Origin: Chitinophaga sancti
GTDB taxonomy: Bacteria > Bacteroidota > Bacteroidia > Chitinophagales > Chitinophagaceae
DNA length: 64,000 bases
Reading direction: 5' to 3'
Assembly (NCBI RefSeq): GCF_034087045.1
Contig: NZ_CP139247.1
Span: 2,196,001-2,260,000, forward strand
Positions 1 to 64,000 of this stretch are shown piece after piece (position 1 is the stretch's first letter; each line of letters opens with the position of its first letter). The position numbers were made by a program, and so were the translations under genes. The notes below the pieces were generated by a model. The model did no database searches. It saw only the letters and a program-made list of their open reading frames with translations, and had not been told where the DNA came from.

Positions 1-1741
1 CTACCGTGTACCACGTGTAGGTTTCGTAAACAAAATGGACCGTGCCGGTGCTGACTTCCTGAACGTGGTAAAACAGGTGAAGGAAATGCTGGGTGCAAAT
101 CCGGTTCCACTGATGCTGCCTATCGGCGCTGAAGATACTTTCAAAGGCGTGGTTGACCTGATCACCATGAAGGGTATCATCTGGGACGAAGAAGGTAAAG
201 GTGCTACCTACCAGGAAATCGAAATTCCTGCTGATATGAAGGATGAGGCTGAAGAATGGAGAGCTAAACTCGTAGAAGCTGTTGCTGAATACGATGACAA
301 ACTCATGGAGAAATTCTTCGAAGATCCTAACACTATCTCTGAAGATGAAATTCACGAAGCTATCCGTAAAGCAACGATCGATATCGCTATCATCCCAATG
401 CTGTGCGGTTCTTCATTCAAAAATAAAGGTGTACAGAAAATGCTGGATGCCGTATGTCGTTACCTGCCTTCACCAGTAGATATCGAAGCGGTTAAAGGTA
501 CTGATCCTGACAATGGTAATGAGATCGAGCGTAAGCCAGATGCAAAAGAACCATTCGCAGCATTGGCGTTCAAAATCATGACCGATCCATTCGTAGGTCG
601 TCTGGCGTTCTTCCGGGCTTATTCCGGTCACCTGGATGCTGGTTCTTATGTACTGAACACCCGTACAGGTAAAAATGAGCGTATCAGCCGTATCATGCAG
701 ATGCACGCCAACAAGCAGAATCCAATCGACTTCATCGAAGCTGGTGATATCGGTGCTGCTGTAGGTTTTAAAGATATCAAAACAGGTGATACCCTGTGCG
801 ATGAGAAAAATCCTATCGTACTGGAATCTATGACCTTCCCTGAACCAGTTATCCACATCGCTATCGAGCCTAAAACCCAGGCGGATATGGACAAAATGGG
901 TCTGGCTATCGCTAAACTGGTAGAAGAAGATCCTACTCTGAAAGCTAAAACTGATGAAGAAACCGGCCAGACCGTATTGAGCGGTATGGGTGAGCTTCAC
1001 CTGGAAATCATCGTTGACCGTATGCGTCGCGAGTTCAAGGTAGAAGTTAACCAGGGTGCACCTCAGGTTGCTTTCAAGGAAGCATTCACACTGAAGGTTG
1101 AACACCGTGAGGTTTATAAGAAACAAACTGGTGGTCGCGGTAAATTCGCAGACATCCAGATCGAACTCGGCCCTGCTGATCCAGAATGGCTGAAAGAGAA
1201 CGACGGTAAACAATTCCAGTTCATCAACGATATCTTTGGTGGTTCCATCCCTAAAGAATTCGTTGCTCCGGTACAGAAAGGCTTTGAGTCTGCTATGAAC
1301 CAGGGTGTACTGGCTGGCTACCCGCTGGATAACCTGAGAGTTCGCCTGTATGATGGTTCATTCCACCAGGTTGACTCCGATGCAGTATCCTTCGAATTGG
1401 CTGCAAGATCAGCTTTCCGTGAAGCAGGTCGTAAAGCAAAACCAGTTCTGCTGGAACCAATCATGAAAGTAGAAGTTCAGACCCCAGACCAATACATGGG
1501 TGACGTAACAGGTGACCTGAACCGTCGTCGTGGTATGCTGGAAGGTATGGAAATGAGAAACGGTGTACAGGTAATCAAAGCTAAAGTACCTCTGAAAGAA
1601 ATGTTCGGATATGTAACTCAGCTGCGCTCCCTGTCTTCCGGTCGTGCTACTTCCATCATGGAGTTCTCTCACTACTCTCCTGCTCCAAATGCTGTTGCTG
1701 AAGAAGAAATGGCAAAGGCAAAAGGTAAAGTGAATGCATAA
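1..1741 (+). CDS. fusA: Elongation factor G (EF-G), 5'-truncated by window edge
   Basis: Translational GTPase that drives ribosome translocation. The frame is already open at base 2 and runs for 579 codons to TAA at 1739-1741. A full EF-G has about 700 residues, so roughly the first 120 (P-loop and switch regions) lie to the left. The first visible residues include the G4 motif NKMD (bases 32-43). The G5-like segment CGSSFKNKG follows, then domain II, and the domain IV motif [11 protein letters not shown]. The last residues are the usual charged EF-G tail. It would normally be followed directly by rpsJ. Here a strong terminator and 3 kb of other material intervene. Identification is secure; the start is not visible. 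Confidence 0.97.
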
Positions 1742-1767
1742 TCATGATTAGTATCTGATTGAATATG

Positions 1768-1804
1768 GTCCCGTTCCGGTTACTCCGGAACGGGACTTTT
1801 GTTT
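1768..1804 (+). terminator. Intrinsic terminator of fusA
   Basis: A 12-bp stem (left arm GTCCCGTTCCGG, right arm CCGGAACGGGAC, with a few loop bases) is followed by a T-rich run. It lies 26 nt after the fusA stop, so the str-type operon appears to end here instead of reading into the S10 operon. Confidence 0.9.
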
Positions 1805-1919
1805 GGGGCAATTTGTAACATCTCTCTCTCTGCAACGTTTTATCCTCAAGATTTTGGTTCTTCTATAAGGATAGTATACATCCAAAATTGTCTCTATACA
1901 AAAGCCGACTTTAACCGAA

Positions 1920-2561
1920 ATGAACATCCCCCGAATTTTGATCAGTATCGATCTGGAAGAGTTGGAGCTGACAGCCAATAATAATGGCCAGGAGATGAGC
2001 CTGGAAGAAAGGCAGCAGATTTCACTGGATGGTTTGGAAAAAACAATCACCTTACTGGACAAGTACCAGGTAAGAGCTACTTTTTTTATTACCTCCTCTT
2101 GGGCGCAGGCCTATCCGGAAGTGGTCCGTCAGTTAACCCGTAAGCACGAAGTAGCCTCACATGGTGCTTTTGATAAAGAAGTACTGGAGCAGATCATTGG
2201 TAACCGTTTATACGGTTGTCGCATGGGGGCATCCATAAAGCCCGATTATAGCTCGCTGAGGGCAGCCGGGTACTTATACCACTCCGGTGGTCAGCAGGTA
2301 CGTCCTATGACCATAGAGGGGGATTGCTATGAGATTTATGCGGAGTCTATGCCTCCGTTGTGGATCACGAAACTCTTTTTAGGCCGTCAACCTGTTATTT
2401 CAATACGTTTTCATAGTTGGGAATTAAGTGTACACCCCATTTCGCGTGCTACCGGCCCCAGATTGGCGGAGCGATTGGACAGCGTGCTGGGTTATCTGCA
2501 ACGCAAAGGTCAGTTTATCCCCCATATTGAGTGGCTGCAGGAACAGCTTACAGACGAGTAA
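1920..2561 (+). CDS. Short polysaccharide-deacetylase-like (NodB fold) protein
   Basis: A 213-residue protein with the order of motifs seen in the polysaccharide deacetylase family: a strand ending in Asp-Leu-Glu-Glu near residue 11 (position of the catalytic/metal Asp), a TFFITSSWA strand near residue 55, the segment HEVASHG near residue 80, and FHSWELSVH near residue 167. The family metal motif is His-X3-His. Here the second His position reads Asp (SHGAFD), so classical metal binding may be impaired. No signal peptide is seen, so a cytoplasmic protein is likely. It is short for the family. A divergent enzyme acting on an N-acetyl sugar, or a non-catalytic relative, are both possible. The ATG at 1920 is the first reasonable start. 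Confidence 0.6.
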   Translation: MNIPRILISIDLEELELTANNNGQEMSLEERQQISLDGLEKTITLLDKYQVRATFFITSSWAQAYPEVVRQLTRKHEVASHGAFDKEVLEQIIGNRLYGCRMGASIKPDYSSLRAAGYLYHSGGQQVRPMTIEGDCYEIYAESMPPLWITKLFLGRQPVISIRFHSWELSVHPISRATGPRLAERLDSVLGYLQRKGQFIPHIEWLQEQLTDE

Positions 2562-2834
2562 TAGCCATCGATTGCAATACCCGCTTCATTTACTCTCATT
2601 TTCTTTATACTTATTTAATTCATTTCCAGTATATTCGCAATTATATTGTTGATGTCTGGCACTGAATTTGGAATACCCCATTTGTCCCCCCATCCCTCCT
2701 TATTTATCCTCTTATCTTATTGCCTCAGGTTCCATTAGCAAAATGAGACACAATTACAGATTGCATGTATTTCTTCGTTCGGTAGGGCATTGTCCCGATG
2801 GCAAGTATTAATCAATAAAATCAAACAACTGAAA

Positions 2835-3443
2835 ATGAAAAAATTCCAAGCATTAACCCTGGCCCTGATTACAGTATTGTTTTTTAGCACCACGGCATTT
2901 GCGCAGACCCAGAAAGGAAATATTTTGATTGGATCTGACATTACAGACATTGGGTTGAATTTTCAAAAATCCAGTACCCAGTTTAGTTTTAATCTGAACC
3001 CTAAAGCAGCCTGGTTTATCAGTGATGGGTTGGCAGTGGGTGGATATGTGAATTTCGGGTTGTCGACCAGTAATGGAGCAGGTTCTGATGTAAGTTATGG
3101 TATTGGTGCCCTGGCGCGTTATTATCCGACAGACAAGAATGTGCAGAAGCTGGAGTTTTCCAAGCGTGCAAGGTTTTTTGTAGAGGGTAATGCTGGTTTT
3201 GGTGGTACAAATCCTGCGAGTGGCGCATCTACGAATGGGGTAGAGTTGGGTGTAGGCCCTGGTATTTCTTACTTCATTACACCTAATGTGGCGTTGGAAA
3301 CGCTGTTGAAGTACAATATTATTGTTGGTGGTGGTAACTCAACTACGGCACAGCAGTTGAACCTGGGTGTAGGTTTCCAGATTTTCCTGCCTGGAGCGAA
3401 GGCGAAGGAGATCTACAACGAGGAGAAGCGTAATATGAAATAG
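2835..3443 (+). CDS. Outer-membrane beta-barrel protein
   Basis: A 202-residue protein that starts with a clear Sec signal peptide (MKKFQALTLALITVLFF, cleavage expected after AFA near residue 23-24). The remainder has alternating hydrophobic/polar strands rich in Gly and aromatics (ISDGLAVGGYVNFGL, GVGPGISYFITPNVALE, QQLNLGVGFQIFL), typical of small Bacteroidota porin-like barrels of about 200 residues. An ATG 45 nt upstream is in frame but would bury the signal peptide, so 2835 is preferred. It lies just upstream of the three micro-ORF repeats and codirectional with them. No terminator is evident directly after it. The function (adhesin, porin or structural) cannot be told from sequence. Confidence 0.75.
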   Translation: MKKFQALTLALITVLFFSTTAFAQTQKGNILIGSDITDIGLNFQKSSTQFSFNLNPKAAWFISDGLAVGGYVNFGLSTSNGAGSDVSYGIGALARYYPTDKNVQKLEFSKRARFFVEGNAGFGGTNPASGASTNGVELGVGPGISYFITPNVALETLLKYNIIVGGGNSTTAQQLNLGVGFQIFLPGAKAKEIYNEEKRNMK

Positions 3444-3593
3444 GCATTAGAAAAATAATGAGGGGCCGCTTACGGATCATTTTGGTCTGTGGGTGGCCTT
3501 TTTCTGTTTTGAACACTTTGAATGAACTGGTTGATAATGAACATAATGAATGGTTGTAATAAGGGGAGTGACTATTATCTTTATATAAGTAAG

Positions 3594-3650
3594 ACGCCGC
3601 CACGGGCGTTGCTGGGATTGCCGAAAACCAGTTAATTAAAAGAGTAGGCG
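3594..3650 (+). promoter_or_regulatory. Conserved structured leader motif, copy 1
   Basis: ACGCC (3594-3598) can pair with GGCGT (3605-3609). Four nucleotides later comes GGGATTGCCGAAAACCA (3614-3630), identical in all three units, then a variable linker and AGAGTAGGCG (3641-3650). GCC of the first block can pair with GGC of the second, with a flanking T-G wobble, which suggests a compact fold just before the micro-ORF. I do not recognise it as a described riboswitch family. Confidence 0.6.
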
Positions 3651-3673
3651 TTTACCCTCTGAAACTAAGAAAA

Positions 3674-3736
3674 ATGACCGCAACTATTCTCGCAGCATTG
3701 ACAAAGTTCTTGTATACTCTGTTCGGTAGCCTGTAA
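3674..3736 (+). CDS. Micro-ORF 1, 20-residue hydrophobic peptide
   Basis: ATG to TAA encodes MTATILAALTKFLYTLFGSL (20 residues), with a single charged residue (Lys11). The peptide is long enough to insert in or lie on a membrane. Residues 5-20 align with the C-terminal 16 residues of the unit 2 peptide without gaps: L, A, L, L, L, G, L match, and the end is L-(F/L)-G-(S/G)-L. It sits 24 nt after the conserved leader and 26 nt before its own terminator. No known family is recognised. By analogy with Ibs, Ldr or Fst peptides it could be a type I toxin; a secreted amphipathic peptide or a leader peptide are alternatives. Confidence 0.6.
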   Translation: MTATILAALTKFLYTLFGSL

Positions 3737-3762
3737 ATCCCCGAAACATTGACAAGCTTTTG

Positions 3763-3793
3763 AAGGTCCTGGTAATAACCGGGACCTTTTTTA
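3763..3793 (+). terminator. Terminator of cassette unit 1
   Basis: An 11-bp stem (AAGGTCCTGGT with ACCGGGACCTT, loop AATA) runs into six T. It closes the first micro-ORF unit. Confidence 0.85.
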
Positions 3794-3879
3794 TGTGGGG
3801 AATAATACTGAACAGGATTTACTGAACGAAATATACCGAACTGGTTGAAAATGAATGAAATGAACGATGGTAGTATTCC

Positions 3880-3941
3880 TTCTACTTACTAATTTTAGAA
3901 AAATGGGATTGCCGAAAACCATTATTAGAGTAGGCGTAACC
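3880..3941 (+). promoter_or_regulatory. Conserved structured leader motif, copy 2
   Basis: TTCTA (3880-3884) can pair with TAGAA (3896-3900), again exactly 4 nt before GGGATTGCCGAAAACCA (3905-3921). The linker is only five bases, followed by AGAGTAGGCGTAACC (3927-3941). The A/T stem is weak and overlaps a possible -7 box, so either the hairpin or the promoter reading may be wrong in this copy. Confidence 0.55.
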
Positions 3942-3958
3942 AGTGAAAAACCATAACT

Positions 3959-4027
3959 ATGGATCTGCTGAACCAATTATTGGCAACACTCTTAACGCTG
4001 TTGCAATCTCTGCTGGGTGGTCTGTAA
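3959..4027 (+). CDS. Micro-ORF 2, 22-residue leucine-rich peptide
   Basis: Encodes MDLLNQLLATLLTLL followed by QSLLGGL (22 residues); 11 are Leu and the only charge is Asp2. The first six residues MDLLNQ are identical to unit 3, but the codons differ at synonymous positions (CTG/TTA, CTG/TTG, CAA/CAG, then GCA/GCT for Ala9). Selection on the peptide therefore explains the pattern, which is the strongest evidence that this small frame is translated. It lies in a different frame from an 88-codon open stretch over the same DNA that has no such conservation. Confidence 0.7.
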   Translation: MDLLNQLLATLLTLLQSLLGGL

Positions 4028-4090
4028 TTTATTACGCCCCTGATTCCACGGAAAATGCCACGCAACAAAAAAGACATTTTCCAACTTATT

Positions 4091-4123
4091 GCCTTCCTGG
4101 TGCGAGCCGGGGAGGCTTTTTTT
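4091..4123 (+). terminator. Terminator of cassette unit 2
   Basis: A 10-bp stem (GCCTTCCTGG with CCGGGGAGGC, two G-T pairs, loop TGCGAG) is followed by seven T. Confidence 0.85.
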
Positions 4124-4308
4124 ATAATGAACGAGCTATCTCATGGAGAATGGGCCAGGGTTTGAAGGGGGAATCAGCGTATTCAGGAGTATTAGTTAAA
4201 AGAAAATGAACGGGCCATTTTGCTTTACTGAACGAAATGAACAAGCAGCTGAAAATGAATGAAATGAACTATTACAAATTGATTCCCTGCGGCTAATTTT
4301 AATCCAAT

Positions 4309-4368
4309 GTTCCTTGTATTAGGAGCATTTGGGATTGCCGAAAACCAAGTAACAGAGTAGGCATAACC
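4309..4368 (+). promoter_or_regulatory. Conserved structured leader motif, copy 3
   Basis: GTTCCT (4309-4314) pairs with AGGAGC (4321-4326) around a 6-nt loop, again 4 nt before GGGATTGCCGAAAACCA (4331-4347). In the second block GGCG becomes GGCA, turning the T-G wobble with the first block into T-A, a change that keeps the proposed pairing. Confidence 0.6.
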
Positions 4369-4393
4369 TTATGAAAAGCCTTCAAAAACATCT

Positions 4394-4468
4394 ATGGATT
4401 TATTGAACCAGGTATTGGCTTTAGTTCTTGGTCTGATTCAGCAATTGTTGGGTAAGTTACCTCTCTGA
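4394..4468 (+). CDS. Micro-ORF 3, 24-residue hydrophobic peptide
   Basis: Encodes MDLLNQVLALVLGLI followed by QQLLGKLPL (24 residues), homologous to micro-ORF 2 along its length (MDLLNQ, LA, L, Q and LLG conserved) with synonymous codon changes between them. Charges are Asp2 and Lys21, consistent with a short amphipathic or membrane-spanning helix. Its spacing from the leader (25 nt after the last conserved base) matches the other units. Family unknown. Confidence 0.7.
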   Translation: MDLLNQVLALVLGLIQQLLGKLPL

Positions 4469-4516
4469 AGCTGACAGGTCTAGAAATATTGCTTATTGCA
4501 TTCCCAGACAGGACTT

Positions 4517-4547
4517 GCTGCCGGTTTTCCGGCGGCTTGTTTTTTTT
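4517..4547 (+). terminator. Terminator of cassette unit 3
   Basis: An 8-bp GC-rich stem (GCTGCCGG with CCGGCGGC, TTTT loop) is followed by TTGTTTTTTTT. Confidence 0.9.
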
Positions 4548-4707
4548 AGGGGGGGGATGGGAGGCAGCGAAGCCAACAGTGTGCCAATTTTCCTATAAAT
4601 AGCTATTTTCCTGCCTGAATTAGACTTTTACACAAATTAACATTTGCCCCAAACCCGCTGTCATTCTACATTTAACTAAAAAAGACATTTATTTTTCCCC
4701 GGTATTG

Positions 4708-4738
4708 TTGGGGAATACAAAAATACTGATTACCTTTG
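4708..4738 (+). promoter_or_regulatory. Promoter of the S10 operon
   Basis: TTG (4708-4710), 20 nt, then TACCTTTG (4731-4738), a full match to the Bacteroidota -33/-7 pattern. The rpsJ ATG is 43 nt further on. Together with the fusA terminator it shows that the S10 operon is started separately here. Confidence 0.8.
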
Positions 4739-4781
4739 CCCTCCCAAATTGTAAAGGGAAAAAAGTAGAAGTTCATTGCAT

Positions 4782-5087
4782 ATGTCTCAGAGAATTAGAA
4801 TCAAGCTGAAGTCCTACGATCATAATCTGGTAGATAAGTCTGCTGAGAAGATCGTTAAAACAGTGCGTAACACTGGTGCCGTGGTAACAGGTCCAATACC
4901 TTTGCCAACTGAAAAGAAAATTTTTACGGTGCTGCGTTCACCGCACGTTAACAAGAAAGCTCGTGAGCAGTTCCAGTTGTGCACACACAAGCGCTTACTG
5001 GATATCTACACCTCTTCTTCCAGGACTGTAGACGCCTTGAGTAAGTTAGATCTGCCTTCCGGTGTGGAAGTAGAAATCAAAGCGTAG
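4782..5087 (+). CDS. rpsJ: 30S ribosomal protein S10
   Basis: 101 residues, starting [20 protein letters not shown], the usual S10 start, with the typical [24 protein letters not shown] core. An ATG two codons upstream is in frame but family comparison favours 4782. S10 is part of the 30S head and of NusB-S10 antitermination complexes. It is the first gene of the S10 operon, 43 nt after the -7 box. Confidence 0.97.
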
Positions 5088-5095
5088 GACATCAG

Positions 5096-5118
5096 CAGGT
5101 AGGCAAAAGGCCTGCCTG
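5096..5118 (+). other. Stem-loop after rpsJ
   Basis: CAGGTAGGC (5096-5104) pairs with GCCTGCCTG (5110-5118), 9 bp including one G-T, loop AAAAG. There is no T-run, so it is unlikely to be a simple terminator. Confidence 0.6.
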
Positions 5119-5259
5119 GTTTGATTTAATCTTATGACTGCTGTTTTGCTGGCAGTGAGGTGTACAATCTCACAGGGGAAAGTAATCTCCGTTTGCCAGC
5201 GTGTAAACGCCACAAATTAAAATATAGGTCACGCCTTCTGGGTGGCCGCCCAATAAAGC

Positions 5260-5325
5260 ATTTAAACCGCCTATCCTGGGGATAGCTAGATCCACCCCCA
5301 GGCGCTGGGTATAATATATAATAAC
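5260..5325 (+). promoter_or_regulatory. Hairpin immediately upstream of rplC (possible operon leader)
   Basis: CCTGGGG (5275-5281) pairs with CCCCAGG (5296-5302). A nested alternative, TATCC (5272-5276) with GGATA (5280-5284), competes with it. The 238-nt rpsJ-rplC gap is long for an S10 operon, and mutually exclusive stems just before a start codon resemble autogenous control elements. No known r-protein leader family was recognised. Confidence 0.35.
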
Positions 5326-5943
5326 ATGAAAGGTATTATTGGCAAAAAGATCGGCATGACCAGCATCTTCGAACCGAATGGTAAGCAGACTGCTGTGACC
5401 ATCATCGAGGCCGGTCCGTGCGTAGTAACTCAGGTTAAATCTCAAGAGACTGACGGTTACAACGCTATTCAGGTAGCATTTGGCGAGAAAAAAGAAAAGA
5501 ACGCTACCAAAGCACAAATCAATCACTTCGCGAAAGCAAGCACCTCCCCCAAACGATTTGTAAAAGAGTTCCGCAACCCGGATGTACAAAAAGCTCTTGG
5601 TGAAACCATTACCACCGAAATATTTGCAGAAGGAGAAACAATTGACGTAGTCGGTACCTCAAAAGGTAAAGGCTTCCAGGGTGTTGTTAAACGCCATGGA
5701 TTTAGCGGTGTGGGCGAAGCTACACACGGTCAGCACGACAGAAGCAGAGCTCCTGGTTCCGTGGGTGGATCCTCTTATCCTTCCCGCGTATTCAAGGGTA
5801 TGCGTATGGCTGGTCAAACCGGTAATGAGCAGGTGAAAGTTAAAGGTCTTAAGATCGTTAAGATTTTCGCTGAGAAAAATTATATCCTGGTAAGTGGTTC
5901 CGTTCCCGGCCACATTGGTTCAATCGTTTTAATCCAGAAGTAA
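5326..5943 (+). CDS. rplC: 50S ribosomal protein L3
   Basis: 205 residues starting [15 protein letters not shown]. The conserved loop [14 protein letters not shown] and [12 protein letters not shown] (about residues 134-165) reach the peptidyl-transferase region of 23S rRNA. Followed after 1 nt by rplD, so the two are surely co-transcribed. Confidence 0.97.
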
Positions 5944-5944
5944 T

Positions 5945-6583
5945 ATGCAACTTGATATTTTAAATATAGAAGGTAAGAAAACAGGAAGAACTATTGAGCT
6001 CCCTGAAGAAATTTTCGGAGTGGAGCCTAACAACCACGTGATCTACCTGGCTGTTAAACAATACCTCGCTGCTCAGCGCCAGGGTACCCACAAGGTAAAG
6101 ACCCGTGCTGAAGTGAAAGGTGCTTCCCGTAAACTGCACAAGCAAAAAGGTACTGGTGGTTCCCGTAAAGGTAACATCCGTAACCCACTGTATAAAGGTG
6201 GTGGTACCATCTTCGGTCCAAAACCGCACAAATATGACATTAAGCTGAACAGGAAAGTAAAAGATCTCGCTAAGATTTCTGCACTGTCTGTAAAAGCTAA
6301 AGAAAACAGTATCATCGTTCTGGAAGATCTGAACCTGGCTACTCCTAAAACTTCACAGTTTGCGGGTATCCTGGCGAAACTGAACCTGAATGTAAATGGC
6401 CGTAAGACTTTGGTTGTACTGCCTGAATACAATGATAATGTGTACCTGTCTCTGCGCAACATCCCTACAGTAGATAGCGTAATGCTGAGCGATATCAATA
6501 CTTATGATATCATGAATAGCAATACCCTGATCATCACTGAGAGTGCTGCTAAAATCTTCACTGAAGAGCCGGTAGAAGCTTAA
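5945..6583 (+). CDS. rplD: 50S ribosomal protein L4
   Basis: 212 residues. It shows the L4 exit-tunnel loop with KGTGGSRKGNIRNPLYKGGG (about residues 69-88) and the C-terminal LVVLPEYNDNVYLSLRNI region. In enterobacteria L4 controls the S10 operon; whether it does so here is unknown. Start ATG lies 1 nt after the rplC stop. Confidence 0.97.
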   Translation: MQLDILNIEGKKTGRTIELPEEIFGVEPNNHVIYLAVKQYLAAQRQGTHKVKTRAEVKGASRKLHKQKGTGGSRKGNIRNPLYKGGGTIFGPKPHKYDIKLNRKVKDLAKISALSVKAKENSIIVLEDLNLATPKTSQFAGILAKLNLNVNGRKTLVVLPEYNDNVYLSLRNIPTVDSVMLSDINTYDIMNSNTLIITESAAKIFTEEPVEA

Positions 6584-6606
6584 TTGTCAAATTTAAATCA
6601 CACAGC

Positions 6607-6624
6607 TGGCGGGAAAGCCTGCCA
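6607..6624 (+). other. Stem-loop between rplD and rplW
   Basis: TGGCGGG pairs with CCTGCCA, 7 bp with one G-T, loop AAAG. No T-run. Confidence 0.55.
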
Positions 6625-6640
6625 CTCAAAGCGATAAAAG

Positions 6641-6940
6641 ATGAAACTTTCAGACGTTTTAATCAGACCGGTAGTAAGTGAAAAAGTGAACAAAGCCACT
6701 GATAAATTCAACCGTTACTACTTCATCGTAGACAAGAAATCCAACAAACTGGAAATCAAGAAAGCAGTTGAAGAGTTCTATGGCGTTGCAGTATCAGAAG
6801 TGAACACTGCCGTTATGCCGGGTAAAGCAAAATTCCGCTTTACTAAAGCTGGTTTCATTGCTGGTAAGAAACCTTCTTACAAGAAAGCAATTGTAACCCT
6901 GGCTGCAGGAGAATCTATAGATCTGTATGCTAACATATAG
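6641..6940 (+). CDS. rplW: 50S ribosomal protein L23
   Basis: 99 residues; typical start (LSDVLIRPVVSEKVNKAT) and the C-terminal GFIAGKKPSYKKAIVTLAAG segment. L23 lies at the tunnel exit and is the docking site for trigger factor and SRP. S10 operon position conserved. Confidence 0.96.
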   Translation: MKLSDVLIRPVVSEKVNKATDKFNRYYFIVDKKSNKLEIKKAVEEFYGVAVSEVNTAVMPGKAKFRFTKAGFIAGKKPSYKKAIVTLAAGESIDLYANI

Positions 6941-6948
6941 TGCTCATA

Positions 6949-6964
6949 GCTGCGGCAACGCGGC
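6949..6964 (+). other. GNRA-capped stem-loop between rplW and rplB
   Basis: GCTGCG pairs with CGCGGC across a GCAA tetraloop. Short, no T-run. Confidence 0.45.
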
Positions 6965-7027
6965 ATGATGGATGTATATGCAGATCACATTTATAAATAA
7001 AGCAACTAGTTAAACAATTACTAGATC

Positions 7028-7858
7028 ATGGCACTGAAGAAATTTAAACCGATGACAGCCGGTACCCGTTGGAAAATTGGCAACGCGTTCGCTGAGCTGA
7101 CCACGGATACTCCTGAAAAGAGCCTGCTGGAGGCTAAGTCCAAAACCGGCGGTAGAAACGTACAGGGTAGAAGATCTATGCGCTACATCGGTGGTGGACA
7201 CAAGCAACATTACCGTATCATAGACTTCAAACGTGACAAACATAGTATTCCTGCTACTGTAAAGAGCATTGAGTACGATCCAAACCGTAGCGCATTCATC
7301 GCACTGCTGAACTATGCAGATGGTGAAAAACGTTACATCCTGGCTCCTCAGGGTTTACAGGTGGGTGCTACAGTAGTGAGCGGTCCTGATGCTGCTCCTG
7401 AAGTAGGTAACTCCCTGCCGCTGAGAAACATGCCACTGGGTACTGTTGTACACAATATCGAACTGCAGCCTGGTAGAGGTGGTGCAATCGCTAGAAGTGC
7501 CGGTACTTATGCACAGCTGAGCAACAAGGAAGAAAAATATGCCGTAATGAAAATGCCTTCTGGTGAGCTGCGTAAAGTGTTGATCACTTGTGCTGCTACT
7601 GTAGGTACAGTTTCTAACTCTGACCACGCACTGCAATCAATTGGTAAAGCGGGTGCTAACCGTTGGAGAGGTATCAAGCCACGTAACCGTGGTGTAGCCA
7701 TGAACCCTGTAGATCACCCGATGGGTGGTGGTGAAGGTAGATCTTCCGGAGGTCACCCTAGATCCAGGACAGGTAAATATGCGAAAGGTCTGAAGACTCG
7801 TAAGCATAAGAGCTCTGATAAACTGATCATCAGCAGGAAAAACGGCAAAAAATTATAA
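7028..7858 (+). CDS. rplB: 50S ribosomal protein L2
   Basis: 276 residues, normal length. The [19 protein letters not shown] segment near residue 225 contains the conserved His implicated in peptidyl transfer and subunit association, and the C-terminus is the usual basic tail. Followed by a 79-nt gap with a 10-bp hairpin. Confidence 0.97.
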
Positions 7859-7876
7859 TTCATAAAGCTTTTACCA

Positions 7877-7909
7877 GTTCCGCTTCGGGTGGATAGCCAG
7901 AAGCGGAAC
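7877..7909 (+). other. Stem-loop between rplB and rpsS
   Basis: GTTCCGCTTC (7877-7886) pairs perfectly with GAAGCGGAAC (7900-7909), 13-nt loop. No T-run on the + strand. Confidence 0.65.
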
Positions 7910-7937
7910 GGTTAAAGTAGAATAAAAATAAAAAGAC

Positions 7938-8204
7938 ATGGGTCGTTCCATTAGAAAAGGTCCTTACGTTGACCAGAAATTAGGAAAGAAAGTAGATAAA
8001 ATGAATGAAGGCACCAAGCGTACTGTAATCAAGACGTGGAGCCGTCGTTCTACCATCACACCTGATTTTGTGGGCCATACATTTGCGGTACACAATGGTA
8101 ACAAGTTCATTCCGGTATACGTTACTGAGTTTATGGTAGGTCATAAACTGGGAGAATTTGCACCAACCCGCAACTTTAAAGGACACGCTAACAAGAAAAT
8201 GTAG
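7938..8204 (+). CDS. rpsS: 30S ribosomal protein S19
   Basis: 88 residues beginning [15 protein letters not shown] and ending with [15 protein letters not shown], diagnostic for S19, which sits in the 30S head next to S13. Confidence 0.97.
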
Positions 8205-8226
8205 TCATTCGTTTGAAGTTTTAAGC

Positions 8227-8254
8227 TCGAGGTTTGCAGCATAATATACCTCGA
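8227..8254 (+). other. Stem-loop between rpsS and rplV
   Basis: TCGAGGT (8227-8233) pairs with ACCTCGA (8248-8254), 14-nt loop. It lies upstream of the preferred rplV start. Confidence 0.5.
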
Positions 8255-8296
8255 ACCCGGGACTTCGGACCTCAAACATTCAAATTTATAATTACA

Positions 8297-8653
8297 ATGG
8301 AAGCAGTAGCTAAGCTTAATAATAATCCAACATCTACCCGCAAAATGCGTCTGCTGGCAGACCTGATCCGTGGTATGGAAGTTGAGAAAGCGCTGAATGT
8401 ATTAAAGTTCCATCCTAAGCACCCAAGTGTACCTCTGGAAAAACTGCTGTTGTCAGCTGTTGCGAACTGGAAAGTAAAGAACGAAGGTGTACGCGTTGAA
8501 GATGCGAATCTGATCGTTAAAACCATTTTCGTTGATGGTGGTCGTATCCTGAAAAGAATGCGTCCGGCTCCACAGGGTAGAGGTTACCGTGTTCGCAAAA
8601 GAAGCAACCACGTAACCCTTGCAGTTGACAGCAAAGTGGCTGAGGCTAAATAA
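8297..8653 (+). CDS. rplV: 50S ribosomal protein L22
   Basis: 118 residues from ATG 8297 ([20 protein letters not shown]). A longer frame opens at 8234, but its extra 21 residues do not resemble L22 and cross the intercistronic hairpin, so 8297 is chosen. The exit-tunnel hairpin region ([20 protein letters not shown], near residue 80) is intact; this is where macrolide-related changes would occur. Confidence 0.95.
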
Positions 8654-8695
8654 AAGAAACTAAACTATTTATCTAATAGACAAATAAACCAGAAC

Positions 8696-9499
8696 ATGGG
8701 TCAGAAAACAAATCCTATTGGTAACAGGTTAGGTATCATCAGAGGTTGGGACTCTAATTGGTATGGTGGCAAAAAAGATTATGCTACCAAACTGATCGAA
8801 GATAACAAGATCAGAACTTACCTGAATGCCCGTATCAACAAAGGTGGCATTTCCAGGGTAGTGATCGAGAGAACTTTAGGTAAACTGATCATCACCATCC
8901 ATACATCCAAGCCTGGTATCATCATAGGTAAAGGTGGTGGAGAGGTAGACCGCATCAAGGAAGAAATAAAGAAACTGACTTCTAAAGAAGACGTACAGAT
9001 CAACATTCTGGAGATCCGTCGTCCTGAAATAGATGCCAATATCGTAGCTGAAACTATCGCAAAACAGATTGAAAGCCGTATCAACTACAAACGTGCTATC
9101 AAGATGGCGATTGCTACTGCAATGAGAATGGGTGCTGAAGGTATCAAGGTTAAAGTTGGTGGTCGTCTGGGTGGTGCCGAAATCGCACGTTCAGAAGAGA
9201 TGAAGCAAGGTCGTGTACCTTTGCACACCTTCCGTATGGATATCGACTATTCTTCTCTGTTTGCACAAACAGTATATGGTAAGATCGGGATCAAAGTATG
9301 GATCTGTAAAGGTGAAGTACTGGGTGAGCGCGATCTGAATCCAAATGCTATTTCCGGTAAGGATGGCGAAGGCCGCACAGGTGGTGAAGGTCATGGTCAT
9401 CGTGGTGGAGAAAGAAGAGGCGGTGGCGACAGAAGAGGTGGCGATAACCGCGGCGGCGACAGAAGAGGTGGTGATAACCGTGGTGGTGGCCGTAGATAA
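8696..9499 (+). CDS. rpsC: 30S ribosomal protein S3 with RGG-like C-terminal tail
   Basis: 267 residues against about 210-235 in most bacteria. The N-terminal KH domain has the GXXG loop in [19 protein letters not shown] (about residues 74-92); the C-terminal S3 domain follows. From about residue 221 the protein becomes a low-complexity tail of Gly, Arg and Asp with several RRGGD and NRGGD units. The tail DNA (about 9400-9495) carries near-identical repeats of about 27-39 nt, which could expand or contract by slippage. Tails of this kind suggest extra RNA contacts. The core function in mRNA entry and 30S head structure is not in doubt. Confidence 0.96.
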
Positions 9500-9539
9500 T
9501 CTTTTTAACAATTAACATTAACATTTAACATATACTAAG

Positions 9540-9962
9540 ATGTTACAGCCCAAGAGAACGAAACACAGGAAGATGCATAAAGGCCGCATCAAGGGGAACG
9601 CAAAACGTGGTGCGGATATCTCCTTTGGTAGTTTCGGCTTGAAAGCATTAGAACCTAAGTGGATCACAGACAGGCAGATCGAAGCTGCTCGTGTGGCTCT
9701 GACAAGAGCAATGAAACGTGAGGGTAACGTGTGGATCCGTATATTCCCTGACAAATCCATCACAGCCAAGCCTTTGGAAGTCAGAATGGGTAAAGGTAAA
9801 GGTGCTCCTGACCATTGGGCTGCTGTAGTTAAGCCAGGTCGTATGTTGTTCGAAGCGGACGGCGTACCTCTGGAAGTAGCTAAAGCTGCAATGGAGCTGG
9901 CTGCACAGAAACTGCCTATTAAAGTGAAATTTGTAGTACGTCGCGATTACGCTGAAGCATAA
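9540..9962 (+). CDS. rplP: 50S ribosomal protein L16
   Basis: 140 residues starting [19 protein letters not shown], typical of L16, which organises the A-site region of the 50S subunit. The motif [16 protein letters not shown] is present, as is the [15 protein letters not shown] segment. Confidence 0.97.
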
Positions 9963-10016
9963 TTGCTAAAGCAACCGGGATAAACTATAAACGATAAACC
10001 AGAAATAATAAATACA

Positions 10017-10217
10017 ATGGCAAACGAAAAGCTGGATCTGAAAGGTTTAAGCGAACAGGAGCTGAAAGAGAAAATCTCCGAAGAGCAATTACGCCTGAAG
10101 AAAATTACATTCAGTCACGCAATTACGCCAATTGAGAATCCAATGAGCATCCGCTCTCTCAGGCGTCAGATCGCACAGCTGAAAACTGAGCTGCGCAAAA
10201 GAGAACTGGGCTTCTAA
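10017..10217 (+). CDS. rpmC: 50S ribosomal protein L29
   Basis: 66 residues, two helices with the typical motif MSIRSLRRQIAQLKTELRKRE at the C-terminus. It binds near L23 at the tunnel exit. Confidence 0.95.
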   Translation: MANEKLDLKGLSEQELKEKISEEQLRLKKITFSHAITPIENPMSIRSLRRQIAQLKTELRKRELGF

Positions 10218-10281
10218 GCCTTAAAAATAAATTCATTCATCGGTCCGTAAGGAGCGGTCTGGGTAATAAATACTTTCAACA

Positions 10282-10539
10282 ATGAGCGAAAGAAAATTAA
10301 GAAAAACCAGAATTGGTGTCGTTTCCAGCAACAAAGCGGAAAAAACAATCAGCGTTAGCGTTGAGCGTAAAGTGAAGCACCCGATCTATGGTAAATTCGT
10401 AAAAAAAACCACCAAGTTCATGGCTCATGACGAGCTGAACCAGTGCAGCATCGGCGATACCGTTAGAATAATGGAAACCCGTCCGTTGAGCAAGAATAAG
10501 TGCTGGAGATTGATAGAGGTGATCGAAAAGGTAAAATAA
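10282..10539 (+). CDS. rpsQ: 30S ribosomal protein S17
   Basis: 85 residues, an OB-fold primary 16S rRNA binder; the motif [27 protein letters not shown] and the end [19 protein letters not shown] are diagnostic (shown here only as landmarks). Normal length. Confidence 0.96.
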
Positions 10540-10555
10540 TTTATTATTGTTTCAA

Positions 10556-10582
10556 GCTGCATGCAGCGTTCCTGGATGCAGC
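10556..10582 (+). other. Stem-loop between rpsQ and rplN
   Basis: GCTGCAT pairs with ATGCAGC, 7 bp, 13-nt loop. No T-run. Confidence 0.5.
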
Positions 10583-10615
10583 CGCTGATTAAACAAATAC
10601 AAATCTTATAAAAAG

Positions 10616-10984
10616 ATGATACAACAAGAATCAAGGCTGAATGTAGCTGATAACAGTGGTGCCAAGGAAGTACTGTGTATTAGAGTGTTAGGCAACTCCG
10701 GCCAGGACTACGCAAAAGTAGGTGACAAGATCGTTGTTACTGTAAAAGACGCGATCGCAGGTGGTGGTGTGAAAAAAGGTACAGTGCACAAAGCTGTTAT
10801 CGTAAGAACTAAAAACAAGCTGCGCCGTAAAGACGGATCTTATATCCGTTTCGACGATAATGCCGTTGTATTACTGAACAACTCTGACGAGCCACGCGGT
10901 ACCCGTATCTTCGGACCAGTTGCCCGTGAGCTGCGCGATAAGGGATACATGAAGATTATCTCTCTGGCTCCCGAAGTATTGTAA
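10616..10984 (+). CDS. rplN: 50S ribosomal protein L14
   Basis: 122 residues starting [21 protein letters not shown], the L14 signature region, and ending [11 protein letters not shown]. It forms part of the intersubunit bridge and of the binding site of silencing factor RsfS. It starts the spc-type part of the cluster. Confidence 0.97.
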
Positions 10985-11001
10985 AGATATTCAATGCGTT
11001 C

Positions 11002-11054
11002 GCTGAAAGCATAAAGCAAAAAGTAAAAAAAGCTTATTGCTTTGTGCTTTCAGC
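11002..11054 (+). repeat. 18-bp inverted repeat between rplN and rplX
   Basis: GCTGAAAGCATAAAGCAA (11002-11019) pairs with TTGCTTTGTGCTTTCAGC (11037-11054) with one non-canonical position. There is no following T-run. The right arm overlaps the -33 element of the promoter upstream of rplX. The core AAGCATAAAGC recurs in the secY-map hairpin. Confidence 0.75.
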
Positions 11055-11071
11055 ATAAATGCATATCTTTG
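11041..11071 (+). promoter_or_regulatory. Internal promoter upstream of rplX
   Basis: TTTG (11041-11044), 19 nt, TATCTTTG (11064-11071): a perfect match to the Bacteroidota consensus in the 159-nt rplN-rplX gap. It would allow rplX and the downstream genes to be transcribed independently of the S10 promoter. Confidence 0.75.
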
Positions 11072-11143
11072 CTGCCCGTTTCTAAAACGAATATTAATCA
11101 AGCGGAACCGATGTTTCGCTTGGCGTTTATAAATAAACAAATA

Positions 11144-11482
11144 ATGAAAACGAGATTCAAGCCTAAGTTCAACATTAAGAAAGGCGACACCGTTGTAGTG
11201 ATTGCCGGCGATGATAAGGACAGGACCAAGCCCCGTCAGGTGCTGGAAGTGATCCCTGACAAGGCGCGCGTACTGGTAGAAGGTGTGAACATCATCACCA
11301 AACATACCAAACCAACTGCTCAAAATACCAAAGGTGGTATCGTTAAGCAGGAAGCTCCTATCGCCATTTCTAACGTAATGTTGTGGGATGCTAAGGCTGG
11401 TAAACCTACCAAGGTAAACCGTCAGCGTGAAAATGGTAAATTAGTTCGTATAGCTAAAAAATCAGGGGAGGCAATCAAATAA
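11144..11482 (+). CDS. rplX: 50S ribosomal protein L24
   Basis: 112 residues from ATG 11144 ([20 protein letters not shown]), with the KOW motif near residues 10-40 and [20 protein letters not shown]. The frame is open further upstream, but that stretch would overlap the internal promoter and has no L24 similarity. Its TAA overlaps the rplE ATG by one base (TAATG), a sign of translational coupling. Confidence 0.95.
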
Positions 11483-12057
11483 TGGCAAACACTACATATA
11501 CACCCAGACTGCAGACTAAATACCGTACTGAAGTAGTTAATACTCTGCACAAAAAATTCAACTACAAAAGCGTAATGCAGGTACCTCGCCTGGTGAAGAT
11601 CTGTCTGAACCAGGGTATCAATGGTGCTGTAGGTGATAAGAAACTGGTAGATATTGCTGTGGATGAAATGACCCGTATCTCCGGTCAGAAAGCTATCGCT
11701 ACTTTATCCAAAAAGGATATTTCCAATTTCAAACTCAGGAAGAACATGCCAATCGGTGCTCGTGTAACACTGCGTGGTTATAACATGTACGAATTCCTGG
11801 ATCGTCTGATCGCTGTATCACTGCCTCGTGTACGTGACTTCAAGGGTATCAATGAAAAAGCTTTCGATGGCCGCGGTAACTATACCCTGGGTATCAATGA
11901 GCAGATCATCTTCCCTGAGATCGACATCGATAAAGTAACAAAGATCTCCGGTATGGATATCACTTTCGTTACTACGGCAAACACCAATGAAGAAGCTTAC
12001 GAGCTCCTGAAAGAATTGGGTATGCCGTTCAAGAACATCAAGAAAGATCAACAATAA
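11482..12057 (+). CDS. rplE: 50S ribosomal protein L5
   Basis: 191 residues; contains [20 protein letters not shown] and [20 protein letters not shown], diagnostic for L5, the 5S rRNA binding protein at the central protuberance. Coupled to rplX by a 1-nt overlap. Confidence 0.97.
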
Positions 12058-12066
12058 TATTTGATC

Positions 12067-12102
12067 TCAAATTCCAAATCCCTTCCGGGTTTTGGAATTT
12101 GA
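12067..12102 (+). other. Stem-loop between rplE and rpsN
   Basis: TCAAATTCCAAA (12067-12078) pairs perfectly with TTTGGAATTTGA (12091-12102), 12 bp. No T-run. Confidence 0.7.
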
Positions 12103-12133
12103 CATTTATAAACTGGAATTATAAACTCTAATT

Positions 12134-12403
12134 ATGGCAAAAGAATCCATAAAGGCTAGACAAAGGAAAAGAGAAGCCATGGTTGCTAAGTTCGCTGAAA
12201 AACGTGCTGCCCTCAAAGCTGAAGGTAACTACGAAGCACTGGATCAGCTGCCTAGAAACGCTTCTCCTGTTCGCCTGCACAACAGATGTCAGCTTTCCGG
12301 TCGTCCAAAAGGTTACATGCGTCATTTCGGTCTTTGCCGTAATATGTTCCGTGACCTGGCGCTCGCTGGTAAGATCCCTGGTGTAAGAAAAGCTAGCTGG
12401 TAA
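12134..12403 (+). CDS. rpsN: 30S ribosomal protein S14, zinc-free form
   Basis: 89 residues, the long form of S14. It ends [17 protein letters not shown]. The paired CXXC motifs of the short zinc form are absent; only isolated Cys residues (in [10 protein letters not shown] and GLCRNMF) remain. Its position between rplE and rpsH is conserved. Confidence 0.96.
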
Positions 12404-12419
12404 TCACCACTCATGGGAT

Positions 12420-12457
12420 GGACAATTATCCCCCGACGAATAGTAATTGTCCTTTTT
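12420..12457 (+). terminator. Terminator-like hairpin between rpsN and rpsH
   Basis: GGACAATTA (12420-12428) pairs perfectly with TAATTGTCC (12444-12452), followed by five T. The loop is 15 nt. As an operon-internal element it may act as a partial terminator or processing site. Confidence 0.5.
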
Positions 12458-12548
12458 CCCCCTTTTTATATTCGTTAAAGATCTTGATTTTCCTATCTAC
12501 ACGATTTGGATATCGCATTGTAAAAAGTTTTTAAAATTATTAGAAACA

Positions 12549-12947
12549 ATGGTTACTGATCCAATAGCAGACTTCCTGACCAGAATCCGGAATGCTCAAA
12601 TGGCCAACCACAGGATTGTGGAAATTCCTGCCTCCAAACTGAAAAAACGTATCACTGAGATACTGTACGACAAAGGTTATATCCTGAAGTACAAATTTGA
12701 AGAAGACAATAAACAGGGTCTGATCAAAATAGCTCTGAAGTATGATCCTCAGACTAAAGTACCTGCAATCACTGATCTGCAGCGTATCAGCCGTCCTGGT
12801 CTTCGTCAATACTCCAAACCTGCTGATTTCAAACGTATCAAGAATGGTCTGGGTGTCGCTATCGTGTCTACATCTAAAGGTGTAATGACTGATAAAGAAG
12901 CGAAAGTACAGAACGTGGGTGGCGAAGTTGTTTGCTACGTTTATTAA
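12549..12947 (+). CDS. rpsH: 30S ribosomal protein S8
   Basis: 132 residues from ATG 12549 (MVTDPIADFLTRIRNAQMAN). The frame is open 34 codons further up, but that part is hydrophobic, unlike S8, and crosses the hairpin. It ends VGGEVVCYVY as S8 does. In enterobacteria S8 represses the spc operon by binding the rplE leader; a related site was not identified. Confidence 0.95.
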   Translation: MVTDPIADFLTRIRNAQMANHRIVEIPASKLKKRITEILYDKGYILKYKFEEDNKQGLIKIALKYDPQTKVPAITDLQRISRPGLRQYSKPADFKRIKNGLGVAIVSTSKGVMTDKEAKVQNVGGEVVCYVY

Positions 12948-12953
12948 TATATT

Positions 12954-12972
12954 AAGGTCCGCACAGGACCTT
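12954..12972 (+). other. Stem-loop between rpsH and rplF
   Basis: AAGGTCC pairs perfectly with GGACCTT around GCACA. One T-pair only follows, so weak as a terminator. Confidence 0.5.
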
Positions 12973-13095
12973 CTGGCGTTTGTCAGTGGCTTGTGCAGAT
13001 CACACCAATAAATGGTCCGTTTCAGAATTAAGCCTTTCTATACGGTGGCTGAACACTGAGGGATCGAAAACACATAACAGTAAAAAACTGCAATT

Positions 13096-13650
13096 ATGTC
13101 TCGTATAGGTAAAGCTCCTATCAAATTAGCAGCAGGTGTTACAGTAACTGTATCCGCTACTAATGAACTGACAGTAAAGGGCCCTAAAGGTGAACTGAAA
13201 AAGAACATCGACAGGGATATCAAAATAGAAGTAGCTGATGGTGTACTGACAGTAGTTCGTCCTACTGAACAGATCCGTCACCGTGCACTGCATGGTCTGT
13301 ACCGTGCACTGATCAACAATATGGTGGTTGGTGTTACAGAAGGCTTCACCAAAAAGCTTGAGCTGGTGGGTGTGGGTTACAAGGCTGCCAACGCTGGTCA
13401 GCTGCTGGACCTGTCTCTGGGTTACTCTCACAATATCGTGATTGAAATCCCTAAAGAACTGAAAGTAACTACATTGACTGAAAAGGGTGCTAACCCTAAA
13501 ATCACACTGGAAGGTATTGACAACCAGCTGTTAGGTCAGGTAGCTGCTAAAATCCGTAGCCTACGTAAACCAGAGCCTTACAAAGGTAAAGGTGTTCGCT
13601 ACAGCGATGAAGTGGTTCGTAAGAAAGCAGGTAAATCTGCAGGTAAATAA
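13096..13650 (+). CDS. rplF: 50S ribosomal protein L6
   Basis: 184 residues starting MSRIGKAPIKLAAGVTVTVS, with two L6 repeats and the C-terminal PEPYKGKGVRYSDEVVRKKAGKSAG. Binds near the factor-binding site of the 50S. Confidence 0.97.
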   Translation: MSRIGKAPIKLAAGVTVTVSATNELTVKGPKGELKKNIDRDIKIEVADGVLTVVRPTEQIRHRALHGLYRALINNMVVGVTEGFTKKLELVGVGYKAANAGQLLDLSLGYSHNIVIEIPKELKVTTLTEKGANPKITLEGIDNQLLGQVAAKIRSLRKPEPYKGKGVRYSDEVVRKKAGKSAGK

Positions 13651-13659
13651 TTTTAATTG

Positions 13660-13686
13660 GCTAACCGGTATCCTTTACTGGTTAGC
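13660..13686 (+). other. Stem-loop between rplF and rplR
   Basis: GCTAACC (13660-13666) pairs with GGTTAGC (13680-13686); after one mismatch AATT pairs with AATT further out. Confidence 0.5.
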
Positions 13687-13736
13687 TAATTCAACAATAT
13701 TCCGGCAGCATCGGAATATATAAATTAAACATAGAA

Positions 13737-14093
13737 ATGAGCACAAAAGCAGTTAATAGCAGACAGAAAATCCGTTACCGCATCCGTAAGAAAGTGGTTG
13801 GTAGCGCTCAGAGACCAAGATTATCTGTATTCCGCAGCAATAGCGATATTTACGTGCAATTGATCGATGATGCAAACGGTACTACACTGGCTGCTGCATC
13901 TTCCCGCGATAAGGATATCAAAGCACAGAAAGGTACCAAAATCGAGAAATCTAAATTGGTAGGTGCAGCTGTGGCTACTAAAGCAACCTCACTGGGTATT
14001 ACAGCAGTAGTATTCGATCGTGGTGGTTATCTGTACCATGGTCGTGTGAAGAGCGTAGCTGATGGTGCAAGAGAAGCTGGTCTCCAATTCTAA
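13737..14093 (+). CDS. rplR: 50S ribosomal protein L18
   Basis: 118 residues; 5S rRNA binding protein with [20 protein letters not shown] and the end [20 protein letters not shown], both diagnostic. Confidence 0.97.
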
Positions 14094-14132
14094 TAATCGA
14101 AATTGATTAAATCGTAATTCGCAAATAATAAA

Positions 14133-14651
14133 ATGGCAAAGAATACATTTAATAAAGTTAAGGCGGGTGACCTGGAGCTGAAAGAAAAAGTGGTAGCTAT
14201 CAACCGTGTTACCAAAACCACCAAAGGCGGTCGTACTTTCAGTTTTTCTGCCCTGGTAGTTGTAGGTAACGAACACGGTGTAGTAGGTCATGGCCTGGGT
14301 AAAGCCAAAGAAGTACAGGAAGCAATCACTAAAGGTATCGATGATGCCAAGAAAAACCTGATCAAGGTTCCTGTAATGCATGGTACTATTCCTCACGACC
14401 AGCTGGCTAAAGAAGGCGCTGCTAAGGTGCTGATCAAACCAGCCGCTCATGGTACTGGTGTAATCGCCGGAGGTTCTATGCGTGCCGTGCTGGAAAGCGC
14501 AGGTATCACTGACGTTCTGGCAAAATCTCTTGGTTCTGCAAACCCTCACAACGTGGTAAAAGCTACATTCAAAGCTTTAGGCCTGCTGCGTGAGCCGATA
14601 CAGATCGCAAAAACCAGAAGCGTATCTCTGAAGAAAGTATTTAATGGATAA
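14133..14651 (+). CDS. rpsE: 30S ribosomal protein S5
   Basis: 172 residues. N-terminal dsRBD-like domain with [20 protein letters not shown] and C-terminal domain with [20 protein letters not shown] (about residues 105-125). S5 takes part in decoding fidelity and mRNA unwinding. Confidence 0.97.
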
Positions 14652-14672
14652 TAACACCCTATGGTGAAGGGA

Positions 14673-14689
14673 CTGCTGCACCGCAGCAG
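14673..14689 (+). other. Stem-loop between rpsE and rpmD
   Basis: CTGCTGC pairs perfectly with GCAGCAG across a 3-nt loop, with flanking GGA/TCC that can extend it. Confidence 0.5.
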
Positions 14690-14724
14690 CTCCTGTAATT
14701 GTAAGGTGCTAATTCAAAATAACA

Positions 14725-14910
14725 ATGGCAAAGATTAAAGTCACTCAGGTAAAAAGTGGTATAGACCGTCCAGAACGTCAGAAACTGACGCTGAAGGCCC
14801 TGGGTCTGAACAAAATGCACAACACCGTTGAGGTGGAAGCCACTCCCCAGATCCTTGGGATGGTGCGTAAAGTAAATCATCTGGTAAAGGTAGAAGAAGT
14901 ACAGGGTTAA
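14725..14910 (+). CDS. rpmD: 50S ribosomal protein L30
   Basis: 61 residues starting MAKIKVTQVKSGIDRPERQK and containing LKALGLNKMHNTVEVE, the L30 pattern. Position between rpsE and rplO is conserved. Confidence 0.96.
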   Translation: MAKIKVTQVKSGIDRPERQKLTLKALGLNKMHNTVEVEATPQILGMVRKVNHLVKVEEVQG

Positions 14911-15025
14911 GGCTTTTGCCGTTCCTCTGGAAAAAAATGCTACATTTATAGTGGATTATTTGCAAATAACATTATACATTTAATGCGAGCGGTTAATTTC
15001 CGCGTAAGTAAAAAAAATTAACTCA

Positions 15026-15472
15026 ATGAATCTGCACACGTTACAACCTGCACAAGGTTCCGTACATAAAGAAAAACGCCTCGGTCGTGGTGAAGCATCC
15101 GGTAAAGGTGGAACAGCTACAAAAGGTAATAAAGGTGGTCAGTCCCGTGCTGGTTACTCCAGCAAAAGAGGTCACGAAGGTGGTCAGATGCCAATTCAGC
15201 GTCGTATGCCAAAACGTGGTTTCAAGAGCCTGGATCCTACTACCTATGTAGTATTCAACATCGGTCAGCTTGACACCCTGGTAGAAAAATACGGTTTACA
15301 GGATTTCTCTCTGGAAAATCTGTACATGAACGGCTTAATCAGCCGCACTGCAAAAGTAAAAGTACTGGGTCAGGGCGAACTGAAGGCTAAGGTTACTGTA
15401 AGAGTGAACGCTATCAGTGAAAAGGCCAAGCAGCTGATCGAAGCAGCTGGTGGTTCAGTTGAACTGGTGTAA
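15026..15472 (+). CDS. rplO: 50S ribosomal protein L15
   Basis: 148 residues with the glycine-rich N-terminal extension (RLGRGEASGKGGTATKGNKG) and QMPIQRRMPKRGFKS. It ends with AKQLIEAAGGSVELV. A late 50S assembly protein. Confidence 0.97.
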   Translation: MNLHTLQPAQGSVHKEKRLGRGEASGKGGTATKGNKGGQSRAGYSSKRGHEGGQMPIQRRMPKRGFKSLDPTTYVVFNIGQLDTLVEKYGLQDFSLENLYMNGLISRTAKVKVLGQGELKAKVTVRVNAISEKAKQLIEAAGGSVELV

Positions 15473-15488
15473 GTTTTCACGACTGGAG

Positions 15489-15517
15489 AGACGCCTACGG
15501 AGTAGTGCGTCTTTTCA
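15489..15517 (+). terminator. Terminator-like hairpin between rplO and secY
   Basis: AGACGC (15489-15494) with GCGTCT (15507-15512), inner TAC/GTA pairs, followed by TTTTC and more T. Could cut transcription between the r-protein genes and secY partially; secY has a 178-nt leader. Confidence 0.5.
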
Positions 15518-15650
15518 TCTTTTATTCAGCCAGCGAAATAATACATCACAAATCCCGGCCAGAGTTACTGAAGAGCAGCTAATTGCAGGTTTGGAATTTG
15601 GTCCCGCCACAACCGGGATGAAATTTTGAATATTAAACATTCATCTTCCT

Positions 15651-16991
15651 GTGAAGAAATTTATCGAAACGATTAAGAATATCTGGAGCATCGAGGATCT
15701 GCGTAGCAGAATCCTGACAACCCTGCTTCTTGTCCTCATTTATCGTGTAGGATCCTATATCGTGTTACCCGGTATCGATGCCAACCTGTTGCATCAGTTC
15801 TCAGAGAAATCCAATCAGGGTATCCTCGGACTGTTTAATATGTTTGCCGGAGGTTCTTTCTCAAGAGCGTCCATCTTTGCGCTGGGGATCATGCCTTTTA
15901 TCTCTGCCTCTATCGCCATACAACTGTTGACCATAGCTGTACCTTATTTCCAGAAACTCCAGAAAGAAGGAGAGAGTGGCAGAAAGAAAATCAATCAGTT
16001 CACCCGTATCCTTACGGTAGTGGTGACCGGTTTTCAGGCGAGTGCGTATGTTGCCTTTCTGAGAGGCCAATCCAGCGGAGCTATTATCGCTGAATATGGT
16101 ACCTTCTTCTTCTGGCTCACTACCACAATCGTACTGACTGCAGGTACCCTCTTTGTAATGTGGCTGGGTGAAAAAATCACTGATAAAGGTATCGGTAACG
16201 GTACATCCATCATCATCATGGTGGGTATCCTTGCCCGCCTTCCTCAGGCGCTGATTCAGGAATTTACCTCCAGAACTGCGGAAGCCGGCGGCGGATTGCT
16301 GGTCTTCCTGATAGAACTGGCAGTATTCATATTCATTACTATCGGTCTGATCCTGCTGGTACAAGGTACCCGCAAGGTACCGGTGAACTATGCTAAACGT
16401 ATAGTGGGTAACAAACAATATGGTGGTGTACGCCAGTTCATTCCTCTCAAGGTGAATGCAGCAGGTGTAATGCCAATCATCTTTGCCCAGGCTATCATGT
16501 TTATCCCGGCTACCGTTATTGGTTTTGCTACCAGTGACAGTGCTTCCGGATTCATCCGTATCTTCAGTGACCATACCAATGGTTGGTATAATGTGATCTA
16601 TGCAGTATTGGTAATTGTATTCACGTACTTCTACACTGCATTGATCTTCAATCCAACCCAGATGGCCGAAGAAATGAAACGTAACAATGGTTTCATCCCA
16701 GGTGTTAAACCTGGTACTGCAACTGCAGATTATATTGGTGCAGTTATGGACCGCATCACCCTTCCAGGTGCATTCTTCCTGGCAATGGTGGGTATCCTGC
16801 CGGGTGTAGCTGCTGCCGTGCATATCAATAGTAACTTCGCAACCTTCTTCGGTGGTACTTCACTGCTGATCATGGTGGGTGTTATTCTGGATACGCTGCA
16901 GCAGATCGAAAGCCAGCTCCTGATGCGCCATTACGATGGCCTGATGAGCACTGGCCGTATCAAAGGCAGAACTGCTCCGGCAAATGTTTAA
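15651..16991 (+). CDS. secY: Preprotein translocase subunit SecY
   Basis: 446 residues, ten membrane segments expected. The start is GTG at 15651 (VKKFIETIKNIWSIEDLRSR read with initiator Met). Nearby upstream ATG codons (15618) stop at once. The plug region (FNMFAGGSFSRASIFALGIMP), the cytosolic loops with RKVPVNYAKR and the C-terminal MRHYDGLMSTGRIKG are typical. It forms the SecYEG channel with SecE, used for the signal-peptide proteins seen in this window. Confidence 0.97.
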   Translation: MKKFIETIKNIWSIEDLRSRILTTLLLVLIYRVGSYIVLPGIDANLLHQFSEKSNQGILGLFNMFAGGSFSRASIFALGIMPFISASIAIQLLTIAVPYFQKLQKEGESGRKKINQFTRILTVVVTGFQASAYVAFLRGQSSGAIIAEYGTFFFWLTTTIVLTAGTLFVMWLGEKITDKGIGNGTSIIIMVGILARLPQALIQEFTSRTAEAGGGLLVFLIELAVFIFITIGLILLVQGTRKVPVNYAKRIVGNKQYGGVRQFIPLKVNAAGVMPIIFAQAIMFIPATVIGFATSDSASGFIRIFSDHTNGWYNVIYAVLVIVFTYFYTALIFNPTQMAEEMKRNNGFIPGVKPGTATADYIGAVMDRITLPGAFFLAMVGILPGVAAAVHINSNFATFFGGTSLLIMVGVILDTLQQIESQLLMRHYDGLMSTGRIKGRTAPANV

Positions 16992-17019
16992 TTCCCATTA
17001 GACAGCTGGGTCGTAAGTA

Positions 17020-17078
17020 GCCACAGAAGCATAAAGCAGACAGCAGTTAACCCTGCTGCAGGCTTTATGCTTGGTGGC
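17020..17078 (+). repeat. Long interrupted hairpin between secY and map
   Basis: GCCAC (17020-17024), AAGCATAAAGC (17027-17037) and CAGCAG (17041-17046) pair in order with CTGCTG (17053-17058), GCTTTATGCTT (17062-17072) and GTGGC (17074-17078), giving 22 bp with small bulges. The AAGCATAAAGC core is shared with the rplN-rplX inverted repeat. No clear T-run. Confidence 0.7.
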
Positions 17079-17117
17079 TTCACTGTTTAAAAGACACAAG
17101 TCTAACCCGTTTTTACT

Positions 17118-17918
17118 ATGGTGCATTATAAGACTAAAGAAGAAATCGAATTGATGCGCAAAAGCGCATTATTAGTGAGCGCAACATTGGAAGAGGTAGC
17201 TAAGAAGCTGAAACCGGGTATGACTACTGATGATATCGACAAGATCGTTGAAGACTTCATCGTAGCCAACGGCGCCGTACCTTCCTTCAAGAACTATAAA
17301 GGGTTCCCTAAGAGCTGCTGTATCTCTGTGAATGCAGAAGTAGTACATGGCATTCCTAACAGCTACGTGGTACAGGATGGCGACATCGTGAGCGTAGACG
17401 TAGGGGTATTGCTGAACGGCTTCCATGGGGATAGTGCCTACACCTTTGCGGTAGGTAATGTAAAACCGGAAGTACTACAGTTAATGAAGGCGACCAAGGC
17501 TGCTTTGTATAAAGGTATAGAGAAAGCTGTGGCAGGTAACCGGATTGGTGACATCGCCCACGCTATTCAGGAATATACCGAGAAAGAGAGGGGTTATGGC
17601 GTGGTACGTGAGCTGGTAGGTCATGGTCTGGGTCGTCACCTGCACGAAGATCCTCAGGTGCCTAATTACGGTAAGAGAGGCAGTGGTCCTATCATGAAAG
17701 AAGGACTGGTGATTGCGATCGAACCGATGATCAACCTGGGCACAAAAGACGTGGAGTATATGGAAGATGGGTGGACAGTGATCACCCGCGACGAAAAACC
17801 TTCCGTTCACTTTGAGCACAATGTGGCAGTAATGAAAGGGAAAGCAGACCTTTTATCGTCATTTGCCGGTATCGAGAAGGCAGAGGCGGAAAATCCTGCA
17901 TTAACCGCAACGTATTGA
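17118..17918 (+). CDS. map: Methionine aminopeptidase type I
   Basis: 266 residues. Removes the N-terminal Met from nascent proteins. Metal ligands are recognisable: Asp in VSVDVGVLL, Asp in FHGDSAYTF, His in GHGLGRHLHEDP, Glu in AIEPMINLG and Glu in HFEHNVAV. No N-terminal extension. secY-map-infA order is conserved in many bacteria. Confidence 0.97.
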   Translation: MVHYKTKEEIELMRKSALLVSATLEEVAKKLKPGMTTDDIDKIVEDFIVANGAVPSFKNYKGFPKSCCISVNAEVVHGIPNSYVVQDGDIVSVDVGVLLNGFHGDSAYTFAVGNVKPEVLQLMKATKAALYKGIEKAVAGNRIGDIAHAIQEYTEKERGYGVVRELVGHGLGRHLHEDPQVPNYGKRGSGPIMKEGLVIAIEPMINLGTKDVEYMEDGWTVITRDEKPSVHFEHNVAVMKGKADLLSSFAGIEKAEAENPALTATY

Positions 17919-17982
17919 TAGTTAATGAGTAAGGGCGATTATAATTCGTTTTCTCAGACAATTATTCAGGTTTATTTTTAGA

Positions 17983-18015
17983 ATTTTATTTTTTACGAAG
18001 ATTTCGCTATCTTTG
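17983..18015 (+). promoter_or_regulatory. Promoter upstream of infA
   Basis: TATCTTTG (18008-18015) is a full -7 match, 17 nt before the infA ATG. The -33 region is only T-rich (around 17983-17987), so the element is supported mainly by the -7 box. It would serve the infA-rpmJ-rpsM-rpsK group. Confidence 0.6.
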
Positions 18016-18032
18016 CAGTCCTAAAAATTTTT

Positions 18033-18251
18033 ATGGCAAAACAGGCACTCATTAAACAGGATGGAATAATACTAGAAGCCTTGTCTAACGCTATGTTCCG
18101 GGTGAAATTGGAAAATGGGCATGAGATTTTGGCCACCATTTCTGGCAAAATGAGAATGCACTATATCCGCATCCTTCCTGGAGATAAGGTAGGGGTCGAG
18201 ATGAGCCCATATGATTTGAGCAGAGGAAGGATCATATTCAGATATAAATAA
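18033..18251 (+). CDS. infA: Translation initiation factor IF-1
   Basis: 72 residues, OB fold; [40 protein letters not shown] and the end [10 protein letters not shown] are diagnostic. It occupies the 30S A site during initiation. A 26-nt gap separates it from rpmJ. Confidence 0.97.
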
Positions 18252-18277
18252 ACACATAGACTTATAACTCATAACTT

Positions 18278-18394
18278 ATGAAGGTAAGAGCTTCCATAAA
18301 AAAAAGAAGTGCAGATTGTAAGATCGTGCGCAGGAAGGGTAAATTGTTGGTGATCAACAAGAAGAATCCTCGTTTTAAACAACGTCAGGGTTAA
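18278..18394 (+). CDS. rpmJ: 50S ribosomal protein L36, zinc-free form
   Basis: 38 residues: starts [20 protein letters not shown] and ends [12 protein letters not shown]. The usual zinc ligands (CXXC, then Cys and His) are reduced to one Cys, so this is a form without the zinc ribbon. It follows infA by 26 nt and precedes rpsM by 34 nt, the conserved place for L36. Confidence 0.95.
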
Positions 18395-18428
18395 TCATAT
18401 TAAATAAACTAGAAAATTTAATTCAAAT

Positions 18429-18809
18429 ATGGCACGTATAGCCGGTATCGATCTACCTAAGAATAAAAGAGGAGAAATTGGTCTGACCTATATCTATGGT
18501 ATTGGCCGTTCTACCGCTCAGTACATTCTGGAAAAGTCAGGAATTGACTTTAACAAGAAAGTAAAAGACTGGAACGATGATGAGCAGACAACTATCCGTA
18601 ACATCATCAATGGTGAGTTTAAGGTAGAAGGTCAGCTGCGTTCTGAAGTACAAATGAATATTAAGCGTCTGCTGGATATCGCTTGTTACCGTGGTCTTCG
18701 CCACAGAAAGGGCTTACCGCTCAGAGGCCAGCGTACTCGTACTAACAGCCGTACCCGTAAAGGTAAACGTAAGACGGTTGCAGGTAAGAAAAAAGCGCCT
18801 AAGAAATAA
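18429..18809 (+). CDS. rpsM: 30S ribosomal protein S13
   Basis: 126 residues starting [20 protein letters not shown]. The C-terminal [19 protein letters not shown] pattern is diagnostic (residues abridged: [18 protein letters not shown]). S13 contacts P-site tRNA and L5 in the intersubunit bridge. Confidence 0.97.
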
Positions 18810-18901
18810 TCTTGATAATACAAATAACAAGTTCCAGTTTCCAATTGTCGTAAAGATGACGTGGTGTATCTGGAACCTGGAACCTGGAATTTTATATAAT
18901 T

Positions 18902-19303
18902 ATGGCAAAAGCACAAAATACAAAAGCTGCAGCTAGCAAGAAAAGGGTAGTTAAAGTAGATAACTACGGTGATGTTCACATTTCTGCTAGTTTCAACAAC
19001 ATTATCATCAGCATTACCAACAAGCAAGGACAGGTAATCTCCTGGTCTACTGCTGGTAAAATGGGCTTCAAGGGTTCTAAGAAGAACACTCCATATGCTG
19101 CCCAGCTGGCTGCTTCCGATGCTGCTAAAGTAGCACTGGATGCTGGTCTGAAAAGAGCAGATGTTTTTGTAAAAGGTCCAGGAGCAGGACGTGAGAGCGC
19201 AATCCGTGCAATCGCTAACTCCGGTATCGAAGTGACTATGATCAAGGATGTGACTCCGCTGCCACACAATGGTTGCCGTCCTCCTAAGAAGAGAAGAGTA
19301 TAG
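18902..19303 (+). CDS. rpsK: 30S ribosomal protein S11
   Basis: 133 residues; an N-terminal lysine/alanine-rich stretch and the core [20 protein letters not shown] plus the end [15 protein letters not shown]. It forms the 30S platform. Confidence 0.97.
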
Positions 19304-19470
19304 TATCTATATAATATACTGAAGATTTTCGAAAGTGGATAGCTGAGAGGAAACTCTCACTGCCCACTTTCGATTTTCTAATTCAGAAGTTTTAACAAAC
19401 AAGTGGGTATATGATCGTGTTTAAGATTTTTTAAAGATCATATATCGTAACTAAAAAATCTAGTAACAAA
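19304..19470 (+). promoter_or_regulatory. Structured rpsD leader
   Basis: Two strong stems lie in the 167-nt rpsK-rpsD gap. The first is TCGAAAGTGG (19329-19338) with CCACTTTCGA (19364-19373), enclosing TGAGAG and CTCTCA closed by a GAAA tetraloop, and followed by TTTTC. The second is TATATGATC (19408-19416) with GATCATATA (19436-19444), ending 26 nt before the ATG. S4 autoregulates its own synthesis in several bacteria; a similar role here is inference. Confidence 0.5.
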
Positions 19471-20076
19471 ATGGCAAGGTACACAGGACCAAAGACCAAG
19501 ATCTCCAGAATTTTTGGAGAGCCGATTTTAGGTAACGGTAAGTATTTAGGAAAGAACAGTAACCCTCCGGGTCAGCATGGTGCAACCCGTAAGCGTAAAC
19601 AGCTGGGTGAATACGCACTGCAGCTGCGTGAAAAACAGAAAGCTAAATACACTTATGGTGTATTAGAGCGTCAGTTCGCTAACCTGTTCGTTGAGGCAAA
19701 CCGTCGTAAAGGCGTTACCGGTGAAGTATTGATCAAATTACTGGAAGCTCGTCTGGATAATGCAGTATTCCGTATGGGTATTGCTCCTTCCCGTCCTGCT
19801 GCACGTCAGCTGGTGTCTCACAAGCACATCACTGTAAACGGTCAGGTAATGAACATCCCTTCTTATCAACTGCAACCAGGTGATATCATCGGACTGAAAG
19901 AATCTGCTGCAACTAACACCGCAATCACCAGCAACATTCGTGGTAAAAACCCTAAGTTTAGCTGGTTGGATTGGAACGAGAAAGAACTGAAAGGTACTTT
20001 CATCGCCTATCCTGAAAGGGAAGCAGTTCCTGAGAATATCAAGGAACAGCTGATCGTAGAATTGTACTCTAAATAA
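19471..20076 (+). CDS. rpsD: 30S ribosomal protein S4
   Basis: 201 residues. Starts [20 protein letters not shown]; the S4 RNA-binding domain is visible at [20 protein letters not shown] and [18 protein letters not shown]. It lacks the N-terminal zinc cysteines. A primary 16S rRNA binder. Confidence 0.97.
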
Positions 20077-20089
20077 TAACAATACTTTA

Positions 20090-20166
20090 GCCGTTAGCGA
20101 AGCATCGTCGGTTATCAATATAAGTTTCTTATATTGGTATCTAATGATTGCCTGCTGACGGCTATT
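20090..20166 (+). other. Nested hairpins between rpsD and rpoA
   Basis: CAATATAAG (20116-20124) pairs perfectly with CTTATATTG (20128-20136) across TTT. Around it TAGCCGT (near 20090) can pair with ACGGCTA (near 20158), closing a larger structure. No T-run. Confidence 0.5.
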
Positions 20167-20202
20167 GGCAGTTTTACATAAACATTTAAACTTAACATAT
20201 CA

Positions 20203-21198
20203 ATGGCAATTCTGAATTTCCAAAAGCCTGATAAGATCGTTTTGCAAAAGTCAACAGACTTTGAAGCTCAATTCGAATTCCGGCCGTTAGAACCGGGTTA
20301 TGGGGTGACTGTAGGTAACGCGCTTCGTCGTGTCCTGTTGTCATCACTGGAGGGTTATGCCATTGTGGGAATAAAGATAGAAGGAGCAGACCACGAGTTT
20401 GCAACTTTAAAAGGAATTACCGAAGACGTAACTGAGATCATCCTGAACCTGAAACAGGTTCGTTTCAAAAGGATCGTAGAGAATGAAGTGAGCAACGAAA
20501 AGATCCAGATCTCTATCAAAGGTAAGACCGAGTTCCGTGCTGATATGATCGAGAAAGCTACCAGTGCTTTCCAGATTATGAATCCTGAGTTACTCATCTG
20601 CACACTCGATCCATCCTCAAAGCTGGATATCGAACTGACTATCGGTAAAGGCCGTGGTTATGTGCCTGCTGAGGAAAACAAACCAAAGGATGCAGTATTC
20701 GGCTACATCGCCATCGACTCTATCTTTACACCTATTAAGAATGTAAAGTATAGCATTGAAAATACCCGTGTGGAGCAGAAGACTGACTACGAGAAACTGA
20801 TCATGGAAGTGATCACTGATGGTACCATCCACCCGGAAGAAGCTGTTAAACAAGCTTCCCGCATCCTGATCCAGCACCTGATGATCATCACTGATGAAAA
20901 TATCAGCTTTGATACGAAGGATACTGAGAAAGAAGATGTGGTTGATGAACAAACACTGCAACTGCGTAAGATCCTGAAGACACCACTGGAAGATCTGGAT
21001 CTGAGCGTACGTGCTTTCAACTGTCTGAAAGCTGCTAAGATCAACTCCCTGAGCGAACTGGTACAGTACGAACAGGAAGAGCTGATGAAGTTCAGAAACT
21101 TTGGTCAGAAATCCCTGAGCGAAATCGAGCAGGTACTGAACGAAAGAGGTCTGCATTTCGGTATGGATCTTTCCAAACTGAAACTGGACGAAGAATAG
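20203..21198 (+). CDS. rpoA: RNA polymerase alpha subunit
   Basis: 331 residues. The N-terminal assembly domain contains [20 protein letters not shown]; the C-terminal domain (from about residue 265) contains [20 protein letters not shown] and [20 protein letters not shown], which contact UP-element DNA and activators. Gene order rpsD-rpoA-rplQ is conserved. Confidence 0.97.
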
Positions 21199-21270
21199 TC
21201 TAAACTACTTTATAACATAAGTACTCTGTAATTCCTGACACGGTACAGAGGAATCTAAAATCACAATGTC

Positions 21271-21747
21271 ATGCGTCACGGTAATAAAGTGAACCACTTA
21301 AGCAGAACTGCTTCTCATCGTAAAGCCCTGTTATCTAACCTGGCTATCGAATTGATCAATCACAAACGTATCACCACCACCCTGGCGAAAGCTAAGGCGC
21401 TGCGTGTTTATGTTGAACCTCTGCTGACAAGAGCAAAGGACGATTCTACCCACAACCGTAGAATTGTGTTCAGCTACCTGCAGAACAAAGAAGCGATCAA
21501 GGAAATCTTTGGTGCAGTAAGCGAGAAAATCGCAAACCGCCCAGGTGGTTATACCCGTATCATCAAGCTTGGCAAACGTGTGGGCGATAATGCTGAAACT
21601 GCACTGATCGAACTGGTTGATTTCAACGAAATCTACGGTGGTAAAGTGGAAGAAAAAGCAGCTCCTGCGAAGAAAACCCGTCGTGCCGGCGGTGCTAAGA
21701 AGAATGATGCAGCGGCAACTGCAACTGAAGAGAAAACTGCTGAGTAA
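21271..21747 (+). CDS. rplQ: 50S ribosomal protein L17
   Basis: 158 residues. The first about 116 match L17 ([20 protein letters not shown], then [20 protein letters not shown]). A further 40 residues form an Ala/Lys/Glu-rich tail, common in Bacteroidota L17. Last gene of the ribosomal supercluster, followed by a strong terminator. Confidence 0.96.
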
Positions 21748-21779
21748 TTAGCATATAGTATCTGAAGATAATGAAAGAG

Positions 21780-21806
21780 TCCCGGGAGTAATCCCGGGAT
21801 TTTTTC
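21780..21806 (+). terminator. Terminator of the ribosomal supercluster
   Basis: TCCCGGGA (21780-21787) and TCCCGGGA (21792-21799) form a perfect 8-bp stem with a GTAA loop, followed by seven T. It lies 33 nt after rplQ. Confidence 0.9.
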
Positions 21807-21915
21807 ATTTGTAGAATAGGGGACGACCTCTGGCAGCTGTCGTATTATTCAATTAATTAATTAAATTATTTTGTAATATTGCTAACAGGACAACTAACCA
21901 TAATCTCAGAAACCT

Positions 21916-22737
21916 ATGATTTATTTAAAGTGCAACGCCTGTGCTCACCACAACCCGTCACGCTCTGAATTCCTTACATTTTGCGAAAAATGTGGCAAAA
22001 AGATAGAGAACTGTTTCTCTAACTGGAAACAAAAACGTCCGGAAGGGGATTTTGAAGCATTCCAACAGGAAGTTGGCATCTATGTGAAGGAAGAAGAACC
22101 CAAAGAAAGCCTCAAAGAAAGATATATCAAATGGGCCGGCAGGCGGGGAGCGCTTGTATCCCTGATTCTCGTAATAGGTCTTGCTGCAGTAGCCGGGGGC
22201 TATTTCGGCAAGAAAATGGTCATAAGCATCATCTACCCTAAAATAGATAAGTCATGGCTCTATTCGACCTGGGAAACTGTTGTTATTGGCCGCCAGGCGG
22301 TCGAAATCAGTACGCCAATGCACCTGGGTGTCAGCGACCAGCCACTGACTCCTGAACTGGCTCCGCTGGTCGAATATGCCAAAAGCTACCGTAACCGCTC
22401 GGAGGAAGGGATGCAGGTTATGGTAAACATGTTCAGCTTCCGGACTAACATTTCGAACGATCTGGAACTTGCAGCTACTACCGCTGCGAATGAAATGCAG
22501 AAAGAAGACGCTATCTCTGATCTGAAATATACGACCAGCCACATTACACAAAGTGGTATGGATGCATTGTTGCTGCAGGGTACCTATAACTACAAAGGTT
22601 CCCTTCGACTCGCATTTTATGACCTGCTGGTGAACCGTGGACAACACCGTTGGGAAATTGGAATTAGGTACCGCGATGATGATAAAAATGCATCTACGGC
22701 CGCATTACGTATCATAAAATCGATACATATTAAGTAA
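21916..22737 (+). CDS. Zinc-ribbon membrane-anchored protein, unknown function
   Basis: 273 residues. The N-terminus carries a zinc ribbon made of CNAC (residues 6-9) and CEKC (about 23-26). A basic stretch follows (KWAGRRG), then one membrane segment of about 20 residues (LVSLILVIGLAAVAGGYFG, near 83-101), and a C-terminal domain of about 165 residues with no recognised motif. The expected topology is ribbon inside and the C-terminal domain in the periplasm. It stands alone between the rplQ terminator and the carA promoter. Function unknown. Confidence 0.75.
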   Translation: MIYLKCNACAHHNPSRSEFLTFCEKCGKKIENCFSNWKQKRPEGDFEAFQQEVGIYVKEEEPKESLKERYIKWAGRRGALVSLILVIGLAAVAGGYFGKKMVISIIYPKIDKSWLYSTWETVVIGRQAVEISTPMHLGVSDQPLTPELAPLVEYAKSYRNRSEEGMQVMVNMFSFRTNISNDLELAATTAANEMQKEDAISDLKYTTSHITQSGMDALLLQGTYNYKGSLRLAFYDLLVNRGQHRWEIGIRYRDDDKNASTAALRIIKSIHIK

Positions 22738-22796
22738 CTGCTGAGGTGGGCTAAGAATTAATCCGTGTTTTTCGCAATTCTTAAGCTATTATTCAA

Positions 22797-22804
22797 TAAC
22801 TTTG
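22797..22804 (+). promoter_or_regulatory. -7 element of the carA promoter
   Basis: TAACTTTG fits TANNTTTG and lies 29 nt before the carA ATG. The -33 region is T-rich (GTGTTTTTCG) without a clear TTTG. Confidence 0.55.
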
Positions 22805-22833
22805 CACGATTTTTTAAAAAAGAATAATAAGCA

Positions 22834-23943
22834 ATGCCTCAGACAAGATCAATCCAGCCTGCGATATTACTGTTAGAAGATGGAACAGTATTTCAGGGAA
22901 AAGCTTTTGGTAAAATAGGCACCGCTTCCGGTGAGCTGTGTTTTAATACTGGTATGACGGGATATCAGGAAGTATTTACCGATCCTTCCTATAAAGGGCA
23001 GGTCCTTATCATGAATAATTGCTATATCGGTAATTATGGGGTGAAAAAGGATGATGTAGAGAGTGAAAGTGTGAAAATTAATGGCTTGATCGCTAAGAAC
23101 ATTGCATACAATTACTCCCGTCCAATGGCGGATGGTTCTCTGGAGAATTTCCTGAATGAGAATAACCTGGTTGCTATTTACGATGTAGATACCCGTGCGC
23201 TGGTATCACACATCCGTAGCCAGGGTGCAATGAACTGTATCATTTCTTCCGAAATACTTGACGTAGATCAGCTGAAAGCTAAGCTGAAGGAAGTACCTTC
23301 AATGGAAGGTCAGGCCCTCTGCAAGGAAGTGTCTACCAAAGAGGCTTATAATGTAGGCGATCCTAACGCTGATATCCGTATAGCAGTACTGGACAATGGT
23401 GTAAAGCGTAATATGCTGAAATGCCTGTCTGACAAAGGTGCTTACCTACAGGTATTCCCTACAGATACTCCATTTGAAGAGTGCGAAAAATTCAAGCCGA
23501 ATGCTTACTTTGTATCCAACGGTCCTGGTGATCCGGCGCCGCTGAAATATGCAGTGGATACAGTGAAGAAAATTCTGGCAGCAGAAAAACCAATGTTTGG
23601 TATCTGTCTGGGACATCAGTTGCTGGCACTGGCCAACGACATCCCTACTTATAAAATGCACCACGGTCACCGCGGTCTGAACCATCCGGTAAAGAACCTG
23701 GCGACCGGTCGTTGCGAAATCACTACCCAGAACCACGGTTTTGCGGTAGATCCTAAGGCAATAGCTGCCAGCGAGCATGTAGAGGTAACACACGTAAACC
23801 TGAACGACGAGTCAATCGAAGGTATCAGGATTAAGAACAAACCTGCATTCTCCGTACAGTACCATCCGGAGTCAACTCCTGGTCCGTATGACAGCCGTTA
23901 CCTGTTCGATGACTTCTTTACCATGATTAAGAAGCACATGTAA
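22834..23943 (+). CDS. carA: Carbamoyl-phosphate synthase small subunit
   Basis: 369 residues. Glutamine amidotransferase subunit that supplies ammonia for carbamoyl phosphate (pyrimidines and arginine). The N-terminal CarA domain contains CFNTGMTGYQEVFTDPSYKG; the class I GATase domain has the nucleophile Cys in MFGICLGHQL and the His-Glu pair in QYHPESTPGP. The large subunit gene carB is not in the window. Confidence 0.97.
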   Translation: MPQTRSIQPAILLLEDGTVFQGKAFGKIGTASGELCFNTGMTGYQEVFTDPSYKGQVLIMNNCYIGNYGVKKDDVESESVKINGLIAKNIAYNYSRPMADGSLENFLNENNLVAIYDVDTRALVSHIRSQGAMNCIISSEILDVDQLKAKLKEVPSMEGQALCKEVSTKEAYNVGDPNADIRIAVLDNGVKRNMLKCLSDKGAYLQVFPTDTPFEECEKFKPNAYFVSNGPGDPAPLKYAVDTVKKILAAEKPMFGICLGHQLLALANDIPTYKMHHGHRGLNHPVKNLATGRCEITTQNHGFAVDPKAIAASEHVEVTHVNLNDESIEGIRIKNKPAFSVQYHPESTPGPYDSRYLFDDFFTMIKKHM

Positions 23944-23974
23944 GATTAGTTTGTATGTAGAATATGACCAAAAG

Positions 23975-24006
23975 GCGGTCCGGCTATGTCCGGGCCGTTT
24001 CTATTT
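23975..24006 (+). terminator. Terminator of carA
   Basis: CGGTCCGG pairs with CCGGGCCG (8 bp, one G-T), loop of 6, followed by TTTCTATTT. Confidence 0.7.
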
Positions 24007-24030
24007 GTGCTAAAATACTGGTTGAAAAGA

Positions 24031-24065
24031 AAGGGGCTTTTGCACCATGCAAAAGCCCCTTTTTA
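24031..24065 (+). terminator. Second, bidirectional terminator after carA
   Basis: AAGGGGCTTTTGC (24031-24043) pairs perfectly with GCAAAAGCCCCTT (24049-24061), with further T on the + strand and a TTTCTTTTC run on the minus strand. Confidence 0.85.
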
Positions 24066-24118
24066 TTGAGTGAGATATAAATAGTATTGATTATCAATAG
24101 TTTAAATGGATATAGGAC

Positions 24119-24148
24119 AAAAAAATACGGCTCCGTGAACGGAGCCGT
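24119..24148 (-). terminator. Terminator of the candidate ncRNA
   Basis: ACGGCTCCGT (24127-24136) and ACGGAGCCGT (24139-24148) form a perfect 10-bp stem. The T-run (seven) is on the minus strand (24119-24125), so it ends leftward transcription. Confidence 0.85.
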
Positions 24149-24394
24149 TTGCCTTTATAAATTCCACGTTATGAAAAACTGATACAAAAATACGGTATTT
24201 TGCTAAAACGTTTTAGTTTTCTTCAAACTTTTTTACAGAAATCTGAAAATTTCTTTTTTCTGTAGTCGCAACACCTTTATGTTGACGGAGTAAAGTTCGG
24301 TTGATAAAAACGTTCGGAAAAATTTCTAAGGTTAAATTTATGCTAAACCACGAGTTTCACTATCCTCTACTTTCTTTCTCTATCCCGTCGTTCA
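24119..24394 (-). ncRNA. Candidate minus-strand non-coding RNA, about 275 nt
   Basis: A complete transcription unit is readable on the minus strand: -33 TTG (24427-24429), 19 nt, -7 TATATTTG (24400-24407), and a terminator at 24119-24148. No ATG occurs on this strand between about 24150 and 24400, so a conventional protein is excluded. It contains the perfect palindrome CTAAAACGTTTTAG (24203-24216) and is A/T-rich. It does not show the conserved cores of RNase P RNA or tmRNA. A 6S-like RNA or a regulatory sRNA are possible; the family is not recognised. Confidence 0.55.
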
Positions 24395-24399
24395 CAATT

Positions 24400-24429
24400 C
24401 AAATATACGAACTAAATTGAAGAATCCAA
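24400..24429 (-). promoter_or_regulatory. Promoter of the candidate ncRNA
   Basis: TTG at 24427-24429, spacing 19, TATATTTG at 24400-24407 (minus strand). Both elements and the spacing match the Bacteroidota consensus. Confidence 0.65.
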
Positions 24430-24493
24430 CATTTTTTATAGAAATATTGCACATTCTGTTTAAAAAAGTGTACATATATTTTTTCTTAATGTA

Positions 24494-24520
24494 AAAAAGA
24501 GGCTGTTTGGGCCTCTTTTT
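24494..24520 (-). terminator. Terminator of the aminotransferase gene (bidirectional)
   Basis: AAAAAGAGGC (24494-24503) pairs with GCCTCTTTTT (24511-24520). T-runs exist on both strands; it lies 47 nt after the end of the leftward aminotransferase gene. Confidence 0.8.
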
Positions 24521-24567
24521 CTATTTGTGAAAAGAAATTCTATTATATAGAATTTTATATAATATAT

Positions 24568-25797
24568 CTATTGCCTGGCTTCAGCCATTGTTTCCTGTGC
24601 GACTTCGGTGCGACCTGGATAAATTTCCAGGGCTTTTCTTAAACAGATCATCGCCTGACGGATATCATCGGTATTAATGACATAGGCGAGTCTTACCTCA
24701 TTACGGCCTAAACCTGGGGTTGCATAAAAACCGGTAGCTGGTGCCAGCATCAGTGTTTTGCCTTCGTAATCGAAGCTTTCCAGCAGCCACTGGCAGAATT
24801 TATCGCTGTTATCGATCGGCAGGCGGGCCATGGCGTAAAATGCGCCTCCCGGATTAGGGCAAAACACGCCTGGGATCTCGTTGAGCATGCTCACCAGCAG
24901 ATCTCTTCGGCGAAGGTATTCTGCCTTAATCTCCCAGAAGTAGTTGAGTGGCAGGTCTACGGCAGCTTCACCTGCAATCTGCGCAAAGGAAGGAGGGCTT
25001 AATCTTGCCTGAGCGAATTTCATAACTGAATCCAATACCCGTTGGTTTTTAGTTACCAGGGCGCCAATACGGCCGCCGCAGGCGCTATAACGCTTGGATA
25101 TGGTATCCATCAGGATGACATGTTGCTCCAGCCCCTCCAGCATCATGGCGGAGAAATGATCTCCTACATAGCAGAACTCCCTGTATGCTTCGTCAGAAAA
25201 GAGGTACAGGTCATACTTCAAACACAGTTGTTTCAGTACGTTCAGTTCTTCATGGCTGTAAAGATAGCCGGTGGGGTTGTTGGGATTACAGATCATCAGC
25301 GCTTTGGTGCGAGGCGTGATGGCTTTTTCGAATTCCTCCATGGCTGGCAGTGCGAAACCGGATTCGATGGAAGATGTGATGGTAGTGACTGTTACACCTG
25401 CTTCTGTAGCAAAACCATTGTAGTTTGCATAGAAAGGTTCAGGTACCAGTACTTCATCGCCCGCATCCAGGCAGGCCATAAATGCGAACATAATGGCTTC
25501 AGAGCCACCTGTGGTGACAATAATCTGCTGATGGTTTAGATCAATACCAAATCGTTCATAATAAGTCACGAGTTTGCGGCGGTAGCTTTCGTTTCCCGCG
25601 CTGTGACTGTATTCAAGAATTTTGAAGTCTGAATGGCGTACCGCATCCAGAACCTGTTTTGGTGTTTCAATATCGGGTTGGCCGATATTCAGGTGGAATA
25701 CCCTGGTCCCTTTTTTCTTAGCAGTTTCTGCGTAAGGGACAAGTTTTCGGATGGGAGAAGCAGGCATTTCCTCACCTCTCTTGCTAATGGTAGGCAT
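24568..25797 (-). CDS. Class I PLP-dependent aminotransferase (aspartate type)
   Basis: 409 residues, fold-type I. The PLP lysine lies in ISKRYSACGGRIG (about residue 235); NPNNPTGYLYS and the Asp-Glu-Ala-Tyr motif (SDEAYREFCY) are also present, and the C-terminal Arg region reads GRNEVRLAYV. The sequence fits the aspartate/tyrosine/alanine aminotransferase group, but the amino-acid substrate cannot be fixed. A TACCTTTG -7 box (minus strand, 25820-25827) lies 22 nt upstream of the ATG. Confidence 0.88.
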   Translation of the reverse strand: MPTISKRGEEMPASPIRKLVPYAETAKKKGTRVFHLNIGQPDIETPKQVLDAVRHSDFKILEYSHSAGNESYRRKLVTYYERFGIDLNHQQIIVTTGGSEAIMFAFMACLDAGDEVLVPEPFYANYNGFATEAGVTVTTITSSIESGFALPAMEEFEKAITPRTKALMICNPNNPTGYLYSHEELNVLKQLCLKYDLYLFSDEAYREFCYVGDHFSAMMLEGLEQHVILMDTISKRYSACGGRIGALVTKNQRVLDSVMKFAQARLSPPSFAQIAGEAAVDLPLNYFWEIKAEYLRRRDLLVSMLNEIPGVFCPNPGGAFYAMARLPIDNSDKFCQWLLESFDYEGKTLMLAPATGFYATPGLGRNEVRLAYVINTDDIRQAMICLRKALEIYPGRTEVAQETMAEARQ

Positions 25798-25884
25798 ATA
25801 TTGTGTTTGATTGCGTATACAAAGGTAGTGGATTCGCAGATGCTGATGGTTGGATAAAAATATGGTATGCAGATAGAGCCTGGC

Positions 25885-25925
25885 AGCAAAAAAAAAGCCT
25901 TACAATTTTAAAAACTGTAAGGCTT
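25885..25925 (-). terminator. Terminator of the DUF1573 gene
   Basis: AAGCCTTACA (25895-25904) pairs with TGTAAGGCTT (25916-25925); the minus strand continues with nine T. It also lies just upstream of the aminotransferase promoter, which it isolates. Confidence 0.85.
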
Positions 25926-25966
25926 AATAAGTTATACAACGGGGGCCGTTGCAATGGCAGTACAAA

Positions 25967-26368
25967 TTAGTTTTCAACTTGGCCTGTCAGGTGCAGTTCT
26001 TTATCCTGATCTACTCCCTTAACTTTTACCCAGATAGTTTTGTTCTGTGTACCTACACTATTTGCGCTGTAACCTGCAGTAATCTTACCTTTTTTACCAG
26101 GCAGGATTGGTTCTTTGGTCCAGGTTGGAGTAGTACAACCACAGCTTGCACGTGCAGTTTCAATGATAACTGGTTCTTTGCTGACGTTGGTGAATTCGAA
26201 ATCAACGGAAACTGGTTTGTTGAACTTAGTTTTACCGAAGTCAATGGTTTCTTTCGCAAATTTCACTTTACCATCAACAGGATTTGCTGGTGTAGTAGTC
26301 TGAGATTGAGCCCAAAGAGCAGTAGTTAACAACATGCTCGCAAATAGGGATAAGATAAACTTTTTCAT
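25967..26368 (-). CDS. DUF1573 family secreted protein
   Basis: 133 residues with a signal peptide (MKKFILSLFASMLLTTALWA). The mature part contains the DUF1573 pattern IDFGKTKFNKPVSVDFEFTN and the conserved Cys pair in SCGCTTPTW, an Ig-like small domain. Such proteins are abundant in Bacteroidota and are periplasmic or outer-membrane associated. Their function is not established. Monocistronic. Confidence 0.85.
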   Translation of the reverse strand: MKKFILSLFASMLLTTALWAQSQTTTPANPVDGKVKFAKETIDFGKTKFNKPVSVDFEFTNVSKEPVIIETARASCGCTTPTWTKEPILPGKKGKITAGYSANSVGTQNKTIWVKVKGVDQDKELHLTGQVEN

Positions 26369-26567
26369 TTGATATAATGTGGTTTAAGACGATTGGTTAA
26401 AAAATGATCACCGTTTCGTAAGTAACAAATTTACAGCCAAAAATAACGCTTCAATAGAGAATTTATTAAAATCTTATTAAAAAAATTCTAATTATTTTAC
26501 CTGATACATTTACAATCATTTCTCACTTGTATTTTATACCTTACTTTTGTGACATATACAACGAGGC

Positions 26568-28967
26568 ATGATAGAAAACAATGAACTAACTATGAATACG
26601 GAAAGCCGGCTGTCATTCGAGGAATTTCGGAAAGAAGTACTTGAGGATTACCGCCTGGCCTGCGAAAGCAGAGAAGTTAGTCTGCTGGCCCGTAAGGAAG
26701 TCCTTACAGGTAAGGCCAAGTTCGGTATATTCGGAGATGGAAAGGAAGTGGCTCAGGTAGCCATGGCCAAATATTTCCAGCCAGGAGATTTCCGCTCCGG
26801 TTACTACCGTGATCAGACGTTTGCTTTCGCCAGTGGTATTGCCACTCCTGAGCAGTTCTTCTCACAGATGTATGCAGATCCCGACCTGGCCAATGAGCCA
26901 TTTTCGGGAGGCCGACAAATGAACTCGCATTTTACCACGCCTAACCTTGGTAAGGATGGAAATTGGTTGAATCTGACAGAAACAAAGAACACCGCAACAG
27001 ACATGTCGCCAACTGCAGCCCAGATGCCACGGGCCCTTGGTTTGGCATTTGCCTCCAAATTATTCAGGGATGTAGAAAGCCTGAAGAATATGGAAGGGTT
27101 GTCAAAGAATGGAAATGAGGTATGTTTTGCTACAATCGGTGATGCATCCACATCAGAAGGCCACTTCTGGGAGACCATGAATGCGGCAGGTGTATTGCAG
27201 GTACCGTTAGCGGTATTTGTATGGGATGACGGGTATGGTATTTCCGTACAACGTAAGTACCAAACGACTAAAGACTCCATCAGCGTTGCGCTGGAAGGCT
27301 TCCGTAAAACAGAAGACTCCAACGGCTTTGATATATATAATGTAAAAGGGTGGGATTATGCCGCCATGTGTGAAGTATTTGAAGCGGGGATCCGTAAGAT
27401 CAGGGAAACTCACATTCCTGCCTTATTCCATGTGGAGGAGCTGACTCAGCCACAGGGCCACTCTACCAGTGGTTCGCACGAGCGTTATAAAAGCAAGGAG
27501 CGACTAACCTGGGAAAAAGAATTTGACTGTAATCACCAGATGCGCCTGTGGATACTGGAAAACGCACTCTCTGACGAAGCTACCCTGGCAGAAATAGAGG
27601 CGAAAGCCAAATCTTTTGCACAGGAATCCCGTAAGAGTGCATGGGAAAAGTACATCGCGCCTATCCGCAAAGAGGTACAGACCATGTTGGGATTTGGTCA
27701 GGCAGTAGCTGCATTGCCACAGGCAGATACAGCAATTGTGAATAACCTGCTGCAGGAGTTGCAGAATAACAGGGAGCCCTGGAGAAAGGACATCCTGAGA
27801 ACTGCTGCTAACATCCTGTTCCGTCATAGGAATATCAAGGCACCGGCTATCGCTGCCCTGAAAACTTACTATGAGGACCTGCTGAGCCGCGAAAAAGAAA
27901 ATTACAACTCCTTCCTGCATGCTACAGGCGTGAATTCTGCACTGAATGTACCTACAGTACCGGCAGTGTATGATGAAGATGCGGTAAGCATAAACGGATA
28001 CGAGATCCTGAACAGATATTTCGATCAGCTGATTGGTAGTAATCCTAAAGTTTTTGCCTTTGGTGAAGACGTAGGTAAAATTGGTGATGTAAATCAGGGT
28101 TTCGCCGGTTTACAGGCAAAACATGGCAATAAGCGGATCTTTGATACCGGTATTCGTGAGTTAACGATCATGGGGCAGGGTATAGGAATGGCATTGCGTG
28201 GTTTACGACCTATTGCTGAAATCCAGTACCTCGATTACCTGCTCTATGGCCTGCAACCATTGAGTGATGATGTAGCCAGTCTGCAATACCGTACAAAAGG
28301 AATTCAGGCATGTCCTATCATCGTTCGTACCCGTGGTCACAGACTGGAAGGCATCTGGCACTCCGGTTCACCAATGAGCATGATCATGGGTGCCCTGAGA
28401 GGTATGCACATGTGTGTACCACGTAACATGGTGCAGGCGGCAGGTATGTACAATACCCTGCTGCAGGCAAATGAGCCGGCCCTGATGATCGAATCTCTTA
28501 ATGGCTACCGCCTGAAGGAAAAACTGCCTAACAACCTGGGTGAGTTTACCGTACCATTGGGCGTACCGGAAGTGATAAAAGAAGGGACAGATATCACCAT
28601 CGTGTCTTACGGCTCTACTTTGCGTATTGTAGAAGAAGCGATGCAGACACTGGAACAGCTGGAAGTATCAGTTGAACTGGTGGATGTACAGACATTGCTA
28701 CCTTTTGATATCAATCATAAGATCCTGGAATCACTGAAGAAGACGAACAGGATCCTGTTTGTAGACGAAGATGTACCAGGTGGTGGTACCGCTTATATGT
28801 TCCAGCAGGTAATTGAAGGTCAGGGTGCTTACCGCTGGCTGGATGTGGCCCCACGTACATTGAGCGCACAGGCCCACCGCCCTGCATATGGCTCTGATGG
28901 GGATTACTTCTCCAAGCCAAATGTGGAAGATGTAGTGAGAGTAGTGCTGGAAATGGTGGCTGAATAA
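26568..28967 (+). CDS. 2-oxoacid dehydrogenase E1, fused alpha and beta subunits
   Basis: 799 residues. The N-terminal half (about 20-400) is an E1-alpha TPP domain with the motif GDASTSEGHFWETMNAAGVL and later VWDDGYGISV. The C-terminal half (about 475-799) is E1-beta (transketolase-like), with AFGEDVGKIGDVNQGFAGLQ and FDTGIRELTIMGQGIGMALR. The complex would decarboxylate pyruvate or branched-chain 2-oxoacids. The fusion is known in Bacteroidota and usually assigned to the branched-chain type, but substrate is not certain. E2 and E3 genes are not nearby. A TACTTTTG -7 box is at 26542-26549. An internal ATG at codon 9 is an alternative start. Confidence 0.92.
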   Translation: MIENNELTMNTESRLSFEEFRKEVLEDYRLACESREVSLLARKEVLTGKAKFGIFGDGKEVAQVAMAKYFQPGDFRSGYYRDQTFAFASGIATPEQFFSQMYADPDLANEPFSGGRQMNSHFTTPNLGKDGNWLNLTETKNTATDMSPTAAQMPRALGLAFASKLFRDVESLKNMEGLSKNGNEVCFATIGDASTSEGHFWETMNAAGVLQVPLAVFVWDDGYGISVQRKYQTTKDSISVALEGFRKTEDSNGFDIYNVKGWDYAAMCEVFEAGIRKIRETHIPALFHVEELTQPQGHSTSGSHERYKSKERLTWEKEFDCNHQMRLWILENALSDEATLAEIEAKAKSFAQESRKSAWEKYIAPIRKEVQTMLGFGQAVAALPQADTAIVNNLLQELQNNREPWRKDILRTAANILFRHRNIKAPAIAALKTYYEDLLSREKENYNSFLHATGVNSALNVPTVPAVYDEDAVSINGYEILNRYFDQLIGSNPKVFAFGEDVGKIGDVNQGFAGLQAKHGNKRIFDTGIRELTIMGQGIGMALRGLRPIAEIQYLDYLLYGLQPLSDDVASLQYRTKGIQACPIIVRTRGHRLEGIWHSGSPMSMIMGALRGMHMCVPRNMVQAAGMYNTLLQANEPALMIESLNGYRLKEKLPNNLGEFTVPLGVPEVIKEGTDITIVSYGSTLRIVEEAMQTLEQLEVSVELVDVQTLLPFDINHKILESLKKTNRILFVDEDVPGGGTAYMFQQVIEGQGAYRWLDVAPRTLSAQAHRPAYGSDGDYFSKPNVEDVVRVVLEMVAE

Positions 28968-28992
28968 ATAAAGTAATTGAGCTTAAAATACG

Positions 28993-29027
28993 AACGCAAG
29001 GCAGTAAAAGGCCTTGCGTTTTTGTTT
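28993..29027 (+). terminator. Terminator of the E1 gene
   Basis: ACGCAAGGC (28994-29002) pairs with GCCTTGCGT (29011-29019), followed by TTTTTGTTT. Confidence 0.9.
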
Positions 29028-29389
29028 GGTATCGTTGTAGGTTTAAGAAATGACAAGTAGTACAGGTACAAATATGATAAATAGTTTTATAATATTTATT
29101 ATTCCGGCAAAAGAAATTCCTAATTGAGCGAAACAGGACAATTAAGTTAGGATTACTAATGTTTAAACATTTTTTTCTGTAAGTATGTTATAATTCTGTA
29201 GTGAGTGATACTTAATATATTAGACATTGATTTTTTCTTAGTCATCAGGAATGAATAAAATGAATGTTTGAAAATCAGCGCGCAGGATATAAATTGTATT
29301 GTATTTTTTTAGAGGGCGAATTGAACAAGCACCACGTTACGATAGGTTAATAGTAATTAAATTATTTAATTATCAACCCAAATCCATTT
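29028..29389. other. Non-coding stretch upstream of the response regulator
   Basis: About 360 A/T-rich bases with no credible ORF. A GAATGAATAAAATGAATG segment near 29249-29266 loosely resembles the TGAA boxes of the micro-ORF units. Possible -7 boxes are weak. Nothing else is seen. Confidence 0.5.
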
Positions 29390-30103
29390 ATGAAAGCAGG
29401 AGTACTGTTAGTTGAAGACGATTTGTTTTTTGCCAAAGTGGTAAAAAGCCATTTAGAAAAAGCCGGGTATGATGTGACACATTGTGCCAATGGCGAAGAG
29501 GGCTGGGCAACTTTTCAGGAAAAGCCCTTTGACATCTGTCTGTTGGATGTGATTATGCCAGGCATGGATGGGTTTACCCTGTGCCGGGAAATCCGCGACA
29601 AGGATGAGAACGTACCAATCATTTTTGCTTCCTCCAGATATATGGAGCAGGATAAGCTGAATGGCTTTGAAGCTGGTGGAGACGACTACCTCGTGAAACC
29701 TTTCAATATGGAAGAGTTGCTCTGCCGTATGGAAGTGTTTATGAAGCGGAGCCGTCTGTTACAGCATGACAAGCAGGTGGTGTTCACCCTTGGTTCGCTC
29801 ATGTTTAATTACAGCGAATTCAAAATATATCATCAACCAACCAATACCAATATCAATTTACCGCCTAAGGAGGCTGAGCTGCTCAAGTATCTCTGTGAAA
29901 ATGCGAATAAGAAGCTGAAGAGAGAAGGAATTCTGCTCAGTGTGTGGGGAAATGACGACTTTTTCACCGGCAGAAGCATGGATGTATACCTGACGCGTAT
30001 CAGGAAGCATTTTAAGCTGGATGGTACCATTAAACTGGAAACCATACACGGGAAAGGGTTAAGGTTACTGACCGAACCAGAAAAGGTTGCTGAAAAGCTT
30101 TAA
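29390..30103 (+). CDS. Orphan OmpR/PhoB-type response regulator
   Basis: 237 residues. The receiver domain has the acidic pocket (EDD at 9-11), the phosphoacceptor Asp53 in LLDVIMPGMDG, and the Lys of LVKPF near residue 102. The C-terminal winged helix (about 135-230) has LPPKEAELLKYLCENANKKL and SMDVYLTRIRKHFK. No sensor kinase gene is adjacent; upstream is a long A/T-rich region and downstream a convergent gene. Targets are unknown. Confidence 0.92.
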   Translation: MKAGVLLVEDDLFFAKVVKSHLEKAGYDVTHCANGEEGWATFQEKPFDICLLDVIMPGMDGFTLCREIRDKDENVPIIFASSRYMEQDKLNGFEAGGDDYLVKPFNMEELLCRMEVFMKRSRLLQHDKQVVFTLGSLMFNYSEFKIYHQPTNTNINLPPKEAELLKYLCENANKKLKREGILLSVWGNDDFFTGRSMDVYLTRIRKHFKLDGTIKLETIHGKGLRLLTEPEKVAEKL

Positions 30104-30105
30104 AA

Positions 30106-30144
30106 AATGAAAAGGGTCTGCTACGAGAGACCCTTTTCATTTTA
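30106..30144. terminator. Bidirectional terminator between regulator and yebC-like gene
   Basis: ATGAAAAGGGTC (30106-30117) pairs perfectly with GACCCTTTTCAT (30128-30139). T-rich runs follow on both strands, and the two genes converge here. Confidence 0.9.
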
Positions 30145-30158
30145 TGCAAAGATTGCAA

Positions 30159-30869
30159 TTATTTCAGTGTGTGAAACACCTGCTGAACATCATCATCCTG
30201 CTCCAGCCTGTCAATCAGTTCCAGCACTTCTTTCGCCTGCTCTTCATTCAGCTCGGTAGTAGTGGTAGGGAGTCGTTTTAATTCAGCACTGATAGGAATG
30301 ATATTTCTATCTTCCAGTGCTTTGGACATGTTCCCAAATTCAGTGAATGGAGTACGCAGAATGATATTTCCCTCACTGTCTTCACCGATTTCTTCCAGTC
30401 CGGCATCAATCAGTTCCAGCTCCAGGTCTTCCAGGTTCTGCCCTTCGTTTTTAATTTTGAATTCACCCACACGGTTGAAGAGGAATCCTACGGAACCACT
30501 GTTGCCGAGGGAGCCGCCTAATTTGTTGAAGTGCATACGTACGTTAGCTACGGTACGGGTTGGGTTGTCTGTAGCAGTTTCTATCATTACAGCCACCCCG
30601 TGCGGTGCATATCCTTCGTATACAACTTCTTCGTAGTCAGTTTTATCTTTCCCCATCGCGCGCTTGATGGCAGCTTCTACGCGGTCTTTGGGCATGTTTA
30701 CACCCTTCGCATTCGCGAAGCACCTGCGGAGGGCTGGATTATTATCAGGATCAGGACCTCCCGCTTTTACGGCTATCGCGATTTCCTTGCCTATCCTGGT
30801 AAACTGCTTTGCCATCCTGTCCCAGCGGGCAAACATGGTATGTTTTCTTACTTCAAATATCCTTCCCAT
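30159..30869 (-). CDS. YebC/PmpR family protein (TACO1-like)
   Basis: 236 residues, full length for the family. Typical features are the N-terminal [20 protein letters not shown], ARxG-like basic region, [20 protein letters not shown] and [20 protein letters not shown]. Family members have been described both as transcription regulators and as factors aiding ribosomes at difficult sequences, so the molecular role is left open. A TAAATTTG -7 box (minus, 30906-30913) is 37 nt upstream. Confidence 0.92.
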
Positions 30870-30980
30870 ATTGGGTAATGTAATTAGTTATTAAGAATAG
30901 AGACGCAAATTTAATGGAAAAGGCCGGAAAAACTGAATTTCCCGGCCCCTTCCTGCTTATACTTGGAGAATATTTTATTA

Positions 30981-32471
30981 CTACATTTTTCTGATGTTGC
31001 TGTTCTTGACACTATATCCGAAATAGATAATGAAGCCAATCAACAGCCATACCAGCAGTCGTAACCAGTTTTCCCAGCCAAGGCTGAAAATCATAGCCAG
31101 GCAGAACAACGCACCCACGATAGGCACAACCGGTACCCATGGAGTTTTGAATTCACGGGGCTGATCAGGATCTGTTTTACGCATTACGATCACCCCAAAG
31201 CATACGAGTACGAAGGCAAACAGGGTACCGATACTTGTCATATCACCTACTACGCTATCCGGAACGAATGCTGCGAACAGGGATACGAAAACAAAGAACA
31301 TAGCCTGTGACCTGTACGGTGTACGGTATTTAGGATGCAGTTCAGCAAAAACTTTTGGTACCAGACCATCGTTGGCCATGGAGTAGAATACACGGGTCTG
31401 ACCAAGCAGCATAACGAGGATAACTGAGGAGAAACCAGCCAGGATTGCCACTGTTACAAATGTAGACAGCCAGCCGTACCCAATCATGTATTTGTCAATT
31501 ACGTAAGCTACAGAGGCTTCACCACCTTCTTTCACGAAGTCCTGATAAGGAGCGATACCTGTCAGCACGTAAGAGAAGAGGATATATAAGGCTGTACATA
31601 CGAACAGGGAAACCAGGATACCTATTGGCATATTGCGCTTAGGATTGACTGTTTCCTGTGCAGCAGTAGATACCGCATCAAAACCAATGAAAGCAAAGAA
31701 TACAACACCAGCACCCCGAAGAACCCCTGATATACCGTGGAACCCGTAAGCAGAATAATCGATCACTGTACCATTGTGCATGGTAACGGTACCGGCATCA
31801 GCAGGGATCATGAATGGCGTATGGTTAGCCGGGTTGATGAACTGCCAGCCAAGAATGATGATCAGGATTACGATGGCTACCTTAGCGATAACGATAATGT
31901 TATTCACCATGGCAGAACCTTCGATACCCCGTATGAGCAATAAGCTCAGGAGCAGTAATATGAATATAGCAGGGAGGTTCATGATACCATGTGCTCCCGC
32001 ATCAGAAACTTCGAATGGACTGTGACACCATTCGTAAGGAATGGTCCATCCGACTGTCTTTTCCAATAGCTTATTCAGGTATTGCGCCCATCCTATGGCT
32101 ACGGTAGCGGCTCCAAGTGCATATTCCAGCACAAGATCCCATCCGATGATCCAGGCGACAAATTCACCCATGGTAGCATAAGAATAGGTGTAAGCACTTC
32201 CGGCGATAGGGATCATAGATGCAAATTCTGCATAGCATAAACCTGCTAATGCACAACCTGCAGCTGCAATAATAAAAGAGAAGATTACTGCAGGTCCGGC
32301 GTGTTGTCCGGCAGCAGCAGCAGTTCTTACAAAAAGGCCTGCTCCAATGATGGCGCCAATGCCCAATGCAATCAGGGAACCTGCACCCAGCGTGCGTTTA
32401 AGTCCTTTGTCCGATTCAGATGCTTCTGATAATAAAATGGAGAGAGGCTTTTTTACAAAAAGTTTGCCCAT
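30981..32471 (-). CDS. APC-family amino acid permease
   Basis: 496 residues, at least twelve hydrophobic segments. The first contains GIGAIIGAGLFV (about residues 37-48), the substrate/sodium-binding break of APC transporters. The sequence is of the cationic amino acid transporter-like group common in Bacteroidota. The exact amino acid is unknown. A TATATTTG -7 box (minus strand, 32541-32548) lies about 70 nt upstream, back to back with that of the symporter gene. Confidence 0.88.
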   Translation of the reverse strand: MGKLFVKKPLSILLSEASESDKGLKRTLGAGSLIALGIGAIIGAGLFVRTAAAAGQHAGPAVIFSFIIAAAGCALAGLCYAEFASMIPIAGSAYTYSYATMGEFVAWIIGWDLVLEYALGAATVAIGWAQYLNKLLEKTVGWTIPYEWCHSPFEVSDAGAHGIMNLPAIFILLLLSLLLIRGIEGSAMVNNIIVIAKVAIVILIIILGWQFINPANHTPFMIPADAGTVTMHNGTVIDYSAYGFHGISGVLRGAGVVFFAFIGFDAVSTAAQETVNPKRNMPIGILVSLFVCTALYILFSYVLTGIAPYQDFVKEGGEASVAYVIDKYMIGYGWLSTFVTVAILAGFSSVILVMLLGQTRVFYSMANDGLVPKVFAELHPKYRTPYRSQAMFFVFVSLFAAFVPDSVVGDMTSIGTLFAFVLVCFGVIVMRKTDPDQPREFKTPWVPVVPIVGALFCLAMIFSLGWENWLRLLVWLLIGFIIYFGYSVKNSNIRKM

Positions 32472-32540
32472 ACTGTATGTCTATTGTGGTTGACGTTTGA
32501 ATGGTTTAGTAATTTGTTGTTTCAAATCATTACAGATCGC

Positions 32541-32601
32541 CAAATATAGGCATCAATTTTATAAAATGACACACAACTTTAGATGAACAGCGTTATTTTT
32601 G
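32541..32601. promoter_or_regulatory. Divergent -7 elements, permease and symporter
   Basis: Minus strand TATATTTG (32541-32548) serves the permease. Plus strand TATTTTTG (32594-32601) serves the symporter. The -33 parts are weak for both. Confidence 0.5.
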
Positions 32602-32651
32602 AGGGATTTTTATCACTTTAAATAATTTACTAATACAAAAAGCACCGCTTC

Positions 32652-33905
32652 ATGAAGAAAACCAACCGCCTTACCTTGTATATTTTTTTAGCAATGGTAC
32701 TGGGGATATTGACAGGTTATTTGGTGAATATTGCTTATTCGGGTAAAGATGGTGGGCAAGCTACTATTGGAAAGTTCGTAGAAAACATATCGATACTGAC
32801 CAGTGTTTTCCTCCGCCTGGTTAAAATGATTATTGCTCCGCTGGTATTTACCACGCTGGTAGTAGGAATCGCCAAGTTAGGGGATATTAAGGCCGTAGGC
32901 CGTATTGGAGGAAAGACCATGTTATGGTTTATTACAGCTACTTTCGTTTCCCTGTTTCTGGGATTGATCCTGGTAAACATATTGAAACCTGGTGTTGACA
33001 TGCACCTGGTAGATAAACATGCGGATACCGGTATTAAAGCGGCAGATATGACCCTGAGAGGTTTCTTCGAGCATGTGTTTCCGGATAGCGTAGTAAATGC
33101 AATGGCACATAACGAGATCCTGCAGATTGTAATATTTGCATTGTTCTTTGGTGTGGCTACAGCAGCAGTAGGGGAACTGGGCCAGATTGTGATCAAGTTC
33201 CTGGATAGCGTAGCACATATCATGCTCAAGGTAACCGGGTATGTAATGAACTTTGCACCATTTGCCGTATTTGGCGCTATGGCTGCCACGATTGCAGAGA
33301 AGGGGGCCGGGATACTAAAAACCTACGGTATATTTATCGGTGAGTTCTATTTGGGGCTTGGAACCCTGTGGCTTGTATTGGCAGGGGTAGGTTGCCTGAT
33401 ATTGGGTAAGCGTGGTTTGGATCTCCTGAAAAGAATCAAGAATCCGGTATTGCTGGCGTTCAGTACTGCCAGCAGTGAGGCTGCGTATCCTAAGGTGATG
33501 GAAGAACTGGAAGGGTTTGGTGCTGACAATCGTATTGTGAGCTTTGTATTGCCATTGGGTTATTCTTTCAACCTGGATGGTTCTATGATGTATATGACCT
33601 TTGCTAGTCTCTTTATTGCACAGGCCTATGATATGCACCTGGGCATCGAGCAGCAGTTTTCTATGTTGCTGGTATTGATGATCACCAGTAAAGGGATAGC
33701 CGGTGTCCCAAGGGCGTCGCTGGTAGTGATAGCAGGCACCCTGTCTATGTTTAAGATTCCGGACGAGGGATTATTGCTGCTGCTGGGAGTAGACCACCTG
33801 CTGGATATGGGCCGTTCTGCTACCAATGTAATTGGAAATGCGATGGCGACTGGCGTAGTATCAAAATGGGAGGGTGCACTGGCGGAGCCAGGAACTAATC
33901 CTTAA
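32652..33905 (+). CDS. Dicarboxylate/amino acid:cation symporter (DAACS, GltP/DctA type)
   Basis: 417 residues, glutamate-transporter fold. Hairpin motifs are visible: SSEAAYPKVMEEL (HP1), GYSFNLDGSMMYMTFASLF (TM7 region), SKGIAGVPRASLVV (HP2) and DMGRSATNVIGNAMAT (TM8). The substrate, glutamate/aspartate or C4-dicarboxylate, cannot be distinguished with confidence. Followed by dedA-like (94 nt) and an MFS gene in the same direction. Confidence 0.9.
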   Translation: MKKTNRLTLYIFLAMVLGILTGYLVNIAYSGKDGGQATIGKFVENISILTSVFLRLVKMIIAPLVFTTLVVGIAKLGDIKAVGRIGGKTMLWFITATFVSLFLGLILVNILKPGVDMHLVDKHADTGIKAADMTLRGFFEHVFPDSVVNAMAHNEILQIVIFALFFGVATAAVGELGQIVIKFLDSVAHIMLKVTGYVMNFAPFAVFGAMAATIAEKGAGILKTYGIFIGEFYLGLGTLWLVLAGVGCLILGKRGLDLLKRIKNPVLLAFSTASSEAAYPKVMEELEGFGADNRIVSFVLPLGYSFNLDGSMMYMTFASLFIAQAYDMHLGIEQQFSMLLVLMITSKGIAGVPRASLVVIAGTLSMFKIPDEGLLLLLGVDHLLDMGRSATNVIGNAMATGVVSKWEGALAEPGTNP

Positions 33906-33998
33906 CTATAACATAGAGATAACGTTTAAATCCTTATTTTGCTTCCGCGGCGATTCCGCAGGGCAAGACCTTAAATTAGTGGAGATTATACAAAACAT

Positions 33999-34664
33999 AT
34001 GGACCAGTTTTTAGAACTATTCAAGCACCTTATTAACCCGGCATGGATCATTGAGCATGGTGGATTGTACCTGTTATTGATTATCATTTTTGCAGAAACG
34101 GGCCTGTTTGTAGGATTCTTCCTTCCCGGCGATTCACTGTTATTCCTTGCCGGATTTTACGGTACTATGTTGAGCGATAGTTTTTATAATACGCCTTTGG
34201 TTGTGATAATGACGATGGTGGCGGTTGCCGGTATATTAGGAAATGCGGTTGGTTTCTGGATTGGCCGGAAATCGGGACCTTTGTTATTTAGTAGAAAAGA
34301 TACCCTCTTCTTTAAAAAGAAGCACTTATACCAGGCCAAGGAATTGTATGACAAGCATGGCGGCGGGGCTATTTTCCTTGCCCGCTTTATGCCGATTGTC
34401 CGCACATTTGCTCCGATAGTTGGGGGTATTGTACAGATGGACAAGAAGAAATTCATGTTTTACAACATCGTCAGTTCATTTGTATGGGTGTTTTCCATGA
34501 TGCTGGCGGGTCATTACCTGGGTAAAGCATTCCCTGGGCTACAGAAGCACCTGGAACTGATCATTATTATACTTATACTTATTACCACATTGCCTGTTTT
34601 AATAAAATTATTTTTCGGTAAAACGAAGCACCATGCGCCACCGCATGCGGATGTGAATGAATAA
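33999..34664 (+). CDS. DedA family membrane protein
   Basis: 221 residues with four to five hydrophobic segments. It contains GLFVGFFLPGDSLLFLAGFY and the FLARFMPIVRTFAPIVGGIV motif diagnostic of DedA/VTT proteins. Members act in lipid carrier (undecaprenyl phosphate) flipping or membrane homeostasis. Only 18 nt separate it from the MFS gene, so they likely share a transcript. Confidence 0.92.
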   Translation: MDQFLELFKHLINPAWIIEHGGLYLLLIIIFAETGLFVGFFLPGDSLLFLAGFYGTMLSDSFYNTPLVVIMTMVAVAGILGNAVGFWIGRKSGPLLFSRKDTLFFKKKHLYQAKELYDKHGGGAIFLARFMPIVRTFAPIVGGIVQMDKKKFMFYNIVSSFVWVFSMMLAGHYLGKAFPGLQKHLELIIIILILITTLPVLIKLFFGKTKHHAPPHADVNE

Positions 34665-34681
34665 TTATCTTTAAAATCCTC

Positions 34682-35920
34682 ATGAAACCAGACTCGAAAA
34701 ATTCCACCATCTTCAATGTTGCCGTATTGGTGGCATCATTGGGTTATTTCGTAGATATCTACGACTTATTACTATTTACCATAGTACGGGTGCCCAGCCT
34801 GAAATCACTGGGTGTTCCACAGGATGAGATTGACAAAGGTATCGGCGTGTGGCTGATGAATATCCAGATGATAGGGCTGCTGTTAGGCGGTATCATGTGG
34901 GGCATCATTGCTGATAAGAGAGGACGGCTCCGGGTATTATTCGGTTCTATTCTTTTGTATTCAGTGGCCAATATTGCCAATGGCTTTGTACAGACTACAA
35001 CGGCGTATTCCTTCTGGAGGTTTGTAGCTGGGGTAGGTCTGGCTGGTGAACTGGGAGCTGGTATAACCCTGGTAGCAGAAATCCTGCCCAAGGAAAAAAG
35101 AGGCTATGGTACGATGATCGTAGCAACCGTTGGGGTTTCCGGTGCAATAGCAGCAAATCTGATTGCAAAGCTGGTACCTGACTGGCGGTATTGTTATTTC
35201 ATTGGTGGAGGGTTGGGATTAGTGTTGTTATTACTGAGAATCAGTGTGATGGAATCTGGTATGTTTCATGCGGCAGCTACGGACAATTCGGTAAAGAGAG
35301 GGAATATATTTGCGCTGATTAACAACCGGGAGCGGTTTATTAAATACCTGAAATGTATCATGCTGGGAACACCCACCTGGTTTGTGGTAGGGGTATTGAT
35401 AGCTTATTCCAATAAGTTTGCGGTAGAAATGGGGGTGAAGGACCCGATAGCGCCTGGCGATGCTATTGCCTTTTGTTATGCGGGCCTGGTATTGGGCGAC
35501 TTTGTCACGGGCTGGGTGAGTCAGTTGTGGAAAAGCCGGCGAAAGGTCATGATCCTGTTCCTGTTACTCACCATCGTTTTTACGGCTGTCTACCTCCATC
35601 AATCGGGCACCAGCCAGACATTCTTCTTCACGATTTGTTTCTTACTTGGCTTCAGTGTCGGGTTCTGGGCGATATTCGTAACGATAGCGGCAGAGAGTTT
35701 TGGTACGAACCTGCGGGCCACGGTAGCGATTACGGTGCCTAACTTTGCGAGGGGGATGCTGGTGTTGATCACGATACTTTTTGGCTGGTTACAGCATTCT
35801 TTCAGTTATCTGACCAGTGCAGGAATCGTGGGCCTGATTACGATAGGCTTAGGGTTACTGGCATCTTACCTGGTGCCGGAGACATTTGGAAAGGATTTAA
35901 ATTACATGGAGACCATCTAA
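34682..35920 (+). CDS. MFS transporter
   Basis: 412 residues, twelve hydrophobic segments. The loop 2-3 motif reads GIIADKRGRLRVLFGS and TM4-5 contains VGLAGELGAGITLVAEILPK, a pattern of the sugar/aromatic acid and metabolite:proton symporter groups. TM1 carries an acidic pair (FVDIYDLLL). Substrate unknown. Followed by a strong bidirectional terminator. Confidence 0.88.
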   Translation: MKPDSKNSTIFNVAVLVASLGYFVDIYDLLLFTIVRVPSLKSLGVPQDEIDKGIGVWLMNIQMIGLLLGGIMWGIIADKRGRLRVLFGSILLYSVANIANGFVQTTTAYSFWRFVAGVGLAGELGAGITLVAEILPKEKRGYGTMIVATVGVSGAIAANLIAKLVPDWRYCYFIGGGLGLVLLLLRISVMESGMFHAAATDNSVKRGNIFALINNRERFIKYLKCIMLGTPTWFVVGVLIAYSNKFAVEMGVKDPIAPGDAIAFCYAGLVLGDFVTGWVSQLWKSRRKVMILFLLLTIVFTAVYLHQSGTSQTFFFTICFLLGFSVGFWAIFVTIAAESFGTNLRATVAITVPNFARGMLVLITILFGWLQHSFSYLTSAGIVGLITIGLGLLASYLVPETFGKDLNYMETI

Positions 35921-35936
35921 AACAAGATTAGTTGAT

Positions 35937-35990
35937 AAAAAAAAGTCCGGATGTACTGAGTATCAATACTCACTCATCCGGGCTTTTTTC
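35937..35990. terminator. Bidirectional terminator between MFS and marR genes
   Basis: AAAAGTCCGGATG (35941-35953) pairs with CATCCGGGCTTTT (35975-35987) around an inner GAGTAT/ATACTC stem. T-runs flank it on both strands. Confidence 0.9.
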
Positions 35991-35994
35991 ATTT

Positions 35995-36456
35995 TTAATA
36001 CCTCATCAGGATCTTATCTAACAGTAAGTTCAGTTGTTTCGCTTCTTCTTCAGTAAGCGACAGGTTCAGAGAATCTTCCAGGGCGGGAAGGTCTACATCG
36101 ACTTCATCGAGCAGTGAGAGCCCTTTGGGAGTGATCATGACATCTACAGCACGACGGTCAATTTCGCTTGCTTTTCTTTCTACCAGGCCAGCTTTTCTTA
36201 GGCGTTCCACGAGGCGGGAAACGTCGCTCATTTTGTCCAGCATCCTTTCTTTCAAAGTATTGATATTGGCCGCTTTAGGATATTGTCCCCGCAAAATGCG
36301 AAGGATGTTATACTGCTGCATGGTGATGTCAAACTTTTTAAAGAAGTGCTGGTGACGGGAAACCAGCCAGTTACCTACGAAGATGAGACCTATTAACCCT
36401 TTGTTATACTCGCTGGACCAACTTTTTTGCGAGATCAGTTTTTCTATATTTGACAT
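35995..36456 (-). CDS. MarR family transcriptional regulator
   Basis: 153 residues, winged helix. Recognition region and wing read KMSDVSRLVERLRKAGLVER and SEIDRRAVDVMITPKG, typical of MarR. It converges on the MFS gene, so it is not an obvious local regulator of it. Ligand and targets unknown. Confidence 0.9.
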   Translation of the reverse strand: MSNIEKLISQKSWSSEYNKGLIGLIFVGNWLVSRHQHFFKKFDITMQQYNILRILRGQYPKAANINTLKERMLDKMSDVSRLVERLRKAGLVERKASEIDRRAVDVMITPKGLSLLDEVDVDLPALEDSLNLSLTEEEAKQLNLLLDKILMRY

Positions 36457-36625
36457 AAGTGCGCGTATATCGGCTTAAAAATACGATAATTCAATTATGT
36501 ATAGGGAATGGAAAATAAACGGGGGCACTTAATTGAGTAGTTAAAAATAGAGAGAGCGTATCAAAAATAAATAAACCTCCTCAGAAGGGATTAAAGGATG
36601 ACCTATCTCCATTAGGTACCCGACG

Positions 36626-36666
36626 AATAAAAACGAGGCCGTATCTTACTTAAGATACGGCCTCGT
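36626..36666 (-). terminator. Terminator of mdh
   Basis: ACGAGGCCGTATCTTA (36633-36648) and TAAGATACGGCCTCGT (36651-36666) form a perfect 16-bp stem. The T-run is on the minus strand (TTTTATTC after the left arm). Confidence 0.9.
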
Positions 36667-36719
36667 TGATGATTTGTGGTTTTGGCGGAAGGCCAATTTT
36701 AAGATGTTAATAAGTGGAA

Positions 36720-37658
36720 TCAGGCTACAACTTTCATATTGTCAAGTACATCCATCACTTCTTTTACGTGATCAGCGGAGGTTTTAAGCAAATTTGTTTC
36801 GTCTGGGTCCAACTGTAGCTCTATAATTTTTTCGATACCATTTTTACCCAGTATCACGGGTACACCGAGATAGATATCTTTGAGGCCATATTGTCCGGAG
36901 AGCCATGCGCAGCAAGGAAAGATGCGTTTTTCGTCTTTCAGTATAGCTTCTACCATCTGGGCGGCTGCGGCGCCGGGTGCGTACCATGCGGAGGTACCCA
37001 GTAGGTTTACGATTTCGCCACCACCTACTTTGGTGCGCTGGATGATGGCTTCGAGTTTGTCGGGGGCTACCAGTTCAGTGACAGGAATGCCTGCTACAGT
37101 GGTGTAGCGGGGTAGGGGAACCATAGTATCGCCATGACCGCCCATGAGGATAGCTTGAATGTCTTTGGGAGAGCAGCCAATTTCTTCGGCGAGGAAGGCA
37201 CGGTAGCGGGCGGTATCGAGGATACCGGCCATACCGAATACTTTGCTGCTGTCTTTGCCGGCAGTGAGGTAAGCGCAATACGTCATTACATCGAGTGGGT
37301 TGCTAACTACGATGATAATTGCATCAGGGGAATACTGGGAGATATTCTCTGTTACAGACTTTACGATATTGGCATTGGTGTTGATCAGGTCGTCGCGACT
37401 CATTCCTGGTTTACGGGGGAGTCCCGACGTAATCACCACCACATCGCTACCGGCTGTCTTCTCATAGTCATTCGTCACCCCCGATATCCTGGTGCTGTAA
37501 TAGTCAATGGGCGACTGCTGCCATGTATCGAGCGCCTTCCCTTCAGCTGTTCCCTCCTTAATGTCCAATAACACGACTTCCTGTAAAAAATCTCTGTGGG
37601 CCAGCACATTAGCGCAGGTTGCACCTACATTGCCAGCTCCTACAACAGTAACTTTCAT
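36720..37658 (-). CDS. mdh: Malate dehydrogenase
   Basis: 312 residues, LDH-like MDH group. NAD-binding GAGNVGATCANVLA (7-20). The substrate loop is GLPRKPGMSRDDL, where Arg rather than Gln marks malate over lactate specificity. The catalytic His lies in GGHGDTMVPLPR. TCA cycle enzyme interconverting malate and oxaloacetate. Monocistronic; the upstream gene is on the same strand, 75 nt away. Confidence 0.95.
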   Translation of the reverse strand: MKVTVVGAGNVGATCANVLAHRDFLQEVVLLDIKEGTAEGKALDTWQQSPIDYYSTRISGVTNDYEKTAGSDVVVITSGLPRKPGMSRDDLINTNANIVKSVTENISQYSPDAIIIVVSNPLDVMTYCAYLTAGKDSSKVFGMAGILDTARYRAFLAEEIGCSPKDIQAILMGGHGDTMVPLPRYTTVAGIPVTELVAPDKLEAIIQRTKVGGGEIVNLLGTSAWYAPGAAAAQMVEAILKDEKRIFPCCAWLSGQYGLKDIYLGVPVILGKNGIEKIIELQLDPDETNLLKTSADHVKEVMDVLDNMKVVA

Positions 37659-37733
37659 CGTATACTTTTTATTTTGGTGAAGAATATGAGGATGAATAAA
37701 TGTAACTAATGCCCGCTGAAGCAGATTTGCAGG

Positions 37734-38246
37734 CTACTTCAGGAGCTCGGCGAGTTCTTCGATCTTCGCGGTACCTTCAAAACCTTTTACAAACTGACCT
37801 TTCTTATCATATACGAAGAGGCCGGGGAAGTAGTGGAGGTTGTAGAAATACATGATCTGGCGGGTGGGTTCGCTGCCCATCGTAATGTTCGGGTAGTTCT
37901 TAATATTATAATGGTCATAATATTCTTTCATCAATTCCCGTTTGAACGGGGTCACCATCAGGATCTGAGCTTTTTTGAACTTGTCGATGTTTTTGAGCAT
38001 TTCTTCTGTCAGGTGCTTGCAATGGTCACAGTCTACACTGAAAACAAAAATCAGGGTTTTGACGTTCTTTTTCAGGTTCTTTTTAGTTATTACCTTTCCG
38101 TCAGGGAGGGTAAACTCAAAGGCGGGTGGTGTTGGAAACTGCAGGTAAGGAGGTTGGTCCTTGGCTGCAGTAGCGGTAGTTTTGTTGGATTGTGCATTCA
38201 TCAAGGCTGGCAGACATAACAATAGTACGATCAGATAGTGCTTCAT
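37734..38246 (-). CDS. Periplasmic thioredoxin-fold protein
   Basis: 170 residues. Signal peptide MKHYLIVLLLCLPALMNAQ, then a thioredoxin fold with active site CDHC (Cys73, Cys76), preceded by the FVFSVDCDHCK strand-loop. A cis-Pro is visible in YFPGLFVYD. It resembles TlpA/redoxin-like proteins. The CDHC centre suggests thiol-disulfide exchange, but partner and direction are unknown. Confidence 0.85.
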   Translation of the reverse strand: MKHYLIVLLLCLPALMNAQSNKTTATAAKDQPPYLQFPTPPAFEFTLPDGKVITKKNLKKNVKTLIFVFSVDCDHCKHLTEEMLKNIDKFKKAQILMVTPFKRELMKEYYDHYNIKNYPNITMGSEPTRQIMYFYNLHYFPGLFVYDKKGQFVKGFEGTAKIEELAELLK

Positions 38247-38600
38247 ATAACTCTTTGATTTGAAAAAATATTACAGCTAAAGGTATCGAATTTAAGCATA
38301 CGTAAAAGTGCCATTTACATGACTGGAAGAACCAGCCTCATACACTGAAATCAATGTTATTCTGGCCTTAAATTGGCTTAAAAAGGACTCAAAACGCTTA
38401 CTTTTCCACTTTTTTATAAAAAAATTACTAGATTACCTTCCCTTACACTATGTTTGCATTCCTAAAAAAAATAATAGGTAACAGTAGGTCTCTAAATACA
38501 CTAAAACAAATTAGGAAGCAACGGGTTTTGGGTTTTGCCAGAATGATTACTTTTGCAATCCTTAACGTAAATTTTTAACTTTAAATTAAGTATCCTTTTT
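38247..38600. other. Intergenic region upstream of efp
   Basis: 354 bp, A/T-rich, no ORF. Besides the efp promoter nothing clear is seen. Confidence 0.5.
38527..38555 (+). promoter_or_regulatory. Promoter of efp-accB-accC
   Basis: TTTG (38527-38530), 17 nt, TACTTTTG (38548-38555); ATG follows 45 nt later. Confidence 0.65.
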
Positions 38601-39167
38601 ATGGCTACCACTGCAGATATCAGAACAGGATTGATAATAAAGCTGGAAAACAGCCTTTATTCTGTTGTAGAGTTTGGTCAGAACAAAACAGCCCGTGCCG
38701 CTGCTAAAGTTTGGGCAAAACTGAAGGGTGTTGATAACAGCCGTTCCATCGAGCATACCTGGAACTCCGGTGATACTATCTACCCTGTGCGTGTTGAGAA
38801 GAAAGCATTCCAATACTTATATCAGGACGATAGTGGTTACAATTTCATGGATAACGAGACATTCGAGCAGATTGCTTTACCAGCAAGTATTATCGATGCA
38901 CCTCAGTTCCTGAAAGAAGGCCAGGAAGTAGGAGTTAGTATTAATACGGAAACCGACCAGCCAATGAGTGTGGAATTACCGGATAAAATCGTGGTGAAAG
39001 TAACGTATTCTGAGCCAGGTTTGAAGGGGGATACAGCTACTCGTACGCTGAAACCTGCTACTGTAGAAGGTGGTGCAACCGTGAATGTTCCTTTGTTCGT
39101 AAATGAGGGAGAACTGATCAGAGTAAACACCAAAACGGGTGATTACATTGAGCGTGTAAAAGAATAG
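38601..39167 (+). CDS. efp: Elongation factor P, Arg-type loop
   Basis: 188 residues, three OB-like domains. EF-P rescues ribosomes at polyproline. Family start (ADIRTGLIIKLENSLYSVVE) is clear. In the loop that reaches the P-site tRNA, the canonical PGKG is replaced: residues 28-36 read NKTARAAAK, with Arg32 at the tip. This resembles the Arg-tipped forms: P. aeruginosa EF-P, which is rhamnosylated by EarP, and enterobacterial EfpL/YeiP, whose loop reads PTARGAA. Linked to accB and accC, a common efp context. No modification enzyme gene (earP, epmA/B) is in the window. Confidence 0.93.
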   Translation: MATTADIRTGLIIKLENSLYSVVEFGQNKTARAAAKVWAKLKGVDNSRSIEHTWNSGDTIYPVRVEKKAFQYLYQDDSGYNFMDNETFEQIALPASIIDAPQFLKEGQEVGVSINTETDQPMSVELPDKIVVKVTYSEPGLKGDTATRTLKPATVEGGATVNVPLFVNEGELIRVNTKTGDYIERVKE

Positions 39168-39225
39168 TTTTAGTCCATCCAATTATATATCTACTTCAAG
39201 CATTTCTAAACCAAAAACTGTCTAC

Positions 39226-39714
39226 ATGGATTTTAAACAGATTCAGGAGCTGGTCAAGATGGTCAACAAATCCAACATCAGCGAACTGAGCATTGAGCAG
39301 GACAAGTTTAAGATTACAATAAAGCAAAAGGATAACGAAACTCAGCAGGTGATTGCAGTGCCAACTATGGCAGCACCTGTACAGGCAGTTCCTCAGGCAG
39401 TTGCTGCTGCGCAGGTTCCTGTATCAGCTCCGGCTGCTGACGCGCCAAAACCAGCTGCTGATGTAAAAGCAGACAACCTGGTAACCATTAAGTCTCCTAT
39501 GATCGGTACTTTCTACCGCAGCCCTGGTCCTGATAAACCTTTCTTTGTAAATGTAGGTGATGAGGTATCCGCAGGTAAAGTGGTATGTATCATTGAGGCA
39601 ATGAAGCTTTTCAACGAGATTGAAAGTGAGGTAAGTGGTAAAATCGTGAAAATACTGGTAGATGATGCATCTCCTGTAGAATACGATCAGCCTCTGTACC
39701 TGGTAGAACCATAA
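39226..39714 (+). CDS. accB: Acetyl-CoA carboxylase biotin carboxyl carrier protein
   Basis: 162 residues. N-terminal domain, an Ala/Pro-rich linker (about 48-85), and a biotinyl domain with the modified lysine in EAMKLFNEIES (Lys127). The biotinyl 'thumb' region (GTFYRSPGPDKPFFVNVGDE) is typical of bacterial AccB. First committed step of fatty acid synthesis. In operon with efp and accC. Confidence 0.96.
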   Translation: MDFKQIQELVKMVNKSNISELSIEQDKFKITIKQKDNETQQVIAVPTMAAPVQAVPQAVAAAQVPVSAPAADAPKPAADVKADNLVTIKSPMIGTFYRSPGPDKPFFVNVGDEVSAGKVVCIIEAMKLFNEIESEVSGKIVKILVDDASPVEYDQPLYLVEP

Positions 39715-39826
39715 AATTGTTAGTTAAAAGGTTGGAATATTATGAGGTATTGTAGGGATTCCCCTGCTTCATATTGTTCCAACCTTTTAGGCTTATTAAC
39801 TTTTTTCTTTAACCTATCGAAAAAAC

Positions 39827-41164
39827 ATGTTTAAGAAAATATTGATTGCCAACCGTGGAGAGATCGCCTTGCGTATTATACGTACCTGTAAGGAAATGGG
39901 CATCAAAACGGTGGCTGTTTATTCTACTGCTGACAAGGATAGTCTTCATGTGAAGTTCGCGGATGAGGCGGTATGTATAGGCAAGCCGCAGAGCAGTGAA
40001 TCATATCTGAATATCCCTCACTTAATGGCGGCAGCTGAGATCACTAATGCGGATGCAATCCATCCGGGTTATGGATTTTTGGCAGAAAATGCACGTTTTG
40101 CAGAGATCTGTGGAGAACACGGCATTAAATTTATCGGACCTACTCCGGAGATGATCCGTAAGATGGGAGATAAAATGACTGCTAAAGAAACCATGATTGC
40201 AGCAGGTGTACCTGTTATTCCGGGTTCCGGCGGGTTATTACAAAGCCTGGAAGAAGCAAGAACACTGGCTAAAGAAATGGGCCTTCCTATCATCCTGAAA
40301 GCAACTGCTGGTGGGGGTGGTAAAGGTATGCGTGTAGTTTGGAAAGACGAAGAGCTGGAGAATGCCTACAACATGGCAAAAAATGAGGCCCGTGCGGCAT
40401 TTAATAACGATGGTATCTACATGGAGAAATTCGTGGAAGAGCCAAGACATATTGAGATCCAGGTAGCTGGTGACCAGTATGGTAAAGTATGTCACCTGAG
40501 TGAGCGTGACTGTTCTATTCAGCGTCGTCACCAGAAGCTGGTAGAAGAGTCTCCTTCTCCGTTCATGACGCCTGAGCTGCGTGAGAAGATGGGTGAAGCG
40601 GCTATCAAAGCTGCATCAGCGATCAATTACGAGAGCGTAGGTACCATTGAGTTCCTGGTGGATAAGCACAGGAATTTCTACTTCATGGAAATGAATACCC
40701 GTATCCAGGTAGAACATGGTGTAACTGAAGAGGTGATCAATTTCGACCTGATTAAAGAGCAGATCAAGATTGCAGCTGGTATTCCTATTTCAGGGAAGAA
40801 CTATATGCCGGAGATGCACGTAATTGAGTGTCGTATCAATGCGGAAGATCCATACAATGATTTCCGTCCTTCTCCTGGTAAGATCACCGTATTGCATATT
40901 CCAGGTGGTCATGGTGTGAGAGTAGATTCTCATATCTATGCAGGCTATGTAATTCCTCCTTATTATGATTCAATGGTAGCTAAGCTGATTACGATCGCAC
41001 AGACGAGAGAAGAAGCGATCAGCACCATGGAAAGAGCACTGAGTGAGTTTGTGATTGAAGGGGTGAAGACAACCATTCCATTCCATCAGCAGCTGATGAG
41101 AGATGAGAATTTCAGAAAAGGTAACTTTACAACTAAGTTTACAGAGACGTTTAAGTTAGTGTAA
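39827..41164 (+). CDS. accC: Biotin carboxylase
   Basis: 445 residues. ATP-grasp enzyme that carboxylates biotin on AccB. It shows [20 protein letters not shown], the glycine-rich ATP loop [14 protein letters not shown], and the [16 protein letters not shown] active-site segment. Normal length. Last gene of the efp-acc operon. Confidence 0.97.
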
Positions 41165-41183
41165 TATATTTTTATTAGCCAGG

Positions 41184-41214
41184 TCCCGGTAGTACAAACT
41201 GCCGGGATTTTTTT
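41184..41214 (+). terminator. Terminator of accC
   Basis: CCCGG/CCGGG stem with inner AG/CT pairs, followed by seven T. Confidence 0.85.
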
Positions 41215-41239
41215 ATGCCCCCCAACCTCCTTAAAACAC

Positions 41240-41266
41240 AAAGCCCCGGGTAAATACCCGGGGCTA
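41240..41266 (-). terminator. Terminator of glnA
   Basis: AGCCCCGGGTA (41242-41252) pairs perfectly with TACCCGGGGCT (41255-41265). On the minus strand it is followed by TTTGTGTTTT. Confidence 0.75.
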
Positions 41267-41293
41267 ATCATACACCAAAACAATCTTACGGTT

Positions 41294-43492
41294 TTATCGC
41301 AAGAAAAGCAGCTCTCTGTACTTAGGCAATGCCCATTGTTTGTCATCTACCAGGAACTCCAGTTTATCGGAGTGGTATCTGATCACATCAAAGTACGGCT
41401 TAATTTTTTCACAATAATCTATAGCTTTCTGGCGGCTGTCAGTAACTTTGTTAGCTACTTTGCGCGCTTCAATCATAGCCTGTACATTCTCACTGATGAC
41501 GTTAACATGTTCGGCTATTTTGTTAGCAATCTGCGTTTGCGCCTTAACAGCTGCATCGCCTAAACCTATTTCTTTCAGACCACGGATGTTAGTGATCAAA
41601 CTATTCATATAGGTGATTGCTGAAGGCAGGATCGTGTTGGTAGCCAGGTCGCCTATAACACGGGCTTCGATCTGTACCTTCTTCACATAGTCTTCGAGGA
41701 GGATTTCATGACGTGCATGCAGTTCCTTCTCTGTGTAGATACCTACTTCTGTGAACAGTTTAGTAGATTTCTCAGTTACGAAAGCATCCAGGGCCTGAGG
41801 AGTAGTTTTTACATTTGGTAAACCTCTCTTCTCGGCTTCTTTTTCCCACTCTTCGCTATAACCGTCGCCTTCGAATAAAACTTTTTCCGAATCTACAATA
41901 TATTTTCTAAGAGTTTGCATAATCGCAATCTCTTTTTTCTCACCTTTTTCAATCAGGGCATCCACTTCAACCTTGAAGGTAGCGAGGGTTTTAGCCACGA
42001 TAGTATTCAGCACTGTCATTGCAGAAGCACAGTTAGCAGAAGAACCTACAGCACGGAACTCGAACTTGTTACCAGTGAAGGCAAACGGAGAAGTACGGTT
42101 ACGGTCGGTGTTGTCCAGCATCAGTTCTGGAATGTGACGGTGCAAGTCGAGTTTCAGGATAGCTTCATCCTGCTCATCGAACTTGTTGCTTACGCGGGTT
42201 TTCACTTCCTGCAGTACATCGTACAGGTATTTACCTGAGAATACGGAGATGATTGCCGGAGGTGCTTCGTTAGCGCCCAGACGGAAATCGTTGCTTGGAG
42301 AAGCGATAGAAGCTCTCATCAGGTCAGCGTAGTCATGAACAGCCTTGATCGTATTAACGAAGAAAGTCAGGAACATCAGGTTGGTCTTTGGAGTCTTACC
42401 AGGAGCCAGCAGGTTAACGCCGGTGTCGGTAGCCATAGACCAGTTATTGTGTTTACCTGAACCGTTGATACCAGCAAATGGTTTCTCGTGCAGCAGGCAT
42501 TTCAGTTTGTGACGTTTAGCAACCTTGTTCATCACGTCCATGAGCAGGGAGTTGTGGTCAACTGCGATGTTCACTTCTTCGAAGATAGGCGCACACTCAA
42601 ACTGAGAAGGAGCTACCTCGTTGTGACGGGTTCTCAAAGGAATACCCAGTTTGTATGATTCCAGTTCGAAATCACGCATGAAAGCGTAAGCACGCTCTGG
42701 GATAGAACCAAAGTAATGGTCTTCCAGCTGCTGACCTTTGGATGGTGCATGACCAACTACGGTACGGCCAGTCATAACCAGGTCAGGACGAGCGTTAGCC
42801 AGGTTTTCGTCAACCAGGAAGTATTCCTGTTCCCAACCGAGGGTAGGAGTAACTTTGGTAACGTTTTTATCGAAATAGTTACATACGTCTACAGCAGCTT
42901 TGTCGATAGCAGATAATGCTTTCAGCAGAGGTGCTTTGTAGTCCAGTGATTCACCGGTGTATGAAACGAATATAGTAGGAATGCAGAGTGTCTTACCAAA
43001 TCCCTGTTCCAGGATGAATGGAGGGGAGGAAGGATCCCATGCAGTGTAACCACGCGCTTCGAATGTAGCACGCAGACCACCATTAGGGAATGAAGAAGCA
43101 TCAGGCTCCTGTTGTACCAGAGCGTCGCCGTCAAATGTTTCCAGCGGGGTACCATCACTCTTCAGGGTGAAGAAAGAGTCATGTTTTTCAGCAGTAGTAC
43201 CAGTTAATGGTTGGAACCAGTGTGTGTAGTGGGTAACACCTTTTTTCATTGCCCAGGCTTTCAGACCAGATGCGATCTGCTCAGCCATTTTACGTTCGAT
43301 TTTGGTGCCAGCCTTAATTGAGTTCATCAGGCTCTTGTAAGCCTCATCACTCAGGCTTTCCCGCATTGCTTTTCCTGCGAATACATTGCTGCCGAACACT
43401 TCGGTGATCTTAGTACCGGTGAGTGCTTCGGATGTGATTTTGGAATCAACGCCAGAAAGGTTTTCCAGCGCGGTGAAGCGTAACGATTGCAT
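41294..43492 (-). CDS. glnA: Glutamine synthetase type III
   Basis: 732 residues from the ATG at 43492 (MQSLRFTALENLSG); an in-frame start 7 codons upstream would lie in the promoter. GSIII proteins have about 725 residues and form double hexamers. Features include the N-terminal GSIII domain with VFGSNVFAGKAMRESLSDEA, the active-site segments GWEQEYFLVDENL and RHNEVAPSQFECAPIFEEVN, and the ATP region KPFAGINGSGKHNNWSM. The protein assimilates ammonium. It is divergent from purL. Confidence 0.96.
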   Translation of the reverse strand: MQSLRFTALENLSGVDSKITSEALTGTKITEVFGSNVFAGKAMRESLSDEAYKSLMNSIKAGTKIERKMAEQIASGLKAWAMKKGVTHYTHWFQPLTGTTAEKHDSFFTLKSDGTPLETFDGDALVQQEPDASSFPNGGLRATFEARGYTAWDPSSPPFILEQGFGKTLCIPTIFVSYTGESLDYKAPLLKALSAIDKAAVDVCNYFDKNVTKVTPTLGWEQEYFLVDENLANARPDLVMTGRTVVGHAPSKGQQLEDHYFGSIPERAYAFMRDFELESYKLGIPLRTRHNEVAPSQFECAPIFEEVNIAVDHNSLLMDVMNKVAKRHKLKCLLHEKPFAGINGSGKHNNWSMATDTGVNLLAPGKTPKTNLMFLTFFVNTIKAVHDYADLMRASIASPSNDFRLGANEAPPAIISVFSGKYLYDVLQEVKTRVSNKFDEQDEAILKLDLHRHIPELMLDNTDRNRTSPFAFTGNKFEFRAVGSSANCASAMTVLNTIVAKTLATFKVEVDALIEKGEKKEIAIMQTLRKYIVDSEKVLFEGDGYSEEWEKEAEKRGLPNVKTTPQALDAFVTEKSTKLFTEVGIYTEKELHARHEILLEDYVKKVQIEARVIGDLATNTILPSAITYMNSLITNIRGLKEIGLGDAAVKAQTQIANKIAEHVNVISENVQAMIEARKVANKVTDSRQKAIDYCEKIKPYFDVIRYHSDKLEFLVDDKQWALPKYRELLFLR

Positions 43493-43509
43493 GCTGTAAA
43501 TAATTTTAC

Positions 43510-43540
43510 ACAAAAGAACGCTGTTGTGCTTACATAAGCA
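43510..43540 (-). promoter_or_regulatory. glnA promoter with an operator-like dyad
   Basis: Minus strand TTG (43538-43540), 20 nt, TTCTTTTG (43510-43517). The spacer contains the 14-bp inverted repeat TGCTTACATAAGCA (43526-43539), well placed for a repressor or activator. Which regulator binds is unknown. Confidence 0.55.
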
Positions 43541-43794
43541 AGAATTAAATTGATTTTAACTAAAAAATTACATTTTTAGGTTATAAAGGTTAATTATTTT
43601 GATTTTTGGTCAAAAAAATGGGGGCGAGTAATACTTAAACTGATGTATTTAAAAAATAGTAATGTGTTAAAAGGGCTTTTTTACTTCAGTAGTGAGTGGG
43701 AAAAAGACTTGTTTTGATGAAAATTACTTAAGTAATATTTTTGTGGCAGGATATGATTTCCAGTTAAAATGGTAGCCGCCAACAGGTGATTTCC

Positions 43795-43825
43795 TTGTCA
43801 ATTGCAGGAAAAACCTGTAGGTTTG
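43795..43825 (+). promoter_or_regulatory. purL promoter
   Basis: TTG (43795-43797), 20 nt, TAGGTTTG (43818-43825). It lies downstream of the furthest possible ATG (43786) and so decides the purL start at 43864. Confidence 0.7.
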
Positions 43826-43863
43826 CATCTTCTTTTAAATATCGTACTCATACATCTAGTTAC

Positions 43864-46119
43864 ATGCAAACTTCCGTAGAAACTCCAGATAAGTTCTCCC
43901 AGACTAGCGTTGAAACAGCTGAACAGCTTGGGCTTACTGCAGACGAATTTGAGCGCATAAAGAACATCCTTGGCCGTACGCCAAACTTCACTGAACTGAG
44001 TATGTATTCTGTAATGTGGAGTGAGCATTGCAGTTACAAAAACTCAATCGTGTGGTTAAAAACACTGCCCCGCGATGGGGAGCGCCTGCTGGTAAAGGCA
44101 GGTGAAGAGAATGCCGGTCTGGTGGATATAGGCGATGGTTATGCCTGTGTATTCAAAATCGAATCACATAACCACCCTTCTGCTATCGAGCCATTCCAGG
44201 GTGCGGCTACCGGTGTAGGTGGTATTCACCGTGATATCTTCACAATGGGTGCCCGTCCGATTGCTGCATTGAACTCTCTGCGTTTTGGTAATTTGAATGA
44301 CAAGAAAACACAGCACCTGCTGAAAGGTATTGTGCATGGTATCGGTCATTATGGCAACTGCTTTGGTGTACCTACTGTGGCTGGCGAGACTTACTTCGAA
44401 GATTGCTATGGTACTAACCCGCTTGTAAACGCGATGAGCGTTGGGGTGGTAAAAGTAGGCCAGACAGTATCTGCTACTTCTTATGGTGCTGGCAACCCTG
44501 TATTCATCGTAGGTTCTGCAACCGGTAAAGATGGTATAGGCGGTGCTTCTTTTGCAAGTGCGAACATCACCGAAGACAGTGTGGAAGATCTGCCTTCCGT
44601 ACAGGTAGGAGATCCATTCCAGGAAAAGAAACTGCTGGAAGCATGTCTTGAAATCATTCCAACCGGTGCGCTGGTAGGTATGCAGGACATGGGCGCAGCT
44701 GGTATCACCTGTTCTACCGCAGAAATGAGTGCGAAAGGAGAACATGGTATGATTATCCACCTGGATAAGGTACCTACCCGCCAGCAGAACATGAAAGCAT
44801 GGGAAATGTTGCTGAGCGAAAGCCAGGAGAGAATGCTGATCGTATTGCACAAAGGCCAGGAGGCCGAAGTGCTGAAAATATTTGAGAAATGGGACCTGCA
44901 TTGCGTGCAGATTGGTGAAGTAACTACCGACAAGTCACTGAAGTTCTATATGAACGATGTGCTGGAAGCAGATGTACCTGCAGAAAGCCTGGTGCTGGGT
45001 GGTGGTGCTCCTCAATATCACCGCGCTTATACCGAGCCTGTTTACTTCGAAAAAATCAAAGCTTTCAGTATCCAGAACATTCCGGATACCCTGCATGCAC
45101 AGTTTGCAGCAGAAAGGCTGGTCAAGCTGCCTAACATCGCTTCCAAACGCTGGATCTATACCCAGTACGATAGCATGGTAGGTACAGCGAATGCCACTAC
45201 AAACGCGCCAAGTGATGCTGCTATCGTAACCGTAAAAGGCACGAAGAAAGTACTGGCCGTAACTACTGACTGTAACAGCCGTTTTGTATATGCTGATCCT
45301 CACATTGGTGGTCAGATCGCTGTAGCCGAAGCAGCCCGCAACATCGTATGTAGCGGAGGCGAACCTGTTGCGATTACAAACTGTCTGAACTTCGGTAACC
45401 CTTACGATCCTGAAGTATACTACCAGTTCGTACACGCTATTAAAGGTATGGGTGAAGCCTGCCGTAAATTCAATACACCTGTTACAGGTGGTAACGTGAG
45501 CTTCTACAACCAATCTCCTGAAGGCGCTGTATATCCTACGCCTACTATCGGTATGCTGGGTATCCTGGATAGCATCGAAGACCGTATGACCCTGAACTTC
45601 AAGGAAGCTGGTCACCTGGTGTACCTGCTGGGCCGTAGCCGCAATGATATCAACAGTTCTGAATACCTGCACAAACTGATCGGTATTGAATTCAGCCCTG
45701 CTCCTCACTTCCACCTGGAAGAAGAAGCACAGCTGCAAAATGCCATCACCAGGCTGAATAAAGCAGGTCTGATCCAGTCTGCACACGATGTGAGCGAAGG
45801 TGGTCTGTTCATTACCCTGCTGGAAAGCGCAATGTCTTCCGGATTAGGGTTTGACGTACATACCAATGCTAACTTCCGTAAGGATGCTTACCTGTTTGGT
45901 GAAAGCCAGAGCCGTGCGGTAGTCACTGTAAGACCTGAGGATAAAGAGAAATTCGAAGCACTGCTCCATGGACTGGTAGATGCAACCGAATACTCTGTCC
46001 GATATGAGAAGATTGGTTCCGTGAAAGGTGAACATGTTGTTGTAGATGGAGAGGACTGGGGTAAAGTGAGCCAATGGAAACAACAGTATGATACTGCTAT
46101 CGAACGCAATTTAGCATAA
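43864..46119 (+). CDS. purL: Phosphoribosylformylglycinamidine synthase subunit PurL (small type)
   Basis: 751 residues from ATG 43864 ([20 protein letters not shown]). The preceding 26 codons overlap the promoter. The length fits the small PurL that works with separate PurQ and PurS, not the 1,200-residue fused form. Typical segments: [40 protein letters not shown] with catalytic His, and [20 protein letters not shown]. De novo purine synthesis, step 4. PurQ and PurS genes are not in the window. Confidence 0.95.
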
Positions 46120-46142
46120 GAAACAAGCTTTTAAAGATTAAG

Positions 46143-46185
46143 AGGTGTAACATAATCCCACATGGGTGTTATGTTGCACCTTTTC
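46143..46185 (+). terminator. Terminator of purL
   Basis: AGGTG/CACCT and AACATAA/TTATGTT stacked with a one-base mismatch, inner CCCA/TGGG, followed by TTTTCTC. Confidence 0.7.
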
Positions 46186-46352
46186 TCATTTTTCAGCTGT
46201 TCATCATACACTTATAAAAAGTGGTCGATTTACTAAATCGTTACTCATGGCTCGTTTGCCTGAAAAGAAGGTTTTATTGTATGTTGTATTTACTTTAACA
46301 ACTCATTAACAAAATAGCATCTTCGTGTGAATTTATATTACTATATGTGAAC

Positions 46353-46564
46353 TATTTTTGATGCAGAGAGATGCAAAATACAAGTCCGGTTGTCAGGGGC
46401 TTTTTAGTATAAAAATATCCAGGAGTCTTATTGATTCCCATTCTATGAAAACCAATTGTTCTACTTACCATGTCCTAATGAAAGCTAAGTGATTTACACC
46501 TAGTGAGAAAGAAAGATTTGTAGAGGAGCTCTTCGTGTTACAACGAAGGGCTCCCTTGTTTTTA
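46353..46564 (+). ncRNA. Candidate small RNA (or 15-codon peptide mRNA)
   Basis: In the 507-nt gap between purL and the convergent gene, a -7-like TATTTTTG (46353-46360) precedes about 200 nt that end in an intrinsic terminator of their own (46525-46564, 12-bp stem GGAGCTCTTCGT). The purL terminator lies upstream, so this signal is not needed for purL. A 15-codon ORF (46445-46492, MKTNCSTYHVLMKAK) is the only small frame with an ATG noticed. The -33 element is poor, so this is a weak candidate. Confidence 0.35.
46525..46564 (+). terminator. Orphan terminator
   Basis: GGAGCTCTTCGT (46525-46536) pairs with ACGAAGGGCTCC (46543-46554), 12 bp with one G-T, then TTGTTTTT. Confidence 0.8.
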
Positions 46565-46572
46565 AGCAATTA

Positions 46573-46608
46573 AAAAAGCCCTGATCACGATAGTGATCAG
46601 GGCTTTTT
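46573..46608 (-). terminator. Terminator of the alpha-oxoamine synthase gene (bidirectional)
   Basis: AAAAAGCCCTGATCAC (46573-46588) and GTGATCAGGGCTTTTT (46593-46608) form a perfect 16-bp stem with T-runs both ways. It lies 17 nt after the end of the leftward gene. Confidence 0.9.
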
Positions 46609-46625
46609 CTTTATTAACTATAACC

Positions 46626-47867
46626 TTATACCATTGGTATTTCAGCTACATTATATACCTTCTTATCCAGCTTCTCTTTCGTTTCGCTGAATGCCTTCAA
46701 CGTCAGCTCGATGTCCTCATCGTTATGCGCTGCTGTTGGAATAAGGCGGTAAATGATCTGTCCTTTAGGAATTACAGGGTATACTACGATAGAGCAGAAT
46801 ACATTATAGTTCTCACGCAGGTCCAGACACATAGCAGTTGCTTCAGGAATATCACCCTGCAGGTAGATCGGCGTTACCGGAGAGTTAGTGCTACCGATGT
46901 TGAAACCACGCTCTTTCAGGCCAGACTGTAATTTGTTAACATTAGCCCAAAGCTTAGCTTTCAGCTCAAGGTTATTACGCATCAGTTCTACGCGTTTCAG
47001 GTGACCAATTACCAGTGGTAATGGAACTGATTTTGCGAAGATCTGGGAGCGCATGTTGTAACGCAGGTAATTAATGATCTTCTTTTCGCCGCTGATGAAA
47101 GCACCGATAGAAGCACCGGATTTAGCGAAGGTATTGAACAGCAGGTCAATTTTGTCCTGTACACCCTGTTCTTCACCTGTACCGGCACCGGTTTTACCCA
47201 TTGTACCGAAACCATGTGCATCATCCACCAGGAAGCGGAACTCGTACTTGTCTTTCAGGGCAGCGATTTCCTTCAGTTTACCCTGATCACCCGCCATACC
47301 GAATACGCCTTCAGTGATCACCAGGATACCACCAGAGGTACCTTTGATCAGGTCTTCAGCACGTTTCAATTGTTTTTCCAGGTCTTCGATGTCATTGTGC
47401 TTGAACACATAACGGTGACCCTGGTGTAAACGAAGACCGTCGATAATACTGGCGTGGCACTCTGCATCGTATACGATCACGTCACGACGGCCGCACACTG
47501 CATCAATGGCACTCATGATACCCTGGTAACCATAGTTAAGGAGCGTTGTATCTTCCTTGCCCATGTAATCGGATAATTCTTTTTCCAGCTTTTCGTGGTA
47601 GTTCGTGTTACCACTCATCATACGGGCTCCCATTGGCATGGCGAGACCGAAATCCGCTGCTGCTTTAGCATCTGTAGCACGTACCTCAGGGTGGTTAGCC
47701 AGACCCAGGTAGTTGTTCAGACTCCAAACGATTTTCTCATTGCCCCGGAACTTCATACGGGGACCAATTTCACCTTCCAGCTTAGGGAATGCGAAATAAC
47801 CGTGGGCTCTGTCTGAGTGCTCCCCGATAGGGCCCAAGTGTTTCAGCAGTTTCTCGAATATATCCAT
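46626..47867 (-). CDS. PLP-dependent alpha-oxoamine synthase family enzyme
   Basis: 413 residues, fold-type I. Members condense an amino acid with an acyl thioester (Kbl, BioF, HemA, serine palmitoyltransferase, cysteate acyltransferase). Visible residues: AECHAS (His138), the DDAHGFGTMG motif (215-224) and the PLP lysine in FAKSGASIG (Lys249). The N-terminal 45 residues and the NYGYQG segment differ from classical Kbl/BioF. No bio or tdh genes are near. A role in sphingolipid or capnine-type sulfonolipid base synthesis is plausible for this phylum, but the substrate is not proven. A TACCTTTG -7 box (minus, 47909-47916) lies upstream. Confidence 0.82.
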   Translation of the reverse strand: MDIFEKLLKHLGPIGEHSDRAHGYFAFPKLEGEIGPRMKFRGNEKIVWSLNNYLGLANHPEVRATDAKAAADFGLAMPMGARMMSGNTNYHEKLEKELSDYMGKEDTTLLNYGYQGIMSAIDAVCGRRDVIVYDAECHASIIDGLRLHQGHRYVFKHNDIEDLEKQLKRAEDLIKGTSGGILVITEGVFGMAGDQGKLKEIAALKDKYEFRFLVDDAHGFGTMGKTGAGTGEEQGVQDKIDLLFNTFAKSGASIGAFISGEKKIINYLRYNMRSQIFAKSVPLPLVIGHLKRVELMRNNLELKAKLWANVNKLQSGLKERGFNIGSTNSPVTPIYLQGDIPEATAMCLDLRENYNVFCSIVVYPVIPKGQIIYRLIPTAAHNDEDIELTLKAFSETKEKLDKKVYNVAEIPMV

Positions 47868-47908
47868 ATGTTAAATAATGATTAATAGTGGTTGTTTTAA
47901 TTTTGCCA

Positions 47909-47916
47909 CAAAGGTA
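47909..47916 (-). promoter_or_regulatory. -7 element upstream of the alpha-oxoamine synthase gene
   Basis: TACCTTTG on the minus strand, 41 nt before the ATG; the -33 element is not convincing. Confidence 0.5.
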
Positions 47917-47972
47917 TTAAAATATTAGTTTTTGTAAACTTGGGTTACAATTCAAAATGTTAAAAAATAATA

Positions 47973-49652
47973 ATGTATAAAAGAATTCTTTGCCCGAAGA
48001 TTTTAACGTTAGCATTAGTTACGGTTAATTGTGTCTTTTTCAATCAGGTAAGTGGCCAAAAAGCTACTTCTCCTAAACCTGGCCAGGCTACTGCCTGGGA
48101 TAAACCAGCCACGCCGCTATCAGGCCGCCCCAGGCTGGTGGTTGGCATTGTGGTGGATCAAATGCGTTGGGACTACCTGTATCGCTTTAACAACCGTTAT
48201 ACTAATGGTGGCTTCAAACGGATGTTGCGGGAAGGATTCTCCTGCGAAAATACACTAATTAATTATACTCCAACAGTTACGGCTGCTGGTCATACCTGTG
48301 TTTATACCGGTTCAGTACCTGCCGTACACGGAATTGTGGGGAATGAATGGTTTAGCCCGGCCTTGAACAGAGAGATCTATTGTGCGGAAGATAGTACGGT
48401 GAATACCGTGGGTAGCACTTCCAATGCCGGAAAAATGAGTCCTGAAAATATGCAGGTGACCACCATCGGCGATGAACTGAGGCTGGCTACCAATTTCAAA
48501 AGTAAAGTGGTAGGTGTGGCGATTAAGGACAGAGGATCTATATTGCCCGCAGGTCATAGCGCTACAGCGGCTTATTGGTATGACGGTACTACCGGCAACT
48601 GGATCACCAGTTCTTACTATATGAACCGCCTGCCTGACTGGGTAGAAAATTATAACAGGGAAAAGTGGCCGGCACAATACCTGAATCAGCCATGGAATAC
48701 CCTGTACCCAATTGAAAGTTATACACAGAGTGCTGAAGATAACAAAGCTTATGAAGGAGCTACCCCAGTTTTTCCACATGACATAAGTGCTAATGCCAAT
48801 AAAGGAATTGCTGGTACACCTTACGGTAATACCATGACCCTGGCTTTTGCCCAGAAAGCGGTAAATGCTTATCGATTAGGGAATAATGGCGTAACGGATA
48901 TGCTCACGGTGAGCCTTTCTTCTACTGATTATGTAGGGCACCAGTATGGACCTAACTCTATCGAAGCGGAAGATACCTACCTGAGGTTAGATAAAGACCT
49001 CGCTGCCTTCTTCAAATACCTGGACGCCACTGTGGGCAAAGGCCAATACCTTGTATTCCTGACTGCCGATCATGGGGTAGCACATGTACCAGGTTTTTCA
49101 GGAGAAAATAAATTACCGGGTGGTAGCTGGAGCGTGGCTCCGGATATTAAGCAGATAAATGCCATTGTAAAAGAGCGTTTTGGTGTGGAAAAAGCGGTTA
49201 TTGGTGCAAGCAATTATCAATTGTACCTCGATCATGATGGCATTGAGAAAGCTGGTAAATCTGTGAAGGATATTGCAGCAGTAGCAGCCAAAGAATTACT
49301 GAAAGATACCGCGATTGCAAATGCGTTTCCTTTGTCTGAACTGATGAATATGATTATCCCGAATCCTCTGAGAAATATGCTCATTAACGGGTACTATGCC
49401 AAGAGGAGTGGTGATATTCAATACATTGTTCGTCCGGGTTATATAGAAGGAGGAAAAACCGGTACAACTCATGGTTTATGGTATCCTTACGATGCACATA
49501 TTCCATTGGTCTGGATGGGATGGGGTATACATCCCGGAAAGAGCAATAAGCTCACGGGCATGACGGATATTGCTCCAACTATTGCAGCTTTGTTGAGAAT
49601 ACAGATGCCGAGTGGAAATGTGGGGTTAGTGATAGATGCAATAGCACATTAA
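47973..49652 (+). CDS. PafA-like alkaline phosphatase (type I phosphodiesterase/nucleotide pyrophosphatase superfamily)
   Basis: 559 residues. Hydrophobic N-terminus (about 1-28), then VVGIVVDQMRWDYLYRF with the first metal Asp (Asp62). The nucleophile is expected at Thr103 in TPTVTAAGHT, with Asn124 in GIVGNEW. Lys185 and Arg187 in IKDRGS match the Lys-X-Arg pair of Elizabethkingia PafA. Metal ligands follow in SSTDYVGHQYGP and TADHGVAHVPG. This favours a secreted phosphate monoesterase over a diesterase. It carries no Pho-box that I can recognise. It lies divergent from the alpha-oxoamine synthase gene. Confidence 0.9.
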   Translation: MYKRILCPKILTLALVTVNCVFFNQVSGQKATSPKPGQATAWDKPATPLSGRPRLVVGIVVDQMRWDYLYRFNNRYTNGGFKRMLREGFSCENTLINYTPTVTAAGHTCVYTGSVPAVHGIVGNEWFSPALNREIYCAEDSTVNTVGSTSNAGKMSPENMQVTTIGDELRLATNFKSKVVGVAIKDRGSILPAGHSATAAYWYDGTTGNWITSSYYMNRLPDWVENYNREKWPAQYLNQPWNTLYPIESYTQSAEDNKAYEGATPVFPHDISANANKGIAGTPYGNTMTLAFAQKAVNAYRLGNNGVTDMLTVSLSSTDYVGHQYGPNSIEAEDTYLRLDKDLAAFFKYLDATVGKGQYLVFLTADHGVAHVPGFSGENKLPGGSWSVAPDIKQINAIVKERFGVEKAVIGASNYQLYLDHDGIEKAGKSVKDIAAVAAKELLKDTAIANAFPLSELMNMIIPNPLRNMLINGYYAKRSGDIQYIVRPGYIEGGKTGTTHGLWYPYDAHIPLVWMGWGIHPGKSNKLTGMTDIAPTIAALLRIQMPSGNVGLVIDAIAH

Positions 49653-49667
49653 ATATAAGAAATGTTA

Positions 49668-49703
49668 AAAACGCTTCTGCTCAAAATGCAGAGGCGTTTT
49701 TTC
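49668..49703 (+). terminator. Terminator of the phosphatase gene
   Basis: AAAACGCTTCTGC pairs with GCAGAGGCGTTTT (one mismatch pair), loop TCAAAAT, followed by TTC. It covers the upstream part of the next open frame and so supports the later start at 49740. Confidence 0.85.
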
Positions 49704-49739
49704 ATTTATATTTATAATAATTACATACCAATTCTACAT

Positions 49740-50342
49740 ATGAGAACGTTAATTGTTAGCCTGATTCTGTGCCTGTTAGCCCACACTGGTTTTTCACAGG
49801 TAATTTTAAAAATTGACAACGGATTTAATACCCATAGCGTAAAAGGGCAGGTCCTTCAGTAGTGGGAAGGAAGAGCCTATTCCTATAGCGGCTTGCTGGG
49901 TGTGGAATACCCCCCTCTTTTCCGTCATCTGCTGGTATTTTCTTCCCAGGTCGGTTACATACGGGAGGGAGGAAAGGAATCTGCCAGAACCCCGGAAACT
50001 GACAGGAAGGTGGAAGACTTCGGCTATGTGCATTTGAATACCACTATACGACTTCAATCCAGGGAGAAAACCTCCTTATATATTGGTGTCGGGCCTTATG
50101 CAAACATCCTTGCTGATAATGGAAAGTTTAAGAATGATCAATATGCGGGGTATGAAGTGGATAAGATGAACTGGGGCATAAAAACGGAAGCCGGGTTTAA
50201 CCATCCTTTTTCCGACAGATTGCAGGCAGGGGTGAACTGCACTTTGTTACTGCCTGTTTCGGCTATGATCCACACGGATTATGTGCAGGATAAACTTCGG
50301 TCCCTTGGTGTCTATGCCAGCGTAGGTTACAGATTGAACTAA
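49740..50342 (+). pseudogene. Outer-membrane beta-barrel gene interrupted by an in-frame TAG
   Basis: From ATG 49740 a signal peptide (MRTLIVSLILCLLAHTGFSQ) and 20 more residues are read to TAG at 49860-49862. The same frame continues at once with WEGRAYSYSGLLGVEYPPLF and runs, without another stop, for 159 codons to TAA at 50340-50342. The downstream part has barrel-like strands (TSLYIGVGPYANIL, LGVYASVGYRLN) and the total of about 200 residues is usual for the class. A single base change (CAG or TGG to TAG) would explain the break. Alternatives are a sequencing error or amber read-through; the continuation has no own signal peptide. Confidence 0.7.
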
Positions 50343-50397
50343 GTTTGCAGAAATTAGTATATTCATTCAGCGAAACCAGCTTCGCTATAACCGCGAA

Positions 50398-51177
50398 ATG
50401 ATATACGAACATATCCTGTATAATGTATCGGGTCGTGTGGCCACCCTTACACTCCACCGCCCTGAAAAACGCAATGCGTTGAATGCCGCAATGGTAGTAG
50501 AATTGCAGGCCGCGTTGGATGCAGCGGGCAAAGATGCCGCTGTAAAAGTGATCGTATTAAAAGGTTCCGGAGAGGCGTTTTGCGCCGGTGCGGACCTGGA
50601 ATCCCTGCAACAATTACAAAAAAATACAAGAGAGGAAAATCTGGCTGATTCCCGTGCTTTGATGGCACTGATGAAAAAGATCTATTACCATGACAAGGTG
50701 ATCATTGCCCTGGTAGAAGGTCATGCCATTGCAGGCGGCTGTGGGTTAGTGACGCTATGCGACCTGAGTTATGTCGTACCTGAAGCAAAACTGGGCTATA
50801 CAGAGGTAAAGATCGGTTTTATCCCTGCCCTGGTATCAGTATTCCTTGTACGGAAAATAGGGGAGGGAAGGGCCCGGGAATTACTTTTAACGGGCAGATT
50901 GATCACCGCAGCAGAAGCTGCGGGCTATGGTTTGATCACCCAGGTGGTACCAGCCGGAGAGATAGCTGCTCATGTCTCGAAAGTAGCAGAAGATCTCTGT
51001 AACAATGCTTCGGGCAATTCGTTAAAAGTAACGAAGCGGTTAATCACCCGGGTATATGATCTGCCACTTGACGAAGCATTGGAACACGCTGCTGCTGAAA
51101 ATGCCGTTACCCGTGAACATGCTGATTGTCAGCGGGGTATACAGGCTTTCCTGGACAGGCAGAAAATGACATGGTAA
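50398..51177 (+). CDS. Enoyl-CoA hydratase/isomerase family protein
   Basis: 259 residues, crotonase fold. The oxyanion-hole segments are FCAGADLESLQ (about 61-71) and HAIAGGCGLVTLCDLSYV (about 112-129); the active-site region reads AKLGYTEVKIGFIPALVSVF. It fits the methylglutaconyl-CoA hydratase-like or short-chain enoyl-CoA hydratase group; the exact substrate is not fixed. Preceded by 55 nt without an evident promoter. Confidence 0.88.
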   Translation: MIYEHILYNVSGRVATLTLHRPEKRNALNAAMVVELQAALDAAGKDAAVKVIVLKGSGEAFCAGADLESLQQLQKNTREENLADSRALMALMKKIYYHDKVIIALVEGHAIAGGCGLVTLCDLSYVVPEAKLGYTEVKIGFIPALVSVFLVRKIGEGRARELLLTGRLITAAEAAGYGLITQVVPAGEIAAHVSKVAEDLCNNASGNSLKVTKRLITRVYDLPLDEALEHAAAENAVTREHADCQRGIQAFLDRQKMTW

Positions 51178-51307
51178 TCCGGTACGATTTTTTCAATATT
51201 ACCTATGAAACCGAAGCATGATAATGATCCCTAAACCAATAGGTCAAACGCGTGCCAGGCATCCGGTATTTAACCGAAACACATTTTATACGAAATACTT
51301 AACTGTC

Positions 51308-51961
51308 ATGCAAAAAGCTCTTTTCACATTTTTGTTATTGGTGGTGGTCTCCACCAGCCAGTCGTATGCTCAACGACTGGTGTCCGATGCAAAAATTGTA
51401 TACAATATGCAATCCTCCGGCCAGTCTGCCACAGACTCCAGTTTTACAGGAGGTACGCTCACCCAGTACATGAAAGGTACTCAGAGCCGGGTGGATATAG
51501 ATTTCAGCGAAGTCCATATCAGCTACCTGATAAACAGCAAGGAAGAATCAGTGGTTACGTTGATCAACAACCATGGGGATAAGTACCTGACCCGGGCCGG
51601 AAAGGAGGAATATGAGAAAGAATTGAAATTGTATGCCGGGGCACAGTTCAAAGATGGGACCGAAACAAAGAAGATAGCAGGATATAATTGCCGGAGGGCG
51701 ACTGCAAAATTACCGGATGGAACGACTTTCGAAGTGTATTATACTACTGATCTACAGCCGGAAAACAGGCAATATAACAGGCGGTTTGTGAATCTGAAGG
51801 GGATACCGTTGCAGTTTGAGATATTGAACAAGAATGGGGGGAAGATGACGATGGTAGCCGTGACGGTAGAGTTGAATGCGGTGCCGGGGTCTTATTTTGA
51901 TGTGCCGAAGGCAGGGTATAAGGAGATAAGCAGGGAGGAACTGGCAAGGATGGGTAGTTGA
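51308..51961 (+). CDS. Secreted DUF4412/GLPGLI-like protein
   Basis: 217 residues from ATG 51308, where a signal peptide begins (MQKALFTFLLLVVVSTSQSYAQ). In-frame starts 90 nt upstream would hide it. The mature domain includes KIAGYNCRRATAKLPDGTTF and NLKGIPLQFEI, a pattern seen in DUF4412/GLPGLI-type periplasmic proteins of Bacteroidota. Function unknown. The gap to the enoyl-CoA hydratase stop is 130 nt. Confidence 0.75.
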   Translation: MQKALFTFLLLVVVSTSQSYAQRLVSDAKIVYNMQSSGQSATDSSFTGGTLTQYMKGTQSRVDIDFSEVHISYLINSKEESVVTLINNHGDKYLTRAGKEEYEKELKLYAGAQFKDGTETKKIAGYNCRRATAKLPDGTTFEVYYTTDLQPENRQYNRRFVNLKGIPLQFEILNKNGGKMTMVAVTVELNAVPGSYFDVPKAGYKEISREELARMGS

Positions 51962-51989
51962 TAAAATAGTTAATTGTATAGAATAACAT

Positions 51990-52035
51990 AAAAAGGCGAA
52001 GGCTCAGGTATATCCTGAGCCTTCGCCTTTTTATG
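51990..52035 (+). terminator. Terminator of the DUF4412-like gene
   Basis: AAAAAGGCGAAGGCTCAGG pairs perfectly with CCTGAGCCTTCGCCTTTTT, 19 bp across TATAT, followed by A/T-rich sequence. Confidence 0.9.
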
Positions 52036-52040
52036 TAGAT

Positions 52041-52083
52041 CCCAGGTGCGGGTTCACGCCTTGGGGGTGAACCCGCACCTGGG
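52041..52083. repeat. GC-rich 17-bp perfect inverted repeat
   Basis: CCCAGGTGCGGGTTCAC (52041-52057) and GTGAACCCGCACCTGGG (52067-52083) pair perfectly with a 9-nt loop. It lacks a T-run and lies between two terminators of convergent genes. It looks like a REP-type or small non-autonomous mobile hairpin rather than a terminator. Confidence 0.7.
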
Positions 52084-52140
52084 ATGGCTGGTCCTGCGGA
52101 CGGCCGAAATGCAAAGCCATATCCCTTAGGGCTATAAACG

Positions 52141-52168
52141 AAAATGCCCCGGTATACCGGGGCATTTT
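52141..52168 (-). terminator. Terminator of the small secreted protein gene
   Basis: AAAATGCCCCGGTA followed by its exact complement TACCGGGGCATTTT, a 28-bp perfect palindrome with a T-run on each side, 26 nt after the leftward gene's stop. Confidence 0.8.
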
Positions 52169-52193
52169 CCTAATGCGCTATATTCAAATGAAA

Positions 52194-52574
52194 TTAGTTC
52201 TTTCTGAGAGGCAGAATAATCTGCAGATGATGGTAGCCCATATTGGATGGCTGTTGGATCTGTGCAGCATAAGGCAGGACATAAGTCACATTCCCCTGCT
52301 TAATTGTCATGGTAGACTTAAAGTTCCATGAGGCATTATCGTCAGACAACTTAAAGCCTGCATTGATCGCATTGAAGCGATAACCTGCATCCAGGCTCAG
52401 GTTGGCCTTAGGCATTGCGCTAAGGGAGAGCTTTTCTTCAGCCTTCTTTCCTTTGTCTTTATTATCGTTTGTAATATTATCACTGGCGAACGCGCTGGTG
52501 GCTACCAGAGCCATAACACCGGCCAACAAAAAAGACAATGAAAAGGTCTTAAATATGTTAGTAATCTGTTTCAT
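52194..52574 (-). CDS. Small secreted protein, unknown function
   Basis: 126 residues from the ATG at 52574 (MKQITNIFKTFSLSFLLAGV), with a signal peptide ending around ATSAFA. A short Lys/Asp/Asn-rich stretch and a beta-rich C-terminal domain (SLDAGYRFNAINAGFKL) follow. No family recognised. On the minus strand TACATTTG (52582-52589) lies 7 nt before the ATG, so the transcript may have almost no leader. Confidence 0.65.
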   Translation of the reverse strand: MKQITNIFKTFSLSFLLAGVMALVATSAFASDNITNDNKDKGKKAEEKLSLSAMPKANLSLDAGYRFNAINAGFKLSDDNASWNFKSTMTIKQGNVTYVLPYAAQIQQPSNMGYHHLQIILPLRKN

Positions 52575-52896
52575 TGTAACACAAATGTACAAACTTTTTT
52601 ATATATTTTATAACACTTCCTTAACGAAGTTAGTAAAAATTTCTTAAAGTTATGTTAAACTATGTTAAATATGCTGATAATCAGATAAGACTTTCTTTTA
52701 TTCCTGTAGCTTGATCCTGCGGCAGGATTTTTGCCACCTAAGATATGAATAGCTGACATCGGTAGGGAAAGTTTTAACATTCTTTTGACTCATAATTTTG
52801 TTAAAAGATTAATGCTGACAAAAGAAAAAATTCAGAGATAGCGACTGCCTGCCTGGCGCTAAGCTGAGGAATCAAAAAATACTTATATTTACATTA
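52575..52896. other. Divergent intergenic region with a terminator-like hairpin
   Basis: About 320 bp. ATCCTG/CAGGAT with a 3-nt loop followed by five T (52713-52731) resembles a small orphan terminator on the + strand. TATATTTA at 52884-52891 ends 5 nt before the next ATG. No ORF seen. Confidence 0.45.
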
Positions 52897-54330
52897 ATGA
52901 ATCAAGACTTCCCATTTTTAAACGATGATTTTGAGGAGATAAGAGACTTGTTACAGCAGTTTGAAAACCTGAAATCCGGACAGTCTCACAGTTTCCTTGA
53001 TGAGGATTCCTTCGAACTGATCATAGACTACTATGATGAGCATGATGAACTCCCCAATGCAATGCAAGCGGCCGAACTGGCTATTGAACAGTTCCCCTAC
53101 TCTTCGACACTTCTACTCAAAAAAGCCAACCTTTTAATAGAGTCCAAAAAATACCAGGAGGCCATGGAACTGCTGGAAAAAGCAGCCATCCTCGACAGCA
53201 CTGATATCAATCTTTACATCCTGCAAACCGACGTTTACCTGGCCATGAACCAGCACCAGAAGGCTGCTGCCCTGCTGGAAGAACAGATCAGCGTGTTTGA
53301 CGGAGAAGATAAAACGGAACTATTACTCGAGCTGGCTGATGTGTATGACGATTGTGAGGAGTTCGACAAAGTGTTCGAATGCCTGAAACTGACCCTTGAG
53401 CATGCGCCAAATAATGAAGAAGCGTTGCACAAGATCTGCTTCTGGACCGAATTTACCGGTCGTAACGAAGAAAGTATCCGCCTCCATACCAGCATTATCA
53501 ATGAGCATCCTTATAACCAGCTGGCCTGGTTTAACCTGGGTACGGCGTACCAGGGGCTCAAACTGTATGAAAAGGCAATAGACGCCTACCAGTACGCCAT
53601 CGTGATTGATGAAAAATTCGACTATGCTTACCGGAATATGGGCGATGCCTACATCCGCCTCCGCAAGTATGCCGACGCCATCGATGTGCTGAAAAAGCAC
53701 CTGGAAATCGCTAAGCCTGAAGATGTGATTTATGAAGCCATCGGTCACTGCTACGATCGCCAGAAGAAATATACACAGGCCAGGTACTACTACCGCAAGG
53801 CATCGCACCTGAGCCCCAGCAACGATAAATTGTATTACAAGATCGGCGCTGCCTACATTATGGAAAATAACTGGGAAAATGCCATTAAATCCATTCTGAG
53901 CGCCATCAAGATCAATAAGAACAATGCTGAGTACCTGATGGCACTGGGCAACTGCTACATGGAACTGGACCGAAACAAAGAAGCCCTGATCCACCTGCTG
54001 GCAGCTGTACGCCTCCGTCCATCCAGTGCCAATACCTGGCTGGAATTTATAGCCGGGCTATACCGCTCAGGTTTCTACGAAGAAGCCATGACCCAGCTGG
54101 AAGCGGCTATCCGCAAGGTAGGCCAGAAGCCGGTGTTCTTGTATTGCAAGGCAGCCATCAGCATCGCTACCGGCCAGCACAAAGAAGGCCTGTTGCTGCT
54201 GGAAAATGCCCTGCAGGAATCACCTAAGTACCTGAAAAAGATGCTGGTGATCGATCCGACCCTGTTGCAATACCCAGGAGTGCTGGAACTGGTGAGCAAA
54301 TACAAACCGGTGAGGAAAAGAAAGAAATGA
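52897..54330 (+). CDS. Tetratricopeptide-repeat protein
   Basis: 477 residues, no signal peptide. A first acidic segment (about 1-45) is followed by some ten or more TPR units, for example NQLAWFNLGTAYQGLKLYEK, FDYAYRNMGDAYIRLRKYAD and PEDVIYEAIGHCYDRQKKYT. The end is basic (KYKPVRKRKK). TPR proteins are scaffolds for protein partners; the partner here is unknown. Possibly leaderless (see -7 box at 52884). Confidence 0.9.
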   Translation: MNQDFPFLNDDFEEIRDLLQQFENLKSGQSHSFLDEDSFELIIDYYDEHDELPNAMQAAELAIEQFPYSSTLLLKKANLLIESKKYQEAMELLEKAAILDSTDINLYILQTDVYLAMNQHQKAAALLEEQISVFDGEDKTELLLELADVYDDCEEFDKVFECLKLTLEHAPNNEEALHKICFWTEFTGRNEESIRLHTSIINEHPYNQLAWFNLGTAYQGLKLYEKAIDAYQYAIVIDEKFDYAYRNMGDAYIRLRKYADAIDVLKKHLEIAKPEDVIYEAIGHCYDRQKKYTQARYYYRKASHLSPSNDKLYYKIGAAYIMENNWENAIKSILSAIKINKNNAEYLMALGNCYMELDRNKEALIHLLAAVRLRPSSANTWLEFIAGLYRSGFYEEAMTQLEAAIRKVGQKPVFLYCKAAISIATGQHKEGLLLLENALQESPKYLKKMLVIDPTLLQYPGVLELVSKYKPVRKRKK

Positions 54331-54349
54331 TCTTCCCTGAAATAGGATA

Positions 54350-54388
54350 AAAAGCGCTTATGCCCATAGGTATAAGCGCTTTTTTTGT
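54350..54388 (+). terminator. Terminator of the TPR gene
   Basis: AAAGCGCTTAT (54351-54361) pairs with ATAAGCGCTTT (54372-54382), followed by further T. Confidence 0.9.
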
Positions 54389-54636
54389 ACATAAACAGTG
54401 TTAATAATTAATCACTTAGCATATTAGGGCTTGTGTTTTTAAATAGAAATCACTTATTTGGGGCCTGTTTGCCGGGAATGTGTTAATTTCGCGCCGGTTT
54501 TATATATAGCTATTATTTATCTTGGGTAAGTTACTATTCCATACCGCAACACAAAAACTGACCAACGTGCGTTCCGGCTGTCGGCCAAAACTGTATGCCT
54601 GGAATGCCAACCAAGAAGACGATAAAAATGTTTCAA

Positions 54637-55401
54637 ATGAATTTTAATCTGACACAAATTCCAGATCGTACGGCGAAACCGCGTAATTATGGCCTAACCA
54701 TGGTAATGGACAAAGGTCTGAGTCTGCAGGAAGCTAAGAATTTCTTATCGATTTCGGCCCCACACGTCGATATCTTAAAGCTGGGATTTGGTACATCATT
54801 CGTGACACCGAACCTGCGTGAAAAGATTGAGGTGTATCAGGCAGCTAATATCCCTGTGTATTTCGGGGGTACCTTATTTGAAGCATTCCTTATCCGTAAC
54901 CAGATCGACGATTTTATCAGTGTGATCAAGGATTATGGTATTAAGCATGTTGAAGTATCCGATGGTTCTATCACGATTCCTCATGCTGAAAAGTGTGGTT
55001 ATATCGAGAAACTGTCCAAAATCTCAACTGTACTGAGCGAAGTTGGTTCGAAAGACGCTGAGCACATTATTCCTCCCTATAAATGGATTGAGCTGATGAA
55101 TGCTGAGCTGAGCGCTGGTGCCAGCTACGTAATCGCTGAAGCAAGAGAAAGCGGTAACGTAGGTATCTATCGCGGATCCGGTGAAGTAAGAGAAGGTCTG
55201 GTACAGGAAATCCTGACCCAGGTACCATCTGAAAAGATCATATGGGAAGCTCCTCAGAAAGCACAACAGCTGTACTTCCTGGAACTGATCGGTTGCAACG
55301 TGAACCTGGGTAACCTGGCTCCGTCAGAAGTGATAGCGCTGGAAGCAATGAGAGTAGGTCTGAGAGGTGATACTTTCCACCTGTATTTAGATAAAGCATA
55401 A
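54637..55401 (+). CDS. Phosphosulfolactate synthase (ComA family)
   Basis: 254 residues from ATG 54637 (MNFNLTQIPDRTAKPRNYGL). Other in-frame ATGs at 54595 and 54628 would add 14 or 3 residues; the family start favours 54637, but this is uncertain. A TIM-barrel enzyme that adds sulfite to phosphoenolpyruvate, giving phosphosulfolactate. Conserved stretches: GLTMVMDKGLSLQEAKNFLS, DILKLGFGTSFVTP, VEVSDGSITIP and YVIAEARESGNVGIYRGSGE. Known for coenzyme M synthesis in archaea, sulfolactate in Bacillus spores and, by proposal, sulfonolipids in Bacteroidota. It precedes aroE by 6 nt. Confidence 0.88.
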   Translation: MNFNLTQIPDRTAKPRNYGLTMVMDKGLSLQEAKNFLSISAPHVDILKLGFGTSFVTPNLREKIEVYQAANIPVYFGGTLFEAFLIRNQIDDFISVIKDYGIKHVEVSDGSITIPHAEKCGYIEKLSKISTVLSEVGSKDAEHIIPPYKWIELMNAELSAGASYVIAEARESGNVGIYRGSGEVREGLVQEILTQVPSEKIIWEAPQKAQQLYFLELIGCNVNLGNLAPSEVIALEAMRVGLRGDTFHLYLDKA

Positions 55402-55407
55402 TTAGTG

Positions 55408-56148
55408 ATGAAGGTATATGGTCTGATAGGATACCCACTAAGCCATTCTTTTTCCAAAGGTTTCTTTGCGGAGAAGTTTGCCAGAGAAGGCATCCAGGGA
55501 TGCGTGTATGACAGCTTTTCACTGCCGGCTATTACTGACCTGACGCCATTAATGGCACAATTCGGTGAGGAACTACAGGGGTTAAATGTCACCATTCCTT
55601 ACAAGGAAGCAGTAATCCCTTACCTGGATGAACTGAGTCCTGCTGCAGCCAAAATGAAAGCGGTGAATTGTATCCGTTTTATGAATGGCCGCAGGATCGG
55701 GCATAATACCGATGCCATCGGCTTCAGGCGTTCCCTGGAACCGTTGCTGCAACCACATCACAACAAAGCACTGGTATTGGGTACCGGTGGCGCTGCCAAA
55801 GCCGTACAGTACGTACTGGAAGCGCTGAACATCCCTTATCAGTTAGTAAGCAGACAGGCAGGTCCTCAAAATATCACTTATAGTGATATTACTGCCGATG
55901 TGATCGCGACACATACCCTGATCATCAATACAACGCCGCTGGGCATGTACCCACATGTAGATGCAGCGCCGGCATTGCCTTATGAGCTGATGAACGAGCA
56001 ACATCTGTTGTACGATCTGATTTACAATCCTGCTATCACCGCCTTCTTACAAAAAGGCGCCGATCGGGGAGCGACAATCAAGAATGGACATGAGATGCTG
56101 ATCTTACAGGCAGAGGCGAGTTGGGAAATCTGGAATGAAATAGTATAA
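55408..56148 (+). CDS. aroE: Shikimate dehydrogenase
   Basis: 246 residues from ATG 55408 (a GTG one codon earlier is an alternative). Shikimate binding GYPLSHSFSKGFF, catalytic Lys in NVTIPYKEAV, catalytic Asp in HNTDAIGFRRSL, and NADP loop GTGGAAKAVQYVL are all present. Slightly short compared with the usual 270 residues. Reduces 3-dehydroshikimate in aromatic amino acid synthesis. Co-transcribed with the phosphosulfolactate synthase gene. Confidence 0.94.
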   Translation: MKVYGLIGYPLSHSFSKGFFAEKFAREGIQGCVYDSFSLPAITDLTPLMAQFGEELQGLNVTIPYKEAVIPYLDELSPAAAKMKAVNCIRFMNGRRIGHNTDAIGFRRSLEPLLQPHHNKALVLGTGGAAKAVQYVLEALNIPYQLVSRQAGPQNITYSDITADVIATHTLIINTTPLGMYPHVDAAPALPYELMNEQHLLYDLIYNPAITAFLQKGADRGATIKNGHEMLILQAEASWEIWNEIV

Positions 56149-56201
56149 AAACATTCATGAAAGAGGTTATTCACCAACGGGGATGAAAACCATTTTCAGA
56201 A

Positions 56202-56240
56202 AAAGAGGATGTATCTGCTTTGATACATCCTCTTTTCATT
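56202..56240. terminator. Bidirectional terminator between aroE and methyltransferase gene
   Basis: AAAAGAGGATGTATC (56202-56216) and GATACATCCTCTTTT (56223-56237) form a perfect 15-bp stem, with A and T tracts flanking. Confidence 0.9.
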
Positions 56241-56272
56241 TGGATAACATAATAGCGCCTGATTGGCGCTAT

Positions 56273-57070
56273 TTATGCAACCTTAATGTTGTAGTATACG
56301 CAGGTCGTGAAGAAATTGCGCACAAAAGGTACTGCCGCAACAGGCCCAAATTGTTTCCTGGGCTTGAGCCCGAACTTGTATTTGTAAATCGGGTTGATCA
56401 GGTAAAACTGCTTCTTAGTGATCTGGTATCCCTGTTGCTTCACAATCTTCTCAAATCTTTCGATAGAGATCCCTGTATCCTTAATTTCCATCAGTTCGTC
56501 GATGATACCCTGTGGCTCACCAAATGCACGTAGCAATCCTTTGTACAGGAAGTTGGGCAGCAGGTGAATATAAGGCATCATATTCAGCACCTTGTTCTGG
56601 CAGGTCTGCTGGTGACCGCCATGTGGCATGTACCAGGGTGGAAAGCCAAAATATACCTGTCCCTGTGGGGTGAGCAGGTTTTTCAGATACCCGATGATCT
56701 TTGACTGATCCGGAATGTGCTCAATGGCATCTTTGAGAATGATGAGGTCGAATGAGTTTTTGAACTCTCCCAAAAAATCAACGTCATAAATATTCTTGTT
56801 GATCAGTTGCATTTGACCTGCATCTACATATTGCTTCAGGTATTGATGACCCAGGGCAATCTTGTCGTCTGAGAGGTCTACACCCACACAATGACATCCT
56901 CTTTCCAGGAAAGGAATTAATACGCCGCCTTCTCCACAGCCGATCTCCATGATCCGGATATCCGGCGTGATGGCCATCGCAGTTTCTATGAATGGCAGGA
57001 CGTAGTGTACGGAGTTATCAACTTGCTGCTGATACCTAACGTCTGCATTACCGTGTTGTATTAACGACAT
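56273..57070 (-). CDS. SAM-dependent class I methyltransferase
   Basis: 265 residues from the ATG at 57070 (MSLIQHGNADVRYQQQVDNS). The frame is open 49 codons further, but that part would run through the truB start and is hydrophobic. SAM motif I reads IMEIGCGEGGVLIPFLERG, with VGVDLS as the acidic end of strand 2. The C-terminal domain (FGFPPWYMPHGGHQQ, then a basic end) resembles Bacteroidota methyltransferases near glycan genes. Substrate unknown. Confidence 0.85.
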   Translation of the reverse strand: MSLIQHGNADVRYQQQVDNSVHYVLPFIETAMAITPDIRIMEIGCGEGGVLIPFLERGCHCVGVDLSDDKIALGHQYLKQYVDAGQMQLINKNIYDVDFLGEFKNSFDLIILKDAIEHIPDQSKIIGYLKNLLTPQGQVYFGFPPWYMPHGGHQQTCQNKVLNMMPYIHLLPNFLYKGLLRAFGEPQGIIDELMEIKDTGISIERFEKIVKQQGYQITKKQFYLINPIYKYKFGLKPRKQFGPVAAVPFVRNFFTTCVYYNIKVA

Positions 57071-57074
57071 ATGT

Positions 57075-57109
57075 TTTGAAAATTGTGTGAAAATAGTAAA
57101 ATATCTTTG
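57075..57109 (+). promoter_or_regulatory. truB promoter
   Basis: TTTG (57075-57078), 23 nt, TATCTTTG (57102-57109). The -7 box ends 4 nt before the truB ATG, so the mRNA probably begins at or next to the start codon. Confidence 0.65.
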
Positions 57110-57113
57110 CGGC

Positions 57114-57800
57114 ATGAACCAACAAGCAAAAAATAAATACGAAGAAGGACAGGTGATACTGATCAACAAGCCATTGACCTGGACTTCTTTTGATGTGGTG
57201 AGGAAAATCAGGAACACGACGAAGGCAAAAACTGGTCATGCCGGTACGCTGGATCCGCTTGCTACCGGGTTGCTGATTTGCTGTACAGGAAAAATGACAA
57301 AGAAGATCAATGAGGTGCAGGCACAGGAAAAAGAATATACGGGTACGTTTACGCTCGGAGCTGTAACGCCTACTTATGACCTGGAATCGGAGCCGACAGA
57401 TTTTAAACCGCTGGATGGTTTGACACCGGAAATAATTCAGGCTGCAACAACACAATTCATTGGCGAATTGCAGCAGCTGCCACCTATTCACTCTGCTATC
57501 AAGCAGAATGGTAAGCCTATCTATGAGCTGGCACGTAAAGGTGTGGAAGTAAAAGTGGAGCCGAGAAAGGTGTTTATCAAGACATTTGAAATTACTTCAA
57601 TAGAATTGCCAGTAGTGCATTTCAGGGTGGAATGTAGTACGGGTACTTATATCCGTTCATTGGCAAATGACTTTGGTGCGGCACTGGGTGTAGGTGGATA
57701 TATGAGTAGTTTGTGCAGAACGAGGATAGGGGAGTTTAAGCTGGAAGATGCGTATGGAATGGAAGATTTTATTGAGAAAGTTAAAAGCGAAAATTTATAA
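57114..57800 (+). CDS. truB: tRNA pseudouridine(55) synthase
   Basis: 228 residues from ATG 57114 (MNQQAKNKYEEGQVILINKP). An in-frame ATG at 57087 lies inside the promoter spacer and is rejected. The catalytic Asp47 lies in GHAGTLDPLATG; the family motifs LQQLPPIHSAIKQNGKPIYE and STGTYIRSLANDFG follow. Makes pseudouridine 55 in the T-loop of tRNAs. Confidence 0.95.
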   Translation: MNQQAKNKYEEGQVILINKPLTWTSFDVVRKIRNTTKAKTGHAGTLDPLATGLLICCTGKMTKKINEVQAQEKEYTGTFTLGAVTPTYDLESEPTDFKPLDGLTPEIIQAATTQFIGELQQLPPIHSAIKQNGKPIYELARKGVEVKVEPRKVFIKTFEITSIELPVVHFRVECSTGTYIRSLANDFGAALGVGGYMSSLCRTRIGEFKLEDAYGMEDFIEKVKSENL

Positions 57801-57802
57801 AA

Positions 57803-57860
57803 CAAAAACGCTTTCGCCCATGGCGAAAGCGTTTTTGTTTGAGCGGGCCTGCGGCCAGCT
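57803..57860. repeat. Repeated terminator-plus-tail element, copy A
   Basis: AAAAACGCTTTCGCC and GGCGAAAGCGTTTTT around CAT form a bidirectional terminator, followed by GTTTGAGCGGGCCTGCGGCC and AGCTTTTAA. A near-identical block occurs at 63732-63798. It fills the whole gap between the convergent truB and tamL genes. Confidence 0.8.
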
Positions 57861-57873
57861 TTTAATATTCGTT

Positions 57874-60288
57874 TTAGAACGGATAGCCAATCGCCACGTT
57901 CCATATAATATTATTTCTACGCCAGCTTCCACTACCCAGATCCCATTCGCTCAGGAACCAGCCATCCTTGTTCCCTGTAAAATAAGGCGCCTTTAGAGGT
58001 ATACCCCAATCCAGACGGATCAGGAAGAATGAAAAGTCAAGTCTTAAACCAGCACCGGTACCAATTGCGAGGTCGTGGTAGAGTTTGTTCAGTCTGAATT
58101 CTGAGCCTGCGCGGGAAGTATCTTTCTTCAGCATCCAGATATTACCCATATCCACGAAAGTCGCACCCTTCAGGTTCACACTTCCATTGAAAAGACGCAA
58201 TAAGTCAAAACGATATTCAATATTCCCTTCCAGCTTCATATCACCTGTCTGATCAGGGAAGGTAGCCGCTGTGGCTGATGTATCTTTAAATGTACCAGGA
58301 CCTAAGGTACGCAGCCTCCAGGCACGTAAACTATTCGGGCCACCCGCTGTAAACTGGCGGATATAAGGCATTACAGTCGACTTACCATAAGGAATACCTA
58401 CACCACCGTAAATACGTGTTGCCAGTGTAGTATGCGGTGTCAGGTTCCAGTAATGACGGTAATCGGCTTCCATCTTTATGAAGTTCGCAATATCCATGTT
58501 GGTGAGCGATTCCAGGTCATTGGTAGTACCAAATGCAGCGCTCATCAGGCTATTGATTCCATTCAGCCATGCACCGGATTCTTCGATATTGGCCCTGAAG
58601 TAGGAATTATGCAGTTTATGCATCAGGTCATTGTTGCTATAGATGTAAGTAAGGTTTTCCCCACCTATAAAAGCCGGTTCAAAACTGCGTTTCAGATAAG
58701 GGTTATTCGCCACGGTCGTTGCCTTGAACGTTGGGTTCAGGTTTACGCCTACATAGTTTAATGAGATCGGTTTTACATTCCATGTTTTATAAGCAGACTC
58801 TTTCCACTCATAACCAAAGGATGCGTTGATATTGGAAATATAAAACTTATCGGTACGGGTCAGGTAGTCTATACCCGTTGTGAGGCGGGTTTTTACACCT
58901 GTACGGGCAGAGGCGATATGGAAAGGCGTGATAAAGCGTGGAAAGATCAGACTCACCTGTCCACCAATCTCCTGTGACTGCAATACCCAATTACCCTGGT
59001 TACGGATCAGTTCAATACCGCCATTCAGACTAACATTGAGCTGGGTGGCTGAGCGACCTACGTTCAGGTGTTTGTAGTTCAGGCTGACACCGCTACCCAG
59101 CAGGTAGTCGGACGATGTACTGACCTCAAAGTTGGCCCCCAGCTCCTGTTTACGCTTAGGCGCCAGGAAGAGGTAGGTCTCCAGTGTATTTGGTTGCGTT
59201 TTGCTCTCCCTGAACTGAAGGGTCACGAACTGCCATGCACCCAGGTCATAGAGGTGGCTGATGGCGTCGTTGGTCTTTTGCTGGGAATATAGCTCGCCAG
59301 TGTGCAGGCTGATGGAGCGCTGAATCACAGTGGGTTTGAACATCTTCTGACGGTAGCGGATGACGAGGTCATTCAGTTCCAGGCGCTTGAATAATGTATC
59401 GTTGGTATTGCCATAGCTGGGATAATCAGGATAAACGTATACACTATCCAGGTGATATTGCTGGTAGCGGGTACTGGTGTCGTCCGGGTGCCTGATTTTG
59501 ACAGTGATATCCATTTTTGGGTTATCCTGTCCTTTCTTTTCGTTGTATACGTTGATGATCCCTTCAAAAGGGTTCATGAGGTTGCGGAAGAGGGTTTTGT
59601 GCAGCGTATCGATTTCAAATTCGATAGCATCCCTGTCAAATTTATAGTAACCGGCATTGCGCACTACCCGCATCAATCTTTCCCTTTCACTGCCCAGTAG
59701 TTCCTGTTTGTACGACATGCCGGTTTTGATAAGGGAGAGTTTTTCGGTTTGCTGTACCACTTTCAGGATGTTGGTATCGGGTACTTCGTAGCGGATACTG
59801 TTGATCACGAAGTTCTTGCCGGTATTTACCAGATAAGTTACGCTTGTCTTCTGGCGCCTGGTAGTTTCCTTATAGTCTACGGTAGCATAGAAGTAGCCCT
59901 GGTTATTCAGGTAGCTCACCATTCTTTTTACCGATTCTTTGGTTTTCATGGAATCGTAGACTACAGGTTCTTCCAGGTTACGCTTTGAGAGCATCAGGTT
60001 CCAGAACCAGTTAGATTTTTTCTCTTTATTTTTCTGGTTGTAGAGCCACACTTTCATGCGGGTGCCGATGAATGAGGTATTGGACTGCTGCATCATGAGC
60101 TGTTTGGAAGTGAGGGAGGCGCGGATATCCTGTTTTTCGGCGGATGTGGCATCTCCTTTTACGTTCACATTGCTCTGAATGTATAGTTGCTGGTTGCTTT
60201 GCAGGTATTTAGTATTGGAACAGGCGGCCAGCACCAGTATGGTTATCGTTGAAACAAGAAGATTCTGAAAGGGTGGCCGCTGCATCAA
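57874..60288 (-). CDS. tamL: Outer-membrane lipoprotein of the BamA/TamA family (TamL)
   Basis: 804 residues. The N-terminus has a lipoprotein signal with a lipobox (LVLAACSNT, lipid Cys near residue 23), unlike classical BamA/TamA; lipidated TamA homologues are called TamL in Bacteroidota. POTRA-like parts occupy about 30-380; the C-terminal 16-strand barrel contains TAGGPNSLRAWRLRTLGPGT, the conserved region around the inward-folded loop 6 motif, and it ends in NVAIGYPF. It would work with an inner-membrane TamB, whose gene is not seen in the window. Role: outer-membrane protein insertion or lipid transport. Confidence 0.88.
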   Translation of the reverse strand: MMQRPPFQNLLVSTITILVLAACSNTKYLQSNQQLYIQSNVNVKGDATSAEKQDIRASLTSKQLMMQQSNTSFIGTRMKVWLYNQKNKEKKSNWFWNLMLSKRNLEEPVVYDSMKTKESVKRMVSYLNNQGYFYATVDYKETTRRQKTSVTYLVNTGKNFVINSIRYEVPDTNILKVVQQTEKLSLIKTGMSYKQELLGSERERLMRVVRNAGYYKFDRDAIEFEIDTLHKTLFRNLMNPFEGIINVYNEKKGQDNPKMDITVKIRHPDDTSTRYQQYHLDSVYVYPDYPSYGNTNDTLFKRLELNDLVIRYRQKMFKPTVIQRSISLHTGELYSQQKTNDAISHLYDLGAWQFVTLQFRESKTQPNTLETYLFLAPKRKQELGANFEVSTSSDYLLGSGVSLNYKHLNVGRSATQLNVSLNGGIELIRNQGNWVLQSQEIGGQVSLIFPRFITPFHIASARTGVKTRLTTGIDYLTRTDKFYISNINASFGYEWKESAYKTWNVKPISLNYVGVNLNPTFKATTVANNPYLKRSFEPAFIGGENLTYIYSNNDLMHKLHNSYFRANIEESGAWLNGINSLMSAAFGTTNDLESLTNMDIANFIKMEADYRHYWNLTPHTTLATRIYGGVGIPYGKSTVMPYIRQFTAGGPNSLRAWRLRTLGPGTFKDTSATAATFPDQTGDMKLEGNIEYRFDLLRLFNGSVNLKGATFVDMGNIWMLKKDTSRAGSEFRLNKLYHDLAIGTGAGLRLDFSFFLIRLDWGIPLKAPYFTGNKDGWFLSEWDLGSGSWRRNNIIWNVAIGYPF

Positions 60289-60355
60289 GTCAATACAATG
60301 TTTATTGTTTATAGCAAGAATTCCATGACGTACATAGAACCATTACCTGTGTGGC

Positions 60356-60386
60356 TTTGCCGATTAAAAGAATTCATGTAGGTTTG
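60356..60386 (+). promoter_or_regulatory. Promoter of the TrmH-family gene, predicted leaderless
   Basis: TTTG (60356-60359), 19 nt, TAGGTTTG (60379-60386), ending 5 nt before the ATG at 60392. Consensus elements and spacing are perfect, so transcription should begin at the start codon. Confidence 0.75.
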
Positions 60387-60391
60387 GCCCT

Positions 60392-61123
60392 ATGTTGTCA
60401 AAGGCGCAAATTAAGTATATTCAATCATTACAGCATAAAAAATACCGTCAAAAATCTGGCCAGTTCATTGCTGAAGGTGATAAGATTGTTCCCGAGCTGG
60501 TATCCGGAGGAATGACGGTGAGAGAAGTGTATGCTACCAAAGAGTGGCTCAGTGGGCATGAACAGCTATTGAAAGGACGCGTACCTTTCATCGAAGTAGA
60601 AGCACATGTATTAAAACAATTATCTGCCCTGACTACTCCCAATCAGGCCCTGGCACTGATAGATATTCCGAAAGCAGCGCCTTTGATGCTGAAAGGCCAG
60701 GTGTCACTCGCATTAGACACGATCCAGGACCCCGGGAATATGGGTACCCTGATACGTATAGCTGACTGGTTCGGCATCAAACAACTGATCTGCACACCGG
60801 ATTGTGTAGATGTATATAACCCCAAGACGATCCAGGCTACCATGGGTAGTATTGCCAGGGTGAACATCACTGAAACGGATCTCTTACCCTTACTGGAAAA
60901 AGCAGAAGTGCCTTCTTATGCCGCCACCCTGCACGGAACGGATATTACTTCTTTCTCCAAAATCGCGGAAGGCATCATCCTTATCGGCAATGAGTCAAAA
61001 GGATTGAGTGATGCCGTGATCGAAGCTGCTACATACAAGCTCACCATTCCCAGACTGGGTGGCGCTGAATCCCTGAATGCCGGTGTGGCAGCGGGAATTA
61101 TCTGTGGGCGATTGCTTATTTAA
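60392..61123 (+). CDS. TrmH/SpoU family RNA methyltransferase
   Basis: 243 residues. N-terminal substrate-binding domain (about 1-95) and a SPOUT knot with DTIQDPGNMGTLIRIADWFG, ILIGNESKGLSDAV and IPRLGGAESLNAGVAAGI, motifs 1-3. It methylates a ribose 2'-OH of rRNA or tRNA; the target is not defined. The end overlaps the convergent LolC/E-like gene by 8 nt. Confidence 0.92.
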   Translation: MLSKAQIKYIQSLQHKKYRQKSGQFIAEGDKIVPELVSGGMTVREVYATKEWLSGHEQLLKGRVPFIEVEAHVLKQLSALTTPNQALALIDIPKAAPLMLKGQVSLALDTIQDPGNMGTLIRIADWFGIKQLICTPDCVDVYNPKTIQATMGSIARVNITETDLLPLLEKAEVPSYAATLHGTDITSFSKIAEGIILIGNESKGLSDAVIEAATYKLTIPRLGGAESLNAGVAAGIICGRLLI

Positions 61124-62348
61124 ACTGTAATGCTTTTACTGGTGTGATCTTTCGTGTAACCAAAGACGGTATAGTGAGGATGAGCAGGCAAATCAGGAAA
61201 GTACCCAGGTTGATGAGGACTACATGATACCAATGCAGGTCTATCGCGGCTGCAGACATGTAATAACTTTCTTCGTCCAGCTTCAAAAAGCCGATCGTCT
61301 TTTGTAACATCGCGAGACCTACACCCAGTATATCACCTATGATCAATCCGGCCAGCACTATATAACCCGCCTGGTAGATGAAAATACGCTGAATGTTGCC
61401 GTTACGCATACCGAGTGCTTTTAGTATGCCTATCATATTCGTACGTTCGAGAATGAGGATCAGGATGGCGGTGATCATGTTGATAACTGCCACGATGGCC
61501 ATAATGACGAGGATGATGATCTCATTTTTATCCTGCAGTTCCAGCCAGTCAAAGATATTTGGATAGATGTCTTTGATAGTGCGGAGAGCCAGTTTATCCG
61601 GAATACCATTTAACGATTCTTCCCCTATTTCCGTCATTTTACGGTAATCATCAATGAATATTTCATACCCGCCAATGCTGCCCACCGGCCAGTTATTCAG
61701 TTTGCGGATCAGCTCCAGGTCACCAATTACGTAAGTTTTGTCATATTCTTCCACAGCTGTTTTATAGATGCCCGTTACCTTGAGCTTTCTGGCCCTTGGG
61801 GTAAGACCTGCGCCTTGTATAAAATAAATGATCAGGGGGTCGTTGACTTTCAGTTGCAACTCTTTGGCCATAGTGCTGGAAATGATAATTTCCGGTGCAT
61901 AGCTGGTGTCATTGAAGTGAATGACATTGCCAGACTGCATAAAATGCTGAATGTGCGACCAGTTATAATTACGGTCTACGCCTTTGAAAATTACACCGGA
62001 AAGATCTTTCTCCGCCTTGATGATGGCAGATTTAGTGGCGTAAAGATTCACGGTGTTGATACCATTTATTTTTTTCAGGTAGCTGACAATGTTAGTATCT
62101 GCTTCGAAGGGGATCTGTTCTGTGAGGGGACCAGCGTTAGCCTGGTAATTGTTAATATGCATATGCCCCCAAAAGCTGAAGATCTTTTGCTGAATGACCT
62201 GCTGAAAACCGTTTACCAACGCGATTGCCAGAATCATAACAGCTACGCTGATAGCGGTGGCTACCACGGCAATGTTGATGATGAACCTGGAAAAAGAGCC
62301 GGACCGGTTGAAGGCGATCCTTCTGGCAACGAAGAACGATAAACGCAT
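61116..62348 (-). CDS. FtsX/LolC/E-like ABC transporter permease
   Basis: 410 residues. An N-terminal membrane segment (about 22-45) is followed by a large periplasmic MacB-like domain and a C-terminal FtsX domain with three membrane segments (about 265-405), including ERTNMIGILKALGMRNGNIQ, the coupling-helix region of FtsX permeases. It probably extracts lipoproteins or other substrates from the inner membrane. The partner ATPase gene is not adjacent. On the minus strand TACATTTG (62353-62360) ends 4 nt before the ATG, a likely leaderless start. Confidence 0.85.
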   Translation of the reverse strand: MRLSFFVARRIAFNRSGSFSRFIINIAVVATAISVAVMILAIALVNGFQQVIQQKIFSFWGHMHINNYQANAGPLTEQIPFEADTNIVSYLKKINGINTVNLYATKSAIIKAEKDLSGVIFKGVDRNYNWSHIQHFMQSGNVIHFNDTSYAPEIIISSTMAKELQLKVNDPLIIYFIQGAGLTPRARKLKVTGIYKTAVEEYDKTYVIGDLELIRKLNNWPVGSIGGYEIFIDDYRKMTEIGEESLNGIPDKLALRTIKDIYPNIFDWLELQDKNEIIILVIMAIVAVINMITAILILILERTNMIGILKALGMRNGNIQRIFIYQAGYIVLAGLIIGDILGVGLAMLQKTIGFLKLDEESYYMSAAAIDLHWYHVVLINLGTFLICLLILTIPSLVTRKITPVKALQFK

Positions 62349-62442
62349 GAGACAAATGTATCAAATTTTCTGATGGGTAAAAGAGGGTTTTGCCGCTAGC
62401 CGGGGAAAAGGTCGTACCTTAACATTCCTATATAGATAAGTT

Positions 62443-63729
62443 ATGATGATAAAGCCCTACTTCTGTATACCTGTAATTGGGCTGCTGTTTTACTTTTTCC
62501 CGGCAGTAGCGCAGGATAACATCTATGGACCTGGTCACATTTACTATAATAATATCAGGTCTGTAAAACTGAATCAGTCCGGCGATCAGACAGCTTTCCC
62601 CCTTATTTCACTGAGTGGGGATGCCGTGGATCTTACATTTGATGATCTGGATGCGGATGTCAAGAACTACTATTATACATTACAGTTGTGTAATGCAGAC
62701 TGGACCCCTGCCAATATAAATCAGCTGGAATACCTGAGAGGATTTTCTGAGAACAGGATTACGAATTATAAATTTTCCAGTATAGCGCTGGTCCGATATA
62801 CACATTATGAACTGTCGTTGCCGAATGCGAATTGCACGCCTACAAAGGCGGGCAATTACCTGCTGAAGGTATACCTGGATAGCGATACGTCGCAGCTGGC
62901 ATTTACAAAGCGATTGCTGGTGGTGAGTAATAAAGGAGGATTGAGTGGTGTAATACAGCAACCGGTATCGCCAAAGGTGTTCAAGACGAATCAGAAGGTG
63001 AATTTTACGGTGAGTACAGGTGGGTTGAATGTGGTGAATCCTTTTGATCAGCTAAAGGTGGTGATCTTGCAGAACTACAGGTGGGATATTCCAATACTGA
63101 ATCCCAAGCCGATGTTTATAAAGGGAAATACGATTGAGTATAATGCGGAGATGGATTGTCAGTTTCCGGCAGGGAAGGAGTGGAGATGGATTGATCTGAG
63201 GAGTTTCCGGTTGCAGACGGAACGTGTGAAGAAGTCAGATTATCACCCCGATGGTACGGATGTGTATGTGATGCCGGATTATCCAAGGGGGAATACGATG
63301 TATTCTTACGTGAAGGATTATAACGGTATGTACTTTTTAGCGACGATTGATAATTATGATCCGTTTTATGAAGCGGATTATGGAACGGTACATTTTACTT
63401 ATGCTGCGCCGGAGCCGTATGCGGGGTTTGATCTGTACCTGATAGGTGAGTTGACAAATTATGAGTACAATGATGCGAGTAAGATGGTATATAACCCGCA
63501 GACGAGGGCTTATGAGGGAACGATGTTTTTGAAGCAGGGATTTTATAATTATGAATATGCGTTGCTGGATACGAGGGATCCGGATGCGAGGCCGAGTACG
63601 ACAGAGACAGAAGGAGATTGGTGGGAGACGGAGAATAATTATACTATTCTGTTGTATTATAGAGACCTGGGAGGGAGGTATGATGAGTTGGTGAGTACGG
63701 TGACGTTGAATTCGAGATTGAATAGATAA
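62443..63729 (+). CDS. Type IX secretion system plug protein (DUF5103)
   Basis: 428 residues with a signal peptide (MMIKPYFCIPVIGLLFYFFP, cleavage near AVA-QD). The N-terminal domain (about 25-160) shows VKLNQSGDQTAFPLISLSGD, and the C-terminal one (about 330-428) shows NYEYALLDTRDPDARPSTTE and ENNYTILLYYRDLGGRYDEL, matching the DUF5103 'plug' family. In Flavobacterium the plug closes the SprA channel of the T9SS when idle. No other T9SS gene is in the window. Confidence 0.85.
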   Translation: MMIKPYFCIPVIGLLFYFFPAVAQDNIYGPGHIYYNNIRSVKLNQSGDQTAFPLISLSGDAVDLTFDDLDADVKNYYYTLQLCNADWTPANINQLEYLRGFSENRITNYKFSSIALVRYTHYELSLPNANCTPTKAGNYLLKVYLDSDTSQLAFTKRLLVVSNKGGLSGVIQQPVSPKVFKTNQKVNFTVSTGGLNVVNPFDQLKVVILQNYRWDIPILNPKPMFIKGNTIEYNAEMDCQFPAGKEWRWIDLRSFRLQTERVKKSDYHPDGTDVYVMPDYPRGNTMYSYVKDYNGMYFLATIDNYDPFYEADYGTVHFTYAAPEPYAGFDLYLIGELTNYEYNDASKMVYNPQTRAYEGTMFLKQGFYNYEYALLDTRDPDARPSTTETEGDWWETENNYTILLYYRDLGGRYDELVSTVTLNSRLNR

Positions 63730-63731
63730 AG

Positions 63732-63798
63732 CAAAAACGCTTTCGCCATAGACGAAAGCGTTTTTTGTTTGAGCCATGGCCGGCGGCCAGCTTATTAA
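63732..63798. repeat. Repeated terminator-plus-tail element, copy B
   Basis: AAAAACGCTTTCG and CGAAAGCGTTTTT around CCATAGA, followed by GTTTGAGCC, a GGCC-rich segment, and GCGGCCAGCTTATTAA. The arms and the tail match copy A at 57803. As there, it lies between two convergent genes. Confidence 0.8.
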
Positions 63799-63800
63799 AT

Positions 63801-64000
63801 TTACTGCACGGTTTGTCTTAATTTCACAATATTCGCCGCACCCCTCTTTATAATAATTCTCGTACCTCTGTCATAAGTAAAATATCTATAAAACCAGTTT
63901 GTAAACACCACCAGCTTGTTCCTGAATCCCAATAAGCTCATCAGGTGCACCAGCATCCACACGATCCATGCAAAGTACCCACTGATCTTCATACCAAAAA
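63801..64000 (-). CDS. C-terminal part of an NDH-2-like FAD-dependent oxidoreductase, cut by window edge
   Basis: The final 65 or so residues. The frame continues beyond the right edge (codons before the inner ATG read Phe-Gly). The end, KISGYFAWIVWMLVHLMSLL and then RNKLVVFTNWFYRYFTYDRG, is a membrane-associated tail typical of type II NADH dehydrogenases in Bacteroidota. The catalytic domains are not visible. Confidence 0.65.
   Translation of the reverse strand, partial: FGMKISGYFAWIVWMLVHLMSLLGFRNKLVVFTNWFYRYFTYDRGTRIIIKRGAANIVKLRQTVQ

What the first reader, a model, noticed from the sequence alone, without database searches (positions are those of the whole stretch)
3508..4547. Three tandem units: invariant structured leader plus hydrophobic micro-ORF plus terminator
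Seen: three head-to-tail units of about 290-324 nt. Each has a TGAA-rich box, the identical 17-nt motif GGGATTGCCGAAAACCA, AGAGTAGGC a short distance later, a 20-24 codon ORF for a very hydrophobic peptide, and its own intrinsic terminator. Established knowledge: tandem repeated loci encoding small hydrophobic peptides occur in type I toxin-antitoxin families (Ibs/Sib, Ldr/Rdl, Fst). Inference: this may be an undescribed multi-copy small-peptide system with RNA-level control. Alternatives are a ligand-sensing leader that controls a secreted amphipathic peptide, or a signalling peptide. I do not recognise the leader or the peptides from any described family.
Basis: partly seen in the sequence, partly recalled or inferred. 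Interest (0 to 1): 0.92.

Follow-up and report, generated by a model that had tools for sequence, protein, structure and literature searches.

The report
Conserved tandem micropeptide genes behind DUF805b RNA
This stretch carries three small genes in a row, each making a tiny, oily, helix-forming peptide and each led by the same folded RNA element; relatives keep both the peptides and the RNA, so they are real, but what the peptides do is still unknown.

Summary
Three units (3510-4543) each have a TGAAY-repeat box, an identical leader, a 20-24-codon ORF and an intrinsic terminator.

The leader is not unknown: it is Rfam RF02914, DUF805b RNA. It folds as a two-stem pseudoknot supported by covariation.

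The micro-ORFs are genes. Units lie upstream of rpsJ in 31 of 40 same-genus genomes. Peptide classes keep the order A-B-C-D and are under purifying selection. Related units occur in three other genera of the family. The peptides are near-neutral amphipathic helices; those tested match no Pfam, NCBIfam or PDB entry.

DUF805b sits 15-36 nt before the start codon in 87 of 95 sampled loci and recurs inside micropeptide operons, which points to translational control. Its other genes include RiPP/bacteriocin precursors and PixA proteins.

Nothing found supports a type I toxin-antitoxin system. Best reading: leaderless surface-active or antagonistic peptides in a DUF805b regulon. The anatomy is firm; peptide function is inference.

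The parts
3510..3583 (+). Unit 1 promoter region: TGAAY repeat boxes 3510-3523 and 3538-3551, -7-like element TTATCTTTA 3575-3583
   Evidence: position-locked box and -7-like element across the genus
3611..3650 (+). Unit 1 DUF805b RNA (32.2 bits, below the 35.6-bit gathering score)
3674..3736 (+). Unit 1 micro-ORF, class A, MTATILAALTKFLYTLFGSL
   Evidence: class A dN/dS 0.31
3762..3789 (+). Unit 1 intrinsic terminator hairpin, followed by a T-run
   Evidence: z -3.51
3852..3897 (+). Unit 2 promoter region: TGAAY box 3852-3865, -7-like element CTAATTTTA 3889-3897
3902..3936 (+). Unit 2 DUF805b RNA (39.6 bits, above gathering)
3959..4027 (+). Unit 2 micro-ORF, class C, MDLLNQLLATLLTLLQSLLGGL
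   Evidence: class C dN/dS 0.14
4050..4116 (+). Unit 2 3' UTR hairpin (4050-4082) and intrinsic terminator hairpin (4091-4116)
   Evidence: z -2.93
4229..4301 (+). Unit 3 promoter region: TGAAY boxes 4229-4242 and 4256-4269, -7-like element CTAATTTTA 4293-4301
4328..4363 (+). Unit 3 DUF805b RNA (40 bits, above gathering)
4394..4468 (+). Unit 3 micro-ORF, class D, MDLLNQVLALVLGLIQQLLGKLPL
   Evidence: class D pN/pS 0.14
4510..4543 (+). Unit 3 intrinsic terminator hairpin
   Evidence: z -2.94
4705..4738 (+). Separate canonical Bacteroidota-type promoter match (TTG-N23-TACCTTTG) upstream of rpsJ; not part of the units, shows rpsJ need not depend on them
   Evidence: consensus recalled

Best explanation
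The locus is a tandem array of genes for leaderless, leucine-rich, amphipathic micropeptides. Shown by sequence: three units, each with a repeat-box promoter region, a DUF805b pseudoknot about 24 nt before the start codon, a 20-24-codon ORF under purifying selection in relatives, and a terminator. Inferred: an activator or dedicated sigma factor acting at the TGAAY box switches transcription on. The DUF805b pseudoknot then sets translation initiation of the ORF directly behind it, acting as an on/off or enhancing element that answers a ligand or an RNA-binding protein shared by a wider regulon. Each peptide folds as an amphipathic helix at a membrane surface. Because DUF805b in this phylum also precedes RiPP/bacteriocin precursors, PixA-type proteins and small secreted proteins, the peptides most likely act outside or at the surface of the cell as surface-active, antagonistic or signalling peptides rather than as an addiction toxin. 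My odds: anatomy and translation 0.9, DUF805b acting at translation 0.6, extracellular surface-active or antagonistic role 0.35.
For: RF02914 hits. 89 of 95 motif hits upstream of rpsJ carry a hydrophobic micro-ORF, in 31 of 40 genomes. dN/dS 0.31, 0.13 and 0.14 for classes A, B and C and pN/pS 0.14 for D, against frame+1 pN/pS of 0.37-0.92 and frame+2 of 1.63-6.41. The 26 genomes with two or more classed units all keep the order A, B, C, D (classes set by my own rules). Pseudoknot covariation: the P2 triplet pairs fully in 89 of 95 loci against a shuffled mean of 47.2, maximum 60; P1.1 89 of 95 against 39.9, P1.3 91 of 95 against 50.1, P2.3 91 of 95 against 51.8. The end of the P2 3' strand lies 15-36 nt before ATG in 87 of 95 loci. 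13 of 89 units start 9-70 nt after the previous micro-ORF's stop without the promoter box, each still with its own DUF805b. Box-to--7 spacing is fixed at 22-23 nt in 57 of 66 units that have a box 30-75 nt upstream of the leader. Helical moment exceeds shuffles at p<=0.05 for 80 of 83 distinct peptides. Regulon: PixA 7, DUF6520 7 of 86 proteins; lant_leader_L1a 4, leader_Chryseo 2, GG_sam_targ_CFB 2 and three further RiPP/bacteriocin models with one each.
Against: No transcript, translation or activity data. No signal peptide was recognised, and no transporter or immunity gene was seen in the translated ORFs of window 1-12000, though no family search was run on those neighbours. Net charge is near zero, unlike typical cationic antimicrobial peptides. 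The regulon also holds rhodopsins, a carbonic anhydrase and other unrelated proteins, so it is not purely antagonistic. The RiPP enrichment control is weak: for 82 control proteins only 25 of 621 families were printed, none below 3 members. Folding without pseudoknots gives the leaders no excess stability (z 0.34 for a unit 1 leader stretch, 0.09 for a unit 2 stretch that also holds spacer and start of ORF). Within the array alone the P2 pairs hardly vary, so the covariation comes from the wider family, and shuffles do not correct for relatedness.
Confidence: 0.45

Rival explanations
1. A type I toxin-antitoxin array: each unit makes a membrane-damaging peptide whose mRNA is silenced by an antisense or trans RNA, with DUF805b as part of the mRNA's self-repression.
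For: Short hydrophobic peptides of 17-28 aa, tandem paralogues, structured mRNAs with own terminators; copy number varies from 1 to 4.
Against: No toxin-antitoxin RNA family was hit at gathering threshold. Peptides are amphipathic, not uniform transmembrane segments. Paralogues keep distinct sequences in fixed order, and presence needs only 2 changes on an rpsJ tree against a shuffled mean of 8.4, unlike a mobile addiction module. No reverse-strand match to the housekeeping promoter consensus in 32,175 bp of arrays, but the forward strand has only 2 against 3.2 expected, so that scan is uninformative.
Confidence: 0.15
2. Intracellular or envelope micropeptides: small membrane-associated regulators or stress peptides that never leave the cell, with DUF805b as a global translational stress switch.
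For: No secretion signal recognised, stable vertical inheritance at one locus, dedicated promoter box, regulon including rhodopsins and a carbonic anhydrase.
Against: Many regulon members look secreted or antagonistic; three to four divergent paralogues in one array would be unusual for a single regulator target.
Confidence: 0.3
3. The ORFs are dispensable readers: the transcripts act mainly as regulatory RNAs (dual-function RNAs), with conserved 3' UTR hairpins as the working part.
For: A structured 3' UTR; one class C example folds with z -6.63, and a GTAAGGGA...TCCCTTAC hairpin is visible in many class C units.
Against: Codon-level purifying selection in all four classes; in 13 units the 3' UTR is only 9-70 nt and runs into the next leader.
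Confidence: 0.08

Closest known systems
DUF805b RNA (Rfam RF02914, clan CL00115)
   Same: Units 2 and 3 score above the gathering cut-off, unit 1 just below; same short stem, GCCGAAAA loop and AGAGUAGGC tail; upstream of ORFs.
   Different: The Rfam structure line printed shows only the P1 stem; here P2 (loop triplet with the 3' GGC) is supported too. The tandem use before leucine-rich micro-ORFs is not something I found in print (full-text searches of one open-licence library only).
Leaderless bacteriocins / phenol-soluble-modulin-like peptides (recalled, Firmicutes)
   Same: Short, leaderless, amphipathic helical peptides, often several paralogues side by side.
   Different: Near-neutral charge, different phylum, no linked exporter or immunity gene recognised, DUF805b leader; no sequence match tested or found.
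Type I toxin-antitoxin loci Ibs/Sib, Ldr/Rdl, Fst (recalled)
   Same: Tandem small hydrophobic ORFs with structured mRNAs.
   Different: No Rfam hit, amphipathic peptides, positive-looking conserved leader shared with unrelated genes, no antisense RNA shown.
Bacteroidota RiPP precursors (lant_leader_L1a, TIGR04149, leader_Chryseo)
   Same: Other members of the DUF805b-led gene set, including small peptides elsewhere in this genome.
   Different: The micropeptides match none of these models and have no leader/core layout or linked modification enzymes recognised.

Membership tests
DUF805b RNA (RF02914) | Covariance-model score at or above the gathering score | tested here: met
   Units 2 and 3: 39.6 and 40 bits against 35.6; unit 1 is below, 32.2 bits, E 6.3e-7
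DUF805b RNA (RF02914) | P1 stem retained with compensatory change | tested here: met
   P1.1 89 of 95, P1.3 91 of 95, P1.4 76 of 95 paired, all above every shuffle
DUF805b RNA (RF02914) | Cis-regulatory place just before an ORF | tested here: met
   15-36 nt before ATG in 87 of 95 loci; 17-31 nt in the 89 array units
DUF805b RNA (RF02914) | Regulates expression of the gene behind it | not testable with these tools
   Needs reporter assays
Type I toxin-antitoxin | Known toxin/antitoxin RNA family in the window | tested here: not met
   Only DUF805b reached gathering score
Type I toxin-antitoxin | Antisense or adjacent antitoxin RNA | tested here: inconclusive
   Consensus promoter scan finds none on the reverse strand of the arrays but is blind to these promoters too
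Type I toxin-antitoxin | Toxicity of the peptide in the producing cell | not testable with these tools
   Needs induction experiments
Leaderless bacteriocin / PSM-like peptide | Short amphipathic helix without leader | tested here: met
   80 of 83 distinct peptides exceed shuffles at p<=0.05
Leaderless bacteriocin / PSM-like peptide | Sequence match to a described family | tested here: not met
   0 families for 4 peptides in Pfam and 9 in NCBIfam; 0 PDB matches for one peptide
Leaderless bacteriocin / PSM-like peptide | Linked exporter or immunity gene | tested here: inconclusive
   None recognised by reading translations of window 1-12000; no family search of neighbours; unlinked genes not excluded
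Leaderless bacteriocin / PSM-like peptide | Secretion and killing or surfactant activity | not testable with these tools
   Needs culture work
RiPP precursor | Match to a RiPP leader model | tested here: not met
   0 families for 9 micropeptides

The most novel reading that the evidence does not exclude
DUF805b is a phylum-wide translational pseudoknot switch that co-ordinates a regulon of exported social and antagonistic factors in Bacteroidota, and the arrays encode an undescribed class of Gram-negative, leaderless, near-neutral amphipathic peptides made in sets of three or four distinct paralogues that act together at membranes.
Probability: 0.25. Interest if true: 0.85.

Novelty: new variant of a known kind. 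Interest (0 to 1): 0.6.

Why it matters
It ties an orphan Rfam element to a set of unannotated 17-28-aa genes that are too short for standard gene callers yet are conserved across a genus and found in three more genera. It gives DUF805b a concrete, testable role: one genome offers several reporters with the same leader, some inside operons, so the question of what the RNA senses or binds becomes directly testable. If the peptides prove surface-active or antagonistic they would be an undescribed peptide class in Gram-negative soil bacteria.

Tried and rejected
Type I toxin-antitoxin: considered first, not supported.

Leader as an unknown riboswitch: replaced by DUF805b. A ligand is neither shown nor excluded.

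Control of rpsJ: rejected as the main role, since unit 3 ends in a terminator and rpsJ has its own canonical promoter match at 4705-4738.

First pseudoknot count was made in a wrong register (0 of 94 pairing); the register was corrected after reading the sequences and recounted. The pairing was therefore not predicted blind.

The TGAAY box as a genome-wide regulon marker: 11 strict matches against 0 for the reversed pattern, 3 of them in the array; the other 8 showed no clear common theme. Box plus -7-like element: 8 matches against 1 for the control, 2 in the array. So it looks largely specific to the array.

RiPP enrichment control: 85 size-matched proteins drawn; I dropped 3 that were DUF805b-led genes themselves; the family list was cut at 25 of 621, so it is inconclusive.

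Rows dropped: 6 of 95 motif hits had no ORF meeting my rules (15-45 aa, at least half hydrophobic); 11 of 89 peptides fell in no class and were left out of the selection test, and identical sequences were merged (class D 24 to 22). Nine of the 95 downstream proteins were left out of the family scans (86 scanned): seven on purpose as micropeptides or a wrongly chosen ORF, two because open at a contig end.

R1 model search of the family: 54 of 195 genomes matched at E<=0.001, but many are other DUF805b genes; I read the ORFs only for fetched loci. Class search: 4 of 295 genomes outside the genus matched, none with a micropeptide.

Literature: searches returned 0 papers; some searches were seen as listings only and no title concerned this RNA or these peptides; the 2017 survey of candidate RNAs that I recall as the source of DUF805b was not held.

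Full report
Observation. The three units are present as described. The 17-mer occurs three times and only there in 64 kb, each copy followed by AGAGTAGGC. ORFs of 20, 22 and 24 codons start 23-31 nt further on. Each unit has TGAAY repeats upstream and a terminator hairpin. Motif spacing is 291 and 426 nt.

The leader. Rfam identifies it as DUF805b RNA, RF02914: units 2 and 3 at 39.6 and 40 bits (cut-off 35.6), unit 1 at 32.2 bits. The genome holding the window (8.32 Mb, one contig) has 13 matches at E<=1, four over the cut-off; I count about ten as credible from their sequence. At E<=1 all 14 control genomes also ring, none over the cut-off, so weak matches mean little. At E<=1e-6 none of the controls rings, while 94 of 147 genomes of the same family and 73 of 296 of the phylum do.

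Structure. In 95 fetched loci the triplet before GAAAA pairs fully with the triplet after AGAGTA in 89, against a shuffled mean of 47.2 and maximum of 60. P1 shows four pair types at its first position (C-G 36, G-C 36, A-T 11, T-A 6; 89 of 95 paired against 39.9) and the third P2 pair five types (91 of 95 against 51.8). Pairs P1.2, P2.1 and P2.2 hardly vary and say little; P1.5, P2.4 and P2.5 are not supported. Shuffles do not correct for relatedness. The register was fixed after a first wrong attempt. Single-strand folding without pseudoknots shows no excess stability.

The peptides are genes. I searched rpsJ in 40 same-genus genomes and took about 3 kb upstream of each. There are 95 motif hits; 89, in 31 genomes, have a hydrophobic micro-ORF. 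Four classes account for 78: A 16, B 8, C 30, D 24. dN/dS is 0.31, 0.13 and 0.14 for A, B and C; D has pN/pS 0.14 with saturated synonymous change. Shifted frames give pN/pS 0.37-0.92 (+1) and 1.63-6.41 (+2). In the 26 genomes with at least two classed units the order is always A, B, C, D, with some classes missing. Presence or absence needs two changes on an rpsJ DNA tree against a shuffled mean of 8.4; eight of nine lacking genomes group together. A leader-plus-ORF model finds 31 of 40 genus genomes, and of the matches listed all but one (G037:C11:401488) lie within about 3.1 kb upstream of rpsJ. So the host is very probably Chitinophaga, though the tools give it no name.

Other genera. Among 195 family genomes the model matched 54 at E<=0.001. 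Reading fetched loci shows micropeptide units in three other genera: one with three in tandem (G065), one with five at three loci in G057 and one in G511, and one single longer peptide (G069). In G057 and G511 the promoter has a different repeat, TGTCAGATTCTGACA or TGACA repeats, with a TAnnTTTG-like element, while the DUF805b leader and peptide are kept. The promoter can change; the leader stays.

Transcription. 68 of 89 units have a TGAAY-N2-6-TGAAY box within 142 nt upstream, against 19 of 5000 shuffled windows. Of 66 with the box 30-75 nt from the leader, 57 have the best TTAATTTTAG-like element exactly 22-23 nt after it. The element's match score alone is only modestly above random; the fixed spacing is the stronger evidence.

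Translation. 13 of 89 units start 9-70 nt after the stop of the previous micro-ORF and lack the box, yet each has its own DUF805b. I judged absence of terminators there from length and reading, not from a terminator scan. With the constant distance to ATG (87 of 95 loci at 15-36 nt, where the ORF was chosen as the longest ATG frame within 90 nt; 17-31 nt in array units) this favours action at translation initiation rather than at transcription termination. It is inference.

Peptide nature. 83 distinct peptides have mean GRAVY 1.46, net charge -1 to +1 in 78, and a helical moment above shuffles at p<=0.05 in 80. They are related, so this is not 80 independent tests. They match nothing in Pfam (4 tried), NCBIfam (9 tried) or PDB (1 tried).

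Regulon. For 86 proteins behind DUF805b: PixA 7, DUF6520 7, rhodopsin 3 and others; class I lanthipeptide leader 4, Chryseo bacteriocin-like leader 2, GG rSAM RiPP 2, NHLP, TOMM and CCPGW one each. Models may overlap on one protein, so 11 matches are at most 11 proteins. The matched control is inconclusive because its list was cut.

Mechanism. I commit to: dedicated transcriptional activation at the repeat box, DUF805b setting translation, and an amphipathic peptide working at membranes, most likely outside or on the cell. The first parts rest on sequence, the last on regulon company and helix shape only.

Noticed in passing
own genome C1:2811110-2811578 (-), loci L004 and L008: DUF805b before small peptides of the type MKESTEMQRQQL..., RiPP-like by eye; no Pfam match for the one tested.
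   Followed up: partly
own genome C1:8236216-8236253 (-), locus L010: A weak DUF805b match (21.2 bits) with a CTC/GAG pseudoknot triplet before a peptide MKKLALNPLALDMETIAKLDEKQLLEITGG... that looks like a lanthipeptide-type precursor.
   Followed up: partly
L144, L145, L168: DUF805b before rhodopsin genes (PF01036 matched by 3 of 86 proteins; these three by reading).
   Followed up: no
window 29252-29265: A TGAATAAAATGAAT box about 138 nt before a response-regulator gene; possibly chance.
   Followed up: no
window 4371-4406: Unit 3 has an out-of-frame upstream ATG with an 11-codon ORF (MKSLQKHLWIY) overlapping the start of the class D peptide; seen in some relatives too.
   Followed up: no
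L338-L340 (genus g18): Micropeptide promoters with TGTCAGATTCTGACA or TGACA repeats instead of TGAAY repeats.
   Followed up: partly
L102, L127, L130: A few array members have a hydrophobic N-part and a glycine/cysteine- or charge-rich tail (37-41 aa), unlike the four main classes.
   Followed up: no
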